Under the pieces are notes generated by a model. That model did no database searches. It was not told the DNA's origin and was given only the letters and a program-made list of their open reading frames with translations. The position numbers and the translations under genes were made by a program. Positions 1-64,000 of a stretch of 64,000 bases of DNA are shown in pieces. The DNA is from Lyophyllum atratum (lineage: Eukaryota > Basidiomycota > Agaricomycetes > Agaricales > Lyophyllaceae). Every line of letters starts with the position of its first letter. The first letter of the stretch is position 1. The stretch lies in contig JACGCN010000008.1 in the NCBI GenBank assembly GCA_014905825.1, positions 1,612,001-1,676,000 of the forward strand. The letters are read 5' to 3'.

Positions 1-846
1 GCACACGAAGCCGTGAAGGGTGGGAACCAAGTTCCCGGACGAGTAGAACTGTTGCTTAATCAAGGTTCGAAGGTTGTGGTTTGGGGTAATATACAGATGC
101 GGATACAGACAGCAAAAGCGAGGAAAGAAAAAGGAGAACCGAAAGGAGTGGACCAAGCATACCGTGATATCAACGAAATAGGGAACACGGAAGAAAGGAT
201 ACAGACAGGAGCAGGACGAGTGTAATGTCATGAGCTGAGTGAGGAAATAGGGACCAGGAAGAAGAAACCGTGAAAAGGGACACGAGAAATTGAAGGTGGG
301 TCCAGCAGTATTATTATCCACGTCGGGTGAGGGGTAGAGTATATAGGAAGAAATAGGGGCAGGGAGACGATGTATTTGTCAACATGCGCGAAAGATCCAG
401 TTCTGCCAAGCTGTATGATAGGGGAGAGGAGGAGGAAGTGCGATGTATTCGCAGTCCTGTTTCTAATTAGATACTTGAGTTGTGCCTGGGATGATGGACA
501 GCTTGGTGTGCATACCAGGCGAACCCTCGAGTGAGCGGTGTTGAGCATTTTAGCCAGTCAACATGGACGTGGTTCCACCATGGGGTAAGGATATGTGGGT
601 TAAGGAGGCCAAGGATGAGAGCAAAGACGGGTTCGGAGTTGTTCCGAGTGTGAATGTATGTTACAGCATGAGACGAGCGTGCGGCGGGTCTGGCGGGATC
701 GAACGGAGCATAAATGAAAACGACGAGAAATGCAATGACTGGTAAGGGATAGGGGAGTGGCTGATTCAGGCCTAGAAGATAGGGTACATCGGTAAGTATC
801 CACAAGATGAGTAAATGTAAGCGAGCAACTTACTTGGAGCTTCGAG
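1..846. other. intergenic, no gene recognised
   Basis: No reading frame here shows a recognisable domain or a convincing exon chain. The stretch lies downstream of the UBL3-like gene, which ends at 847 on the minus strand, so part of it may be that gene's 3' untranslated region. Confidence 0.4.
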
Positions 847-1751
847 TTAGCAGACAATGCAGCCACAGCAGCCCGCTCCTCGGTTCTGTTCTCCATCGTT
901 TCCAGTGGAGGGTTGTGGGTTCGCTGCGTAAAGGGAAACAACATGGGAGTTAGGGTATTAGTAGTGTTGCGAGGGAGCAGAAGCTCACCATCGCTGGTCC
1001 TATTTCTAGCCCTTTTCTTCTTCAGATCGTTCTCACCTGGAGGAGCATACGGTCTAACAGAGAGATGGACGATCGTCGGTATTGGACCGGGGCTCGATTG
1101 TGGTGTGTGGGTGGGGAATTTTAATTCTGTGACATCGTTCGTCAGCATGCTGCTATGTCAAATGTAGAAGGCGGGGTGGGATGATGGGATAGAGGAAGCA
1201 GAACTCACTTGAGAGTGTATCGTCATCTTGAAGCATTTTTCCGAGATATAAGACCCGAATGTAAGATGGAGCAAGCGGGCGCTCGTCCTCCCATTCAGAT
1301 TCTGTGTGCCAGACGTCAGTCTCCCACTCCTGGTTCTCGTCCTAGCCAAGTACGCACCTGACGGCCAAGCATTCCAAACAAGCTCCTTCACCCGCCCCAA
1401 TGTTGTCTCAGGTTCGAATGACATCGTTCTCCTGCGCCCAGATATGACAAGAAATGTGATGAAGACCTGAGGACTCTGCGGAACCGGCGCCTGTGCAGAC
1501 ATCGCTCCTGCGGCCTCCCCCGCATCTTTCGCCTTCTCTTCTGTCTGTGGAGCTGACTCCTCGATATTCGGAGCTGGAGGAGACGACTCGTGTGACGTGG
1601 ACTCCGCTGGTCGTGCGCCGACAATCCTTGTGCTGGTCTCCGCTTCGGTCATCTCGAGATGTGTTGTAGATGTCCTGGCAGAGGATATGTCTGCTTGCAC
1701 TGAGCCCTCCGTGGCAACGTATGGTCGTGTTGGTGGTTCTAGTGAGGCCAT
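847..1751 (-). CDS. UBL3/MUB-like membrane-anchored ubiquitin-fold protein
   Basis: Four exons are inferred: 1751-1358, 1301-1209, 1126-989 and 923-847, joined by GT-AG introns of 56, 82 and 65 bases, giving 233 residues. The first ~90 residues are Ser/Thr/Glu-rich and look disordered. A ubiquitin-like domain follows: it starts at VFITFLVISGRRRTMSFEP, crosses the first intron into the Glu-Trp-Glu-Asp-Glu-Arg-Pro and LYLGKMLQDDDTL blocks, and ends with the Thr-Ile-Val-His-Leu strand. These are hallmarks of the UBL3/MUB (Rad60-SLD_2) family, in which the protein is lipid-anchored to membranes. The C-terminus GAGCCGCIVC is Cys-rich and ends in a CAAX-like box, which supports prenylation plus palmitoylation. 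The recovered lipidation motif exactly at the stop is strong support for the last splice. Function in fungi is inferred from the family. Confidence 0.88.
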
Positions 1752-2804
1752 GCTTTTAGGGGCAGCCCCTACGTCGGCAATGAGCCCCTGAATGTAGTCT
1801 GTTTGGTCGTCGTTGGTCTGCGGCTCAGCAGATGTCGTGGTCGATGCGAAAGACGCAGAAAATGCAGTGAGACCGGGGGAAATGGAAGCAAAACACGATC
1901 AGAGATTTCTCGCGCGTATTTATAGTCTAGGCCCCTTCGAATTCGGAAGTGGGTTAATTGAAATTCAAGCGAACCCGTCAATGCCCCAATTTACCAATCT
2001 CACCCTGGAGGATGAATGATGTGCACAGGATGGCGAAGAAGATAGGTGTGAACTCAAGGCGTGGCGAGGGTAATGGTGTGAGTTGGTGTGAGTTGGTGCA
2101 AGGTCAACGTCAAACTTCCCATTTGTAAACAAGCACAATTTAAACACGAGCGCTTATGTTTTACCAGTTCTCCCACGTGGATTCGCATGTACGCCTTCAG
2201 GGTTCTTCGCCCATCACGAGCTACTTTGAATTCTGATTATTATCTTAGCATGACATCGAACTACTGGTCGTATCTCCAAGATGATTATTCGCGTCGGTGT
2301 CGATGGGCCGAAGGAAGATGTGAAAAGGGGGATGCGCGGTATAGATTTGTCTCAACAAAGCCCGGCAGTTGAGACCATGTCGAGGTCGGTCGGTTTCACG
2401 GCCTCCGATCACCCTGGGAATCGATATCTCAACATCCAGGATGTTCCAGTTCCAACAAACCTCCTGTGATGGCCGCAGTGCTAAAAGATGTATTTATGGA
2501 GTCTGTTAAACAGCTGGGGAAAGCTTGCTGGCCCAGGTTGGCTCAGGCGTCAACCTCGAGTTACGCCATAGGCCCTGAGCTACTGCTCCACCTGACATAC
2601 ACCGGATGTCTCATGATCATCAAATATCGCGAAATAAACAGTGACACTGAAAGTCCGCCCTAATTCTCTTCACTGGCCGGCCTTCGGTGTTCGTTCACCA
2701 AGTTTCGCTCTGTTGGCGTAGTAATCAAACCTGTGTAGTCACCCTTTAGGGCTTGGAGGATGCGTAAGTTTTGCTCGAGGTATGGTTGAGGTCGACGGCC
2801 AGCG
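1752..2804. other. intergenic, no gene recognised
   Basis: Contains the upstream region of the UBL3-like gene. Short open frames here have no recognisable motif and no paired splice sites that extend them. Confidence 0.35.
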
Positions 2805-4190
2805 TCAAGAGCCACGCGACTGGATGACGACTTCCGCGTGTACAACTGCACCGAATGTCATGACATCCGTCGCTACATGACCTGAAGGGTATTCGTAACG
2901 CATGGCCAAGGCTGATGTGTTGGTTGATGCGCCGCAATATGTACGGCGACCATGCTTAAAATACAGGTTATAGTTAGTTATAATGGAAAGCTGATATAGA
3001 GACAAGCGTAAAACGATCAGCAAACAGGCTAAGCATGGTCGGTATGCAGAGAATAAGTTACGGCACGGTAGGGATGTTGAAGGTCCCAGACTTGAACGTT
3101 CTGAGAACAGGTGCGAAGGGAAGTGTCCGTTCGTGAGATATCGCGGCTCTGGTTCGGGCAGCGGCGGTCTGCAATTGTCGCTTGCAGTGGAAGCAGGGGA
3201 GATGGTGCAAGCATCCACAGCTTTTGTGCTGGGCAACTCTCTTGTCTTGATGGAGCAGACATCGGAACCAAATGAGGATTGGTTGTTGCGTGCGGCATTG
3301 CCGGAAACGATCCCTTCGAGGAATAAGGACGATCCACGTCGCGTGGTGGGAAAGAAAGAGGTGAGCTGTGTTAGCGTGATGTTGATGAAAGACAGGAACG
3401 TTAACTGCGCGCGAGGCCGGGGGGCTTGAGTTGTCAGATACTCGGTAACGTCATCCTGGAGATCGCGGCCAATACGTCTGCGACGATAGATGTAGGTAAC
3501 CATGACTAGGAGGGTCCCAGACCAGCACGGTCGCGCCTGACTGAAACACCGATTTTCACTCTTGACGAACGGGAAGAAAGAAGCAGCGCACCTCGATTTG
3601 GGCCGTCCGACCACCACACAGATCCAACTCTTGAATATAACCAGAAGTACGCCTGTCATGCCAAACAGACATGCATGTAGGATACTGAACTCCTTAACCA
3701 GCCTCTAGGCAGGATCCGGAGGATACTACAGACGATGCTTATTCGGGCAGACCTAGATTTCCATACACCGTTCAGCCATTGACGTGCACAATTCATACGA
3801 GTGACCAACCAGATAGTAGCCGTAAACGCGAGGGACATAGTCAGGTCGTTCACTCGTCCCGCGGTCTTCGTCGGTGGATAGCCCGCCTTAGCCCGATCTT
3901 TGACCAAAAAGAATATTAGGCACACGATGATTTAGATTTGATGTTAGACATACCATTCCTCGCAGCGCGTAACCAAACCGAAACCAACACGACTGGGTCA
4001 AACGTGGCAGCCACGAATACCCAGATCAAGAAGTGAGTGGATTGTTGCAGGACGAGATGTTTCGTGTATCGCACAGTTCGTGACCGAGCTAGGGGCGGTT
4101 TCCATGATGATGATGAGTAAACTGGTGCCTGCCATTGAGGTTATAAGACCGATTATGAGACGAAAGAGGAACGACGCAAATTCAAACATT
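2805..4190 (-). pseudogene. decayed multi-pass membrane protein, family uncertain
   Basis: Two short segments look like former coding sequence on this strand. One, near 3,960-4,045, reads HFLIWVFVAATFDPVVLVSV and so on, and ends at a plausible donor. The next, near 3,790-3,925, reads FFLVKDRAKAGYPPTKTAGR and so on. The alternation of hydrophobic helices with a short Thr/Asn linker resembles the fungal DUF6534-type seven-helix proteins, but this is a weak resemblance. The 284-residue open frame at 2805-3659 continues downstream without any motif I recognise and may be chance. No complete exon chain can be assembled, so I treat it as a relic. Confidence 0.25.
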
Positions 4191-4200
4191 TACCTGCCTG

Positions 4201-4828
4201 GCAACTGCCTGGCCCTTCAAGCAGGTCTTACAAACATAAGCCCTTCCCGTGGCTCTTTGCTCCTTTGAAAAGGTCAACGGTTTCGTAAAGGAGTCCAAGT
4301 CGGTGATTCTCGAGGCTCAGCAAATGTAAGCTCTAGATGCGGAAGCTGAGCAGCCCCAGGTTTGGTGGCAGGACAGGTCAAGCCTAAATGTGGCAGTGCC
4401 ATCAGGGCTTGGTCACCGTCGTGCCGATGATCAAGCGATCATCACGGTCAAATGGGCGGCTTGTCCTCCAACCGCTCCGCACGGTACATATCTATGATCT
4501 GTGCTCATCCCTCCTTCGTTCTAGCGGTCAACCTTGACTTTTCCGAACTATCACTGTTTATAGTAGGACACCCAACCCGTACCACTTAACGCTGAACCCA
4601 GCCCCTGCTATCGGCTTTTCCGCCCTTCAATCCTATTCGAGGTCTTTCGAAGCTCTTTCAACCAAGCCGAGGCTTGCGCCTGTATCGAACATATATAGCA
4701 AGGAAACTAGGCATAGAAATATTCTGCTAGGTACGCTCCCCTATCGTCTCGCGCGACGCGCACAAAGCCAAGTTAGATTCAGATTCAGGCCTCACTGTTC
4801 GAAGCTCAGAACATACTCCGGACTTATC
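4201..4828. other. upstream region of F-box-like copy A
   Basis: No gene recognised. This stretch should hold the promoter and 5' untranslated region of the gene starting at 4829. It is not obviously similar to the upstream regions of copies B and C. Confidence 0.35.
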
Positions 4829-6772
4829 ATGGATCCGCGCTCAGACTATCTCTCTACGCATTGGTCAAGCTACAGCAAATCTGATGGCCCTGTAATTTTC
4901 AACAATGGCTCTACCTTCATGCTTTCCGTCATTTTGGATGCTGGTGCCCAAAACCATTTTGCTGGTATCCGCTTAGTGATCGTCTACGAGGAGAGATATG
5001 ATCTGAAAGATGTGAGTAAGTTCTCAATCAATCAGATCGGCTCCATATTTACTTCCGTCACAGCGGATAAGAGATCGTTTGGCGTCTACCCAGTGTGAAG
5101 CTGCAGCATGGAAAATCCCTTTCGTTTACCGAAATCAGCTCTGTCAACATCGCGACACCATCGAGCAAGATAGGTCGAAGCTGCTTGACCTCATAACGCC
5201 CGATCTTCCACTTTGTCCAGTCGTATTTCGGTTAATTCAGCACGAAAGGATGCGTGGGCGCTTCCAAATGGACCTGGTTCCCCACCAATCAGGACTCATT
5301 TCTGACCGGCTTCGAATAGCCTACGACCGTGCATACCCTTCATCATCTGTGATATCTCTTTTGGAGAGTAGCCTCTTTGTTTGTCGCCGCGTAAAACGAT
5401 ACAGGCCACGCCAGCCTGTCGCTCTCAACCGTGTCCCTTTACACAGTACCAGAATCCTTCCTGTTGATGGTCGCCGACCGTCCGTCGACTTGCCTCATGT
5501 CATAGTTGATCGAATTGCTCGTCACGCTACGGAAGGGAAAGAGCTAGGCTGGCGCACCGCGCTAGCATCTATCGGCTTAGTCCGTAAATCCTGGTCCCGC
5601 GTTCTCGATCTCTTCTTCATAATGATCTCAAGCGACTCATTGGAAATTTATGCCTACGACAAAGCGAGTGTGGGTAGAGTTTCTCGCTCCTTGGAGCATA
5701 ATGTCCGGGGAAGAAAATTGATGCGCTTTTTTAACTCTGACGATTACAACGAGTACGATCACAAGGACCACGAGAACGCCGATGAAACGATGTTTCTCGA
5801 ACATAGCAGAGCTATCTTAACAATCTTCTCGCTGGCGACCTCCATCACACACCTAGATTTCACCAGCACTCATCCCATCATTACCGAGGAGCTTATACAG
5901 ACCCTCTCCAAGTTGCGCCACGTCGAAAGGTGTGAGGTGCGAGGCCCTCCTAGAATCATCCCTCTCGAACCGTGGAAGGAGCCATTAAGCATTGTAGAAG
6001 TTCAGCGATTCATAGCCCCGTGGTCGAACTTGCAGACATTGTGCTTGAAGTGGTGGAGGATGGGATGGAACCCTATGTGAGGACTGTTTTCAATCGATTT
6101 TGCTTGTTGACGATATTTATTCTCTCGAACTACTTTTCTTTCCAGAGATCCCGACCTGACAAAGAATGTAAGTCATGGCCCTAATCCGAGTCTTGTATGC
6201 GGTCGCTGATCAATATATCGGTACTAAAGATTACAAGCAATATTCAGCATCTAGAGCTGTGCAACGGTAGACTGTCTTCTGCGCAGCTCTTATGGTTTAC
6301 TTCATCGCCTCAGCCCTGTCTACACACGATCCATTTATCCGCCCTCAATGGTCTATCAAACCATGACCTCTTTGCATTCTTGTCGGAGATCACTACGACC
6401 CTTGCTGTACTCACCATCTCGTTCTGCACCATATCCAGGTCGTTTGCGAAGGAGGACTATGCCCTCGATCTATTGATGCCCAGACTCTCAGGTCTGAAAA
6501 CAATCAAGCTGATCGGTGACTACATCAGTGTCCTGGCAATAGAACGGAAGGCGCCGGGGCAACAGTTAGCTGAGCTTTCTGTCGGACGGGATCATGCGAT
6601 CGAATTTACTGGCCTTGCGCGAGCGATGGAAACTGGGCATTGGAAGTCAATTTCCATTTTATGGCAGAGGGAACTTTCCGAATGGGCTAGAATAGTTGTG
6701 CGGGATGCTGAGGAAACGGCGGTCAGAAGGGGTATCGCGCTTAACCTTGATTTCTTTCCGCCGTCCTTCTGA
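4829..6772 (+). CDS. F-box-like / leucine-rich protein, copy A of three
   Basis: Four exons are inferred by comparison with the two paralogues at 19,558 and 40,083: 4829-5011, 5064-6076, 6146-6167 (a 22-base micro-exon) and 6230-6772, giving 586 residues. The N-terminal ~60 residues, up to HFAGIRLVIVYEERYDL, are conserved in all three copies and match no domain I know. Around residue 200 an F-box-like helix segment appears (LPHVIVDRIARHATEGKELG, then a conserved Lys-Ser-Trp-Ser and LDLFF). The C-terminal half has irregular leucine-rich repeats such as NIQHLELCNGRLSSAQLLWF. F-box/LRR proteins usually act as substrate adaptors of SCF ubiquitin ligases; that role is inference. The frame is continuous in every exon, so this copy looks functional. 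It is more diverged from B and C than those are from each other. Confidence 0.7.
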
Positions 6773-7138
6773 AAGATTTGTCAGAGGAACGTACAAGTAT
6801 TAAAATTTGTACGTACCCTCTTTTAGACGACGTATTCAAGGGAAAGATTTGGAACCATCGTAGCACGCAGAGAGTCCCCTCAACGCAAAGTCGCGCATGT
6901 TACATCCAGTGAGTATGAAAGTCGTCTACTATACAATTCTACACTTTAACCTCGTATTATAAATAGAACTCGGGATGATTGGGGCCTGGGCGCCTCTGTG
7001 ACAAGGAAGCAACCTTCAGAACAGCCCGGGCATTCTAGACGCGCAGGTGAGCCCCACAATGGCAAACAAGGCCAAGGTTGTCTCGAGTCTGATTACGTCC
7101 TGGCAACGTTGCTTTCATCCGATCCCCCAACAGTGAAC
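6773..7138. other. short intergenic region between two same-strand genes
   Basis: No gene seen. An ATG at 6998 is in frame with the next gene and could extend it by 47 residues, but the added sequence is low-complexity and hydrophilic, so I prefer the ATG at 7139. Confidence 0.4.
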
Positions 7139-7895
7139 ATGCCCTCAAGACTGAGAGCGGTGAAGGGCAATTTTGACTCGACTCTGGATGACGATCACAA
7201 CCTCGATATACCATCCACCGTTGATGATTTCCTCGCCGCCCGAGATCATAACGCAATCACTCGCGATATAGCTCGCAACATGGACGTCGCCCTTACCTCC
7301 ATGTCCAAAGCTCAGGTTCAAACCCTCTTAAACAACATTCTCGATGTCATCAGAGATGAGGTTCTCCGGGGTCGCTTCCTAAAAGTCCTAGGCGTCTACT
7401 CCAAAGAGAATCCCTGGAAATGCGCCTTCTTTGTCCTCGGCATCGCACTAATGCTTAACCCACTCAGTTTGATGGGATTCGGAGCCTTGGGCCCTATTGC
7501 TGGTTAGTTACTCAGTATCTTCATTTAAGGCCTTCTGACGCGAAGGGTGTGTAGGTTCGATGGCCGCAGCGTGGCAAGCAAGTATAGGATCCGTGGCGGT
7601 AGAATCCCTGTTTAGTGTCCTTCAAGCAGCTGGAATGACAGGAGCTATCGCCATCCCGCTAGCTGGGGTCGGTATTACCACTTTGGCAGCAGTCGCCCAC
7701 TTGCGAGGCGCTGTGGGTCCGCAGAGATGGTTATCCGGGGCAGATGGATCGCCCGTCACAGAATGGGCACAAGGACAGTACGGCAGACCAGTAGAGGAGT
7801 GGTGGAAAGGCAAATATGGAACGCCGGTGGCAAAATGGTGGAACGGTGATTATGGCAATCCCGTTCGTTCATGGTGGGGTGGGTCGCGGCAGTGA
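7139..7895 (+). CDS. IFI6/IFI27-like (ISG12 family) protein with YGxPVxxWW repeats
   Basis: Two exons, 7139-7502 and 7555-7895, are joined by a 52-base GT-AG intron to give 234 residues. The intron falls inside the diagnostic motif: exon 1 ends GFGALGPIAG and exon 2 continues SMAAAWQASIGSVAVESLFS, then LQAAGMTGAIA. This Gly/Ala-rich hydrophobic stretch matches the interferon-induced 6-16/27 (ISG12) family, small hydrophobic proteins of internal membranes. A hydrophobic helix precedes it (CAFFVLGIALMLNPLSLMGF). Unusually, the C-terminus carries about four imperfect 12-residue repeats of the form Trp-x-Gly-x-Tyr-Gly-x-Pro-Val-x-x-Trp, very rich in tryptophan. The N-terminal third is helical and polar. 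Fungal members of this family are known to me but their function is not; the repeat tail is the feature to note. Confidence 0.75.
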
Positions 7896-8058
7896 TAGAT
7901 CGGGAGATAATTGAAGTCGTTTACAGTACAAGCTTGGGGGGTCGTGAGTGTGTCAAGGTTTAACCTGTGACATTCACACAGCGTGCATACAAGCGTGGTT
8001 TGTGGTAGCCTGAGGAGAGGTTGAATTTTGAAGTACTTAAAGATCAGGAATCAAGATC

Positions 8059-8890
8059 CTACTCGTGACACATTCCAATTTGAATGACGAGCGTCCCATC
8101 GACGGGCAACATAGGTAAAGGGCTCCAGGGATCCCTTATGAGGTCGACCGTCACGGTCGGAATGAGGTCATGCTGTACATCGTTGACCGTGAAGTTGGTC
8201 AAGGACGGGCAGACGCGCATGATATCCCGCAGATGAGTTTTCATGTCCGCCCAGGCCTGCAACGTGCCATTCTTTGAACGACAATCGTGATATATTCGAG
8301 AACCATCGCAGCTACGCGGACAAGCTTCTGAACGATACATCAGTCGCGAGGACGATCACATTCAGATCCAGCGAATGCTTGCATTGTCGCAAGATGACAT
8401 GTGTTGTGCCATTTGCAATGATTTCCCAGCTCGATCGGATAGTTGGCAGATTTAAGTTTGCGACCATCCAGGTGACATAAGTAATGGGGAGATGAAGAGA
8501 CCGGGTCGCGAGACTTCTTCGGAACCTTTCCCTTCGCCCCTTCAGGTGGCCACTAATTATCGAAAGTGAGTTCTGATAATGCTCGAGGGAGGCTAATGAG
8601 GCGGGAAATATGAGCTCTAGATGTGCGAGGCGTAACAGCGCATTTGCGAGATACCGAGTGGTGCAGTCAGAATGTTCCCGGCTGGGCAGATGCGGGAGCG
8701 TGGCAGTCGTTGAAGTCGTTTCGACGCGTTCGGTGATATAGCCACCGAGAGACAACGATGCGAGACCCTCCAAATTCTCGAGAAGAGCCAAAATTCGCGC
8801 GGCCATAAGTCCGTACAGGCTGAGTGTGGGTTTAAAGCCAACCGTGGACAGGATACCTTCAACACTACGCTGTATCTTCTCCTGCATCAA
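8059..8890 (-). pseudogene. LRR/F-box-type hypothetical protein, frameshifted or partly annotated
   Basis: A 192-residue open frame (8890-8312) has leucine-rich segments such as ARILALLENLEGLASLSLGG and LLRLAHLELIF, similar in style to F-box-associated LRR regions. A second frame (8340-8059) reads on as MKTHLRDIMRVCPSLTNFTV and so on to a stop at 8059. The two frames overlap and differ by one base, with no convincing intron between them. They could be one broken gene, or there may be an unrecognised intron. No F-box is visible at the N-terminus, and nothing upstream to 9,364 extends the frame. Confidence 0.4.
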
Positions 8891-9364
8891 GATTCATTTT
8901 CCTGCAACCATTATATTGCATCAGCCACAGTCTGAGTCTTGAGAGACACCGCCGTTCAAGCTTCCATGACCAAAGTTCTCTGCTAGAGTCTTACGGATAA
9001 CACGAGCTGTTGAGGAGACTATCATTACTGAACCAGGTGAAAATTCATGACAGGTTATGACGAAGCATGTGGCGCTTCGCAGACCGCGCTGCGGGCACGC
9101 GAACCCACAGCAGAATTACTTGCCACAGATATTGCGCTGTATCGTTTGCGATTTTGATTTCCATTGTACACTTCGCAATAAGAGGGTGAACAAAGCTGGT
9201 TGGAAAATATCGGAAACATATCGTCCAGGTGAACTGGGTAGCGCTTCAGATACGATTCAGATGCAAGTAGATTTTATTGTATCCAGCGCAGAAATACAAG
9301 TGTCGGTCTATGGTTGGTATATAGATTACGTTATAGGTAGGCATGACGAAACGTAAAATATGCA
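8891..9364. other. intergenic, no gene recognised
   Basis: Only short frames without motifs. It separates two minus-strand genes. Confidence 0.35.
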
Positions 9365-11788
9365 TCATTGTCCACTTCCTCCTACATTGCTCCGACGAGT
9401 GTAGGAGCGGGTACTCATTGAACGCGAAGATACAGCTTGAGATCCTTGGTGCAAAGACGATGTTTTAGTCCGCTTCGGTAACCTGTCTTCATCGAAGTCC
9501 TCACTTTCGCGCTTGTTCAAATCCTTTAGAGTAGTCCCGGACAGGAAGACGTCGATCGGGGAATCTTTTTCTGGCCAGGTCTCGAGTATTAGGCAGTTGC
9601 GAAATGCGGTGGCCATGGACGTGTGGTTCCAAAGATAGATATGAAGAGAAGATGAAGCAATGCGCAGCTGTGTCTGGGGTTGTTGTTGTGAAGGAGGACC
9701 TTCCATCAATGCTCTCAGCGATTCCTCGTCATCGACGACGAGAGGGTCGACATGGTTGATCCACTGCGTAGCAGCCGCCAACGCCCAACCCATCCATGCC
9801 CTCAAGGGTAGGCTGTTGAATTGAAAATCGACGTCTATGTGCGTGCGTGCTCTGAACATAGCCTTCTTGTTGTCGCCACCGACGCGGCTGCCATCGTCAT
9901 CCGCGGTTTGATCGTTGAATATAGTCCGGATGAGACGGAGAGTGGAGAGTGGCTTGTTGTGGGGATAGTAACGAAGGCCGTGATAAAGGACGATGTGGAC
10001 GAAGGACTCCATGTCGTCTTGAATGGTGTGAATGGTGTGGTGCCCTGTTAGGAGAAGGCACGACATAAATTCCCAAGTACCCTGCGTGGATGCAGAGAGT
10101 AAGTTCTGGATATCGGCATACAGTGGAGAAATAAGCTGACCGTTCTTTCGTGCCGCCGACCACGCTTCAGCTCTGATTCATGTTTCACAAGATCCCAGTC
10201 ATTTAAGATCCCGCGTCCCTCATCGTCAACCAATATATTCCTGGCACTGATATCCCGATGTATGATGGTACATCTTTCGTACGCTTGCCGATGAGCTGTA
10301 AAACCAGTCAGTGAATGCGAAGTCCCGGAGCTAGAAGAACTTACCTGTGAAAGCATCAGATACAGCTTGCATCATCGCCTTTGAGTTCTTAGCCCGATCA
10401 AGATGTTTCCCAATGAAGTCTACGACGAAGCGATGATGGAAGCGCTGCGTTATGTGTTTCCAATCACTGCCACACCTCCAAGAGCCGTCTTTTTTAGGGA
10501 GTCGGACTATAGTGGCAGGGACCCTACACTCATCGCATTTCTCCCCTCCGATTTCCTCTTCATCTTCCAGAGGAACGAATAGGTCGGCCATGGTGTAGTC
10601 CCCAAAAAGATCACCTCCGCAAACGAATGGAGGGATATGTTCAACACCGGCGGCTTGAAGCTCGCGAAGGATATCAGCTTCTTGGGCCAAGTCATACGCA
10701 CGCCATGTGTCTTTCAGGAAGTATCGCTTCCCAGTGGCTGGCTCGTAAACAGGGTACGCTCGGGTACATCTGCCAGTAAGCGAGCCAGGATGGGACATGC
10801 TGCCCCACCCGATAAACTGGCGAAGGTTCCCATCTTCCCCTGGGACGTCGAAGACAACAACTGGACGCGTCACTTCAGGGTCCCATTCTGAGAGATGGTC
10901 ACGCGCGTCCTTCGTTTGCTTCGCGGTAGGACGGTGTACGGTGGGATCGTTTCCACGACCAGCGTCATCAGCATGGGTAAAGCGCCAGAGGAATTCGATC
11001 AGAGGCCGCGAGTCCTCCCGGTAATCAAACTTCTCTGAGACAACAGCCCCGGCGCGATCCCATCGAATGAAACGCACGTAAGGGTCGCCAATGAAAATGA
11101 TGAATGCGAATCGGCGATGCTGGCGAGAACACCATTTCGTCGCATAATGAATAAGTTGAGAACAGCATTCGTAGCCCTTGATAGTCCGAGGTCTCAAAAA
11201 TTGATGGTTCAGACGGTCCACACCAGGTTCGGGGTCATTGAAAGGGTCAGATGCATCGTTGGGCTTGAGCTCAAAGTGAAGCTCGAGCTCACCAAATTGT
11301 ATGCGCTTCTTTGAAGTGTCCAGCGATTTCTGGTACATACTCGGATCATGCCGAATTTTCCTGCCGTTCCGCATGTGATGGTCGGGGAAGTCTGCGGTGT
11401 TGACAATCTTATAACCAGGGATGAGACCGTGCTCCTGGATGAGATCGATCTGGTGAATATAAATCAGTGGTGGGAGCACGACAATAACATAAAATAGAAT
11501 TCGTACGAAGGGCTGATACATCTCCTTTTCTATCTTCGTTTGCGGCATTTTGCTAAAATGATCCATGGCCACTTTGCTGGGGACCTTAGGAGTTCCGGCG
11601 ACGGTTGGCAGGAACTCTTCGAGGAATGAAACGACAGGCATAGGTCCAACAAAAAGGGCGTTCATCGCGTCGTTCATCTTTGCGCGAGACTCCTCGAGTT
11701 TCGGTCGGTCGGGTTCGAACCCACTCGACACGAGGAACTTGACTGGTGATAATGGGCTACTAGTCTTTGCGAACTTAGGATTAGACAT
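9365..11788 (-). CDS. FunK1-type protein kinase, copy 1 (apparently intact)
   Basis: Four exons (11788-11507, 11449-10345, 10295-10141, 10081-9365) with introns of 57, 49 and 59 bases give 752 residues. All junctions were checked against the paralogue at 22,306. The family signature is clear: an N-terminal region with FGELELHFELKP and a conserved FIGDPYVRFIRWDRAGAVVS block, then a kinase core with HRDIS at about residues 474-478, Asn481, and an Asn-Asp-Trp-Asp motif at about 493-496 in place of Asp-Phe-Gly. This matches the fungal-specific FunK1 family (PF17667), greatly expanded in mushrooms. Its substrates are generally unknown. The C-terminal ~60 residues are basic and Ser/Arg-rich. The first intron is a multiple of three and stop-free, so it can be read through, but the paralogue shows it should be removed. 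Confidence 0.88.
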
Positions 11789-12319
11789 GGGAGAAACCTT
11801 ACCTAAACGCTGAGAAAAGAGCTGCTACATATAGTCAGAGGACAATGGATCGATACGAACCTGGGGTTGAAGATAAATCTCGGCTTTCGTTCGGGCTGTT
11901 GAATTCGCGAGAGCTAAGAGGTAAACACCAGCGTATTCTACTCACTGGTTAAGCAAGCATACACTGCACAGGAGGAGAAGCGACGTTACCTAGCGTGGGT
12001 CGCCGTTAATACCAACTTCAGTTTGTTCATGGTTGATCAGGTAACGTGGCATGTGACCATGTTCAGGGCAGGCATTTTGGCGTCTGACTTTCCGTCAGAC
12101 TCACGGTCAAGTTTTGAAGAGGCAATGAAATGTGCCTGTGCATTTTAGGAGCACCTCCACGTAGCGTGTTTTCGTGAAAACCTCTCTTCATAGGCGACAA
12201 TCGGCAGTCCGCTCGACCAAAGGGTGCATTTCCAAAGACAATAGGGTATTGTAATAATATTAATAATGTTCAGGTGTCTGGAGGAATACTATGTTTCCTC
12301 CGGAAGTCAATCGCATAGC
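11789..12319. other. upstream region of FunK1 copy 1, no gene
   Basis: No recognisable coding sequence. It ends at the junction where the truncated glycosidase fragment begins. Confidence 0.35.
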
Positions 12320-12757
12320 TCATCGTTAATGATGGCCAGCGTCCAAGTCTCGAGGGCTCCGTTGCCCGTGCATCCTTCGGCTTGCTCCACGATTCCGCGC
12401 GCACCGGCCCACCAGCACGCAATCCCTCCACGCCGTGTACATCAACACCACAAACACCTGACCTTCTGGACTTCCGGTCGTGAACGGTTTCGTGTCCTGC
12501 CATCCAAGCGGGTTGACAGCAGGCGTCGCAACACCATCCTCCGTGATATGCGGCTGCCCACCCGCGTCATTGCCACCCAGAACTCGACGGATCCCATCGG
12601 CCCACCTAACATACTTCTCCCCGCACGCATGTGGTTGGAGAACTGCCATGCGATAGGCGACGGACGCAAGAACGGAGCTGCCTGAGATCTCGCCAAAGCC
12701 GTGGCCGGTCGAATTCGTGTCGTTGATGTAGTTGCGCACCAGACCACCATCCAGGGA
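12320..12757 (-). pseudogene. truncated 3' part of a six-hairpin (GH105-like) glycosidase
   Basis: About 146 codons nearly identical to the 3' end of the gene at 34,177, starting at GSSLDGGLVRNYIND and running through GHGFGEISGSSVLASVAYRM and SPEGQVFVVLMYTAWRDCVL. Both edges are abrupt: homology stops at about 12,757 just before Gly-Ser-Ser-Leu, and at about 12,320 next to the former stop. There is no start codon context, no N-terminus and no first exon, so it is not a gene. It carries the same GC-run frame break as the longer copy (12,395-12,402 here). Confidence 0.85.
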
Positions 12758-13177
12758 TGACCCCACCTTTTTACGCATCCTGGTAAGGCCGACCATCTCA
12801 GAACAGGGCATCTATGTATACCTAGATCCCACCAAGATTGTCGGATTCACCAGGTTGGTAAGCATTTTCCAGGTCATGGGATCCTGGTATCCAAAGGCAA
12901 AGTTCCTCAGTCCTCACCTTGTTGTACGTATAGCTACTATTTCCGTTCCCTTAGATTTCTATCTTTGTGGTCAAAAATAAATATTTATTAAAATATCTAT
13001 CAAAGAGTACATGTGGCGATGACGAGAACAAGCCGAGGAGAACATGAGAGCATACCGAGTACATGGCAACCGACGGTGTACACAGGTAAAACACTGACTA
13101 TGAACGCGCGAAAATTCAGTAAGAGCACCGAAACATGAAAAAGTCTCACCGAGATGAGCGCCGAGTTTGCCCTGGGC

Positions 13178-13338
13178 TTAGCTGGCACCTTCGGCCCTCT
13201 TCTTGGCAGGTGATAGAGGCGGTGGTGTGGGTTCGTCTGAGAGGTCGGGTCGTCCATGAGATAGAGGCGGTGGCGCCATCTCTCCCACCTCTCGAGCCTC
13301 GTGTTTCGCGCGACGTTGCTGAGCCAAGGTGGCTAGGC
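13178..13338 (-). pseudogene. possible C-terminal coding remnant, unrecognised
   Basis: One frame reads LATLAQQRRAKHEAREVGEM, then a Pro-rich stretch and KKRAEGAS before a stop at 13178. Its composition looks like a real charged C-terminus, but there is no upstream exon with a good acceptor and I recognise no family. It lies beside the copia insertion. Confidence 0.2.
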
Positions 13339-13506
13339 AGTGGCTTGGGCTTCACCAGCGACGAGGTCGTCCTGAGTGCGGAAGTTATCAATTGATTGAT
13401 AGTTCAGCAAAAGGGATCACGCAACCTGACATCCGAGGGTCCTCGCATTAATCTTTTGTCCATGTTGTTGGGGTCGAACTCGTTATCGGGTTACAGGAAT
13501 GGGGGC

Positions 13507-13818
13507 TGTTAGAGTTGGAGAACTGTTGGCACACTTGGGTGATAAACGAGTGCTTTATTTCTATGTATATAGACGGCTTATATACTTTTCTAAAAGTAAA
13601 TTTTCTATGAAAATTGTAAGCGAATTAGTAAGTGATTTATAAGTACTTTTCTTGAATGAATAGGAAAACTGTTTTCGACGGTCGGCGTCGAAAACTCGGT
13701 ACACTAAGAATAGAAACATGATCGAGATTGATTACCGAGATTGATTACCGAGCACGCGGGTCGGCAGACCTCGGTGCGTCATAGTTGAAGCGACCTTTGG
13801 CTAAGTCAACTTCCAACA
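13507..13818 (-). repeat. copia LTR (3' LTR in element orientation)
   Basis: 312 bp beginning TGTTAGAGTTGGAG and ending TTCCAACA on the plus strand. It looks identical to the LTR at 17007-17318. The 5-bp duplication GGGGC precedes it. Confidence 0.95.
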
Positions 13819-13827
13819 CTCCCCCTG
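13819..13827 (-). other. polypurine tract
   Basis: CAGGGGGAG on the minus strand lies directly against the 3' LTR, where the plus-strand primer of an LTR element is expected. Confidence 0.6.
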
Positions 13828-13838
13828 ACGTGGAAAGG

Positions 13839-14440
13839 TCACTTGAGGTTGAGAAGACCAACCATACGATCGTGGATGATTCGGGGAAGTGGTTTAGTAA
13901 ATATGTCGGCGGGATTTTCAGTGGTAGGAATATGGATGATTTCGATGTCTTTCTCCTGGACGCGCTCGCGCACGTAGTGATGTCGAATATCGATGTGTTT
14001 TGCACGAGAATGTCCTTTGGTTGATTGTGCGAGTGCGATGGCCGAGGTGTTGTCAACGCGAATGATAGCGGGTCGTTGTTGTGGTAACTCGACTTCGGAT
14101 AGGAAACTATAGATCCATAAAGCTTGTTGCGCACCCCGAGTAAGGGCCATATATTCGGCTTCAGTGGTGGATAGAGCGACAGTGTTTTGGCGTTTAGAAC
14201 TCCAGGATACAGCTCCCCCTGCCATCATGAAGACATAGCCACCGGTAGATCGGCGGGTGTCCATATCTCCCCCGTAATCTGCGTCGACGTATCCTATAGG
14301 CTTGAGATCCCCTTTCCTCGAGTACGTGAGTTTGTAGTCGAGGGTCCCTTTGATATACCCTAGCACATGTATAAGTGCGTTCCAGTGAGTCGGTCCAGCT
14401 TTCGATTGAAAACGTGCCAGACTGCCAGTAGGCCGACCGC
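13839..14440 (-). pseudogene. copia RNase H domain, out of frame with reverse transcriptase
   Basis: The frame encodes the copia RNase H: YVDADYGGDMDTRRSTGGYV, WSSKRQNTVALSTTEAEYMA, and VDNTSAIALAQ with HIDIRHHYVRE, ending with a stop at 13839. Catalytic acidic residues are present (Asp in DADY, Glu in TEAEY, Asp in RVDN). It is shifted relative to reverse transcriptase by an 8-base tandem duplication near 14,425 (CTGGCAGT followed by CTGGCA), so the two domains cannot be made as one chain from this copy. Confidence 0.85.
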
Positions 14441-16243
14441 GTAAGAAAGATCGGGTCGTGTTGTGACCTGTGCCCACATTACCGAGCCAAGTACTTCCCG
14501 GTAAGGTTTGTTGCGCATAAATGCTATGTCGGATTCGGGTTGTGGAGATGGGGTTTCCACTAGTTGGATTCCTGCCGGTAGTGGAGTTTGGTGGGCGTTA
14601 CAGTCTGTCATCCCGAATCGTTCGAGAACGCGTTCGAGGTACTTGCGCTGGGAAAGGGATATGGTTCCGGTTTCAAGGTCCCGATCTACGCGCATTCCGA
14701 GGACGAAGTTCAAGTCTCCCATGTCCTTCGTTTCATATTTGGAACCGAGTTCGTTTTTAGCAATTTTCATGCCTGCGGTAGTCGATGAGATTCCGATAGT
14801 GTCGTCCGTGTATGTGTTGGTAATGGTCCTTTCATTGTCAATGAGTCTGGATCGGACACAGCTGTCGGCGCGTGATTGATTGTAACCGAGCTTTTTGTAG
14901 GCCTCGTTGAGGGTATGCCACCAGTCATAACCTCCTTGCATCATACCGTAAAGGGTTTTGAGGAGAAGGCATACCTTCCCCTCCCCCCCTCGAAGCCCTG
15001 GCGGTGGTCGCATGTAGACTACATGTCGGTTGACGCTGTTCAGGTATGCGGAAACGAAGTCAATCTGCCATAAGTGCAGACCGAGACTTGCAGCGATGGC
15101 GACGGTGATACGGATGGATTCGAGACGTACGACGGCCGCATAGGTCTCATCGTAGTCTTCGCCGTGGACCTGAGTATACCCCTTCGCGACGAGGCGCGCT
15201 TTCCGTTTAATGATGTTCCCATCGGCATCATATTTGTTGGCATAGACCCACATGGAGCCTATGACTTTCTTTCCCTCGGGTACATCGGCCTCATCCACTA
15301 ATCGGAATACCTCCAAGGGTGCCGGCTTATCCAGGGATTTTGCGACGTTCACATTCCAGGCTATAGTCTTGTTTGTAGCGGCGGCATTTATTAACCGGGC
15401 CATATTTGAAGGTTGAGGAGGGGCAGCGCTACTGGTCTCGAGGAGATACATGCCACTGGATCCCGTGCCGATCATGAAGAGTCGACCATCAGGGGCGATG
15501 AACGCAGCTCGTCCTCCTGAAAAGTGGACGGAATACCCGGCTTTATCGAACTGTCCGATGGATATGAGGTTGGCGGAAAGGTCGGGGGTGTGAAGAGCGT
15601 GTCTGAAGACCAGTTCAGTCTCCTTTCCATCTACCGTGACAAGTTTCCTAACGGTCCCCTGTCCGAGGATCCTGAATGATCCTCCCTGGTTTGCAGGTTG
15701 TCCAGTTCGGGGTGGATCGTACGCCACATAATCAGTGAAGTCTGCACGATCTATGAAGCAGTGATCACTCGCTCCGGAGTCGGCGTATGTGAGTCGGCGT
15801 TTCGATGCCACCATAACCGTTGTTTGATTTATGTCCGTGAAGAAGGTCCCCACTGCGTTATCATGTCCCTCAATCATCTCTTCGGGGACGCCCTCTAATT
15901 CGGTTGGGGATAGGTTATAGGCAGGGAGTGTTAGGTCGTCGACGGTGGCCATCAAGGCATAGGTAACGCGGGAGGAGTTGTCTGTGGAGACGTCAGACTG
16001 CTTGGTGTCGGCCACGTTTGCCGTCGTAGCGGGTTTCTTTGCCTCGGGTGTGGTACGTCCTTTATTACGGAAGTGTGCTGGGAATTGACCCTCTTTCCCA
16101 CCTCCAGGCCAATAACAGTTGTCGATAGTGTGGCCAGTTCGGCCACAGTTGGTGTTGGTGCATTTAATCTGTTGGATGTTTTGACCTGGAGAGTGGTCGT
16201 CGATGGGCCTGCTGGTGCGTTCTGTTCTTTGATCCGTTCCCAA
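14360..16243 (-). pseudogene. copia zinc knuckle - protease - reverse transcriptase, no integrase
   Basis: A single 627-codon frame. In order: a zinc knuckle (CTNTNCGRTGHTIDNC), a protease active site (LTYADSGASDHCF), the pre-integrase block (HALHTPDLSANLISIGQFDK to SGMYLLE), then directly the reverse transcriptase (VIGSMWVYANKYDADG, KARLVAKGYTQVHGEDYDET, and the catalytic TYTDDTIG, a fungal variant of YVDD). The integrase that belongs between the pre-integrase block and reverse transcriptase is missing without breaking the frame. The last ~20 codons are out-of-frame read-through past the 8-base duplication. Confidence 0.9.
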
Positions 16244-16855
16244 TGTAGAGTTAATGTAGCAATGGCGTCGGCCGATGTTTTGGCGGCATACAGGACTGAT
16301 ACGATGATGTTCCAGTCTTTTGGAAGTGATGCCAACACGATCGCCTGGAAGGCTTTGTCGTCGATTTTTGCTCCTTTATCTACCGCCGTCATCCACCTTG
16401 TGCGTAGGAGCGTGACATGCTCAGTGAAGTCGCCGTTGTCCGGGAGTTTTGTGTTGCGGAGGGTGCGTTCGCCGTTTGGCGAGGGCGGAGGCATTTTCAT
16501 CGGTCTGACCGTATATGGAGGTAAGTGACTTCCATGCTTCTGCGGCCGTACCATCCATCTTTATTCCGTACCCCATGGGATTTTTGCTGTTGTAGGTGAT
16601 GAGGGCGAGTACCCATGCGTCCCTTTTGTTCCATTCGTTGATGGATGGGGTAGAGTCTTCCCAGTCGGTCGCTTCAGGTGGTAGTGTGCCGGTTGGAGGC
16701 GCCGTGGGTTTTGGGATTTTCCCTTCGAGGTACCCGAGGGCGCCACGGAGTTTCGTGGTGATCATGATGCGTCCTTTGAAACCCACGAAGTTCGTTCCGT
16801 CGAACTTGTATTCTTCTGCCCAGATAGGGGGGTTGCTACTGTTATCTTTAGACAT
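16170..16855 (-). pseudogene. copia gag, with two compensating frame breaks
   Basis: Starts at the ATG at 16855 (MSKDNSSNPPIWAEEYKFDG), reads a UBN2-type gag to about 16,475, then continues one frame over as RTLRNTKLPDNGDFTEHVTL and SLPKDWNIIVSVLYAAKTSA to about 16,200, after which the zinc-knuckle frame resumes. The zinc-knuckle frame is the same as that of the start codon, so two shifts cancel. They could be mutations, or the middle could be read by frameshifting. Gag packages the element RNA in the cytoplasm. Confidence 0.75.
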
Positions 16856-17006
16856 GTTGTATGTTTGTTGTCGAGGTGTGATGTGTGGTGTTTAATGTGG
16901 TGTGTGGTGTTTTTAATGTGGTTAATGAAGTTTTTGTGAAAGTTCGGTGTGAGGTCGTTTTAGAGTGTGCCTTGTAAGCGCTAGCGCAAGCGGGAGCCCG
17001 ATAACC

Positions 17007-17318
17007 TGTTAGAGTTGGAGAACTGTTGGCACACTTGGGTGATAAACGAGTGCTTTATTTCTATGTATATAGACGGCTTATATACTTTTCTAAAAGTAAA
17101 TTTTCTATGAAAATTGTAAGCGAATTAGTAAGTGATTTATAAGTACTTTTCTTGAATGAATAGGAAAACTGTTTTCGACGGTCGGCGTCGAAAACTCGGT
17201 ACACTAAGAATAGAAACATGATCGAGATTGATTACCGAGATTGATTACCGAGCACGCGGGTCGGCAGACCTCGGTGCGTCATAGTTGAAGCGACCTTTGG
17301 CTAAGTCAACTTCCAACA
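17007..17318 (-). repeat. copia LTR (5' LTR in element orientation)
   Basis: 312 bp, same sequence as 13507-13818 as far as I can read, followed by GGGGC at 17319-17323. Confidence 0.95.
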
Positions 17319-18109
17319 GGGGCATATCATCGTCCGTTGCCTGAATTCGGCCGTCCTGCGATTTGACAATGGTTCTAGGTAGATATATGCGCGCAGTGAG
17401 TTACTTCAGCTCGGTCAGATGCAAGGACTGCAAAACTCCGCACGATTCTGGTCAGACTTAGCCAAGGCTCGTATGGGCCAGAGAACTCAAAAGCGTGCGG
17501 GAGTGATAGCCGAGCTCGACGCAATCGAGCCCTGCACAGTGCAAACCTCAGGCTCCCCGCCGTATCATTAGTAGATCTCGCGCTTGCAGTGGCTTTGTTC
17601 AAATCTGTTATGCGATATATCAGTCATGGGTTGGGTATATGCTGCTGCATGTTACGCACATTTGCTGGGGTGGAAGATCTAGCGCATGTTGTACATGACA
17701 GTTTGTGGAAGAGATGGGGCTTTGCGCAATCCACCGTTGACGCGACTTCTCAGCAAATGTCACGTGACGATTTGTTGAACGAGGCTTGAAGTTGTTTCAG
17801 AACTCGACGGTAACGAAAACGCGTCCGTTTTTTTAAGTACACGCGACTACGCATACACGCAAGATTGGTTGAATCATCTCTAACATTAATTCGCATATGG
17901 CATGTTTCGACGGAGAACGTGAGTCAATCTTGATCCATTGATCGATGTATCACTTAAACTAAGTCTTAAACCAGACAGCTGGAGAACTGCTGAACAACCC
18001 GACCATGGTCGACTACGGCCTCCAACTCGTCGATGCAGGCTGGAACACTCGCGTACGTGTAGCCTCTCCTTTCATCCTCAACCGTCTTCTCTCAATGCCG
18101 GGCCCACCA
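17319..18109. other. intergenic, no gene recognised
   Basis: Open frames here are short. A stretch at about 17,985-18,100 reads LLNNPTMVDYGLQLVDAGWN and might be an old exon, but I recognise no family and it breaks before the ribosomal protein remnant. Confidence 0.3.
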
Positions 18110-18490
18110 AGACTCCGCAGTGAGTTAGCAGTCCGTCAGAAAGACCAAAGAGGCTGTCGCGCTCCTACAGCCCCTGAAAGCCTACGGCAACGTCATCAAG
18201 TTCTCCAATTCGCGCAAAATCTGCGCCGGTAAGGGTAAGCCGAGTGACCGCAGGCACAGCTAGCGCCAGCGGCCCCCTCGTCATCTACAACGAAGACAAC
18301 GGCATTTTCAGGGCTTTCCGCGACCTCCTGGGTGTCGAGCTCGTTAACGTTGGGCGGCTCAACCTGCTCCAGCTGGCCCATGGTGGCAATCTCGGCTGTT
18401 TCATCATTTGGACTGAAGTTGCATTCACCCAGGTCGAAGACATCTACGGCACATTCGTGAAAACGGCGCTGTACAAGAAGCACTACATCT
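18110..18490 (+). pseudogene. 60S ribosomal protein L4 (uL4) fragment
   Basis: The middle of uL4 is readable: KTKEAVALLQPLKAYGNVIK and SNSRK then KGK near 18,145-18,235, and after a frame change GPLVIYNEDNGIFRAFRDLL, VELVNVGRLNLLQLAHGGNL and FIIWTEVAF up to IYGTFVKTALYKK near 18,480. There is an in-frame stop in the first block, another after Arg-Arg-His-Ser, and a frame shift near 18,250. The N-terminal third and the C-terminal tail are missing. No introns are visible in the preserved part, which fits either a retrocopy or a fragment of one exon. The working uL4 gene must be elsewhere. Confidence 0.85.
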
Positions 18491-18719
18491 ACAAATTATC
18501 ACCAGAGAAGACTGAACTCGCACCAAGCCTTGAAGGACGGACCAGGGAGCGAGAATCACGGCACAGAACAATGCGGATATGGCCGGGGTGGAAGCTTCTG
18601 CTCGGAATGGAATTTGTGGTGAATCTACGGGAGGGGGTGGAAGGACACTTCGTCTGGGTGAACGGGAGCAGGGTGCGAGATCGGGACGATCAGGTCGAAG
18701 AGCGGCACACCGAGGGGTG

Positions 18720-19019
18720 AATGAGGGTATGAAACCGAAGGCGGCACAGATTTACCTTCAGCAGATGTCGGACTGCCGAACACCCTGGAAGAACTCCTTT
18801 CCGAAGGCAAGGAAGTCGACGCTGAAGTTTCAGAGATTGATAAGGAGGGGTTCGAGCAATGAGGAAGACCAGAACAATGAGGATGACGAGGAGGACCAGG
18901 TGGAGGACGAAGAGGGTGATGACGACGCCGGTGTTCTCGAGGAGAATGACTTGGGGCTCGACGACGGCGAGGAGGGCTTCGAGGACCCTTTCGAGTCTAT
19001 GGGATACGCGCCGCTGTAG
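18720..19019 (+). pseudogene. remnant of an unrecognised protein with an acidic C-terminus
   Basis: One frame reads DLPSADVGLPNTLEELLSEG and KEVDAEVSEIDKEGFEQ, then stops. The next frame continues with a Glu/Asp-rich tail and ends DPFESMGYAPL at 19019. The switch is a one-base shift near 18,860. It follows the L4 fragment on the same strand, but L4 does not end this way, so two unrelated fragments are joined or adjacent. No family recognised. Confidence 0.45.
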
Positions 19020-19329
19020 GTAGGACAATCAATATGTATTATCGAGGTCATGAGTGCCATACAACGGCTTCGAAGGAATCAACATCCTGTAATTACTTTA
19101 CAAAGGTACTACCAAAATTTTATCTACCTTAAATACCCTCTGCCATGTTGATACCTTCTTACCCTACAATGCCCAGTTAGCGTCGGTATACCCAGAGCCA
19201 AAGAAATTGGTGAGCTCAATACCTCGAGATACCAAGTTCCACCAAGATGGTCGGTCCTTCCCACGGTCACCTTGAGAAACCAGTCTATAGACATTTTGCT
19301 GATGGGAGCCTTACTACGGCTACCAAGAG

Positions 19330-21550
19330 TGGATAATTCGATAATATCGATACTTATAACGGACTTACCTGGCGACGAGCCAGGGGTGGCGGTGTCAACG
19401 TTACGCAACAGCTTTCTGACAGCTTGGCTACAAACAGGAAGTTGCCAGTCATGCGTGACGATGTCAACTTTCGACGCTGACTATCACTGTCAGTGATCAC
19501 ACAGCTTTACTCCAGTATAAGTACAAACAGCCTCACTGTTGTGACAAATTCGCGCCTATGGATCCCTTCTCGGGTTCGCATCCCCAGCTATGGTCGTGCA
19601 CCAGCAAATATGGCGGACCTATGATGCTGGTCGATAATGACTCTACCTTCATGTTTTCCATTGTACTCGACGGTGGCGCCCAGAAACACTTTGCTGGCAT
19701 ACGTTTAGTGATCATTTACAAGGAAGGCGATAATTTGAAGAACGTGGTATGTCTATATCTGACATTATGTCTTAATGGAACTCATACCTATCGAAGAAAA
19801 TCGTAGATCGCTCTGGATCTGGCAAATTCAGGATCTATTCCAGTTATCGGGAACAGCTAACCCAACATCGTGACACAATTGGCCAAGCCAAATCGGGATT
19901 TCTGCCTCAGGAAAGGCAGACTCAGACTCACTGTCTCTGTCTTGTGGTTCTGGAAATGGTGGATCGCAGCAGTCATTGGGTCCATGACATAGAACTACAG
20001 CACTATCCACAATCCACCTTTGACGGCTTTCGCGTTGCCTATGATCGTGCACATTCTTCGACGTCAGTGGTATCTCTTCTAGAGAGTACGCACATCCTCC
20101 GCCTGCGAGCAAGACCAATATGGAGACCAATCGGGGTCTCTTGGGGCCGAATTCCAGCATACAGCATCAGAATCCTTCCGGTTGACCCTCACCGATTGTC
20201 AATTGACTTTCCCCGCGATGTCGTTCGCCGAATTGCCTATTGCGCTACAGAACACCAACGCGATGGTTGGCGCGCTCAGCTAAGGTCGATGGGCTTAGTC
20301 TGTAAATCCTGGTCCCATGTCCTCGACCTCTTCTTTTTCTATCTCCCCAGATTCAGCGAACATAATCGAGCGAGCGCCATCAGCCTTGCCCGCTCTTTGG
20401 AAGCAAACACGGCACGAGGAAACCTGATCAGTGCTTTCTCTCATTGCAATTACAAGCACTTCAAGATCGCAAGGGAAGATATTCACCTCGAGATTAGCAG
20501 AGCATTCATGACGATCCTGTCACTGGCAACAGCAATAACGGACGTATTTTTCTCCATCACCCATCCCTCTCTTGCAGCGGATCTTATACAAGTGCTCTCC
20601 CGGTTGCGGAAAGTCAAAACATGTTCTGTCCAAGGCCTTCACCCTCAGCAGGGCAACGACCTTCAATACTACTGGCACATCTTGTTGATCACTGAGATCC
20701 AACAATTTGTCGCTAGCTGGCCTGATCTGCAGACATTAGAGTTAAGCTACTGGAAGAACTCGCGAAACACAGGGTGTGTATTTTCTATCTTTATGTTTTC
20801 GCTGCTTTAGGAACTCAACCGCGCTGTTTTTCCTTCTTTTCACCTACATAGAGAGTTAAACGAAATACAAAATGCGAGTAGATAAGAGCCACTAACATCG
20901 TATGCAATGCACAGACACTAATGGTGTTACAGAGGCCAAAGTTAACGAGCAATATCAAATGCCTGGACCTTCGCTACGGGAGCATATCGCCCTCACAGTT
21001 TCGGTGGTTCCTTTCGTCGCCCCAGCCCTGTCTCGAGGTAGTCCATTTAGCTCGGTTGGACGGCATTTCGAACCTCGAACTCCTTGCATTCTTATCAGAG
21101 ATTACGACTACCCTTTCTGTCTTGAATATCGCGTCGTGCAAAATACCGCGCTCGAAGGCAGAGGAGGAGTACGCCCTGGACGTGCTGATGCCTAGACTCG
21201 CGAGTCTGAAGAAGATCAGCCTGACAGGAGACTACATCAGTCCCCTGGCTTTAGAGCGAAAGGGACCGGGTCAACAGTTGTGCCGAATATCTGTCAACGA
21301 TGCCCCAGGGGTCGGGCTTCAAGGTCTGACGAGGGCAATGGAGGTAGGGCATTGGAGGTCTCTGAAAATCATCGTATCGCAGAAGGGGGATAAATTACTC
21401 ATCCCGGAGATATTGGAGACCACGGAAAGACGAGGTATCGAGCTCGATTTGTTTTATTCCCCTAGATATCACAAGTCATAAATGCACCCAGAATGCACCC
21501 TCTCCTTTGATATAGTGCCCGCTCCCAATGGGACAAAGACGGGCTTTCAT
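19330..21550. repeat. left arm (outer part) of the large inverted duplication
   Basis: This stretch matches the reverse complement of about 38,290-40,320, including the upstream region with CTTGGCTACAAACAGG, all of F-box copy B/C, and the downstream CGCTCCCAA(T/C)GGGACAAAGA stretch. Similarity stops near 21,550, where the kinase cassette begins, and resumes near 25,300. Confidence 0.85.
19558..21481 (+). CDS. F-box-like / leucine-rich protein, copy B
   Basis: Exon 1 is 19558-19746 and exon 2 starts at 19797, reading HRDTIGQAKSG, then STFDGFRVAYDRAHSSTSVV and an F-box-like segment (RLSIDFPRDVVRRIAYCATE, LVCKSWSHVLDLFF). It ends near 20,776 before a small exon (about 20,860-20,880), and the last exon begins near 20,940 (LTSNIKCLDLRYGS) and ends at 21481. 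The micro-exon is homologous to that of copy A, but here its donor appears to be GC rather than GT. The C-terminal half has LRR-like units (LDGISNLELLAFLSEITTTL). Very similar to copy C in the opposite arm. Coding is plausible but the micro-exon junctions are uncertain. Confidence 0.65.
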
Positions 21551-22305
21551 AACATGTATGGTCTCGGTCGATGCAAGATGTTGGCAATGGATGGACTGGA
21601 ATGAGACCACGATATGGCAACAAAGCTTGTCGCGTTCGAGTCAATTTTGCAAGTCTCCCACCTCCCACGTGGTCGCCCTCGTCAAAAGCTGTGGGAGACA
21701 ACGCTCTCGGCGTGTGGACGTCGATAGACCAGTAGTGACGAAGACCAATTGGCGGAGACTGAGTGGTCTTGGTCCTTGGAGTGGTCCAGATTCCAGGCAA
21801 GGTCCAGGTGCCACATGCCATGTGCCACTGCCACTCATCCATGATAATAGTTACAAGTTAAAGATGGATTTTCAAGATCAAGAGCCTTCCAAGTCTAGCG
21901 TCGTTCGAGAGGTGGGTGAGTGGACGCTGTCTCCATATTGTGTTGCGGCGGGCCGCGTTTCCGCGACGCCAAAATGCCTACCCTGAATAAAGATCACATG
22001 TGTCGATTGATGGCAAATGAACACGTTGTGACGGTTGTGAACAAACCACCAGTGGCTGAACGACAATCTCGGCGCAGTTCTGACTAGCGCGATCGTCAGG
22101 GTGAGTCTGCAGAGTGCTCATACCCTCTCCTCATCGCGATAAAGATCACAGCGAAAACCGAGATTCATCCGCGGTGGTAGGCCAGTTCAAGCGAAATTTG
22201 AGCGAAATTTGAGCGAAATTCGAGGTCCGCCATTTAGTGGTCCATTGTTCTCGAACGTTATATAAATGTGCACCTCCTTCAGTGGAATAGGTACGATTTA
22301 CCCTC
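21551..22305. other. upstream region of FunK1 copy 2, no gene
   Basis: A 152-codon frame at 21528-21986 has no motif, no splice support and a biased composition, so I leave it out. A tandem AGCGAAATTTG motif occurs at 22,190-22,220, just before the presumed transcription start of the kinase. Confidence 0.35.
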
Positions 22306-24734
22306 ATGGCTCATTCTTTCCCAAGTTCAGGCAGCTCATCATCCCCGCTCAAATACCCAGTGTCGAGCGGCTTCGAAGCCGTACCACCAGGGCTCACCGA
22401 ATCTCGTCAATTGATGAATCGCGCCATGGACGGCCTTTTTGTTGGACCGATGCCAGTGGCTCAATTTCTCAAGGACTTCTTGCCACCTGTCCGCGGAGCT
22501 CCTAGAGCCCCCAATCTCACCAAGGATCACTTTGATATGATGCCAGTGACCACAGTCGAAAAAGAAATGTATCAGCCCTTCGTAAGAGCCATTCTTTAGA
22601 ACATTCTTATATTCTATGATACTCAACAGCATCCAGATTGACCTCATCCACGAACATGACCTCATCCCTGGCTACAAGATAGTCAATACTGCGGATTTCC
22701 ATGACCATGATATGGGTAATGGCAGGAAAATCAGACCCGATCCCAGCATGTACGAACAATCCCTGGACACATCGGTTAAACGAACGCAATTCGGCGAGCT
22801 CGAACTCCACTTTGAGCTCAAACCTGATAATAAATCCGACCCCTTTCACGACCCCCGCCTCGCCCGACGTGGACCGCCGAAGGCACCCTTTTCTAAGGCC
22901 CCCCACTATAAAAGGAGCTGAATGTCGCTCGCAGCTCATCCATTACGCGACGGAATGGTGTTCCCGCCAACATCGCCGGTTCGCATTCACTGTATTCATT
23001 GGAGATCCTTACGTCCGCTTCATTCGTTGGGATCGCGCCGGCGCCGTGGTGTCTGAGAAATTTAACTACCGAGAGGACTCACGGCCTCTAATTCAGTTTC
23101 TCTGGCGCTTCACACATGCCGATGATGCTGGCCGTGGACGTGATCCCACTGTGCGTCGCGCTGAGCCGGACGAGGCCAAACTCGCAGAAGATCATCTCTC
23201 CGAATGGGCGCCCAAAGCCAAACGTCCACCCGTCGTCTTTACAGTGCCAGACTCCCATGGTGAACCTCGCGAATTTCTCGGGTGGGGTTCTATGGCAAAT
23301 GCTGGCTCATTGACAGGCAGATGTACCCGAGCGTACCCCGTCATTGATATGAAGACGAGGAAGCGCTACTTCCTCAAAGACACGTGGCGTGCACACGATC
23401 TGGCACAGGAAGCTGACATCCTTCAAAAGCTTCAAGCTGCCGGTGTTGAACACATCCCACCCTTTGTGTGCGGCGGGGACCTCCTGGATGATGTCACCGT
23501 CACGGATCTATATGTTCTTGGAGAAGATGACAGCAACGAGAAGCGACCTACTGTTCGAGGCCGAGATGGTTCTTGGAGGTGTGGTCGCGATTGGAGCCGC
23601 ATAACGCAATGTTTCCACCATCGGTTCGTTGTGGACTTCATCGGGAGATCCCTTAATACGTTCAAGGATTCGAAGGAGATGTTGCAAGTTGTTTCAGATG
23701 CTTTCACAGGTAGGCCGTCTCCATGTATCGAAGGATTTGCATCAACTGATCGGTCATTAGCTCATAAGCAAGCGTTTGAGAAATGTCGAATTATACATCG
23801 CGACATCAGTGCTGGGAATATTCTTATTGATGACAATGGCCGCGGGATCCTGAACGATTGGGATCTCGCGATTCACGTGTCGGATTTGGGGAAAGCTCGA
23901 CGGCACGAAAGAACGGTCAGTGCAATCCGCGGCAGCTACTCGTCGACGCACTCGGCTTACTCTCTGACACAGGGAACGTGGCAATTTATGTCGTGCCTTC
24001 TACTCATGAACCATCATACCGTACACACCATCCAGGACGACATGGAGTCATTTGTCCACATCATCCTCTATCATGGCCTTCGATACTTTCGGCATAACCG
24101 AACTGAGGACACGCTCGGTCTCATTCAAAATATCTTTGATTACGAAATGGCCAATCTCGAAGGGATCCGGAAGGGTGGCGACAACAAACGGTCAATGTTC
24201 AAATGGGGGGGCTTAGATTACTTCGGTACTGATTTTCAGTTCGCAAGTGATCCCCTCCAGGTATGGATCAAGGGAGCATTTGGAATAGTCCAGCAATGGC
24301 TTGACTTCGTTAATCCTAGTCAGGGCGATGTTAGCCAGAATATCATGGCGGCTGCTGGCAGACCCGCCCCCCCTCCAGGCTCTGCTATCACAGCTACAGC
24401 TCCTCCCGCACACCTTCTCCTCAAAGACCACGACTTGATGGCCGCCACATTTTCTCACTGCTTATCTCTCGCTTGGCCTTCTGAAGACCCTGTGGAGGAC
24501 GTCCTCCCCGATCAGAGAGAAGCGCTCAGTAACCTTGCTAAGCGCGGCCACGATGTTGCAGGGATGGACGAGGACGGCTCAATCGAGGGAGCGAGGAAGA
24601 AGAGTAAGTCCTCCGCATCGATTCGCGGATCTGGATTGGTATCTGGGTCTTCGCATTCGATGAGTACCCGCACCCATGCTCGTCGTAGCGGTCGTGGCGG
24701 TCGTGGCGGTACAGGAGGCAGTTCTAGAGCTTAA
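22306..24734 (+). pseudogene. FunK1-type protein kinase, copy 2, with one frameshift
   Basis: Paralogue of the gene at 9365-11788, same exon plan: 22306-22581, 22637-23709, 23761-23915 and 23973-24734, with GT-AG introns. It keeps the family motifs: FGELELHFELKPD, FIGDPYVRFIRWDRAGAVVS, HRDISAGNILIDD and NDWDLAI. The one lesion is in exon 2, where a run of five C at 22852-22856 replaces the four expected from copy 1, shifting the frame near residue 165. Everything downstream is open in the shifted frame to 24734. It may be a recent pseudogene or an assembly error in a homopolymer. The C-terminus is Gly/Arg/Ser-rich. Confidence 0.82.
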
Positions 24735-25299
24735 CCTCTCTACCATCCCTCATCATATTTGCCGTTTACTTTGTATCACGCTTACAATGACATTTGTTGA
24801 CCCGCATTACATGTTCTAAGTACTGGGCCGGAATTCTGATTCAGTCCATTGCCTACATGCAGGAGGATCGGGAACTCGAGTGCTAGGAGGATGGGATAGA
24901 CAAGGAATAGTGTTGACAGGGCAGATATAGACCCCATGGCAAGTGTAAAAGTTGGATATCGGCCGATTGTTCCGATAATATGTGGTATGTTGTTGCTACC
25001 CCTGGTGTCCTTGAGCAACGCAGCAGAAGTTACGGTAATAGTACCAATGTCGATATCTAAGCATAACAGGGTCCGGTTTTCGAACCGCGGTGCGTGTTGA
25101 GAAGCTAAAGGAGTAAAGCGGAGGGCGAGCGAATGGATGGAGGAGGCAGGTTCCATTGGGGGCTCTGGGGAAAGATGCAACAGAGTCAGTAGAGTGTATT
25201 AGATAGTGAAACGTTAGTTTAGCGTACCTTGAAATCAGCATCTATTTCGTTGCGTCGTAGTGTTCGACGAGTTGCGCGACGGATTCAACAACGAATGTA
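24735..25299. other. intergenic, possible short hydrophobic frame on the minus strand
   Basis: A minus-strand frame (25180-24782) has one hydrophobic helix (TLAMGSISALSTLFLVYPIL). I cannot tie it to a family or find splice partners, so it is not called as a gene. The inverted-duplication homology restarts at about 25,300. Confidence 0.25.
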
Positions 25300-25623
25300 A
25301 CTAAATTGACGACTCGAGGGATTGTCATATGACATACTACTTACTCAAGTAGTGCTGATGTAGGCAGTACAGTTACAAGCGAGTCGCTAGTCGTGTGAGT
25401 GCGAGCTGCAGAGTCAAACCATGATGGTGATAACTAGGACCTAGGACTACACTCGCCGGCGATCCCGACAACCAGGGCCTAGGGCGTTGACGACTACCAC
25501 ACAGCTTCACTGTGAGTAGAGGATACATCAATAAGTTAGACCACCAGACGACGAATGCCTCCCACATCTCGTTTGGGTTTTGCACCTGGGGACTTCATCG
25601 CTACTACCAAGCGTATCGAGAGC

Positions 25624-26447
25624 TTAGATAGGCGATGCAAGTCCGAATCGCGGTACTTGCTCTGCTTCGAAGGAAATACCAAGAATCCGATAGCGTGAAG
25701 TGAAGCTGTGTGTCCCAAGTCGCGGCTTTACAGTGGGGTGCTGCAGCTCGAAAATTGCGGCAGCTGGCTTGGCTATCTCATGTAACGTGCCTATCTGGCG
25801 CCTCGTGAAGTCTTTGCCTCCCAAAACAAAGTGCTTCAAGAGCTGACGCTGTCAAAAGTAAATTCTGATGCCAATGCTAGCCCTCTTCTTGGTCATGCAG
25901 CGAGATATTGATTTCTGATACCTGATACGCGCAGGGCTTTGTCGAAGGCTTGGTGCCATCGATGGGAAGATATGCCTAGAGTTCCTTGGCGACGAAGGAC
26001 CTTCGAAAATGCTCAAGGGAGTATATCTGGCAGCTCGTATATATTCCAGAACTATCTGCCAAGAGTCATGGGGATGCGTTGGAACTTGGGAGCGGATTTT
26101 GAGAAATGGGACGACGTCTACCCGCTAGTAGAGTCGTCGGTGTAGAATTCAGAAGGTTTCCTGATCGACATATACCACATCACACTGCTGAGCGGAGATC
26201 CCTAGTATGACGTGAATACCAAGCGCCAAGGTGGGCAACGGTGGATCCGGCGAAGTAATCTTGACCATGACTTGGGTGTTTCGCGCTCCTGCGAAGCCAA
26301 GATCCAAGGCATAATTTTTCTGCTCGGCGTTAGAAAGGCCAAAGCGTACGCGGGCCTCACCTCCTCTAGCCGTTCCGAAGGGATTTTGAAGACAGCGTGG
26401 GTATGGAATTCACGGCTGTCCGAGGTAATACGGAACGCCATTGCCAA
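25624..26447 (-). pseudogene. unrecognised gene remnant, left-arm copy
   Basis: Begins MAMAFRITSDSREFHTHAVF and KIPSERLEEVRPAYALAFL, then after a frame change YALDLGFAGARNTQVMVKIT and PTLALGIHVILGISAQQCDV to near 26,150, and later KDFTRRQIGTLHEIAKPAAA with RYRILGISFEAEQ near 25,650-25,820. The pieces have coding character, but at least one frame shift and a stop separate them. I recognise no family. The same remnant is at 37,080 on the opposite strand. Confidence 0.4.
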
Positions 26448-26721
26448 AAGAGCGATGATGTATCTGCCAAGTCAGTGAAAAATCATTTCATCACATATAT
26501 AGCGCACCAAAGGCCATATTGGCTGCAGGTTCGCACCCCAGTGCTCACGCTCCCAAGCCCTTGGAAGACCTAGCTCACCTGAGCGTTTTCTTGTGAATCA
26601 GGTACGGGTCAGGATTAGGATACGGAATGCCGTCGGATCTGAAAACCGCCACCGCGTCGAGGTCTAAAATAAAGAACTTTTTACACCCCATGGTTCCTCT
26701 TCATCTACGACTTCCACGACC

Positions 26722-27703
26722 ATGAGCAACAAGGAGGCTGTAGAGGAGGGAGGGCGCAGGGCGACGTCGCCGCAGTCGTTCTGGGCGTACCTCAACTCGG
26801 ACGTGGACCCAGCGCAGTGTACGGGCCCCTTGGCGGCATTTTGTTTCATGACGGGATACATGTGCGTTTCCTTACCTTTTTCCTCGTGTATACCAGGCTG
26901 ATACTTAGATGGATAACAGCGATGTCATCTCTTTCTCAGCTGTCTTCGTGTGGTGTGGGTTCCAGACCGGTAACTTCGTCCAGGTAAGCCCACTCGATCA
27001 TGGGCCTTTTTTATCGTTGCTCATCCTCAGGATAACAGTTGTCACTGGCTCTTGCGCGCCTCTTTGAAGGTCCAAAAGGGTTCAGGGATCTGTCTTTCCA
27101 TAGGGCCGATCAGCAGGCATTGTGCTCGCTCATCTCGTTTAACCTTGGGGCGTTCGCTGGTCGGATCGGGGACCGAGTGGGACCCCTGAAGCGTAGCTGG
27201 CTCGTTGCGGGAACTCTCCTACAGGCGCTGCTCACTATGGCGGCCGCCCTTACGATTTGGAAGAGTGGTCAGCCTGGTATTGCTGATGAACGAGGCGATC
27301 CATCCTGGACGAATGCTTTGTCATTTGTCTGTCTCGCCTTCATGAGTGCGAGTCTCGGCGTCCAGGGTATCCTGGGCAAGCGGCTCAACACCCAGTTCGG
27401 AACTACCAGTGAGCCTCGGTCGATAACTTTCCCCTAAACATATCCTAACTAAATATTACAGTCGTGTTGACGACTGTCTGGGTCGAACTCATGTCAGATC
27501 CGCGCCTGTTCAAACTCCGGGAGAGAGTCGCGTCGCGCGATCACAAAGTCCTTGCAGCAGCAGCTCTGTTTGTTGGGGGTTTCATGGGCCGTGCTTTGGT
27601 TGGGCAAATCGGCGCGGCAAGCACTCTTGGAGTCGCTGTTGGAATGCGGATAATCATTGCCATTTCTTGGATCTTCGTTGCGGGTAAACCCGCTCCCCAT
27701 TAA
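26722..27703 (+). CDS. DUF1275 (YoaK-like) membrane protein, left-arm copy
   Basis: Four exons (26722-26861, 26920-26983, 27039-27408, 27462-27703) give 271 residues, all frames closing. Key family features are the N-terminal DVISFSAVFVWCGFQTGNFV segment, the mid-protein LISFNLGAFAGRIGDRVGP, and four or more hydrophobic segments including TLLQALLTMAAALTIW, FVCLAFMSASLGVQGILG and GVAVGMRIIIAISWIFVAG. DUF1275/YoaK proteins are multi-pass membrane proteins of unknown transport role. The copy in the other arm has an upstream in-frame ATG 34 codons earlier; here a small deletion breaks that extension, so the ATG at 26722 is used. Confidence 0.83.
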
Positions 27704-28006
27704 GTCCTCGTCTTCCCCTTGCTTTGCTTGTTTTCTTGATCGCAGCTGTTGACCATATACCCCCTTTTTCTTGTCACATATACACCTTGCATCTTGGATA
27801 GACGGCGCCTTGCACGCCCTTATAGATTTGTATCTATGTATCACCAATAATAGACCCTCGAAGAGTGATCAGATCTATTTGGCGCGCAGTCAGAGCGCTT
27901 GGAACGAATCGCCTTTCCGTTAGACCAAATTCAAATCAATATCAGAGCAGATGATGCTGTTGAACGGCAGTGTATAAAGTGAGGATGAGGAGCAGCGTCA
28001 TACCGC

Positions 28007-29766
28007 CTAATCCGAAAACGATCGCTTGTAACGCTTATCCAACGTTATTGCCGCCCTCGTCTCCCCATTCTCAAGCCTAATCCACGTCTTGACACCAGCC
28101 TTAGGATCCGGCGATGTGAACTGGAGATTCCGCACCCCATGACCCAGGTCGCAGAGTCATACCCACCGTAGCTACAGGACCGAGCGCTGTGAGAAACGGC
28201 CTTCGCACTTGTAGTATTTCGAGCTTACCCAGAATGCTTGTCGAAGCAGAAGATGACACCCTTGGAAGGTTCGCGAACACACCATTCGTTTCCGTGATCT
28301 AGAACCACCGAAGGAGAGCAAGATTCAACATTCAACACAAGGACCAAGAGCTCCCCACGCACCGTGGCCGGAGATGATGGCATGCAGATTCTTCACATGC
28401 TCATTGAGCGCATCTCAGAACAGCGCGTCTTCGGCACCTTGTACACTCCCATCACCCAAAATATCATCTATAAGAAGCATCAGCGAGGTAGTTGGCTAAG
28501 AAAGTACGAGACTATATATACCGTTTAAACTTGGGTTAGTTTCTGGGTCCACAGGGAGGTTCCGAACAACGTTACTGGAACGAAGCAAGACCTAGTCTTC
28601 AGCTTTTGCGGTAAGTACTGGAATGTGGCAGAGCACTCACGGAGGGATGTGGACAAAAGCCACGGCGCCACGTTGATCAGCTGGTCCCCGTGTGGCGTTC
28701 ATAGGTTCAGTCTCGCTTTCTATCCAACCAGCGCCCTTCGCATCGACGTGGTCGGGAATTCCATGGTGGTCGACATCGGCTGAAAAGCCACCTGTTTTAC
28801 ATAGCCCTTAGTTGGGACTTGGGCCAATGTAGTAAGAGGACGTACCACGAGAGTCGAAGAACCAGAGGATAAGGACTGGGGCCTTGTCTATGTTACGTTG
28901 AGTATGCGCCATTGTTAGAAAAATGCAATGGGAGTACCGAATTTGTTCTTATAAACCTGTAAATCGGAGGGTGTCAAGTGCATTCTCGAATTGCACATCG
29001 ATATACTCACTGGCACCCAGTAATTTCCAGGTCCACCCTCGCCTCCTACCCCTGCAGGAGCTGTACGGGTATAGCTGAGCGCAGTGAGGCTCCGCTCGCG
29101 ATCAATAATCTTCTGGTGGTTTATATTCGGTTGATTATCGTGGTTCTGGAGAGTTCATAGATGTCAATGACTGCTTTGACTTCAGATTTACGAGGCCGCG
29201 ACGTACGCCCTGCGTTGTCGCAAAAGGGATGTTGGCGTCGATGATTGGTTGGACAATTTGGTCGACGAGTCTGGTTGAGTTCGAGGCGAAAGTGTCTGTC
29301 GATTGCAGACGTCAGGAGGAAGGACATAGTTCGAGGCAATGACTCACTTTCACCAGTAATCAAGTCGCCATTGATCACACTTCCGTACCGCATCAGCTAA
29401 ACGACCAATGCCATAGACGAGAAGGCTTCAGCTCACGCGAAGTCTGCATCCTCACCTCCTGGACCCAAGATCGTCTTGATCAGATTTACGCTGCTGGCGT
29501 CATGCTCAGGTCCCCACCACTCCCAAGGGTTCTCGCCAAAGTGCAAGTCGGAGAATATGGTGATTTTGAAAGTGCCATCGGGACGGAAGGTCAGACGCCG
29601 CTTTCCAGCGTAGGGGTCAAGATTAGCACGCTTGTCTACGAGGTGGCTCTAGTCAGTGATCTACATGTCTGTTAGTTATGTAGATAGACTCACTTGCAGT
29701 CGGACAAGCATTTACAGTCCACGCGCCCGTCGCGATTAGAAAGACAAGGGTCGGCGAGAGCTTCAT
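28007..29766 (-). pseudogene. DCR2-like metallophosphatase with two C-terminal lesions
   Basis: Starts at 29766 with a signal peptide (MKLSPTLVFLIATGAWTVNA). Then come KRRLTFRPDGTFKITIFSDL with HFGENP (metal-binding Asp and His), Asn-Gly-Asp (NGDLITGE), Gly-Asn-His-Asp (TQGNHDNQ), APVLILWFFDSRGGFSAD, GAVAFVHIPP, LHAIISGHDHGNEW and a C-terminus WIRLENGETRAAITLDKRYK. These are the calcineurin-like phosphoesterase motifs of fungal DCR2. At least eight GT-AG introns can be placed. Two lesions exist: a TGA at 28415-28417 where the homologue at 44,758 has Trp, and a one-base loss in a G run near 28,143-28,146. Both fall in the last fifth, so decay is recent. The stop is at 28007-28009. Confidence 0.82.
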
Positions 29767-30195
29767 GGTGGTTTATATGCTAAACCCGCGATCACAGCTC
29801 GAACGCGAGTGGTTTATAACAAGGCAAAGAATACGAGAATCACACATGCGTCTTGCTCATGACTCTTCGGAGGGTTGCACGTTGGTGTCGACAGTAGAAG
29901 ACGCTGCAAAGTCGGCATCGACCGCACTGCACATATCAAAGTAGGCTTCCTTGGTTCGAGTTACTCATGAGCCGTAAGGATGGTTAGCTTGGACGCAGCA
30001 GAGGCGGTTTCTCCTAATCTTCGAAGGAGATGAGTTATGTGGTAAATGATCAAATCTACTGAATAAACTGTACGTACGAAAAGATCGCTCGCCAGTTGTC
30101 ACGGGCAGAGTCCGGAGTCATGTTCAGGGAGATATATCGAACAGCGTTAGCGAGTTGCATTGGGCAAATGATTCTGCTTAGAATTCCATGGGGTA
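29767..30195. other. upstream region of the DCR2-like pseudogene, up to the pogo element
   Basis: No coding sequence recognised. It ends at the TA target site of the transposon (30194-30195). Confidence 0.4.
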
Positions 30196-30217
30196 CAGTC
30201 ATTCACCGGTCTATGAG
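30196..30217 (+). repeat. terminal inverted repeat, left
   Basis: 22 bases starting CAGTCATTCACC, identical to the reverse complement of 33152-33173. Confidence 0.95.
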
Positions 30218-30441
30218 GCAATCAAATTAAATTGGCGTCGGAGGCCTGAAATAATTGGTCTATAAAAATTTTGACCTGGCATTTCTATGTAAAGATGTTT
30301 TAAGCTACTTACTGTCGACTCATAATGCAAAATTTCGAGTGTTGAGAGTTCTATCGCCTGTTATCAGTGTTGCGAGCCAAGATCAGGCCTATACCAGTCA
30401 ATGAGGCAGATGTCACGCCATCCTAATGGAGACGATTTCGC

Positions 30442-32705
30442 TTAGTCACTATCTCCGCCGCCGTCACTGCTTCCCATGCTGTCGCCATCTTCACCTTCAT
30501 CCTCGTCCGTCTCCCCATCCTCATCGCTTTCCTCCACAAAATCAGCAACCTTTGGCTTGGGGGCAGCCTTCTCTGCAGGTGGCATCTTTGGCTTGGTCCA
30601 TCTGGGTTTTTGTCGCTCACATTTTGCCCGATTCTTCTCTACTTCCCATTTCCTTACATCTCTTGCCCATTCAGCTTTTTGTGCGTCGTTTTTCTTCTTC
30701 CTGTCCATCTCTCTGACTTTCCATATACCTATAGCCTCTGCATATCTCGTCTTTGCACTCTTCCGTTTGATGGCAGCATCCTTTGCAGCATTACGGTCCT
30801 GATGAGATTTTGCAACGCAATTGAAGATCTGGTCTTGAGTCAGGATCTTTGGTTGTCCGTCCATGTTAATCTTCCCTCTGTCATTCCCCCGAGCCTTCCT
30901 CTCTTCTTTTCCCTGTAGCTGACCCCGCAAATCCTCAACATGTGCAGAATGAAGAATGGTTTGTGCCTGTTGTCCTCTAATGATCTGCTTTTGGAGTGAT
31001 ATCTGATTGTTTCTCCTGCCTAGCGCTGCCATGAGTCGCCGTTCATTTTCTGTTTCGGGTATGGTGTCCAACAAGTCCTGGTCCCGCTTGTAAGGCGAAA
31101 TCTCGTATGTTTGCAGAGCAGGAAGGTGAAACGACGAGGTGAGTGGTGAATTGGAGACTAAAAATGATGCCGAGGTCGATGCTAACCCGTTCAACGCTTG
31201 TCGAACAGGTGTGTAGTCCAGCTCGGTGCTAGGAGTTAGCCTTCGGGATGGGGTATGGCGAGCCTCGTCGTCTTGAAGGTCATCCTCACTGCGGCGTTTT
31301 CGAGCTCGATGGCGTGAAAAAAGATCTGATATTACTTGAACAGGACTTGCGAGCGTCAACGGCAAACACGCGGAGATAGAGGTCTCCAGACTCGGTGCCA
31401 TCATCTCGTCTGTGATAACGTCGGGATTGTACGGGACCATTCCTGTCTTTCGGAAGGCAGAAAGTATGTTCTCCTTTGTAAAGGCGCGTACGTGTGCTTT
31501 TGCATAGACTCCGAGGAAGTTAACCTTTGATACAGGAGGTCCACTCCGCTCGAAGATGTCGCGTTCGTCGCTCCAGGCTCGCTTCAAGGCACTAAAGATA
31601 ACAACATCAAGGCCCTGATAAATGTGAGTGGAGTGCGAAGGATAGCAAAGAACTACGATCTGATTCTTGCGTGCGTATTCAAGGAATCCCATCGTAAAGT
31701 GTGAGCTGTGGCCATCAACTGCAAGAAGTCGATGTCGGCCATTGGCTTTTCGAGTCGTGAGTTGATCCCAGTCTTCTATCCATGCTATAGCGATCTCGCC
31801 TGATGTGTATCCTTTCTTTTGATAGCCCATTCTGATGTAGCGGACATAGACTTATTATTTGCGCGGACATATAGATGAACTCTGACGCACCTAGCATCCA
31901 ATGGGTTTTCCTGAAGCCATTTTGTTTGGAAGGCCTCGCCTTTGTAGATAACGGTAGGAGGGATAGAAGTTCCATCTGCGCAGATTGTAGGTAAGACTGT
32001 GATGTTCTCTCGATTGCCGCTTCTTTGCTGATGTTGTATTTTTGCTCCAGCTGGTCCAATAACGCGCTCTTTGACACCTATTCCCGTCTGGACTCCTGTT
32101 TCATCTGCCCCATAAACCAGCTCATCTGGTATCGCGTGTTCTTCTCTGACTTCTTTAAGGAGCTTGAAGTATTCGGCCTTCGTTACAGGGTTTACTGCTC
32201 GTCCTCGAGAACTATCCATCGCAGACGACCAGTACATTCCAAGTCTATTGTGGTGTTTTGTGATGAATCGGGTTGCCCAGTTCTTTCCCAACCCCGTTTC
32301 TGGAAATTTTGAGCCAAGACGAGCTATCAAAATCTTCTCCGCATGTTCACGAAGTCTTTTAGGGCTGAGAGGGAATCCGCGACGTGCCGTTTCGATCGCA
32401 TAATCCACGATAATGACCTCTTCTTCCTCTTCCAGCCACCCTTTCTTCCCATTGCTCTCTGTGAGGCTGATTCCTCCCTTGAGTCGTCGTGCCAATGTGC
32501 TGTCGTTAACAAGTACCCGCCGTCGTGTTCGCGCGTAGTGGTCATCGGAAACAAGCTGACAGAGTTTATGCATTGAAATTGGCTTTCCGGTCTCGGCATC
32601 CGTTGGATTGGTGTGGAAAAGTGCAATAGCTCGTGTCATGAGGTCATCCTTTTCTTTTCGAGCTATCTGTCTCTTGAGTGCGTCCGATTTTGCGTGGTTC
32701 ACCAT
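30442..32705 (-). CDS. pogo/Tigger-type DDE transposase
   Basis: Exons 32705-31891 and 31831-30442, with a 59-base GT-AG intron, give 734 residues. The N-terminus has a basic helix-turn-helix DNA-binding region (about 40-150). The DDE_1 catalytic core follows: Asp201 in VYGADETG, Asp311 in LLAVDGHSSH, and Asp347 in HIYQGLDVVIF, a spacing of 35 residues between the last two as in pogo enzymes. The C-terminal ~250 residues are not part of the usual core: a Lys/Arg/Glu-rich coiled coil followed by an acidic Asp/Glu/Ser tail. No stop or frame shift is present. The enzyme would cut and paste the element at TA sites in the nucleus. Confidence 0.92.
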
Positions 32706-33151
32706 AGTTTTAATTATGACGAGGATATGTTAATTAGTCGCCTGTATCTAATGGCTTGCGGAGTCCGTAAATAGATTGTGACGCGATGTGACCTTCCGCA
32801 TCTGCGCATCCACCTCGAGCTGAAATTCATCCTTTTGGTCAATTTTGCCTCAGTCCAGTATTGATTGAACCTCCCAACACGTTCCTTTGAACCTTTGTTG
32901 GCATATATACAGTATTGTCTGCAAAAAGTGTCCCCTTCATAGGACTTTGAGACGAAATTATGCGGTTATAAATTGCCTTTTGGCTGGAATTGACACCTAT
33001 TGGCATTTATTAAGGGATCGGAAGATGTCAGAGCTTAGATTTTCTTTACAATAACATGCATATAATATGTCTGAACATAATGTAAGAGAATTCAAGGTGA
33101 TTCCATTGAAATTGAGCCGATAGACATGTTTTGACTCATTGAGTGGTGTAA

Positions 33152-33173
33152 CTCATAGACCGGTGAATGACTG
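33152..33173 (-). repeat. terminal inverted repeat, right
   Basis: Reverse complement of 30196-30217, followed by TA. Confidence 0.95.
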
Positions 33174-33175
33174 TA

Positions 33176-34176
33176 GCTGTTATAACAGGAGTACTAATCT
33201 CGAGGGGGTAATGCAATGACGAAACTCGAGAGGACCACATGGTCGTTTTGATGGTTGGGTGTGGTGGCGGAGCAAAGGCGGAGCTTTGTTTGCTCCAAGC
33301 TTGCAAAACAAATAGCATTTTGATCTGATCAATTGAAATCTATCCCACTGCTCCACTTCAAATTCTCCTTCCTCGTTCTTTTCACGTTTCGCCTCCTCGA
33401 CAACGATACGGTTTCGCCTGATGAGTAAAGGTGATGATTTTTCGAAGCTCCCTTGATGCGCATACCATCTCACGATGATTCCTAGTTAATATTACCTGGC
33501 AACAGGAATCTCGATATGTTCTGATACATCTCCTCTGACGGTCATACGTTCTCGGACTGGATGGGCATACCGTAAAGCTTTCCCGTATCCGGGTACATCG
33601 GGTTTTTTTGTAGCCTTTTGCTGGGTTTTCAGGGATGCCATCGAACTCAACTGAGCGATCTCGTTTGACAAGCGACTTCGAACTCGAGCTTGAAGCCCGA
33701 GGCTCTTTCAGGTTCGAATAATCGGTTGCCTGTTGTTGTGCTGGCCAAGGTCAGATATCTTTTCTCTGAAGTAGGATTCACAATCCAAAAGAAAACATTC
33801 CCTAGAAAATGATGAGCCTTTCCGTTTAACGGCCCTCCCTCTTTTCATCTGGAGGGCTTTTGCCTCTTCTACAACGATAAACTATCTTCGGAGTGCGATA
33901 GCAGCGACCCTGCGGACTTACAGCGCCTTTGACTGTCTCCGGTGTTTGTGTTACAGGCTCTGTTTACTAAGATGATCTCTACCTCTCTGTTGCTGATGCG
34001 GTGTTGGTACCTTATCGCGTGGCTCTGCCATTCGGACGTCCCGGATGTCCCAGATTTGTCCCAGATAAATCTATTTGCCGTGATGGACTACTTAAAGCGA
34101 CCGTGGCTTGTATAAATCACATCTTATTGCAGGATAGTGGTCTATAGGTATCGGCACCCCCCCGTCACTCGTTTTA
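33176..34176. other. about 1 kb without a recognised gene
   Basis: Two short stretches, near 33,385-33,420 and 33,855-33,885, share a GCCTC-TC-ACAACGATA pattern, perhaps an old repeat. No frame here has motifs. The 3' end is the promoter side of the glycosidase. Confidence 0.3.
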
Positions 34177-35494
34177 ATGGTCAACGCCAAAAATCTCCTT
34201 GTCCGTGCCGTCTCAGGCCAGCTCTTGAGCTTCCCAGCTTTCCCCTTCTCTCCTGGATTCAATATCCAGAAGGTCGCCACACTCGCTGAATCTATCCCGT
34301 CGCACTCCTGGGAATTTGGCGCCGCCTCCCAAGCGCTCCTCGAACTTTATAACTCCTCCTTGTCGGTTTTCGGCAATACGCCATTCCCCGTCCCCTCCAC
34401 CAACAAAGACGACGTGACAGCTCTAAAGTACGCCGCAAGTAAAATCGTGTTTGGTGAAGGCACGGATAGTCTGTCGGCTGGTGATGGGGCGGTGGGAGAT
34501 CCAGCAAGCCTCGGAGTCAGCGCCGTGATGCTGGGGAAGACGGACCCTCAGTACGCCAACGCGGCGAAAGCGACAGCCGACTCCATGATCTCCTCGGCTC
34601 CTCGATTCTGGAACGGCGCAATCTCACATCGCGTCTCCGTTGCAGAGCTATGGTAAGTTAGTTCCTGGTTTATGCAAATGCTTTCTTATCGTTAACAATC
34701 ACTCAGGGCGGACTTTGTGTACATGGCGCCACCGTTCCTTGCGTACTATGCCGCCGACAGCTCAAACGAAACGCTACTGCACGAGAGCGTAAAGCAGTGC
34801 GGATACTACCGTCAAGTCCTACAATCCAACACCACGACGTCCTATAAAGGCGTTTGGGAGCATATCATCGGGCCTCAAAGCCAAGATACAGGTCTGTGGT
34901 CCACGGGAAACGGATGGGCAGCTGCTGGGATGACCCGGGTGCTCGCCACCGTCATGAAAGCCCCCGTCGCCGAGGGCACGGCCTGGAGACAGGGTGCCAT
35001 CGACGACCTCACACATTGGATACTGGAGATTCTCGACGGCGTCATCGGGTCATCCCTGGATGGTGGTCTGGTGCGCAACTACATCAACGACGCGAATTCG
35101 ACCGGCCACGGCTTCGGCGAGATCTCAGGCAGCTCCGTTCTTGCGTCCGTCGCCTATCGCATGGCAGTTCTCCAACCACATGCGTGCGGGGAGAAGTATG
35201 TTAAGTGGGCCGATGGGATCCGTCGAGTCCTGGGTGGCAATGACGCAAGTGGGCAGCCGCATATCACAGAGGATGGTGTTGCGACGCCTGCTGTCAACCC
35301 GCTTGGGTGGCAGGACACGAAACCGTTCACGACCGGAAGTCCAGAAGGTCAGGTGTTTGTGGTGTTGATGTACACGGCGTGGAGGGATTGCGTGCTGGTG
35401 GGCCGGTGCGCGCGGAATCGTGGAGCAAGCCGAAGGATGCACGAGCAACGGAGCCCTCGAGACTTGGACGCTGGCCATCATTAACGATGATTAG
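34177..35494 (+). pseudogene. six-hairpin (GH105-like) glycosidase, frame break near the C-terminus
   Basis: Exon 1 (34177-34652) and exon 2 (from 34707) are joined by a 54-base intron. Visible motifs are SHSWEFGAASQALLELYNSS, the family-typical WADFVYMAPPFLAYYAADSS, GLWSTGNGWAAAGMTRVLAT, and GHGFGEISGSSVLASVAYRM. This matches fungal six-hairpin glycosidases of the GH88/GH105 type, which act on unsaturated sugar ends of pectin-derived oligosaccharides. No clear signal peptide is seen at the chosen start. Near 35,408-35,415 a GC run puts the frame off: the open frame runs to a stop at 35484, whereas the adjacent frame gives a natural-looking end (IVEQAEGCTSNGALETWTLA) stopping at 35494. The truncated copy at 12,320 has the same break, so it may be old or may reflect an unusual real end. 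Confidence 0.72.
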
Positions 35495-35575
35495 GCTTGA
35501 GAATGGGGAGGCGAGGGCGGCAAGAACGTTGGATAAGCTTTACAAGCGATTGTTTTCCAGATCAGACGGTATAGA
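35490..35575 (+). pseudogene. C-terminal scrap of a DCR2-like phosphatase
   Basis: Reads MIRLENGEARAARTLDKLYK, matching the last ~25 residues of the pseudogene ending at 28007. It sits directly behind the glycosidase, and its GATTAG supplies the putative stop of that gene. It marks the inner end of the right arm. Confidence 0.8.
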
Positions 35576-35811
35576 CGTTGCTCCTCGTCCTCACTCTATA
35601 CAATGGCGTTCAACAGCATCGTCTGCTCTGATATAACTGCGTGCCAAATAGATCACTATTCGAGGGTCTATTATTGGTGATACATAGATACAAGTCTATG
35701 AGGGCGTACAAGGCGCCGTCTATCCAAGATGCAAGGTGTATATGGACAATGGGGATATATGGTCAAGAGTACCGATCAAGAAATAAAGCAAAGCAAGCGA
35801 AATATGACGAC

Positions 35812-36894
35812 TTAATGGGCAGCGGGTTTGCCCGCGACGAAGATCCAAGAAATGGCAATGATTATCCGGATTCCAACAGCGACTCCGAGAGTACTCGCCG
35901 CGCCGATTTGCCCAACCAAAGCACGGCCCATGAACCCCCCAACAAACAGAGCTGCTGCTGCAAGGACTTTGTGATCGCGCGACGCGACCCTCTCCCGGAG
36001 TTTGAACAGGCGCGGATCTGACATGAGTTCGACCCAGACAGTCGTCAATACGACTGTAACACTTCTTTAGGATATGTTTGAACAAATTTATAGACCGAGG
36101 CTCACTGGTAGTTCCGAATTGAGTGTTAAGCCGCTTGCCCAGGATACCCTGAACGCCGAGACTCGCGCTCATGAAGGCGATACAGACAAATGACAAAGCA
36201 TTCGTCCAGGATGGATCGCCTCGTTCATCAGCAATACCAGGCTGACCGCTCTTCCAAATCGTAAGGGCAGCGGCCATAGTGAGCAGCGCCTGTAGGAGAG
36301 TTCCCGTAACGAGCCAGATACGCTTCAGGGGTCCCACTCGGTCGCCGATCCGACCAGCGAACGCCCCGAGGTTAAACGAGATGAGCGAGCACAACGCCTG
36401 CTGATCGGCCCTGTGGAAAGACGTGTCCCTGAACCCTTTTGGACCTTCAAAGAGGCGCGCAAGAGCCAGCGACAACTATTGTCCTGAGGATGAGTGACGC
36501 TAAAAAAAGCCCATGATCGAGTTGGCTTACTTGGACGAAGTTGCCGGTCTGAAACCCACACCACACGAAGATGGCTGAGAAAGAGATGACATCGCTGTTA
36601 TCCATCTAAGTATCAGCCTGGTATACACGAGGAAAAAGGTAAGGAAACGCACATGTATCCCGTCATGAAACAAAATGCCGCCAAGGGGCCCGTACACTGC
36701 GCTGGGTCCACGTCCGAGTTGAGGTACGCCCAGAACGACAGCGGCGACGTCGCCTTGCGGCCTCCCTCCTCTACAGCCTCCTTGTTGCTCATGGTCGTGG
36801 AAGTCGTAGATGAAGAGGAACCATATGCATGGGGTGTAAAAAGTTGCTTTATTTTAGACCCCGACGCAGTGGCGGTTTTCAGATCCGACGGCAT
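35812..36894 (-). CDS. DUF1275 (YoaK-like) membrane protein, right-arm copy
   Basis: Mirror copy of the gene at 26,722 with the same four-exon plan: exon 1 ends at 36653 and the last exon ends at the stop at 35812. Starting at the upstream ATG at 36894 gives about 305 residues with an added Ser/Thr-rich leader (TATASGSKIKQLFTPHAYGS); starting at 36792 gives the same ~271 residues as the left copy. Protein differences are few (for example Lys for Arg and Leu for Gln early, Ile for Ser in the mid-protein). The multi-pass helices and the QTGNFV segment are kept, so both copies look functional. Confidence 0.83.
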
Positions 36895-37079
36895 TCCGTA
36901 TCCTTATCCTGACCCGTACCTGATTCACAAGAAAACGCTCAGGTGAGCTAGTTGTCCAGAGGGCTTGGGAGCGTGAGCACGGGGGTGCGAACTGCAGCTA
37001 ATATGGCCTTTGGTACGCTATATATGTGATGAAAATGATTCTTCACTGACTTGGCAGATACATGATCGCTCTTTAGGCA

Positions 37080-37900
37080 ATGGCGTTCCGTATTACCTCG
37101 GATAGCCGTGAATTTCATACCCACGCTGTCTTCACAATCCCTTCGGAACGGCTAGAGGAGGTGAGGCCCACGTACGCTCTGGCCTTTCTAACGCCGAGCA
37201 GAAATATGCCTTGAATCTTGGCTTCGGAGGAGCGCGAAATACGGAAATCATGGCAGGATCACTTCGCCGGATCCACCGTTGCCCACCTTGGCACTTGGTA
37301 TTCACGTCATACTGGGGGATGTCCGCTCAGCGGTGTGGTATATAGTGTCGATCAGGAAACCTTCTGGATTTTGCGTCGACTACTCTAGCGTGTGGATGGC
37401 GTCCCATTTCTCAAAAGCCGCTCCCAGCACATTCTCATGAATCTTGGCGGGTAGTTCTGGACTATATACCAGCTGCCAGGTATGCTCTCTTGAAAATTAT
37501 CGAAGGTTCTTTGTCGCCAAGAAACCCTAGGCGTATCTCCCTATCGATGGTCCCAAGCCTTCGACAGCGCCCCGCGCCTATCAGGTAACAGAAATCGACT
37601 TTCTCGCTCCACGGCCAAGAGAGGGACCCGCATTGACATCAGAGTTTACCTTCACCAGTCTCAGCTCTTGCAGCACTTCGTCCTGGGCGGCGAAGACATT
37701 CCAAGGCGCCAGATAGGCACGATACATGAGGATGGCCAAGCCTGCTGTTCGAATTCTCAAGCTGCAGCGCCCTACTGTAAAGCCGCGACTTGAAACACAC
37801 AGCTTGACTTTACGCTTTCGGATCCTTGGTATCTCCTCCGAAGTAAAGCAAGTACCGCGACTCGGACTTGCCTCAACTATCTAAGTACTTAATACGCTTG
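37080..37900 (+). pseudogene. unrecognised gene remnant, right-arm copy
   Basis: Starts MAFRITSDSREFHTHAVFTI and PSERLEEVRPTYALAFLTPS, with a stop soon after. Later segments match 25,624-26,150 in reverse. More broken than the left copy. Family unknown. Confidence 0.4.
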
Positions 37901-38329
37901 AAGTCTCCAGGCGCCAGACCCAAACGTCATGTGAGGATAGCCAAGCATTCATCGTCTAGTGGTCTAACTTGTCAGGACCGCCGGGGAGTGTAATCCGAGT
38001 CGTCACCATGATTTGACTCTGCGGATCGCACTCACACGACTAGTAACTCGTTTGTAGACGTACTGCCTATATCAACACTATTCGAGTAAGTAGTGTGACA
38101 GTCGCTCAAGTCGTCGATTACTTAGTTTGCTGTAGCAAACTGTCCCGAAGGAATGCGTCGATCTCGACATACAGAAAAGTAGGTTAGTGCGATTGTCAAG
38201 GCATGAAGTGGATATACCCTCCCAGTGTATGCTATTTTACTGTGAGTACGCAATAGTGACATTTACCCCTTCTCGCCATTCGGCAACATATCCAAGCCCC
38301 TCTTTGTCCCGTTGGGAGCGGACACTACA

Positions 38330-40083
38330 TCAATTGAGAGGGTGCACTCCTGACTTGGGATATCTGGGGGAATAGAACAAATCGAGCTCGATACCTCGTC
38401 TTTTCGCGGTCTCCAATATCTCCGGGACGAGTGATTTATCCCCCTCCTGCGTTATGAAGATTTTCAGAGACTTCCAATGCGCTACCTCCATTGCCCTCGT
38501 CAAACCTTGGAGCCCGACCCCTGGGGCATCCTTGACCATTATTTGGCACAACTCCTGACCTAGTCCCTTTCGCTCTATAGCCAACGCACTGATGTAGTCT
38601 CCCGTCAGGTTGATCTTCTTCAGGCTCGAGAGTCTAGGCATCAGCACGTCCAGAGCGTACTCCTCATCCGCCTGCGAGCGCGGTATGTTGCACGACGCGA
38701 TATTCAAGACAGAAAGTGTAGTTGTAATCTCTGATAAGAATGCAAGGAGTTCGATGTTCGAAATGCCGTCCATCCGAGCTAGATGGACTACCTCGAGACT
38801 GGGCTGAGGCGACGAAAGGAACCACCGAGTTCCTGAAGCAGCGAAAACATAAAGATGGAAATTACACACTCTATGTGGCGCGAGTTCTTCCAGTAGCATA
38901 ACTCTAAGGTTTGCAGACCAGGCCAGCTAGCAATAAATCGTTGGATTTCAGTGAGCAGCAATATGTGCCAGTGATTGCGGATGTTATTGCCCTGCTGATT
39001 GGGGAAGCCTTGAACAGAACATTTCTTGACTTTCCGCAACCGGGAGAGCACTTCTATCAGGTCCGCTGCAAGAGAGGGGTGGGTGACGGAGAAAAATACG
39101 TCCGTCATTGATGTCGCCAGTGATAGGATCGTCATGAATGCTCTGCTATTCTGGAGATAAGTACCTTCCTCTGCGTTTGTGAAGTCCGTGTAATTGTAAT
39201 GGGAGAAACCACTGATCAGTTTTCCTCGTGCCATGTTTGCTTCCAAAGAGCGGGAAATGCTGATGGCGCTCGCTCGATTGTGTCCGCTAAATTCGGGGAG
39301 ATAGAAGAAGAAAAGGTCGAGGACGTGGGACCAAGATTTACAGACTAAGCCCATCGACCATAGCTGAGCGCGCCAACCGTAGCGTTGGTGTTCTGTAGCG
39401 CAATAGGCGATTCGGCGAACGACATCGCGGGGAAAGTCAATTGACAACCGGTGATGGTTAATCGGAAGGATTCTGATACTGTATGCCGAAAGTTGACCCC
39501 AGGAGCCTCCGACTTGTCTCATCATTGGTCTTCTTGGCGTGCAGAGGGTGTGTGTACTCTCTAGAAGAGATACCACAGACGTCGAAGAATGTGCACGATC
39601 ATAGGCAACGCGAAAGCCGTCGAAGGTGGATTGTGGACAGTGCTGCAGTCTTATGTGATGGATCGAATGACTGCTGTGATCCACGAGTTCCAGAACCACA
39701 ACACAGAGACGGCGAGTCTGCCTTTCCTGAGGCAGAGATTCGGATTTGGCTTGGCCAATTGTGTCACGATGTTGGGTTAACTGTTTCCGATAACTGGGAT
39801 AGATCCCGAATTTGTTAGATTCGAAGCGATCTACGAATTTCTGTGATAGATATGACTTCCATGACGTCCGCGATGTTAGTTATAGACATACCATGTTTTT
39901 CAATTTACCGCCTTCCTTGTAAACGATCACTAATCGTATGCCAGCAAAGTGTTTCTGGGCGTCACCGTCGAGTACAATGGAAAACATGAAGCTGGAGTCA
40001 TCATTATTGACCAGCATGATAGGTCCGTCGTATTTGCTCTGGGACAACCATAGCTGGGGTTGCGAACCCGAGAAAGGATCCAT
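38330..40083 (-). pseudogene. F-box-like / leucine-rich protein, copy C, with an internal deletion
   Basis: Start at 40083 (MDPFSGSQPQLWLSQSKYDG). Exon 1 ends LKNM before a GT donor; exon 2 begins KFVDRFESNKFGIYPSYRKQ and carries the same F-box-like segment as copy B (RLSIDFPRDVVRRIAYCATE, LVCKSWSHVLDLFF). Relative to copy B, about 170 bases are missing near 38,820-38,835, between GGAACTC and GGTGGTTCC, removing the micro-exon and the beginning of the last LRR exon. None of the splice choices I tried restores the frame without a stop. The last exon itself is open and ends at 38330. I therefore call it a probable pseudogene, although the first two thirds are intact. Confidence 0.65.
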
Positions 40084-40383
40084 AGATGCGAATTTGTCAC
40101 CACAGCGAGGCTTTCTGTACCTATACTCGAGTAAAGCTGTGATCATTGATGGTCAGCGTCGAAGTTGACACCGTAGATCGCAGTCACGCACGACTGGCAA
40201 CCTGTTTGTAGCCAAGCTGTCCGAAAGCGATTGCGTGATGTTGTGACCGCCACCCTGCCACCTGGCTTGTCGCCAGATAAGTCCGTTATAGCGACGTTTC
40301 GATGCTCTAGGAGCGTGACGGGATCCGGTTGTCCTTGTTTTTCTTGGAGCTCACGAAGAACAAGGTACAGAGAGCAAAAACAG

Positions 40384-40513
40384 TGATGAGAGTGGGATTC
40401 GAACCCACGCCCCGGAGGACCAGATGAGAGTGTGGGACGAAATCCCACTCTTCTGAAAGCAGCAACTGCTTTGATCCTTAGTCTGGCGCCTTAGACCGCT
40501 CGGCCATCTCACC
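40384..40513 (-). tRNA. tRNA-Leu (anticodon AAG) with a 50-base intron
   Basis: The 5' half (40513-40476) has acceptor GGTGAGA, a D-arm with GAGCGGTCTAAGGC, and anticodon stem CCAGA with loop CTAAGG. The 3' half (40425-40384) has TCTGG, a variable arm, the T-arm GTGGGTTCGAATCCCAC, and acceptor TCTCATC with discriminator A. Stems pair fully apart from one G-U. The intron sits one base 3' of the anticodon, as in nuclear tRNAs, and contains a GTGGGA/TCCCAC hairpin. Confidence 0.88.
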
Positions 40514-41096
40514 CATGCTGGTATCGACTGTCATCACTATCCGATGGGCGCTTCTTCCACTTGCTCGCCCGGAAATTTGGAACAATCAGGGAACTCCTTG
40601 TGTGGCAAACCTTTGCGCTCCATAACGCTCGACGGTACCTCCTACTCTGAAGCCGTCGCGACTGTCTCTCAATACTTTGACTGCTCTCGTTGCCGTCCCC
40701 TGTCTCCTGAGTACTCACTCATGGGGCATCGCGATTGTCCTTATCAAAGTACTTTCGGCAATAAGGAGATTGTGACGGTAAGAAGGTAACATATATATCG
40801 CGCGAGTAAAGGCAAATAGGTCGCAATAGATACAATGAGCCTAAGGAGGAAGAAAGAAAAATCAGTCTTGTAATGTTAGTGAGAGGTGATAGAGATCGGC
40901 ACTCACCTATATACATAGATCCCCAGAATGCTTCTGTATAACATGATAGTCCCTCGTTCATGAGATTCTCTGCGTTTTGAAATATCGGCATCCCCGTCCA
41001 AGCGAAGCGACCCATGATCAGTAGGCGGGCGTTAGCCAGTAACACCAATCCCACCGCAGGGCATATGCTGATAGCGATGCAAACTAAGCGGTCGCA
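40514..41096. other. intergenic between the kinase and tRNA-Leu
   Basis: Minus-strand frames here (to 41054) are short and without motifs. This is the 3' flank of the kinase gene. Confidence 0.35.
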
Positions 41097-43884
41097 TCAG
41101 GGACCCCTCCCAATTTTGCCAAGAAAGGCCTCCAGCTCGTGAACAGACAATAAATCCGCCCCTCCCACGACAGAGTCACGAAAATGCGCAGGAGTAAGCA
41201 AATTTCGGCTTTCGGACTGCCGGTCGTCCACGGGCACCTTCGAAGCATGCTGCGTCACGATACTTTGGATTGTCGGTCGTTGATTCGGGTCCGTATTCCA
41301 ACACGCCCGCATCAGGGCCCAAATGATGTCTGTGAGACCCCATGATGCCCAAGCGGGGCTCAAGACTGGCGGGCGTGAGGGCCGAGCACCAGCTTTGACC
41401 TTCAACATGACCGCAGAGTCTCGTGGGACCTCAAAAAAGGGGATATTACCGGTGAAGATCTAGCAGAACAAAGATTAGATACGGATCGGAAGGCGGAAGG
41501 CGGAAGAACACAACATACCTCGTAACATACGCAAGAGAAGGCGTATACGTCACTGGCTTTGCTATTGTCCACAATATCGTCGTTATCAATATCGAATAGT
41601 TCTGGAGCCTGCCATCGGATGGAGCCTCCCTTGGAACCCACGGACGAGTGTGAAGTCCAGTGCAAGATATTCGTATCCGACACCGAAGAAAGTCCAAAAT
41701 CGGCAAGAACAGCCCGCCAAGAGCTGCTGACGAGAATATTCGCCTGCAGCGCGGATAAGTCAACGTCATACGGGGAATTGAAGGACTTACCCCTTTCAGA
41801 TCGCCGTGAATTATGTCGTTGGTGTGAAGATAGTCTACGCCTGATGCCACATCTGATACCTGTACACCCGGTCAACGAAAGTGCTGGAGTGCGATAAATG
41901 ATATAGGCCTACCAAGAGGATCCTATTCGTCTGAGGATATCGACTCAGGAAACTGTTGAGATCCCCATTCTCCATCCACGGGGAGACCAGGCACGGTCGC
42001 GAGCCGTACCGATACAGCCCATAAATGGGAAGAACATTCGGATGCGACAATTGTCCCCATAGGATAGCCTCCGCAGAAAATTGCTGTCCAAAAACGTGGT
42101 TAGCTCACGAGTCGCATGTAGTTTGGGAAGGTCGACACCTTTAAGAAAGAGTGGATGTGAGATGTCTGATAGACCCGGATAACTTTCAGACACACAGCAT
42201 GCCCAAGAAAGCGCCCCCTATGGATGTCTGCAAACCCGCCCGCAGCGACGGGATGATCGCCCACAAGCTCAACGTCGCCCAGGCTATAGCAAGTAGGATA
42301 AAGCCCTGCGCTTCTCGAAAGCCTCTGCGTCGCAACAACGAGGTTTCGCCTGAACTTTCCATTGAGCCAAAGGGTATCCAATAGCTGCGAATAAACTTAG
42401 CATAAGGAGAAGTAAAGTAGAATCGTTATGACTTACTATCTGGAATGCATCAAGAAGTCGCTGGGCTTGGAAGTCGCGGGAGCTCAAGAGTTGTCGGTAC
42501 TGCTGAACGTCGTCGAATACAACTGATAAACGTGCTACAAGTGCCCTGATCTTCTCATGAGGTTTCATGGGTGACGGTACATCCAGTTCTGCATATTGTA
42601 GGGGAGTCATCCTCTGATCAGCGGTACGCGACTGTGATATGACCGCCGGGGCTGGGCTTGCATCTCGTAAATTAACCTTTCGAGGAGACGGGCCCAGGAG
42701 CGGAGGGCATGATGGCTTTACAGGCTTGTTGCCTTCGCTGGTCAATGGTCCTTGTGATGTTGGAGTTGCGACCTTGAGATGGCCTGTTTCGTTCGGCGGT
42801 GGAGCTCGCTTCAATCCATGGCGTGTGGCATGCAGTTCCGGTAAATCCGTGGCCTCTACCGCTCCTTCTCCCAAGGTGACGTCTGGAATGATGGAAGGGG
42901 AAAAGACCAGCGGAGATAACACTTCCAAAGGCGCGTCGGGTTCGCCTTGAGGTGGCTCTTGCGGGTCCGTAAATATACTCGGAGGGTTCCTGACCCTGCG
43001 AGCTTTAGCTCGCCCTAAAGGACGTGGGGTAAAGTACTGCGGAAGTGGCCCGGATGAAGAGATGGTCGAAAGCTGTGTCGCATCAGCCAATACTTCGTGT
43101 CCAAGCCGAGGTCCTTCCCCTCTCCGCCTCCCGTGATCATCTGGCGAGGAGTGGCCCCGCGTCGCCTGGGTGTCGCGGTTGGTGCGCAGCGACTGCCTGC
43201 GGGTCAAGACGTCCTCCGGCGAGAGCTGTGCCCAGCTGGGTAAATCATGCACTCCTCCCACAACATCCCCTTGGTCCGCCTGCTTCGTTTTGTCTGCTCG
43301 TCCGTCCTGACGCGATGCCAATGCCGGTATCATTGCCTGAGTTGAACTGTTCTGTTTCTGGGCGTTGGACCACGCTCTGTAGCGCTCAACGAGCACTAGC
43401 CTAAGCTCCTCCAAGTAAAAGAGGAGCTCCTTCCCGTGCTTTCCAATATGTAACGTTAGCATCACCGACTCCAAAAGATACTGTGACTCACCAGTTTAAG
43501 GTTATGACGCTGTGACGAGCTGAGATACGTCGTGAAGTCGCGATGCGCGGGTATCTTCTCCAGAGCGAGCATCGCAGCCCTTGCCAAGAAGATGAACGCA
43601 CGCTCGAGATCGCCCGCTGACAGATTCGCGTGTCCACCTTTCCTGTAAGCCTCTCCGTCGCATAGGAGGAATTTGATGTCTATCTCCTCATCCCATACTT
43701 CCTTGATGGCTACTTCGACGAGCCCGAGGATCGTCAGGGGAGACTGAGGGTCGTGAGCCCCGTCATGGTGAGCCCGAGGGGTAAACATATCGTCCGTCGT
43801 GCCATCGTGTGATAGGAGAATAGAGGAGCTTTTAAACGAATCTCCCGTGGCTATAAAGCTGCTTGAACAGGCTTGAACCTGCAC
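41097..43884 (-). CDS. USP8/AMSH-type dimerisation domain fused to a TKL-type kinase
   Basis: Seven exons (43884-43492, 43438-42437, 42384-42139, 42083-41913, 41859-41791, 41743-41519, 41459-41097), all introns in phase 0, give 822 residues. Residues ~50-160 (EVAIKEVWDEEIDIKFLLCD, LSAGDLERAFIFLARAAMLA, LEKIPAHRDFTTYLSSSQR, GKELLFYLEELRLVLVERYR) match the USP8-dimerisation helix bundle at the start of AMSH/USP8-type deubiquitinases. A Pro/Ser-rich linker (~165-420) follows in one uninterrupted exon, then the kinase: glycine loop VAAGGFADIHRG, Lys532, HGDLK at 622-626, DFG at 642-644, RWQAPELF, and ACWNTDPNQRPT. The RLSRSAGLYPTCYSL pre-kinase segment is typical of agaricomycete TKL kinases. All catalytic residues are present. 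The start could instead be Met33 (43788). Confidence 0.82.
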
Positions 43885-44757
43885 AGGATGTTGACGCTCA
43901 TCGCTTCATAGATGAGGCCGTGATGGCAGTTGTTGTCGAAGAAAGGAAGTACGGCACAGCCACACCACTTGTTTTCCTCAGATACCCTTTATGAGGCTTT
44001 AGCATCCCATGCTTCCAACTTCCGCCTGCCTCCATGCGTAAATGAGAACATGAGCAGAAGAATTCGAAGGATCTGTGGGTGCTTACAACTTGTACTGATT
44101 CCGACGAGCAAGAACAATTTGTCACTGGAAAGGCGCAGCAGGGCTATGCGATATATTTAGTCTCCTAAAAGCCACGAGGAACGTTGGAGGCATCTACGGA
44201 TTGACACCTGGAATGTATCAAATTATGTCCGCGAGCCATCAGCCTGTCCTTGCGAAACGCTTGCCCTGTTTGAACTAGAGACTCTGTCTCAGTCCCATGT
44301 CGTAAGCGTGTTCGACCGCCAACCTCTGCGAACTAGAGGGTTTGAATAACTGGCAATGACACGGGCGCGGAACCTCTTCAGCCTTCCCTTGTGTCTCTTC
44401 CTACGCTGACTGTCCAGAAACTCTTTGCTGTGACCTCCTTGGCCTTGGTTCTTGATGTCTGTCTCAGGTGTCGGGCCATGGCTCATGATTTGCCTTGCTA
44501 TGGGGTCCGCTATGAGGTCCAAAAAAGAGGCCTCTGACTGGAAATATGCGGACACGCCGAAAAGCGTTGAATGGGAGACAAATGGTGCAAGTAACTCGGT
44601 GAGTCATCCTCTATCGTTTTCGCGCTTCAACACGATGACAGATTCGATAGTATCTTGAACAACCTGGACGATTCCAGATCCGTATCGCAACAGCCTGTTA
44701 AACCGTTATCAGAGCTGATGGCACGAGACATAGCGAAGGCCCTTACCTCAAATCCAA
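43885..44757. other. intergenic with one possible short exon on the minus strand
   Basis: The minus strand at 44,289-44,555 reads AYFQSEASFLDLIADPIARQ and MSHGPTPETDIKNQ, which has coding character, but I find no family or splice partner. The rest is featureless. Confidence 0.3.
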
Positions 44758-46443
44758 CTAATACTTCTTGTTCAACGTAATCCTCGCCCGCGTCTCCCCA
44801 GCCTCCAGCCGAATCCACGTCTCCACCCCGTCTCTGGGGTCAGCAGACCTGAAGAGTAAGTTACGCACACCGTGACCCCACCCATCCCCGGTGTATCCCC
44901 CGTAACTATGACAGTTGGCAATCAGAGACACCAGAGAGCGGAAAAGGCGACAAACCCTGAGTGTTTATCAAAGCAAAATATAACGTCCTTGGCGCGATCG
45001 CGGGCGCACCACTCGTTTCCGTGGTCTGAATTACATCGTGTGGGTCACCCAACGAGGCGCGTCAAAAGAGGATCTTACCATGTCCCGAGATGACGGCATG
45101 GAGATTTTCGATGTTCTTAGCCACGGCGTCCCAGAATGCGTCGTCTTTGCCACTGTCCGAAGCGACAGTTGTGGCTTGGACTGACCCTACACCATCAAGC
45201 AAGTCGGCTGAGGCCATAGTCAATTCAATCGATATCGAAGATGTGAAGGTGGCGTAGTCATACCGTTGAGACCTGGATTTTGCTTGCTATCTAAGCCAAG
45301 TTGGAGGTCAGTCGCGACGTGTCTGAACAATGACGTTAGTAATATAAATTGACCGGAGACAGTATGATGACGTGCGGTGGAATGTGAACAAAGGCTACGG
45401 CGCCGCGTTTCTCGACTGGTCCCCACACAGCGTTCATCGCGCGAGTCTCTGACTGGATCCAGTCGCCAACCGATGGATCAACCCAGTCTGGTAATCTCGT
45501 GGAATTAGGACCTGCGGAAAACCCTCCTCGCGAATCGAAGAACCAGAGAACGAGGACAGGGGCGGCGTCTGTCGGGAATGTTGAGTCACGTTGGGCGGTT
45601 TTAGAGAAGCTGCGAACGTACCGTTCTTCCGTCGATAGATCTATGGGAATATTTGAGGATAATGAAGGGGCCATAAAAAATGTACGACTTACGGGCACCC
45701 AATAGTTTCCTGGTCCACCTCTTCCTCCAACGCCAGAGGGCGCCATACGCGTATAACTCAGCGGTGCGACCTTCTGCTCGCGTAAAATCTCTCCGGCGTG
45801 GGTGATGTTCGCTTGATTATCGTGGTTCTGCGGAGCGTTGGTTATTGCATAGTCAAAAGGAAGAGTACGAGCAATAGTTACCCCATGTGACGAGGAGAAA
45901 GGGACCTTAGCTTTGTTGAGTGGAGCAACTATTTCATCAATGAGGATTGTCGAATTTTCTCTGAACGTGTCTGTCAACTTCATGAGCGTTTAGCGTCCAA
46001 AAATCCTTTCGAACACGTACTCTCGCCCGTAATCAAGTCACCGTTCAAAACACTGTCGTGTCTGAATTTAGCAAGAATTCATAGAAGATGGGATAGTAGA
46101 TGAACATACACATAGTCCGGCTTCTCGTCTTTTAGGACGGCTTTCATCAAACGAGTGCTGTTGAAATCCTGTTCCGGACCCCAATCATCCCAGGGGTTCT
46201 CTCCATAATGCAAGTCCGAAAATACGGTCAGTTTGAACGTCCCATCGGATCGGAAAGTAAGACGAGGCTTGGTTGGATATGGGTTGAGGTCGGCATGCTT
46301 GACGTTTCTGAAAAAACTATGCTCTATCCCTGCTTCAGCATATGCCAGTGAAAAGAATGTGCATTGAACTTACGAGGTGCAGCATTCACCGCAGCCGTTC
46401 CCAATAGCCCCAGAGAAACCCAAGACACTAGTGACGCCCTCAT
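44758..46443 (-). CDS. DCR2-like metallophosphatase (calcineurin-like phosphoesterase)
   Basis: Starts at 46443 with a signal-like N-terminus (MRASLVSWVSLGLLGTAAVN). Motifs are in order: FRSDGTFKLTVFSDLHYGEN (metal Asp and His), NGDLITGEN, SHG|NHDNQ split by an intron at Gly-Asn, APLSYTRMAPSGVGG, GGPGNYWVPV, PVLVLWFFDSRGGFSAGPNS, GAVAFVHIPPHV, HAVISGH|DHGNEW, FCFDKHSG, and a C-terminus WIRLEAGETRAR ending at 44758. These are the motifs of fungal DCR2, a dosage-dependent cell-cycle regulator phosphatase in yeast. About ten small introns are needed; one near 45,345-45,385 is only about 38 bases by my best frame-keeping choice and is uncertain. No nonsense or frame lesion is seen. The secretory signal suggests a vacuolar or secreted protein in this branch. 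Confidence 0.83.
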
Positions 46444-47034
46444 CGCGACTGCGAGGTCTAAAGGGGTCGATAGGTGCCAGCGTCCTGTGACTTATATTCC
46501 GAGCCTTCAGGGGCTACCACTGCCAGTGCCAGTGGAGAAGGATATGGGCACACGTGCGTGAAGAAGCAGCCTGACCAGGCATTCAGCAATGCGATAAGAC
46601 AATATTTATAGCCGGAGCACATGCCTTTTCGACCATTCTTCAAGCTTGGAGCTCGCCGCGGGCTAAGATGCTAGAGGTAGAAGATGGACGCGTTGCGAGG
46701 CAGCGGCGATGTGGCCAACGATGTGTTTGACAATGTCAAGAAGCTTCGGTGGCCAGGCACAGCGAATATCGGACACGTGTGTAGCCACTGCATGATGCAT
46801 TTTGAACTCTAGCCCACAGAAGCTTGCGATAGATTCGTTTCAACTTTTCGGTACATAAAGGAACACCACAAACTATCTCCGACCAAGAGTCGAATGGGAA
46901 TAACCAGTAGCTGCAGTTTTGTTACTTAGGAAGAGTCCAATTGCAGGGGTTTGGGATTTTATTATGACACAGGTACTCCGTACAAACCTGAACGTGGTAG
47001 CCATGTCCCTCATAAGGAGAAGCCAGAAAACTGA
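46444..47034. other. intergenic, no gene recognised
   Basis: Upstream side of the DCR2-like gene and downstream side of the F-box gene. No motif-bearing frame. Confidence 0.35.
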
Positions 47035-48027
47035 CTATGGCGTGATCTGGTCTTTGGTAACGTGCACGAACTTGTTATAAAGCATCGACGTCCTCTCCAA
47101 TCGTCCATATCTCGCGATGTGCTCTGGTATGTCTTCCATCATGTATTTGATTCTGAAGTGCTTGCCAGTATTCTCGTGAATCTCGTCCCCGTCCCTGCAG
47201 CCGACGCAGAAGACCCCGCGGTCGACCTGCCGGCCAGCATCAAGCAGAACCGGGGCGGAGATGATGGCCATGTATCGCTTAGGTTCCCTGGTGGTATTGT
47301 CCGACTTTGGGAGACCACTGCCCGTCAGACTCTGGACCACTGTCCGGCGATCGTAGAGTCGAACTCGCTTCGTCCGCAACCCCGCCCCGGGCCTGTTGAA
47401 CCAAGCACCACAGTATTGCCCGGGCAGGCTCAGGATGCTTGGAGGTTTCGCTAACTCCAAGAGTTTGCGAGAGCTTTTAGCCTTGCTCCGTGGCCCTGCG
47501 ACGGGCGTGAAGAACTTGGATGCTTCGCGACTCGTGAGGGGGAAGTATTCTGCCCGCTGGTTGAAACAGAAGTAGCAGACGCGGCGACAGTCTATAAGAT
47601 AGAGATGGTCGCCAAACCGATCGCACGTGAAACACCGGCTTGTACAAAGCGTTCTGTACAGTGTGCAGCAGTCAAACCCATCCGCCTGGATGCTAACAAC
47701 GGCGCGGATGATGTTAGGGCAATGCTCGATGATTGTGGTGTACTCGTGGACCGAGTTGACGAGCTCCATTGCGCGGCGGTTGAGGCCTCGGAAGCGAGTC
47801 AAGGAAGGAATATCTAGCCGCAGCAAGACCTCGGTGAAAAGTTCTAGGGGAAGTCTGTCAAGCTCATTGGTGGCAAAACACGTGGAAATGGGCGTGCAAT
47901 CGTGTCGCCCGTTGTCGAGCGGACACCGAGTTTCCAGCTGCGCATCGTCCAGGGTGTTGTCGCAGTTATTCTGCGTCCGGTATACATGTAGCGCGAGATC
48001 GTGTAGATTAGGGAAGTTCGTTTCCAT
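47035..48027 (-). CDS. F-box protein with a cysteine-rich middle
   Basis: A single-exon 330-residue frame. A clear F-box lies at about residues 55-100 (LDRLPLELFTEVLLRLDIPS, then LTRFRGLNRRAMELVNSV). A Cys-rich block follows (CFTCDRFG, CRRVCYFC), and a second CxxC pair (FCVGC) occurs near residue 275; together they could bind zinc. The rest is not recognised. F-box proteins bring substrates to SCF ubiquitin ligases; the substrate is unknown. It is not related to the three F-box-like copies A-C. A continuous frame without introns supports the call. Confidence 0.85.
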   Translation of the reverse strand: METNFPNLHDLALHVYRTQNNCDNTLDDAQLETRCPLDNGRHDCTPISTCFATNELDRLPLELFTEVLLRLDIPSLTRFRGLNRRAMELVNSVHEYTTIIEHCPNIIRAVVSIQADGFDCCTLYRTLCTSRCFTCDRFGDHLYLIDCRRVCYFCFNQRAEYFPLTSREASKFFTPVAGPRSKAKSSRKLLELAKPPSILSLPGQYCGAWFNRPGAGLRTKRVRLYDRRTVVQSLTGSGLPKSDNTTREPKRYMAIISAPVLLDAGRQVDRGVFCVGCRDGDEIHENTGKHFRIKYMMEDIPEHIARYGRLERTSMLYNKFVHVTKDQITP

Positions 48028-48296
48028 CGTAGGGCGGCTTCGAGATGAAGCTGCTCAACACCCTTGTTGATGAAGATCAGGTATGGGCTTTATGGGCCAG
48101 GTACTTAGCGCGATGTAGTTTGGCGAACACCTTGAAACTAAACAGCGGCCCGAGCCTCCCGCACCTGGTGAAGCTCCACTAAGCAGACAGTCGTACTAAC
48201 TGAGTAACATTGGAGTGGCAGTACGTTGTGGAAGAAATGTAATGAAAAGAAATGTAAGGAGCGTGTGTAGCGTACTTCAATAATAGTCCTCCTCAT

Positions 48297-50529
48297 TCAA
48301 TGATAGTACTCCTCGTTAACCGTTGCCCGAATCGAAGCTTCGGCTTCCTTCGACCTCGGCTTGATAGAACATTTGAAAGGAAGAGGCATGCTGGTAAACA
48401 AGACTGTCAGACGAAGCCACTCATCAGTGAAGCCACTGGGAGTAAAGACTTACCAGATTAAGGCAGAAGTGTATTCATGAGACGGCTCGATAACTTCTCC
48501 ATTCTCGTCCACAGCCTTGGTGATATCAAAGGTAGCAATAATGGAAGCGACTGCGATCCAGACAGCTGAGAATGCCATATAACGCCCAGGGCATATCCTG
48601 AGTGACGCTTAGATGTGCGAAGCAAAACGACAACGAAGCGCTCACCGTCGTCCAAATCCGAATGCTGCATGAGCTGGGTCCCTGGCCGCTGGGTTCAACT
48701 TGCCGTCCTTAGTAAGGAATCTTTCGGGTTTGAACTGGAACGGATCCGGATAGACCTTCTCGTTGTGTAGCATGGCCCTACGTATCGAATAACTTTAGGT
48801 AAGAACTTCTATACAGCAAAAGTCACTCACCAAGCATTAGCTACGATGACCGAGTTCGCAGGTAGCCTATAGCCTTTGTATTCGTCTTCGACACGCAGGT
48901 AATGTGGCACGGCTGGTGGAGGGAAAAGATTAGAAGACGCAAGATATCTTTAAAAAGACTTGCCAATTGGTGTAACATCCCGCCACCGTAGGGTCTCCTT
49001 CACGAGCGCGGTAATATAAGGTAAAGAAGCTTCATCATCAAAGGTCGGTAGTTCCCCTAGTGGAATTACTCTGTCCATTTCCTCTCGCGCTTTCCTGAAC
49101 GCTTCGGGGTTGTCGAGTAAGCCAAGGATACACGACGAGATCGCTGATACTGTCTGTGAAAAACGATATGAGGGACTCTACTGTCGAATTTCAAATCAAA
49201 ACGTACCGTATCCGAACCAGCTAGGTTTCAGGCCGTTTAGCATATGTCCTTTGGGGAACAGCCTGATAACTCACCAGCGTACATCGTACCCGCCGTAGAC
49301 TTAATGACATATTCCTGTTCCTTCAGGTCACCCGCCTCATCCATGTTCTCCAAACTGTACGACGTGAATGACGGAGTGTAGTTTCCATTATCCTATCCAA
49401 GTTGATCAGAATGACAGCCCAATTGCGGGACCATGCCCGTGTTATCATGTAACTCACGATATTACGCATCGCAGCATCGTAAGGGACATTGATCATGTTC
49501 AGCGCCATCTTCCGCCACTCCTTTGCCTTGCGCTGGAACCCTGCGCCTGGCATCCAGGACGGAACGTATTTGAGAATGGGGAGCACGTCGACGAGGAATG
49601 CACCGGGGAGCGCAGCCGCGACCAGAGGTTTAATGCCGTGTTCCGCGGTCTCGATGTATTTGTCATTCGTGGGCTGTATTTCCAGTCCATATCCGATTGA
49701 CATGATGGTCTCGCCGGCCATGCTATAACGAAAAGTGTCAGCCCTCTATAAGGATCGAGACTGCGGATATACGCACTACCGCAAACTTTCCTCGAGCTTA
49801 TCGGGCGAGTCAAGCAGCCGGCGAAGGAGTCCGTGTGTAGCCTTCAGCTCGTGGGGACGGAAGCGTACGGCAGCAGTCGGATGGAACGACTGGTGCATCA
49901 CTCGACGATGCTGGCGCCTGATAGGGAACGTCAGGCAAACTAGGACGATGGCAGGCTGTAGTATGCGTACCAGTAATCACCTAAGGAGTAGTAGATTAGC
50001 CACAAATGTAATGAATGTAACGAGGAACACGCACCATAATCCATGAACGCGAAATCGAAGTCCCATCCCATCAGCTCGTTGACCATAGGCATTCGCGGCC
50101 TTCATAGGGTTCGTCGTGATGGTTAGAATGGTACCCTCGTCTCAGTCAATCTTCGCACACACCTGCCGGAGTACAATGACGATCTCTTTTCCAAAAGCTC
50201 CATCGCTGCTTCGGCCGTGTCGAGAATGATGATGGAAGTCCCTGCCACATTCAGATGGATGATATCGGAATCTGGGAAGTGCACATTGTTTGATGTTATG
50301 ATATCGACTTGGTTTTACAAGCATACTCACCATGCTCCTGGCACCACTTGTGATATGTTTTCCATTCGAATGTCGTCGGCAGGTCCAACAGGTTCCCAAT
50401 GAGAGGCAGCTTCTTGGGACCGGGAGGAAGAGGGAGGCTGGACTGATTCTTGCGTCCTTTGAGGTACAGGAAGAGAATGAAAACAAAAGAGGCGACACCG
50501 GCTTGGACGTCGAGCGCGATTGCAGGCAT
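48297..50529 (-). CDS. cytochrome P450 monooxygenase
   Basis: Starts at 50529 with a membrane anchor (VQAGVASFVFILFLYL) and a proline-rich hinge (LPLPPGPKKLPLIGNLLDLP). The I-helix AGSDTT is assembled across two introns near 49,180-49,280. The ExxR motif is in LPYITALVKETLRWRDVTPI, PERF in FKPERFLTKDGKLNP, and the heme loop in AFGFGRR|ICPGRYMAFS, split by an intron near 48,600-48,650. The last exon ends HPLPF-like (MPLPFKCSIKPRSKEAEASI) with the stop at 48297-48299. At least ten short introns are needed, as usual for agaricomycete P450s. The sequence resembles the large O-methylsterigmatocystin-oxidoreductase-like clans. It would sit in the endoplasmic reticulum and oxidise a small molecule not identifiable from sequence. 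Confidence 0.88.
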
Positions 50530-51438
50530 GGTGGCTGGTAGCTGCGGTGTCCTGAGGTGAAATGAGGGCGGGATGAAATCCTCGTGAATAAGAGTATTCC
50601 TTTATAAAGAAGCTAAGCACAGGCTAAGCCCACTGGCACTGTCATGGTGGCAGCCGACGCGTACTGTTGTGGGCGTAGCTATGGCATGCAGGGTTGTGCT
50701 GTGATGTGAAGTTGGGATTTGATCAGATCTCAGGGAAGGCTTCTTGGAACGGTGAGCTTGCTCTCTGCATATTTCCCAGCGTCCGTTACTCCAACTAACG
50801 AGCGCATAAGGCAGGCTGAGAGGAAAGAATCCTAGGCAGCATAGGACTATGATAAGAATCGGTATGGGTGAACCACGACACACCCCAAGCACCCTCAGAA
50901 TTCGATCAGAACCTTTGTTAATTATGGACCGAAGACCGGGATGATCTGATATGCGAACATAGACGCACCATTGTTGGAACCTGCACTAAGAAGCTTGTGG
51001 GAGCAAAAAGATCGCCGTTCGAGTAATTCTCGTGTAGCGGATGTGCACGTAAAAGCTTAGTGCCAAGTGGCCTTTGGCCAATGGCAACTTGGTCAGCAGC
51101 TATGAGTGTCCCGCTGCCCTCGACTTCGTGGTTGAGGGTGAAAGCCAGTCTGAGCGGGAAACTCCCCTGTCACAATCGCAATATGGAAGATCTTTCATCC
51201 GTCCGTGCCTCGCCGGCCTCGCCTTTTGTAACGGAATCAAATGCAAGGGTCCAAATATTGATCACGAGAGGCACGTTGGCGTTCATCGCACTGTGCATTC
51301 AAAAGCCAGTTAGTTAATAGTCCCCACCGCTTGCATACGACGAGGATAATACATACGACAACTTATATGATTATTATCCAGGCATAATACCGTGTGCATA
51401 GTAAGCCGTTAAGGCTCAGAGAAGGTGGTCATCGTCAC
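50530..51438. other. intergenic between the P450 and its truncated relative
   Basis: Frames at 51,060-51,317 are short and lack motifs. Upstream region of the P450 gene. Confidence 0.35.
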
Positions 51439-51825
51439 TCAATAACAGTCAGTCGCAGTGTCCCGAACCAGAGCCTCCGCTTCCCTGGATCTAAGTTTCA
51501 TCGAACATTTAAATGGGAGTGGGTGACTGAGACGATCCCATGTAAGCAAAATAGCTAGTACTGAACTGACGCCCCACTTACCACACCAGCCCCGTTTGAT
51601 ACTCATAGGATGGCTCGATGATCACACCATTCTCATCGACAGCTTTTGTGATGTCGAAGGTAGCGATGATCGAAGCAATCGCAATACAGAGTGCGGAGAA
51701 TGCCATATAACGGCCGGGGCAGATTCTGTGGAACGCGCCGAGTAGGTTTACACGACAAGCAAAGATTGGCAGTCTACATACCTTCGTCCAAATCCGAAAG
51801 CTGCGTGAGCTGGGTCCCTGACAGA
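51439..51825 (-). pseudogene. 3'-terminal fragment of a second P450
   Basis: Begins abruptly at the heme-loop exon (DPAHAAFGFGR), continues after an intron as ICPGRYMAFSALCIAIASII and ATFDITKAVDENGVIIEPSY, and after a second intron as HPLPFKCSMKLRSREAEALV with a stop at 51439-51441. It is closely related to the P450 at 48,297 and has kept its splice sites and frame, but everything upstream of the heme exon is replaced by unrelated sequence. It cannot make an enzyme. Confidence 0.85.
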
Positions 51826-53387
51826 TCACGGCGAGGACAAACACATATTGACGCCAAAGGGCAATCCATTGTGGCATTGAGATACATAGAGCGTACCTAT
51901 AGAGGAGGAGAGAAAACGATTCAACATCCAGAAGGACAATGATGGTGATGTTGACTCACTCAGATACATGCATAATCTGAAGTCGCGTTCGAATACTTCG
52001 GATTTCTCCCCAGGTTCCTCACCTCGATGTACTCTGGGTCTCAGTTCAGCGCTCCAATCCCTAGTAGATGTGGCGGACACAACCGAGGATCCCAATCTCG
52101 CGTATCGATGACACCAGACGGCTTTGCCTATATTGGCTATCCACATGTGCCTCCTCCGTTGGCGCTTCACGATAGGGAGCGGAGTCCGTTCTGTATTCCG
52201 ATACGCCTACATCAGCGAGCGGACGGCTTTCAAGGCACCTTGCGGGGGTATTAGTTGGGTCACGGCGTTCGCCGTACGATGAGAAACCCTTGACACTGGA
52301 CAGTGTTCGAAGAAGGGTTGAGGTCCTACCAGAAACATCATTATGGGTGAATTGAGAATTGAGAATGAGAAAATACCCTGAAAACATACGAAAACGCGTC
52401 CCTCGCTGGGGTTAGTGCTGTCCATGAAAACCCAGGGCGAAAACCCTCATCTTCCGGGGAGAGTCGTGCCCACTGCCCACACTAGCCCTGATGCACACCC
52501 ATTCTTCAGCGGCACAGCTTCACGCGCCTATTTGTCGTCGATTCGCAATCCAGCGAGAAACATGTCTTTCTCTTCATTTAATCCAGATGATTCAAATTGT
52601 CGCGACGATGTGTAAAGCCACAGCAACTGTGACGGTTGCCCCATCTAATGGATAGTCATTGGCACGTTGTATGGGTTTCTGGCAAAAGGCTACGACGCAG
52701 ACTGTCCTTGAGCGTACCTCCTCCTGACCATGAAGGGAGATGTTGACCGTCTGGCAGATAACCATACGGTCACGGTGATGGTCAGGAGTTGAAGGGTTTG
52801 CACAGCCACAGTCTCCACGATCGTCTTTTCACTCCAGCATCTCCCTCTACGATCAGTTCACGTCGCACGTCCCACGATTTCCATCCTCCTCCATTACCGT
52901 CTCAGACGGGATAAAAAGATTGAAGTGGGTAAGGCTTCAGGGAACTTACGATCTTTCACCCGACTGAACTGAAAATCTGTCCGTCGAACTGCTGAATCTC
53001 GGCTGAATCGAAGTTTGGTCGAAGTCAAGCCAGACGCGGAAGCGGGCCAAGGCAACGTCCGTCCAACTGTAGACTATGACGCCTTCGTATCGTCTATAGA
53101 CTTGAATCAAATATCCCCGAAGAGGAAGCTGGCCACTTTGACTTTCAAGTCGTCAATGGCCAGAATTGGGCCAGAACCAAGCCAGAACAACCGATGAAGC
53201 GCTCACGTGGCCGTTTCGGACAATAACTTGAACACGCCCACAACGCGCAGGAAGGTGTAGATCTACCACTTCTTGGACTGCTCTTTCAATTTAATCCCGA
53301 CCATGACTACTAGTAGGTATGTGGCTATCCATTTCCTGAGCGGCTTTTTCAGCAAGTTCTAACCGCCGCACCCAGCTATACCTCACA
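51826..53387. other. about 1.5 kb without a recognised gene
   Basis: Several antisense and sense frames of 60-115 codons exist, none with motifs or splice support. The last 150 bases are probably the promoter and 5' untranslated region of the small gene at 53,388. Confidence 0.35.
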
Positions 53388-53817
53388 ATGTCACCCGGGT
53401 CCTCCTACCGATTAGGTGGTTACATTCTGAAAAACGACGAAGCCATCAAATGGGGGGAACGTCTGGCAAATGGGTCCGAGAAAGAGGTAGACTTCGAGGT
53501 CGCATTCAAACACATTTTGATATACCTCGCCAAATGCGGCGTTGCCATTTCCGTGGTCCCCTATCCCGCCAATGACCATGTGCTCATGGTCGTTACCAAA
53601 CGCGCACGCCATTTCGGCTGGAGAAGAGGGGATGATCCCAGGACATTGAAACAATTCGAATTGGGGAGAGTGGAGGCGTTCGCGAGGCAAGCGTTGATCA
53701 ACGACGGTGCGTCTCCAAAGTGCAGTGGTGTCTTTCCCTGACGTGACTTTATCATTAGGTGTCGAGAACTTCCAATTTGTTACTTCCTATGGCAGACTGT
53801 TTGGCCGCCGTCGGTAA
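53388..53817 (+). CDS. small hypothetical protein, 125 residues
   Basis: Two exons (53388-53706, 53759-53817), with a 52-base GT-AG intron, give 125 residues ending SYGRLFGRRR. The sequence is a compact mix of helix and strand (DFEVAFKHILIYLAKCGVAI, SVVPYPANDHVLMVVTKRAR) with no transmembrane segment or known motif. The intron restores an open frame to a natural stop, which supports a real gene. Family not recognised. Confidence 0.6.
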
Positions 53818-54029
53818 TTCCTATCCATGCTTTGTGTCCCAATATTCTCCTACTTTGCCAATATGATCTTCCATGGAGGCGATGTGTTATTATATTGTGC
53901 AGCACCGGATACCAGGTTCCACTGCCAAGCCGCCGCAGGGCTCCTCGTTAATCTTCACCTCTGCTATAAATTGCTCCTCCAAGTCCACAAGAAGCAGGAA
54001 GCGCAAAGTCTCCGACTGAACAACTTGGC

Positions 54030-54450
54030 CTGCTCGACATACCAACCTGGACGGAACTCGCCGTACTCAGCCTGTACAGTCAAGACATCAGCCATCCTCA
54101 TCCTGGCAAAGTCTGAGGCACCGGGCGCCAGTTTTAAGAACATGTTGCACCCCGGACCCATTCACGATTGCGTAACAGCACACCACTGTCGGGCGGTAAT
54201 CGCGGATCCTGGTCTCCTCCTATCATCGGAATCGGATTCGGGGGCATGGAATCGAGATGGTGCGGTGGCAGGCGCAGGCCAAGGCGGACCGGGAGATAGT
54301 CGAGAAGAACAAAAAAAAACAAGCTTCCAACGGCGCACGGAGAAGGAAGCGAAGGTTGGATTGACGCAGCATGAAACGTTGTGGGTGGAATCCATTTCTG
54401 AAGGCCTCACCATTGAATACATCATAAGTCAATGATCGTTTTGGTCTCGA
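54030..54450 (+). repeat. dispersed repeat, copy 1 (relic of a repetitive gene)
   Basis: About 420 bases closely matching 57,060-57,480. It contains a decayed coding relic with the pattern TWTELAVLSLYSQ, ISHPH, MLHPGPIHDCVTAHH and DPGLLLSSESDSG. Similar segments recur in mushroom repeats, so this is probably part of a transposon-associated gene; that link is from memory of the pattern, not proven here. Confidence 0.7.
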
Positions 54451-54765
54451 GGGTAAGTAAGCTCAGGACCCGTCTTCATGAAACTCTTCATGCATGGTCC
54501 AATCCAAGTAAACTGGAAGGGTACGGAGAACTATAGACTACGGACTATCTGCCACGGCTAAAGAACTGTTCCAACAGGGAATATGTCTGCGCCATTTTCT
54601 TCCTCCAAAATCCCCCTTTCCCAAGTTTCTTCATCTTGCCGCCTCCCTCTATTGTTCCTGGCGCTATCAGAAGCAGTGACGTTTCCACTATCATCTCGGT
54701 CGCTCTAACCACCTTCTCTGGCGGGCATGACCCCTTCCCCGGTGGTCCTTCCCTCGGCCCTGATC

Positions 54766-56828
54766 TTAGCAAGGTAAAACCCGCGCTGTGACATGATCAT
54801 ATTCAGCGGGGCGAGGCCCTGCACTCCAAATGGCGACAAACGAGGCAGCATCAACGTTGGAATTGAACTCGAGCTTGCGGTAGCCTGGACGGGTACAACC
54901 AACACACACAAGACGTGGCATGTAGTCAAGACTGGGCATGAGTTTCAGCAGTGCATTCAACCTGGCCGTAGCAGCCTTCTTCCACTTGGGTGACCCGACC
55001 TCTACGTAGACACTGCTGCTCAACGAGAGAGGGTCACCCAACACAGCAGGAGCGGGCGGGCCAAGAGAGTATGGGGCAGCAGCAGCATCCGGCGCGGTCG
55101 AGGGGTAGTTATGACCACCAGGGACAGGATCAACCTTGTCCAATGTCTCCCCGCCGTTCTCAGGTGTTTGCGTCGTCTCTACCAAACCCGGCGGAAGATA
55201 ACCTTCGCCCGCACCACGAATCTCCCCAAGTTCCTCCTCAAACTCCCTACTAATCTCCATCTCGAAAGACACTTTCATATCCTTCACTTCATGACGAAAG
55301 CGCTTCTGCCGCACACGACACAGCTCAATCGCCGTCTCCACTCCAAGTCTCCCCGCCTCCTCCTCTGACACCAATTCCTCCCTCTCCACGAGCTCAAGCA
55401 GGGCGGAGCGTAGCCACACACCCACCCCGTACTTCCGCGCCAGGACCACCCTGTCCACGATCCCATGATGGCTCAGCTCGCTCAGTACTGTGCCCAGCTC
55501 TTTCTCGATTAAGTTGACCGTGCTTTGATCAGGCAAGTCGTGCATCCGCTGTAAGGCGTGCAGTTCGCGGGTACCACAGAGTCCGATCGCGGTCTCGAGT
55601 CCGAGCGTCCTAGCCTCGTCGACGGAAACCCTCTCCGGCCTACGAACCAGCTCGAAGAAGGCCGCGCGCAGCCACTCTGCCACGTCATATTTCCGCGCCA
55701 GCACCGCCCGCTCGATGGGATCCAACCCAGCCTCCTGCATTTCCTCTAGCTCGCTCCCTAAAGCGGTTTGGATTGCACTGCGGTGGATCTGGGCAGTGCT
55801 GTGGATCCAGGCACTGCTGTGGTCGTACCCTGCGTTGCGGCGAGACGCCGTTTCTAAGACTTGCTCATGGGCGCGGTGCAGCTTGAACACTGTTTCTAGC
55901 CCGATTTTGGCTGCATCCTCGGGGGAGATATCTGTTACCGTGGCTGCGAGTGTGATGTATGAGGCGCGTAGCCAGTCGACGATGCTATAGGCCCGGGCGA
56001 GGACGATCCTGTCGGCGAGGGACATGGGAGCGGCGGTTAGATGGTTGATTGCCATGCGTCGGATGTCGAGCATCTTCCACATTGTTGATAGCTTCAAAAC
56101 GGATGCCCACTCGTCGTCCGTTAGTGTGCGCGTCAGGGCAAGGGGACTGCGATTTGAGGTCATTTAGGGTTGGAAGGTGCGGCCGGACGAGACTTACAGG
56201 GGGTACATTAGGTTCAGCAGTGCGCGGAAGTCTGTCTTCGTGACGTTCTCCAGCTTCAAGAAGTCCTCCCTATTCTCACCCAAGGACTCGAAATCCGACG
56301 TAAAGAAGTCCGTGCTGGCGTTGAAGTAGTGTGTTGGGACCCTGAACAGGCAGTCCTCGACCTAGGGAATGCACGATAAGGCTTGAATATCATAGACGTA
56401 AACTGGTAATGGGTAGGTACCTCGAACACGACTGTATCCATATAATATTCCAAATCTTTAACTTTCGTGGTCACGTCACCGCCATGAGGAGGCGGCGAGG
56501 GTGTTAATGCACTATATTCGTGTCTGGGTGTGGGAACGGCGTCTAAGGGCGTCTCGAGGTCCATCGTCGTAATATCTTCCTCAACCAACGAGAACGGGGA
56601 CTCGAAGTCGCGATCAGGCGACTGTGGAGGTTGGACGTCGAACGACGGCATAGCTAGAGGTACAAGTGGCCATCGCCGCGGGCTTGGTTGTACAACCAGG
56701 GACAGCATAGGTGAATGGTCTATCTTTGGAGTGGACGGGCGAGAATGGTATGGCTCGCAAGGCGGGGTGCTTGAACGGCTATGGTGCTCGGGGTTGTAGT
56801 AGGGGCCATACGTTGTGAACGGATCCAT
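54766..56828 (-). CDS. BTB/POZ domain protein
   Basis: Three exons (56828-56421, 56361-56198, 56146-54766) give 650 residues. The first ~110 residues are Pro/Ser-rich. The BTB fold is assembled over the introns: DLEYYMDTVVFE|VEDCLF, RVPTHYFNASTDFFTSDFES, FLKLENVTKTDFRALLNLMY, then LTDDEWASVLKLSTMWKMLD. Three related ~60-residue helical modules follow, each with a Leu-Ala-Arg-x-Tyr-x-Val-x-x-Trp-Leu-Arg-x-x-x core (for example LARKYDVAEWLRAAFFELV), which is the pattern downstream of BTB in this mushroom family. The C-terminal 130 residues are Pro/Ala-rich, then end with an unrecognised segment (RLNALLKLMPSLDYMPRL). It probably acts as a dimerising adaptor; partner unknown. Confidence 0.83.
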
Positions 56829-57059
56829 CGTGGTGAGTACTAAGGAGGAGGAGGGCAGAAAGGTGGTCGATGGCAGTCCTGACTACGTAAAAGCGGCGGA
56901 ATACAAGCACATCTGCATCATGTAATATGCCTCGTTGCGAACGCGTGGCTGGTACGTGGATCCATAGGTTGTGTCCATATGAGGCTGTATACCTGCGAGT
57001 TTCAAGTAGTTGTCCGAGGTAAGCTCCAGATGCTTTCGCAAGGAGGCTTAGGGGAGTCC

Positions 57060-57480
57060 CTGCTCGACATACTAACGTGGACAAAACTCGCCGTTCTCAG
57101 CCCGTACGGTCAAGCCATCACCCATCCTCATCCTGGCGAAGTCTGGGGCCCCGGGCACCAGTTTAACAACATGTTGCACCTCGGTCCCATTCACGATTGC
57201 GTAACAGCACACCACCGTCGGGCGGTAATCGCGAATCCTGGTCTCCTCCTATCATCGAAATCGGATTCGGGGGCATGGAATCGAGATGGTGCGGTGGCAG
57301 GCGCAGGCCAAGGCGGACCGGGAGACAGTCGAGAAGAACAAAAACAACAAGCTTCCAAGGGCTCACGGAGAAGGAAGCGAAGGTCGGATTGACGCAGCAT
57401 GAGACGAGGTTGCGGGTGGAATCCATTTCTGAAGGCCTCACCATTGAATACATCATAAGTCAATGATCGTTTTGGTCTCG
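57060..57480 (+). repeat. dispersed repeat, copy 2
   Basis: Direct repeat of 54,030-54,450, with small indels. The pair flanks the BTB gene. It ends where both copies have CAATGATCGTTTTGGTCTCG. Confidence 0.75.
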
Positions 57481-57639
57481 GGGGGTAGGTGATGAAGAGC
57501 CAGTCAGTGAAACACCACTGGCATGTCAAACAAACAGTGCCGGCCGGTCATGAAAACGCGTGTGACATGCCAATATGGCGTGAAACCACCATGTATTACA
57601 CTCCGATGTCAGTACTGGGGCATCTGCCACCCCGTTGAT

Positions 57640-58026
57640 TATAATGAAATCCCACCATGTTCAGAATGATGTGCATTATGGCAAATATCCGCCACCCCCA
57701 CGGTTCTGGTGAACTTCCACCATGTTCTCAATTATGTGCATTGTGGTGAATATCCGCCACCCGCACGGTCCTGCTGAAATTCCACCATCTTCTCAATTAT
57801 TTCCCAGGCTATGGCGAGTATCTCCCACTTCTCAGTTCTGGTGAAACTTCACCATATTATGTATTTCTTCAGGTATGGTGAGTATCCGCCACCCTCTCGG
57901 TTCTCGTGAAATCTCACCATGTTCACGACTGTTTGCATTATGGTGAATATCCGCCACCCGCAGAGTTCTGGTGAGATCTCACCATGTTCACGACTATTTG
58001 CATTATGGTGAATATCCGCCACCCGC
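57640..58026. repeat. 65-bp minisatellite array, left block
   Basis: About six units of a 65-bp repeat with core TTCTCGTGAAATCTCACCAT and TATCCGCCACCCGCACGG. The leftmost units are the most diverged, as expected at an array edge. Confidence 0.9.
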
Positions 58027-58599
58027 CAAGGGTGTACCGGCTTCTGAAAATATGACCCGGGGTCGGAATTATTTTTTCAGCCTTGAACGGTGGACTAACC
58101 AACTACGTAATCAGGCACATGCCCATATATAGTAATTTTGATCGCTGATTGCCGGCGATCAATTGATCAAGCTCTCCTCAATGGCGGTTTCTCTCGGTTT
58201 CTGGCAGTGAGCAGTTGGTTCAAGATATTAGGATACACAGAAGGTAGTTTTTGTGTCCTAAGTCGACAAGAATGACTTACAACATGTGTTTTGCAACTAT
58301 TCGAGGCTTACCCACTTGACAATGCCCATGGTCAACTTGCTGTTAGGGGTTGGGACCGATGGGTACTATGGCATAATTGAGCTGCTAGAATCCCTAAACA
58401 TCCAGTCTTCCATATTTAATACCATTTTCCCTCAGATTCAGGTCATTTTCAGTGTTGTAAGCTGTCAATGTACAATACGTGGCCACTGGTCATCTAAATT
58501 TGACGGTTTTCTGGTGACCTCCACTTTTTTTTTTTGGGCCTCCAGCTTGGACTAACCTACCAGGCCAGGGTGTCGGAGTTTAAATCCGGTACACCCTTG
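58027..58599. mobile_element. hAT-like miniature transposon inside the minisatellite
   Basis: 573 bp with 14-bp inverted ends CAAGGGTGTACCGG, flanked by CCACCCGC on the left and the same octamer with one extra C on the right. An 8-bp duplication with CA(A/G)GG ends is typical of hAT elements. There is no transposase frame, so it would be non-autonomous. Confidence 0.7.
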
Positions 58600-60375
58600 C
58601 CACCCCGCACGGTTCTCGTGAAATCTCACCATGTTCACAATTATTTGCATTATTATCCACCACCCGCACGGTTCTGGTGAAACCTCACCATATTATGTAT
58701 TTCTTCAGGTATGGCGAGTATCCGCCACCCTCTCGGTTCTCGTGAAATCTCACCATGTTCACGACTATTTGCGTTATGGTGAATATCCACCACCTTCTCG
58801 GTTCTCGTGAAATTCCACCGTGTTCACGACTATTTGCATTATGGTGAATATCCGCCACCCGCACGGTTCTCGTGAAATCTCGCCATGTTCACGACTATTT
58901 GCATTATGGTGAATATCCGCCACCCGCACGGTTCTCGTGAAATCTCGCCATGTTCACAACTATTTGCATTATGGTGAGTATCCACCACCTTCTCGGTTCT
59001 CGTGAAATTCCACCATGTTCACAATTATTTGCATTATTATCCACCACCCGCACGGTTCTAACTTCTGGTGAAACTTCACCATATTATGTATTTCTTCAGG
59101 TATGGTGAGTATCCGCCACCCTCTCGGTTCTCGTGAAATCTCACCATGTTCACAACTATTTGCATTATGGTGAATATCCACCACCTTCTCGGTTCTCGTG
59201 AAATTCCACCGTGTTCACAACTATTTGCATTATTATCCACCACCCGCACGGTTCTGGTGAAACTTCACCATATTATGTATTTCTTCAGGTATGGTGAGTA
59301 TCCGCCACCCTCTCGGTTCTCGTGAAATCTCACCATGTTCACGACTGTTTGCATTATGGTGAATATCCGCCACCCGCAGAGTTCTGGTGAGATCTCACCA
59401 TGTTCACGACTATTTGCATTATGGTGAATATCCGCCACCCGCACGGTTCTCGTGAAATCTCACCATGTTCACAATTATTTGCATTATTATCCACCACCCG
59501 CACGGTTCTGGTGAAACCTCACCATATTATGTATTTCTTCAGGTATGGCGAGTATCCGCCACCCTCTCGGTTCTCGTGAAATCTCACCATGTTCACGACT
59601 ATTTGCGTTATGGTGAATATCCACCACCTTCTCGGTTCTCGTGAAATTCCACCGTGTTCACAACTATTTGCATTATGGTGAGTATCCACCACCTTCTCGG
59701 TTCTCGTGAAATTCCACCATGTTCACAATTATTTGCATTATTATCCACCACCCGCACGGTTCTGGTGAAACTTCACCATATTATGTATTTCTTCAGGTAT
59801 GGTGAGTATCCGCCACCCTCTCGGTTCTCGTGAAATCTCACCATGTCCACAACTATTTGCATTATGGTGAATATCCACCACCTTCTCGGTTCTCGTGAAA
59901 TTCCACCGTGTTCACGACTATTTGCATTATGGTGAATATCCACCACCCGCACGGTTCTCGTGAAATCTCGCCATGTTCACAACTATTTGCATTATGGTGA
60001 ATATCCACCACCTTCTCGGTTCTCGTGAAATTCCACCGTGTTCACTCTATTTGCATTATGGTGAATATCCGCCACCCTCACGGTTCTCGCGAAATCTCGC
60101 CATGTTCACGACTATTTGCATTATGGTGAATATCCGCCACCCGCACGGTTCTGGTGAAATCTCACCACGTTCACAACTATTTGCATTATGGTGAGTATCC
60201 ACCACCCGCACGGTTCTGGTGAAACTTCACCGTATTATGTATTTCTTCAGGCATGGTGAGTATCCGCACCCTCTCGGTTCTCGTGAAATCTCACCATGTT
60301 CACAACTATTTGCATTATGGTGAATATCCACCACCCGCACGGTTCTGGTGAATTTCCACCGTGTGATTTCCATTA
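58600..60375. repeat. 65-bp minisatellite array, right block with higher-order structure
   Basis: About 27 units. Three variants alternate: a standard unit with GTTCACGACTATTTGCATTA, a variant with CATATTATGTATTTCTTCAG, and a short unit missing about 6 bases (TTTGCATTATTATCCACCAC). The variants recur in blocks, so the array has a higher-order pattern. Many units contain a GGTGAAAC/TTCACC-type inverted motif. Frames that cross it are not genes because 65 is not a multiple of three. Confidence 0.92.
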
Positions 60376-61140
60376 TGGTGAATAACCTCCGGAGTCTTGT
60401 TTATGATGAATTCTCACTGCGTTCATTGTATTTGAAGGTACATAGATATCCACCCTTCCATGCAGCATGAACAATGCCCACATGACCTTGACCCAGAAGG
60501 CACGATCAATCTGTTGTTCCGTAAGCCCATTTGGTTTAGAATTTACACCAGACATACAAACTGCGCTGCAATTGTCACCCTAACCACCAGAATTCAACCC
60601 TATCAAGCCCTGTTCTAATACGCAGTCTTTCACCGTAAGATGCATGAATTATATGTGAACAGACGACATATACCTTGCTCTTGATAGGCAATGTTCAACA
60701 CAACATTCAACCCTGCTCCAGAATGGCTGTTGGTTTTACAAGGGCTCGCCCCGACTCATCGTAAGTTCCTCAACTTGTTTATACCGAAACTTGCTTACAA
60801 CAAACTGCAACACGTCAGAATTCAGGTGCCAAGGCACTGGAGCGATAATACAGCTCTACGATGCTGCCCACCCACAACGGCCTTATACTATTGAGCGAGT
60901 GATGGTGATTAGAAACCAACCAGATTTCCTGCCTCAAATCTATACCGTTAATGCTGTACCATATGCCCCTACATGAAGGTAGCACGTCTGATTGCACTTA
61001 TACCGTGAATTCAACTGTTACAAATTTTCTATTCAACTATAACTTAGTTATTTTCATGAGTTTGATAATTTTAGCGGCACACGACCGGTCACGCTTAACA
61101 TTTTCACGATCCTATTAGTACGCCAGCTACACACGTATTT
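60376..61140. other. region with one possible coding remnant
   Basis: On the plus strand about 60,790-60,976 reads FRCQGTGAIIQLYDAAHPQR and PYTIERVMVIRNQPDFLPQI, ending at a stop. It has coding character but no start, no splice partner and no family I recognise. The rest is featureless. Confidence 0.3.
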
Positions 61141-63991
61141 CTATGCAAGATTGGGGTCAATTTGGCTATCAGGAACTCCTGGCACTGCTGGCTTCAACAA
61201 CCCCAAAACTACCCTCAAGTTATAGGCCTTTTGCATGAGGACCTTCAGAGACGTCTCCGTCAAGCGCAACTGATGTTCAGGTCCCCCAAATTCAGGAAAT
61301 TCAGGGTCGTTTTCCAGTAAAGCGTCTCCTGGGCCTGTATACAAATCATCCAGCTGCAAACCTGCGTAGTCGACAAGTGCCTGCTTGATAAACAGACGAG
61401 TGCGAGGTTCAAGGACTTGCGACCCCATGCCCTCGAACAAAGTTGGCTTTCCCGGAGCAGAAAGGGAAACTTTCCAAACCTTCCATATAAGAAAGTCCAA
61501 CAATGCGGCGTCCACTGGGCATCCACAGTTCAGGAAACCCTCTTCCGCCTTTTCATTTGGACGAGTCCTCTTTGGCCCTGGTGTCCCACTTATTGCAAAA
61601 GGACCGGGCCCGGAATTGGCGAAGTATTTTGACTTCGAATGATAAAGGCATTGGATATTATCCCGTGAGCTGGTGAGGATGTGGAGGGCAAGGTTACGGG
61701 ATATAGTTGCAGCTTCCGGAAGAAGGTGTTGATTTTCCCTGATCATCTTGCGGATTCCGGGACTGACGGCCTTTCTTTCGTCCTGCAAGAAACGGCGGAA
61801 ATCCTTTCGAGCCCGTCCTAGAATCATGGTTAGCAACATCTCGGACACGACTTGATACATGACAGCCGTACTAATTTTCTTCTCTTGCTCCTCTTCCGAC
61901 AGTTTTTCATATGAGTTTAGGACATCTACGGACAGTGAGTTTTTATTTCAATCAAATGGATGATAAGAGACGGTCGAGTGCAGACATACCTTTCCGCCTC
62001 CCGACTTTACTCGGTCGATCCTCTTCGTCATCATCTTCATCATCTTCATCGTCATGAACTGCTCCCTCTGCCGCCTTTGTATCCTCTTCCATTCCCAACA
62101 TGACCCCGCCCGAAAGAGCCTTGTCAATAGAGGCTGATGCAGCCAAGTCTACGCGCAGATCTGATTTCTCGGAGTCCCCAGCAGCAGATGCATTGGAGAC
62201 AGTTCCTACAACCTCTCCCTGCGCGGAATTTCCCGTCGCACCCTCCCCCACATCCATGACACCACCAGGAAGAGCCTTGTTGACAGAGGTCGACACAACC
62301 AAATCCATGTGCAGATCGGATTCGTCAGAGTCTACAGCGGCAGACAGCTGACCATACTCGTCCAAGACCATTCCTGCAACCTCTCCCTGCAAAGGATTGC
62401 TAGCTGCACCCTCGTCGGCATCAACATCCATCGCTGTGATCTCCGTGCCATCCTCCCTGCTACACGGTTGGATATGCTTCACAGGACCGTTTCCTACTTC
62501 AGCCCCCTCGTCGGCCGTGCCTAGATCAACTCCCTCAACTTCTCCAGCAGCTGCAGGTACAGCGGTATGTTCCGCAGGTACGGTGGTCTGTTCTCCCGGC
62601 TTATCCTCATCTGAGTCAGTCAAACTCGATAGGCTGCCCGCTCGACCCCTCTTAAGATTTGGCTTCTCACCCTGGAAAGCATTACGCTCGCCACCACCGT
62701 TCGGCGTCTTCTCTATCAGAATTTTCTTCAACTCCTCCTTAGCCTGGTTCCATTCAGTGCGGGCCTTCTCCAGAACATTTTTTGCCCTGGTCTGCATAGC
62801 TAAAGGTGGGTCAGAAATGTTCAACAAGGCTGATGTATTCCATACACTTATTGCCGCCCTTTGCCCCAGTTGCAGCTTTATTCATCACAGTGTCGTATCT
62901 TGATTGTGCATTGGACACATTCGCCTCAAGAACGGCAATAGTTTTCTCCAGTTCTACAATTCCTGTAGTGCCTATCAGTGGTGCCTCTTAGTTCTGCAAT
63001 AATATTCACATACTCTTGCTGCCTTACATTTATGGTAAGCAGACTTGTAGCAGACGCTAGCCGTCGCTGAGATCAGTGAGATAGAGTTTGAGCTGATCCG
63101 TCAGCGCCGGAGCCAGTGCATATGATTTTCTGGTCAAGAGGTCATTGCCAAGCGAGAAGTTGATATAGGGTTTTAAGCGTTTCCATCAATCTGTCTGATC
63201 TGTGCCAAAAATAGGCCCTACTTCCCCGTCCGCTGTCGTTTGTGTTGAGAAATTCCTGAGTGTCGCACAGTCAATATGGGCTTTTGTTGAGGATGAACAG
63301 TGAATTGTAGTACCTACTCTAAATGAAGCCCACAACTCGGAGAAACTCCTCATCATCTGCAGCATCTTCAGATTCATATACTGCAGGCACGCGCTCTTCA
63401 AATTCGCTGAATTCCGTGGGTGGTGAGGATGGAGGGAGAGGGGAGGACGGTAGAAGAGGGGAGGATGGAGGAAGAGGGGAGGGTGCACGCAGAGCAGGCG
63501 TTTTTGAATGAATCGATTTAGCTTGTGGAGCAGCCGTCGGAACAGCAGAAGTACCAGTTCTTGCGTAAAATCAGGGAGGTATCGTTGGTAAAGGGTGCAT
63601 ATTGTCGCTATGCTCCCCTGATTCAGATGAGGTGTCTTCGGGAAAAATGGCAGGATGCAGCTTTCTACGATGCTTGTGCACAACAAGGGGACTTCCCTGT
63701 CCATCCTCCTTATTGAGACACGAAGAGCCCACAACTCTTGAAGGAACAGCATTTCCCTCGCTGTTTTGCATATTCATTCCCTTGCTATTTGGCGTATTCC
63801 GTTTTGCCAAACGACTGCTACAGTTTAGATAGATGAGGTCTATATCTTAGGATACCAGAAATGACCTACGCAGCTGCTGTCAATCGTGCCTTTTCACGAT
63901 ATTTTCCAGCATTCTTCCAGTAGTGCCGGCTTGACGCCTCTCTATGATGTTCCTTCCTCTCCTGATCCGTATACTTCCTTCGGCGACCCAT
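61141..63991 (-). pseudogene. decayed multi-exon gene: basic N-terminus, Pro-rich, coiled coil, acidic, helical C-terminus
   Basis: Starts at 63991 (MGRRRKYTDQERKEHHREAS), with a donor at GCT GC|GT near 63,871. The second exon begins SRLAKRNTPNSKGMN and reaches a TGA near 63,572, beyond which the same frame stays open into a Ser/Pro-rich stretch (SPLPPSSPLLPSSP) ending LRVVGFI. A further block (NFSLGNDLLTRKSYALAPAL) near 63,070-63,180 also follows a TGA. Then a coiled coil (VELEKTIAVLEANVSNAQSR), an exon to 61,990 with a long acidic stretch, and a last exon 61925-61141 with EMLLTMILGRARKDFRRFLQ and LLDFLIWKVWKVSL. The basic leader is of a kind seen in repeat-associated mushroom genes. The in-frame TGA codons could come from C-to-T change. 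Function unknown. Confidence 0.5.
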
Positions 63992-64000
63992 GAGATGATG

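Follow-up and report, generated by a model that had tools for sequence, protein, structure and literature searches.

A predicted fusion of an AMSH-type USP8_dimer domain with a TKL kinase in Lyophyllum atratum, one member of a domain-carrying kinase family

Some mushroom-type fungi have an expanded set of TKL kinases, for which the literature excerpts examined give no known role. In the genome of Lyophyllum atratum, a stretch of 64,000 nucleotides of contig JACGCN010000008.1 (hereafter the window) contains a minus-strand gene in which the N-terminal part of an AMSH-type deubiquitinase seems to precede such a kinase, as proposed in an earlier note made from the letters alone. The locus raises the question whether both parts belong to one protein and, if so, what the deubiquitinase part would do for the kinase.

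Gene model and domains of the window gene

The window gene, referred to as g1, has the following features.

41097..43788, minus strand: coding region, seven exons, spliced model of 790 aa
43788-43492, 43438-42437, 42384-42139, 42083-41913, 41859-41791, 41743-41519, 41459-41097, minus strand: exons 1-7
43376..43713, minus strand: USP8_dimer (AMSH/USP8 MIT-type) domain, residues 26-120, from PF08969, tblastn with the genome's own AMSH, structures 2xze/9le4 and the intron place
42554..43369, minus strand: linker, residues 123-394, from composition, with no Pfam match
42253..42553, minus strand: pre-kinase segment, residues 395-477, from tblastn to many TKL-family loci in the genome
41253..42252, minus strand: TKL-type protein kinase domain, residues 478-739, from PF07714 (PK_Tyr_Ser-Thr), 138.7 bits
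42184..42186, minus strand: catalytic beta3 lysine Lys500, codon AAA, motif CLKVI
41800..41802, minus strand: catalytic Asp592 of HGDLKGAN, codon GAT, from the motif
41693..41701, minus strand: DFG motif, residues 610-612, GATTTTGGA
41097..41252, minus strand: C-terminal tail with the family motif (...PAHFRDS...LLSVHELEAFL...), from tblastn, also in paralogues

All introns of g1 are GT...AG introns in phase 0 throughout the spliced model, and the exon structure is identical in the second-haplotype copy. The introns 43,439-43,491 and 42,385-42,436, named in the earlier note, match those of the model exactly. The start that it placed at 43884 had to be moved, since the codon there is GTG and the first in-frame ATG lies at 43788, which falls near the start of the plain AMSH protein in the alignment.

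Exon 2 comprises 1,002 bases (334 codons) without a stop; the dimerisation domain ends in it, the whole linker follows, and the pre-kinase segment begins in it. None of 20000 base shuffles of this exon was stop-free, and its remaining two frames contain 12 and 10 stops, which strengthens the initial argument that one such open exon speaks against two separate genes. The two-gene reading of g1 was rejected, as the junction sits inside this exon in both haplotypes. From its sequence, g1 is predicted to encode one protein with an AMSH-type docking domain and a complete TKL-type kinase.

The N-terminus of g1 matches PF08969 with hmmscan at residues 29-120 in the whole protein (25.3 bits, E 1.8e-5) and at residues 26-120 when searched alone (29.6 bits, E 8.6e-7). 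Both scores are modest and near the curated gathering cut-off of 24.6 bits, yet above it, so that the domain assigned in the earlier note is recognised significantly. Far stronger than the Pfam score is the tblastn match to the AMSH gene of the genome itself, with 48% identity over 88 residues (E 4e-18). The nearest solved structures found by phmmer are those of human AMSH/STAMBP, 2xze and 9le4 (E ~1e-4). AlphaFold, run on exon 1 as a single sequence, gave a model of low confidence (mean pLDDT 51.6), which lends the fold no support. In agreement with the proposal that g1 has no deubiquitinase catalytic domain, Pfam gave no JAB or UCH match anywhere in the 790 aa, and only the docking half is shared.

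The kinase domain possesses all the motifs of a complete kinase, as claimed before: Lys500, Glu520, HGDLKGAN with Asp592 and N597, DFG at 610 and APE at 641. The motifs Lys532, HGDLK and DFG described in the earlier note are present, while its numbering is too high by 32, Lys532 being Lys500. The nearest solved chains to the kinase are a mix of Eph receptors (EphA3), B-raf, RIPK4 and MLK.

The linker of 272 residues contains 30% Pro+Ser+Thr and, judged by this composition, is likely disordered; Pfam recognised no domain in it. An AMSH-type SH3-binding motif is missing from the linker, which is uninformative because the genome's own AMSH also lacks it. The pre-kinase segment is presumably helical. 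At the C-terminus, tblastn HSPs of the tail reach residues 784-787 in the paralogues g2 and g3 (described below) and in a neighbour of g3, and similar positions in other loci.

Besides g1, the window harbours two Pkinase_fungal kinase ORFs, at 22683-24731 on the plus strand (140 bits) and at 10334-11824 on the minus strand (79 bits), which we take to be FunK1-type. A Copia-type reverse transcriptase ORF (14363-16375) and a Tc5-type transposase ORF (31788-32729) lie on the minus strand. The ORFs at 5016-6080 and 19776-20810 on the plus strand and at 38788-39879 on the minus strand look alike by eye, and two of them were scanned without finding a Pfam family. A tRNA gene with an apparent intron (40384-40513, minus strand, Rfam 47.6 bits) is present just downstream of g1. 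ARAGORN with bacterial settings detected no tRNA in the window and missed this gene.

USP8_dimer copies in the genome and their divergence

The genome comprises 64.76 Mb in 151 contigs, and the assembly appears, from its paired contigs, to behave as two haplotypes. With the N-terminal half of g1 as query, tblastn against this genome revealed four USP8_dimer gene loci, each in two copies.

g1: the window gene, with an allele on contig C68
g2: C68:206.7 kb and C130:1724 kb, about 70 kb from g1
g3: C13:98.8 kb and C78:497.9 kb
g4: C13:154 kb and C78:460 kb

A six-frame PF08969 search of the genome returned four places (two pairs), with the window absent; in g1 an intron interrupts the domain. This intron (43491-43439) lies at the same phase-0 place of the USP8_dimer domain in g1 and in its three paralogous copies.

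The locus g4 encodes a plain AMSH, a JAMM deubiquitinase whose fungal name is Sst2, with USP8_dimer (39.4 bits), JAB (62.2 bits) and an intact JAMM motif. The product of g2 (903 aa) has the order USP8_dimer-like domain, Sel1 (47.1 bits) and TKL kinase (129.5 bits). The N-terminal domain of g2 scores below the reporting limit of Pfam, and its assignment is based only on its similarity to g1, g3 and g4. Exon 1 of the g2 copy on C130, the contig of the window, is interrupted by a TGA (L035:5771-6046), and the C68 copy is open.

The opposite order is found in g3 (predicted 1032 aa; L033:6004-9803, equal to C13:97003-100802; second copy L039), with a kinase (140.4 bits) followed by USP8_dimer (39.3 bits) and JAB (62.4 bits). 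It keeps the kinase motifs as well as the JAMM motif, and would unite a kinase with a deubiquitinase in a single chain. The frame that contains its junction exon (7137-8030 of L033) is open over 563 aa, and over 560 aa in the other haplotype; the check in two haplotypes covers this junction exon, and the differences between them are in frame. For g1 itself, the fusion reading is backed by the single exon open over the junction, by the open frames of both haplotypes and by the paralogue g2 in the same order.

In the pairwise table, g4 is the nearest copy for each of the others, with a dN of 0.44 for g1, 0.51 for g2 and 0.20 for g3. Synonymous sites are saturated between g1 and the other USP8_dimer paralogues, including AMSH, and the USP8_dimer copies are therefore old, although they need not come from one capture. 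A single origin of the kinases of g1, g2 and g3 as one clade was rejected (AU p 3.3e-5). A clade of the g1 and g2 kinases was not rejected (AU p 0.168); nonetheless, the best tree splits g1 from g2.

The g1 alleles of the window and of C68 are both open and encode proteins 96.5% identical; 30 non-synonymous and 25 synonymous changes separate them, a dN/dS of 0.38. The divergence is most striking in exon 1, with a dS of 0.24 and a dN/dS of 0.33. The dN/dS is 0.17 in exon 2 and 0.50 in the kinase exons, the latter from just 18 changes. Since the exon with the USP8_dimer domain has a dN/dS of 0.33 and the allele is open, the comparison indicates that this domain is under some constraint, and positive selection on it was not seen between the alleles. 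The DNA identity of the haplotypes over g1 is mostly 97-100%, but 86% at 43.6-43.8 kb. Positions 43600-43799 of the window, with exon 1 and adjacent sequence, differ by 14% between haplotypes, compared with 0-3% for most of the gene.

The divergence of exon 1 and the stop in exon 1 of one g2 allele would fit a recent non-functional chimaera or an annotation artefact, that is, a fusion without a role or two genes read as one. However, such a reading is difficult to reconcile with a junction exon that stays open in both haplotypes and has no stop-free counterpart among the shuffles. The order is repeated in g2, dN/dS is below 1 even in the divergent exon, and the saturated synonymous sites relative to AMSH point to an old copy. 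We therefore consider this explanation improbable.

Extra domains in the TKL kinase family

The kinase and pre-kinase segment of g1 have at least 173 exon-level matches in the genome. A family tree of 27 rows, which correspond to 17 genes when paired copies are treated as one, places g1, g2 and three other genes in a fully supported clade, and g3 elsewhere. The flanks were read for 20 family genes, namely the 17 genes of the tree and L024, L070 and L071. Seven out of the twenty genes possess a recognised extra segment, located upstream in six and at the C-terminus in one (g3). Nothing was recognised for the other thirteen genes in the stretch at hand, often 0.6-1.5 kb and in part scanned with Pfam. 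Extra segments at further loci are listed below.

C114:88 kb: MIF4G (110.4 bits) and MA3 (38.7 bits), joined in frame to a TKL kinase by splicing, without stops
C130:1731 kb (L072/L069, C130:1730-1733 kb): CBS (49.1 bits) and PB1 (35.4 bits), upstream of a TKL kinase
C87:325 kb (L015, 325-327 kb): homeodomain (39.9 bits), spliced without stops upstream of a TKL kinase
C35:621815-624937 (L018): zinc-finger segment, in a 494-aa frame shared with a TKL pre-kinase segment

The MIF4G and MA3 segments are presumably eIF4G-type; the loci of this fusion, L047/L049, span C114:86-90 kb and C97:366-370 kb. PB1 shares a frame with the pre-kinase segment, and CBS presumably belongs to the same protein. Similarly, the last homeodomain exon and the pre-kinase segment share one frame. 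The zinc-finger segment at C35:622 kb scored 15.2 bits with Pfam, below the cut-off of 25.2.

A clearly related separate gene was found for six out of the seven extra segments, at 48-71% identity for AMSH, MIF4G, CBS-PB1 and the zinc finger. The MIF4G segment has relatives at 69-70% identity (C108/C106) and at 47% (C135), and in the separate gene for CBS-PB1 (C21/C1) the CBS part is 65-66% and the PB1 part 54-55% identical. Homeodomain relatives in the genome reach only 38-40%. For the zinc-finger segment, the separate gene (C35:616 kb and C62) is 71% identical and lies, on C35, ~6 kb from the fusion. As this fusion was found once in an assembly with two haplotypes, it is probably on one haplotype only.

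The earlier note had described this one fusion. While the fusion itself stood, this picture proved too narrow, since g1 belongs to a domain-swapping TKL family that includes a kinase-AMSH fusion in reverse order. The sister kinases carry domains that resemble household proteins, and the fungus therefore likely steers its kinases by borrowed address tags. These sister genes suggest a general rule of captured household domains, readable over the whole TKL family.

In five out of six pairs of copies, the kinase is better conserved than the extra domain. The identities of extra domain and kinase are 88/97% for g1, 86/93 for g2, 91/93 for g3 and 100/99.7 for the PB1 part, and 66/91 for MIF4G and 77/91 for the homeodomain, whose pairs (C114/C97 and C87/C69, respectively) may be paralogues rather than alleles. 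The two copies of the household AMSH, g4, do not differ in their N-terminus (100% identity). The divergence of the extra domains fits diversifying baits or relaxed constraint, and does not separate the two.

If the domain of g1 were an integrated bait, the kinase would carry a copy of the AMSH hub, and an attacker or an incompatible partner that binds the hub would trigger signalling. The size of the family, the 7/20 genes with an extra segment, the related separate genes for 6/7 of them and the faster divergence of the extra domains beside an unchanged AMSH N-terminus are in line with this idea, as are the zinc-finger fusion found once in the assembly and the broken g2 allele. Plant precedents are available in the portions consulted of papers on kinase fusion proteins (PMC10260399) and on integrated domains of NLRs (PMC9528084). 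However, the domain of g1 shows no sign of positive selection (dN/dS 0.33), the faster divergence may be mere relaxed constraint, and ordinary address domains could give a family the same appearance. In addition, the consulted portion of a paper on fungal immunity names kinases only as a class of NLR effectors and in animal necroptosis (PMC10197012). We regard a bait function of g1 as unlikely.

A broader and tentative proposal, in which we have low confidence, is that the family is a domain-capturing TKL chassis that has repeatedly taken up domains of core hubs as baits or addresses, similar to plant fusion receptors and receptors with NLR-integrated domains. In that case g1 would watch ESCRT and g3 would be the kinase-deubiquitinase, and the hubs captured would be AMSH, eIF4G-like, CBS-PB1, zinc-finger and homeodomain proteins.

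Possible role of g1 and comparison with known systems

The reading that we prefer is that g1 is one TKL kinase of 790 residues, most likely docked by its USP8_dimer domain on ESCRT-III or AMSH and phosphorylating sorting proteins; we give it a probability of about one half. Through the AMSH-type domain the kinase would attach to ESCRT-III tails or to AMSH, and the docked kinase would phosphorylate endosomal-sorting proteins on site. According to the part consulted of PMC9477494, human AMSH and USP8 each have an N-terminal MIT domain by which they bind ESCRT-III tails, and human AMSH bound 10 out of 12 ESCRT-III subunits. By analogy with this binding, it is plausible that the kinase of g1 acts on ESCRT/endosome partners. 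We infer that the domain may still bind ESCRT-III or dimerise with AMSH, and that the kinase would be active, with ESCRT or ubiquitin-sorting proteins as targets. Nevertheless, the USP8_dimer domain of g2 is below the Pfam limit and that of g1 near the cut-off, and therefore the binding residues may have drifted. Likewise, a domain at 88% identity beside a kinase at 97% and an AMSH N-terminus at 100% is not the simplest expectation for one fixed partner.

The USP8_dimer domain family dimerises, as in USP8. The domain of g1 could serve to regulate AMSH, pairing with AMSH or its partners and either competing with the deubiquitinase or phosphorylating it. That g3 fuses a complete TKL kinase to USP8_dimer and to an intact JAMM motif suggests that the two activities work together. 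However, the g3 kinase comes from another branch, as seen from the rejected clade of g1, g2 and g3 (AU p 3.3e-5), and the functions may differ, so that a role of g1 as AMSH regulator is doubtful.

In the preferred reading, docking on ESCRT-III or AMSH, the AMSH docking domain names the probable place of action of the kinase and makes its function directly testable. The library of open papers searched, judged by titles and the starts of abstracts, yielded no description of a USP8_dimer-kinase protein, and the same search found no kinase-deubiquitinase single chain like g3.

Similar to AMSH/STAMBP, g1 possesses an N-terminal USP8_dimer/MIT-type domain, 48% identical to that of the genome's own AMSH and with an intron at the same place. 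However, g1 lacks the JAMM half and has a TKL kinase in its stead. Among MIT proteins, ULK3, RPS6KC1 and RPS6KL1 have kinase domains and only ULK3 is described as shown active, in the part consulted of PMC9477494. Like g1, each of these human proteins has an MIT-type domain together with a kinase (or predicted pseudokinase) in the same polypeptide, and they bind ESCRT-III (PMC9477494, same part). In comparison with them, g1 has a TKL-type kinase and an N-terminal AMSH/USP8-type domain. Both the kinase group and the MIT subtype of ULK3, RPS6KC1 and RPS6KL1 differ from those of g1. Human ULK3, a kinase whose MIT domains bind ESCRT-III, is the nearest working precedent.

The family of g1 resembles the expanded TKL kinases of Laccaria bicolor (PMC2838846) and of the FslK lineage (PMC3937382), described in the portions consulted as TKL-like kinases in a large multigene family. 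The words ubiquitin, Sel1 and USP8 do not appear in the text of the Laccaria bicolor paper. In the FslK lineage few members, 16 out of 241, have extra domains according to the portion consulted (PMC3937382). Plant kinase fusion proteins, such as Lr9 and Sr43, and NLRs with integrated domains likewise consist of a chassis with extra domains, which are proposed to be integrated decoys in the consulted portions of PMC10260399 and PMC9528084. However, Lr9, Sr43 and the integrated-domain NLRs are plant immune proteins.
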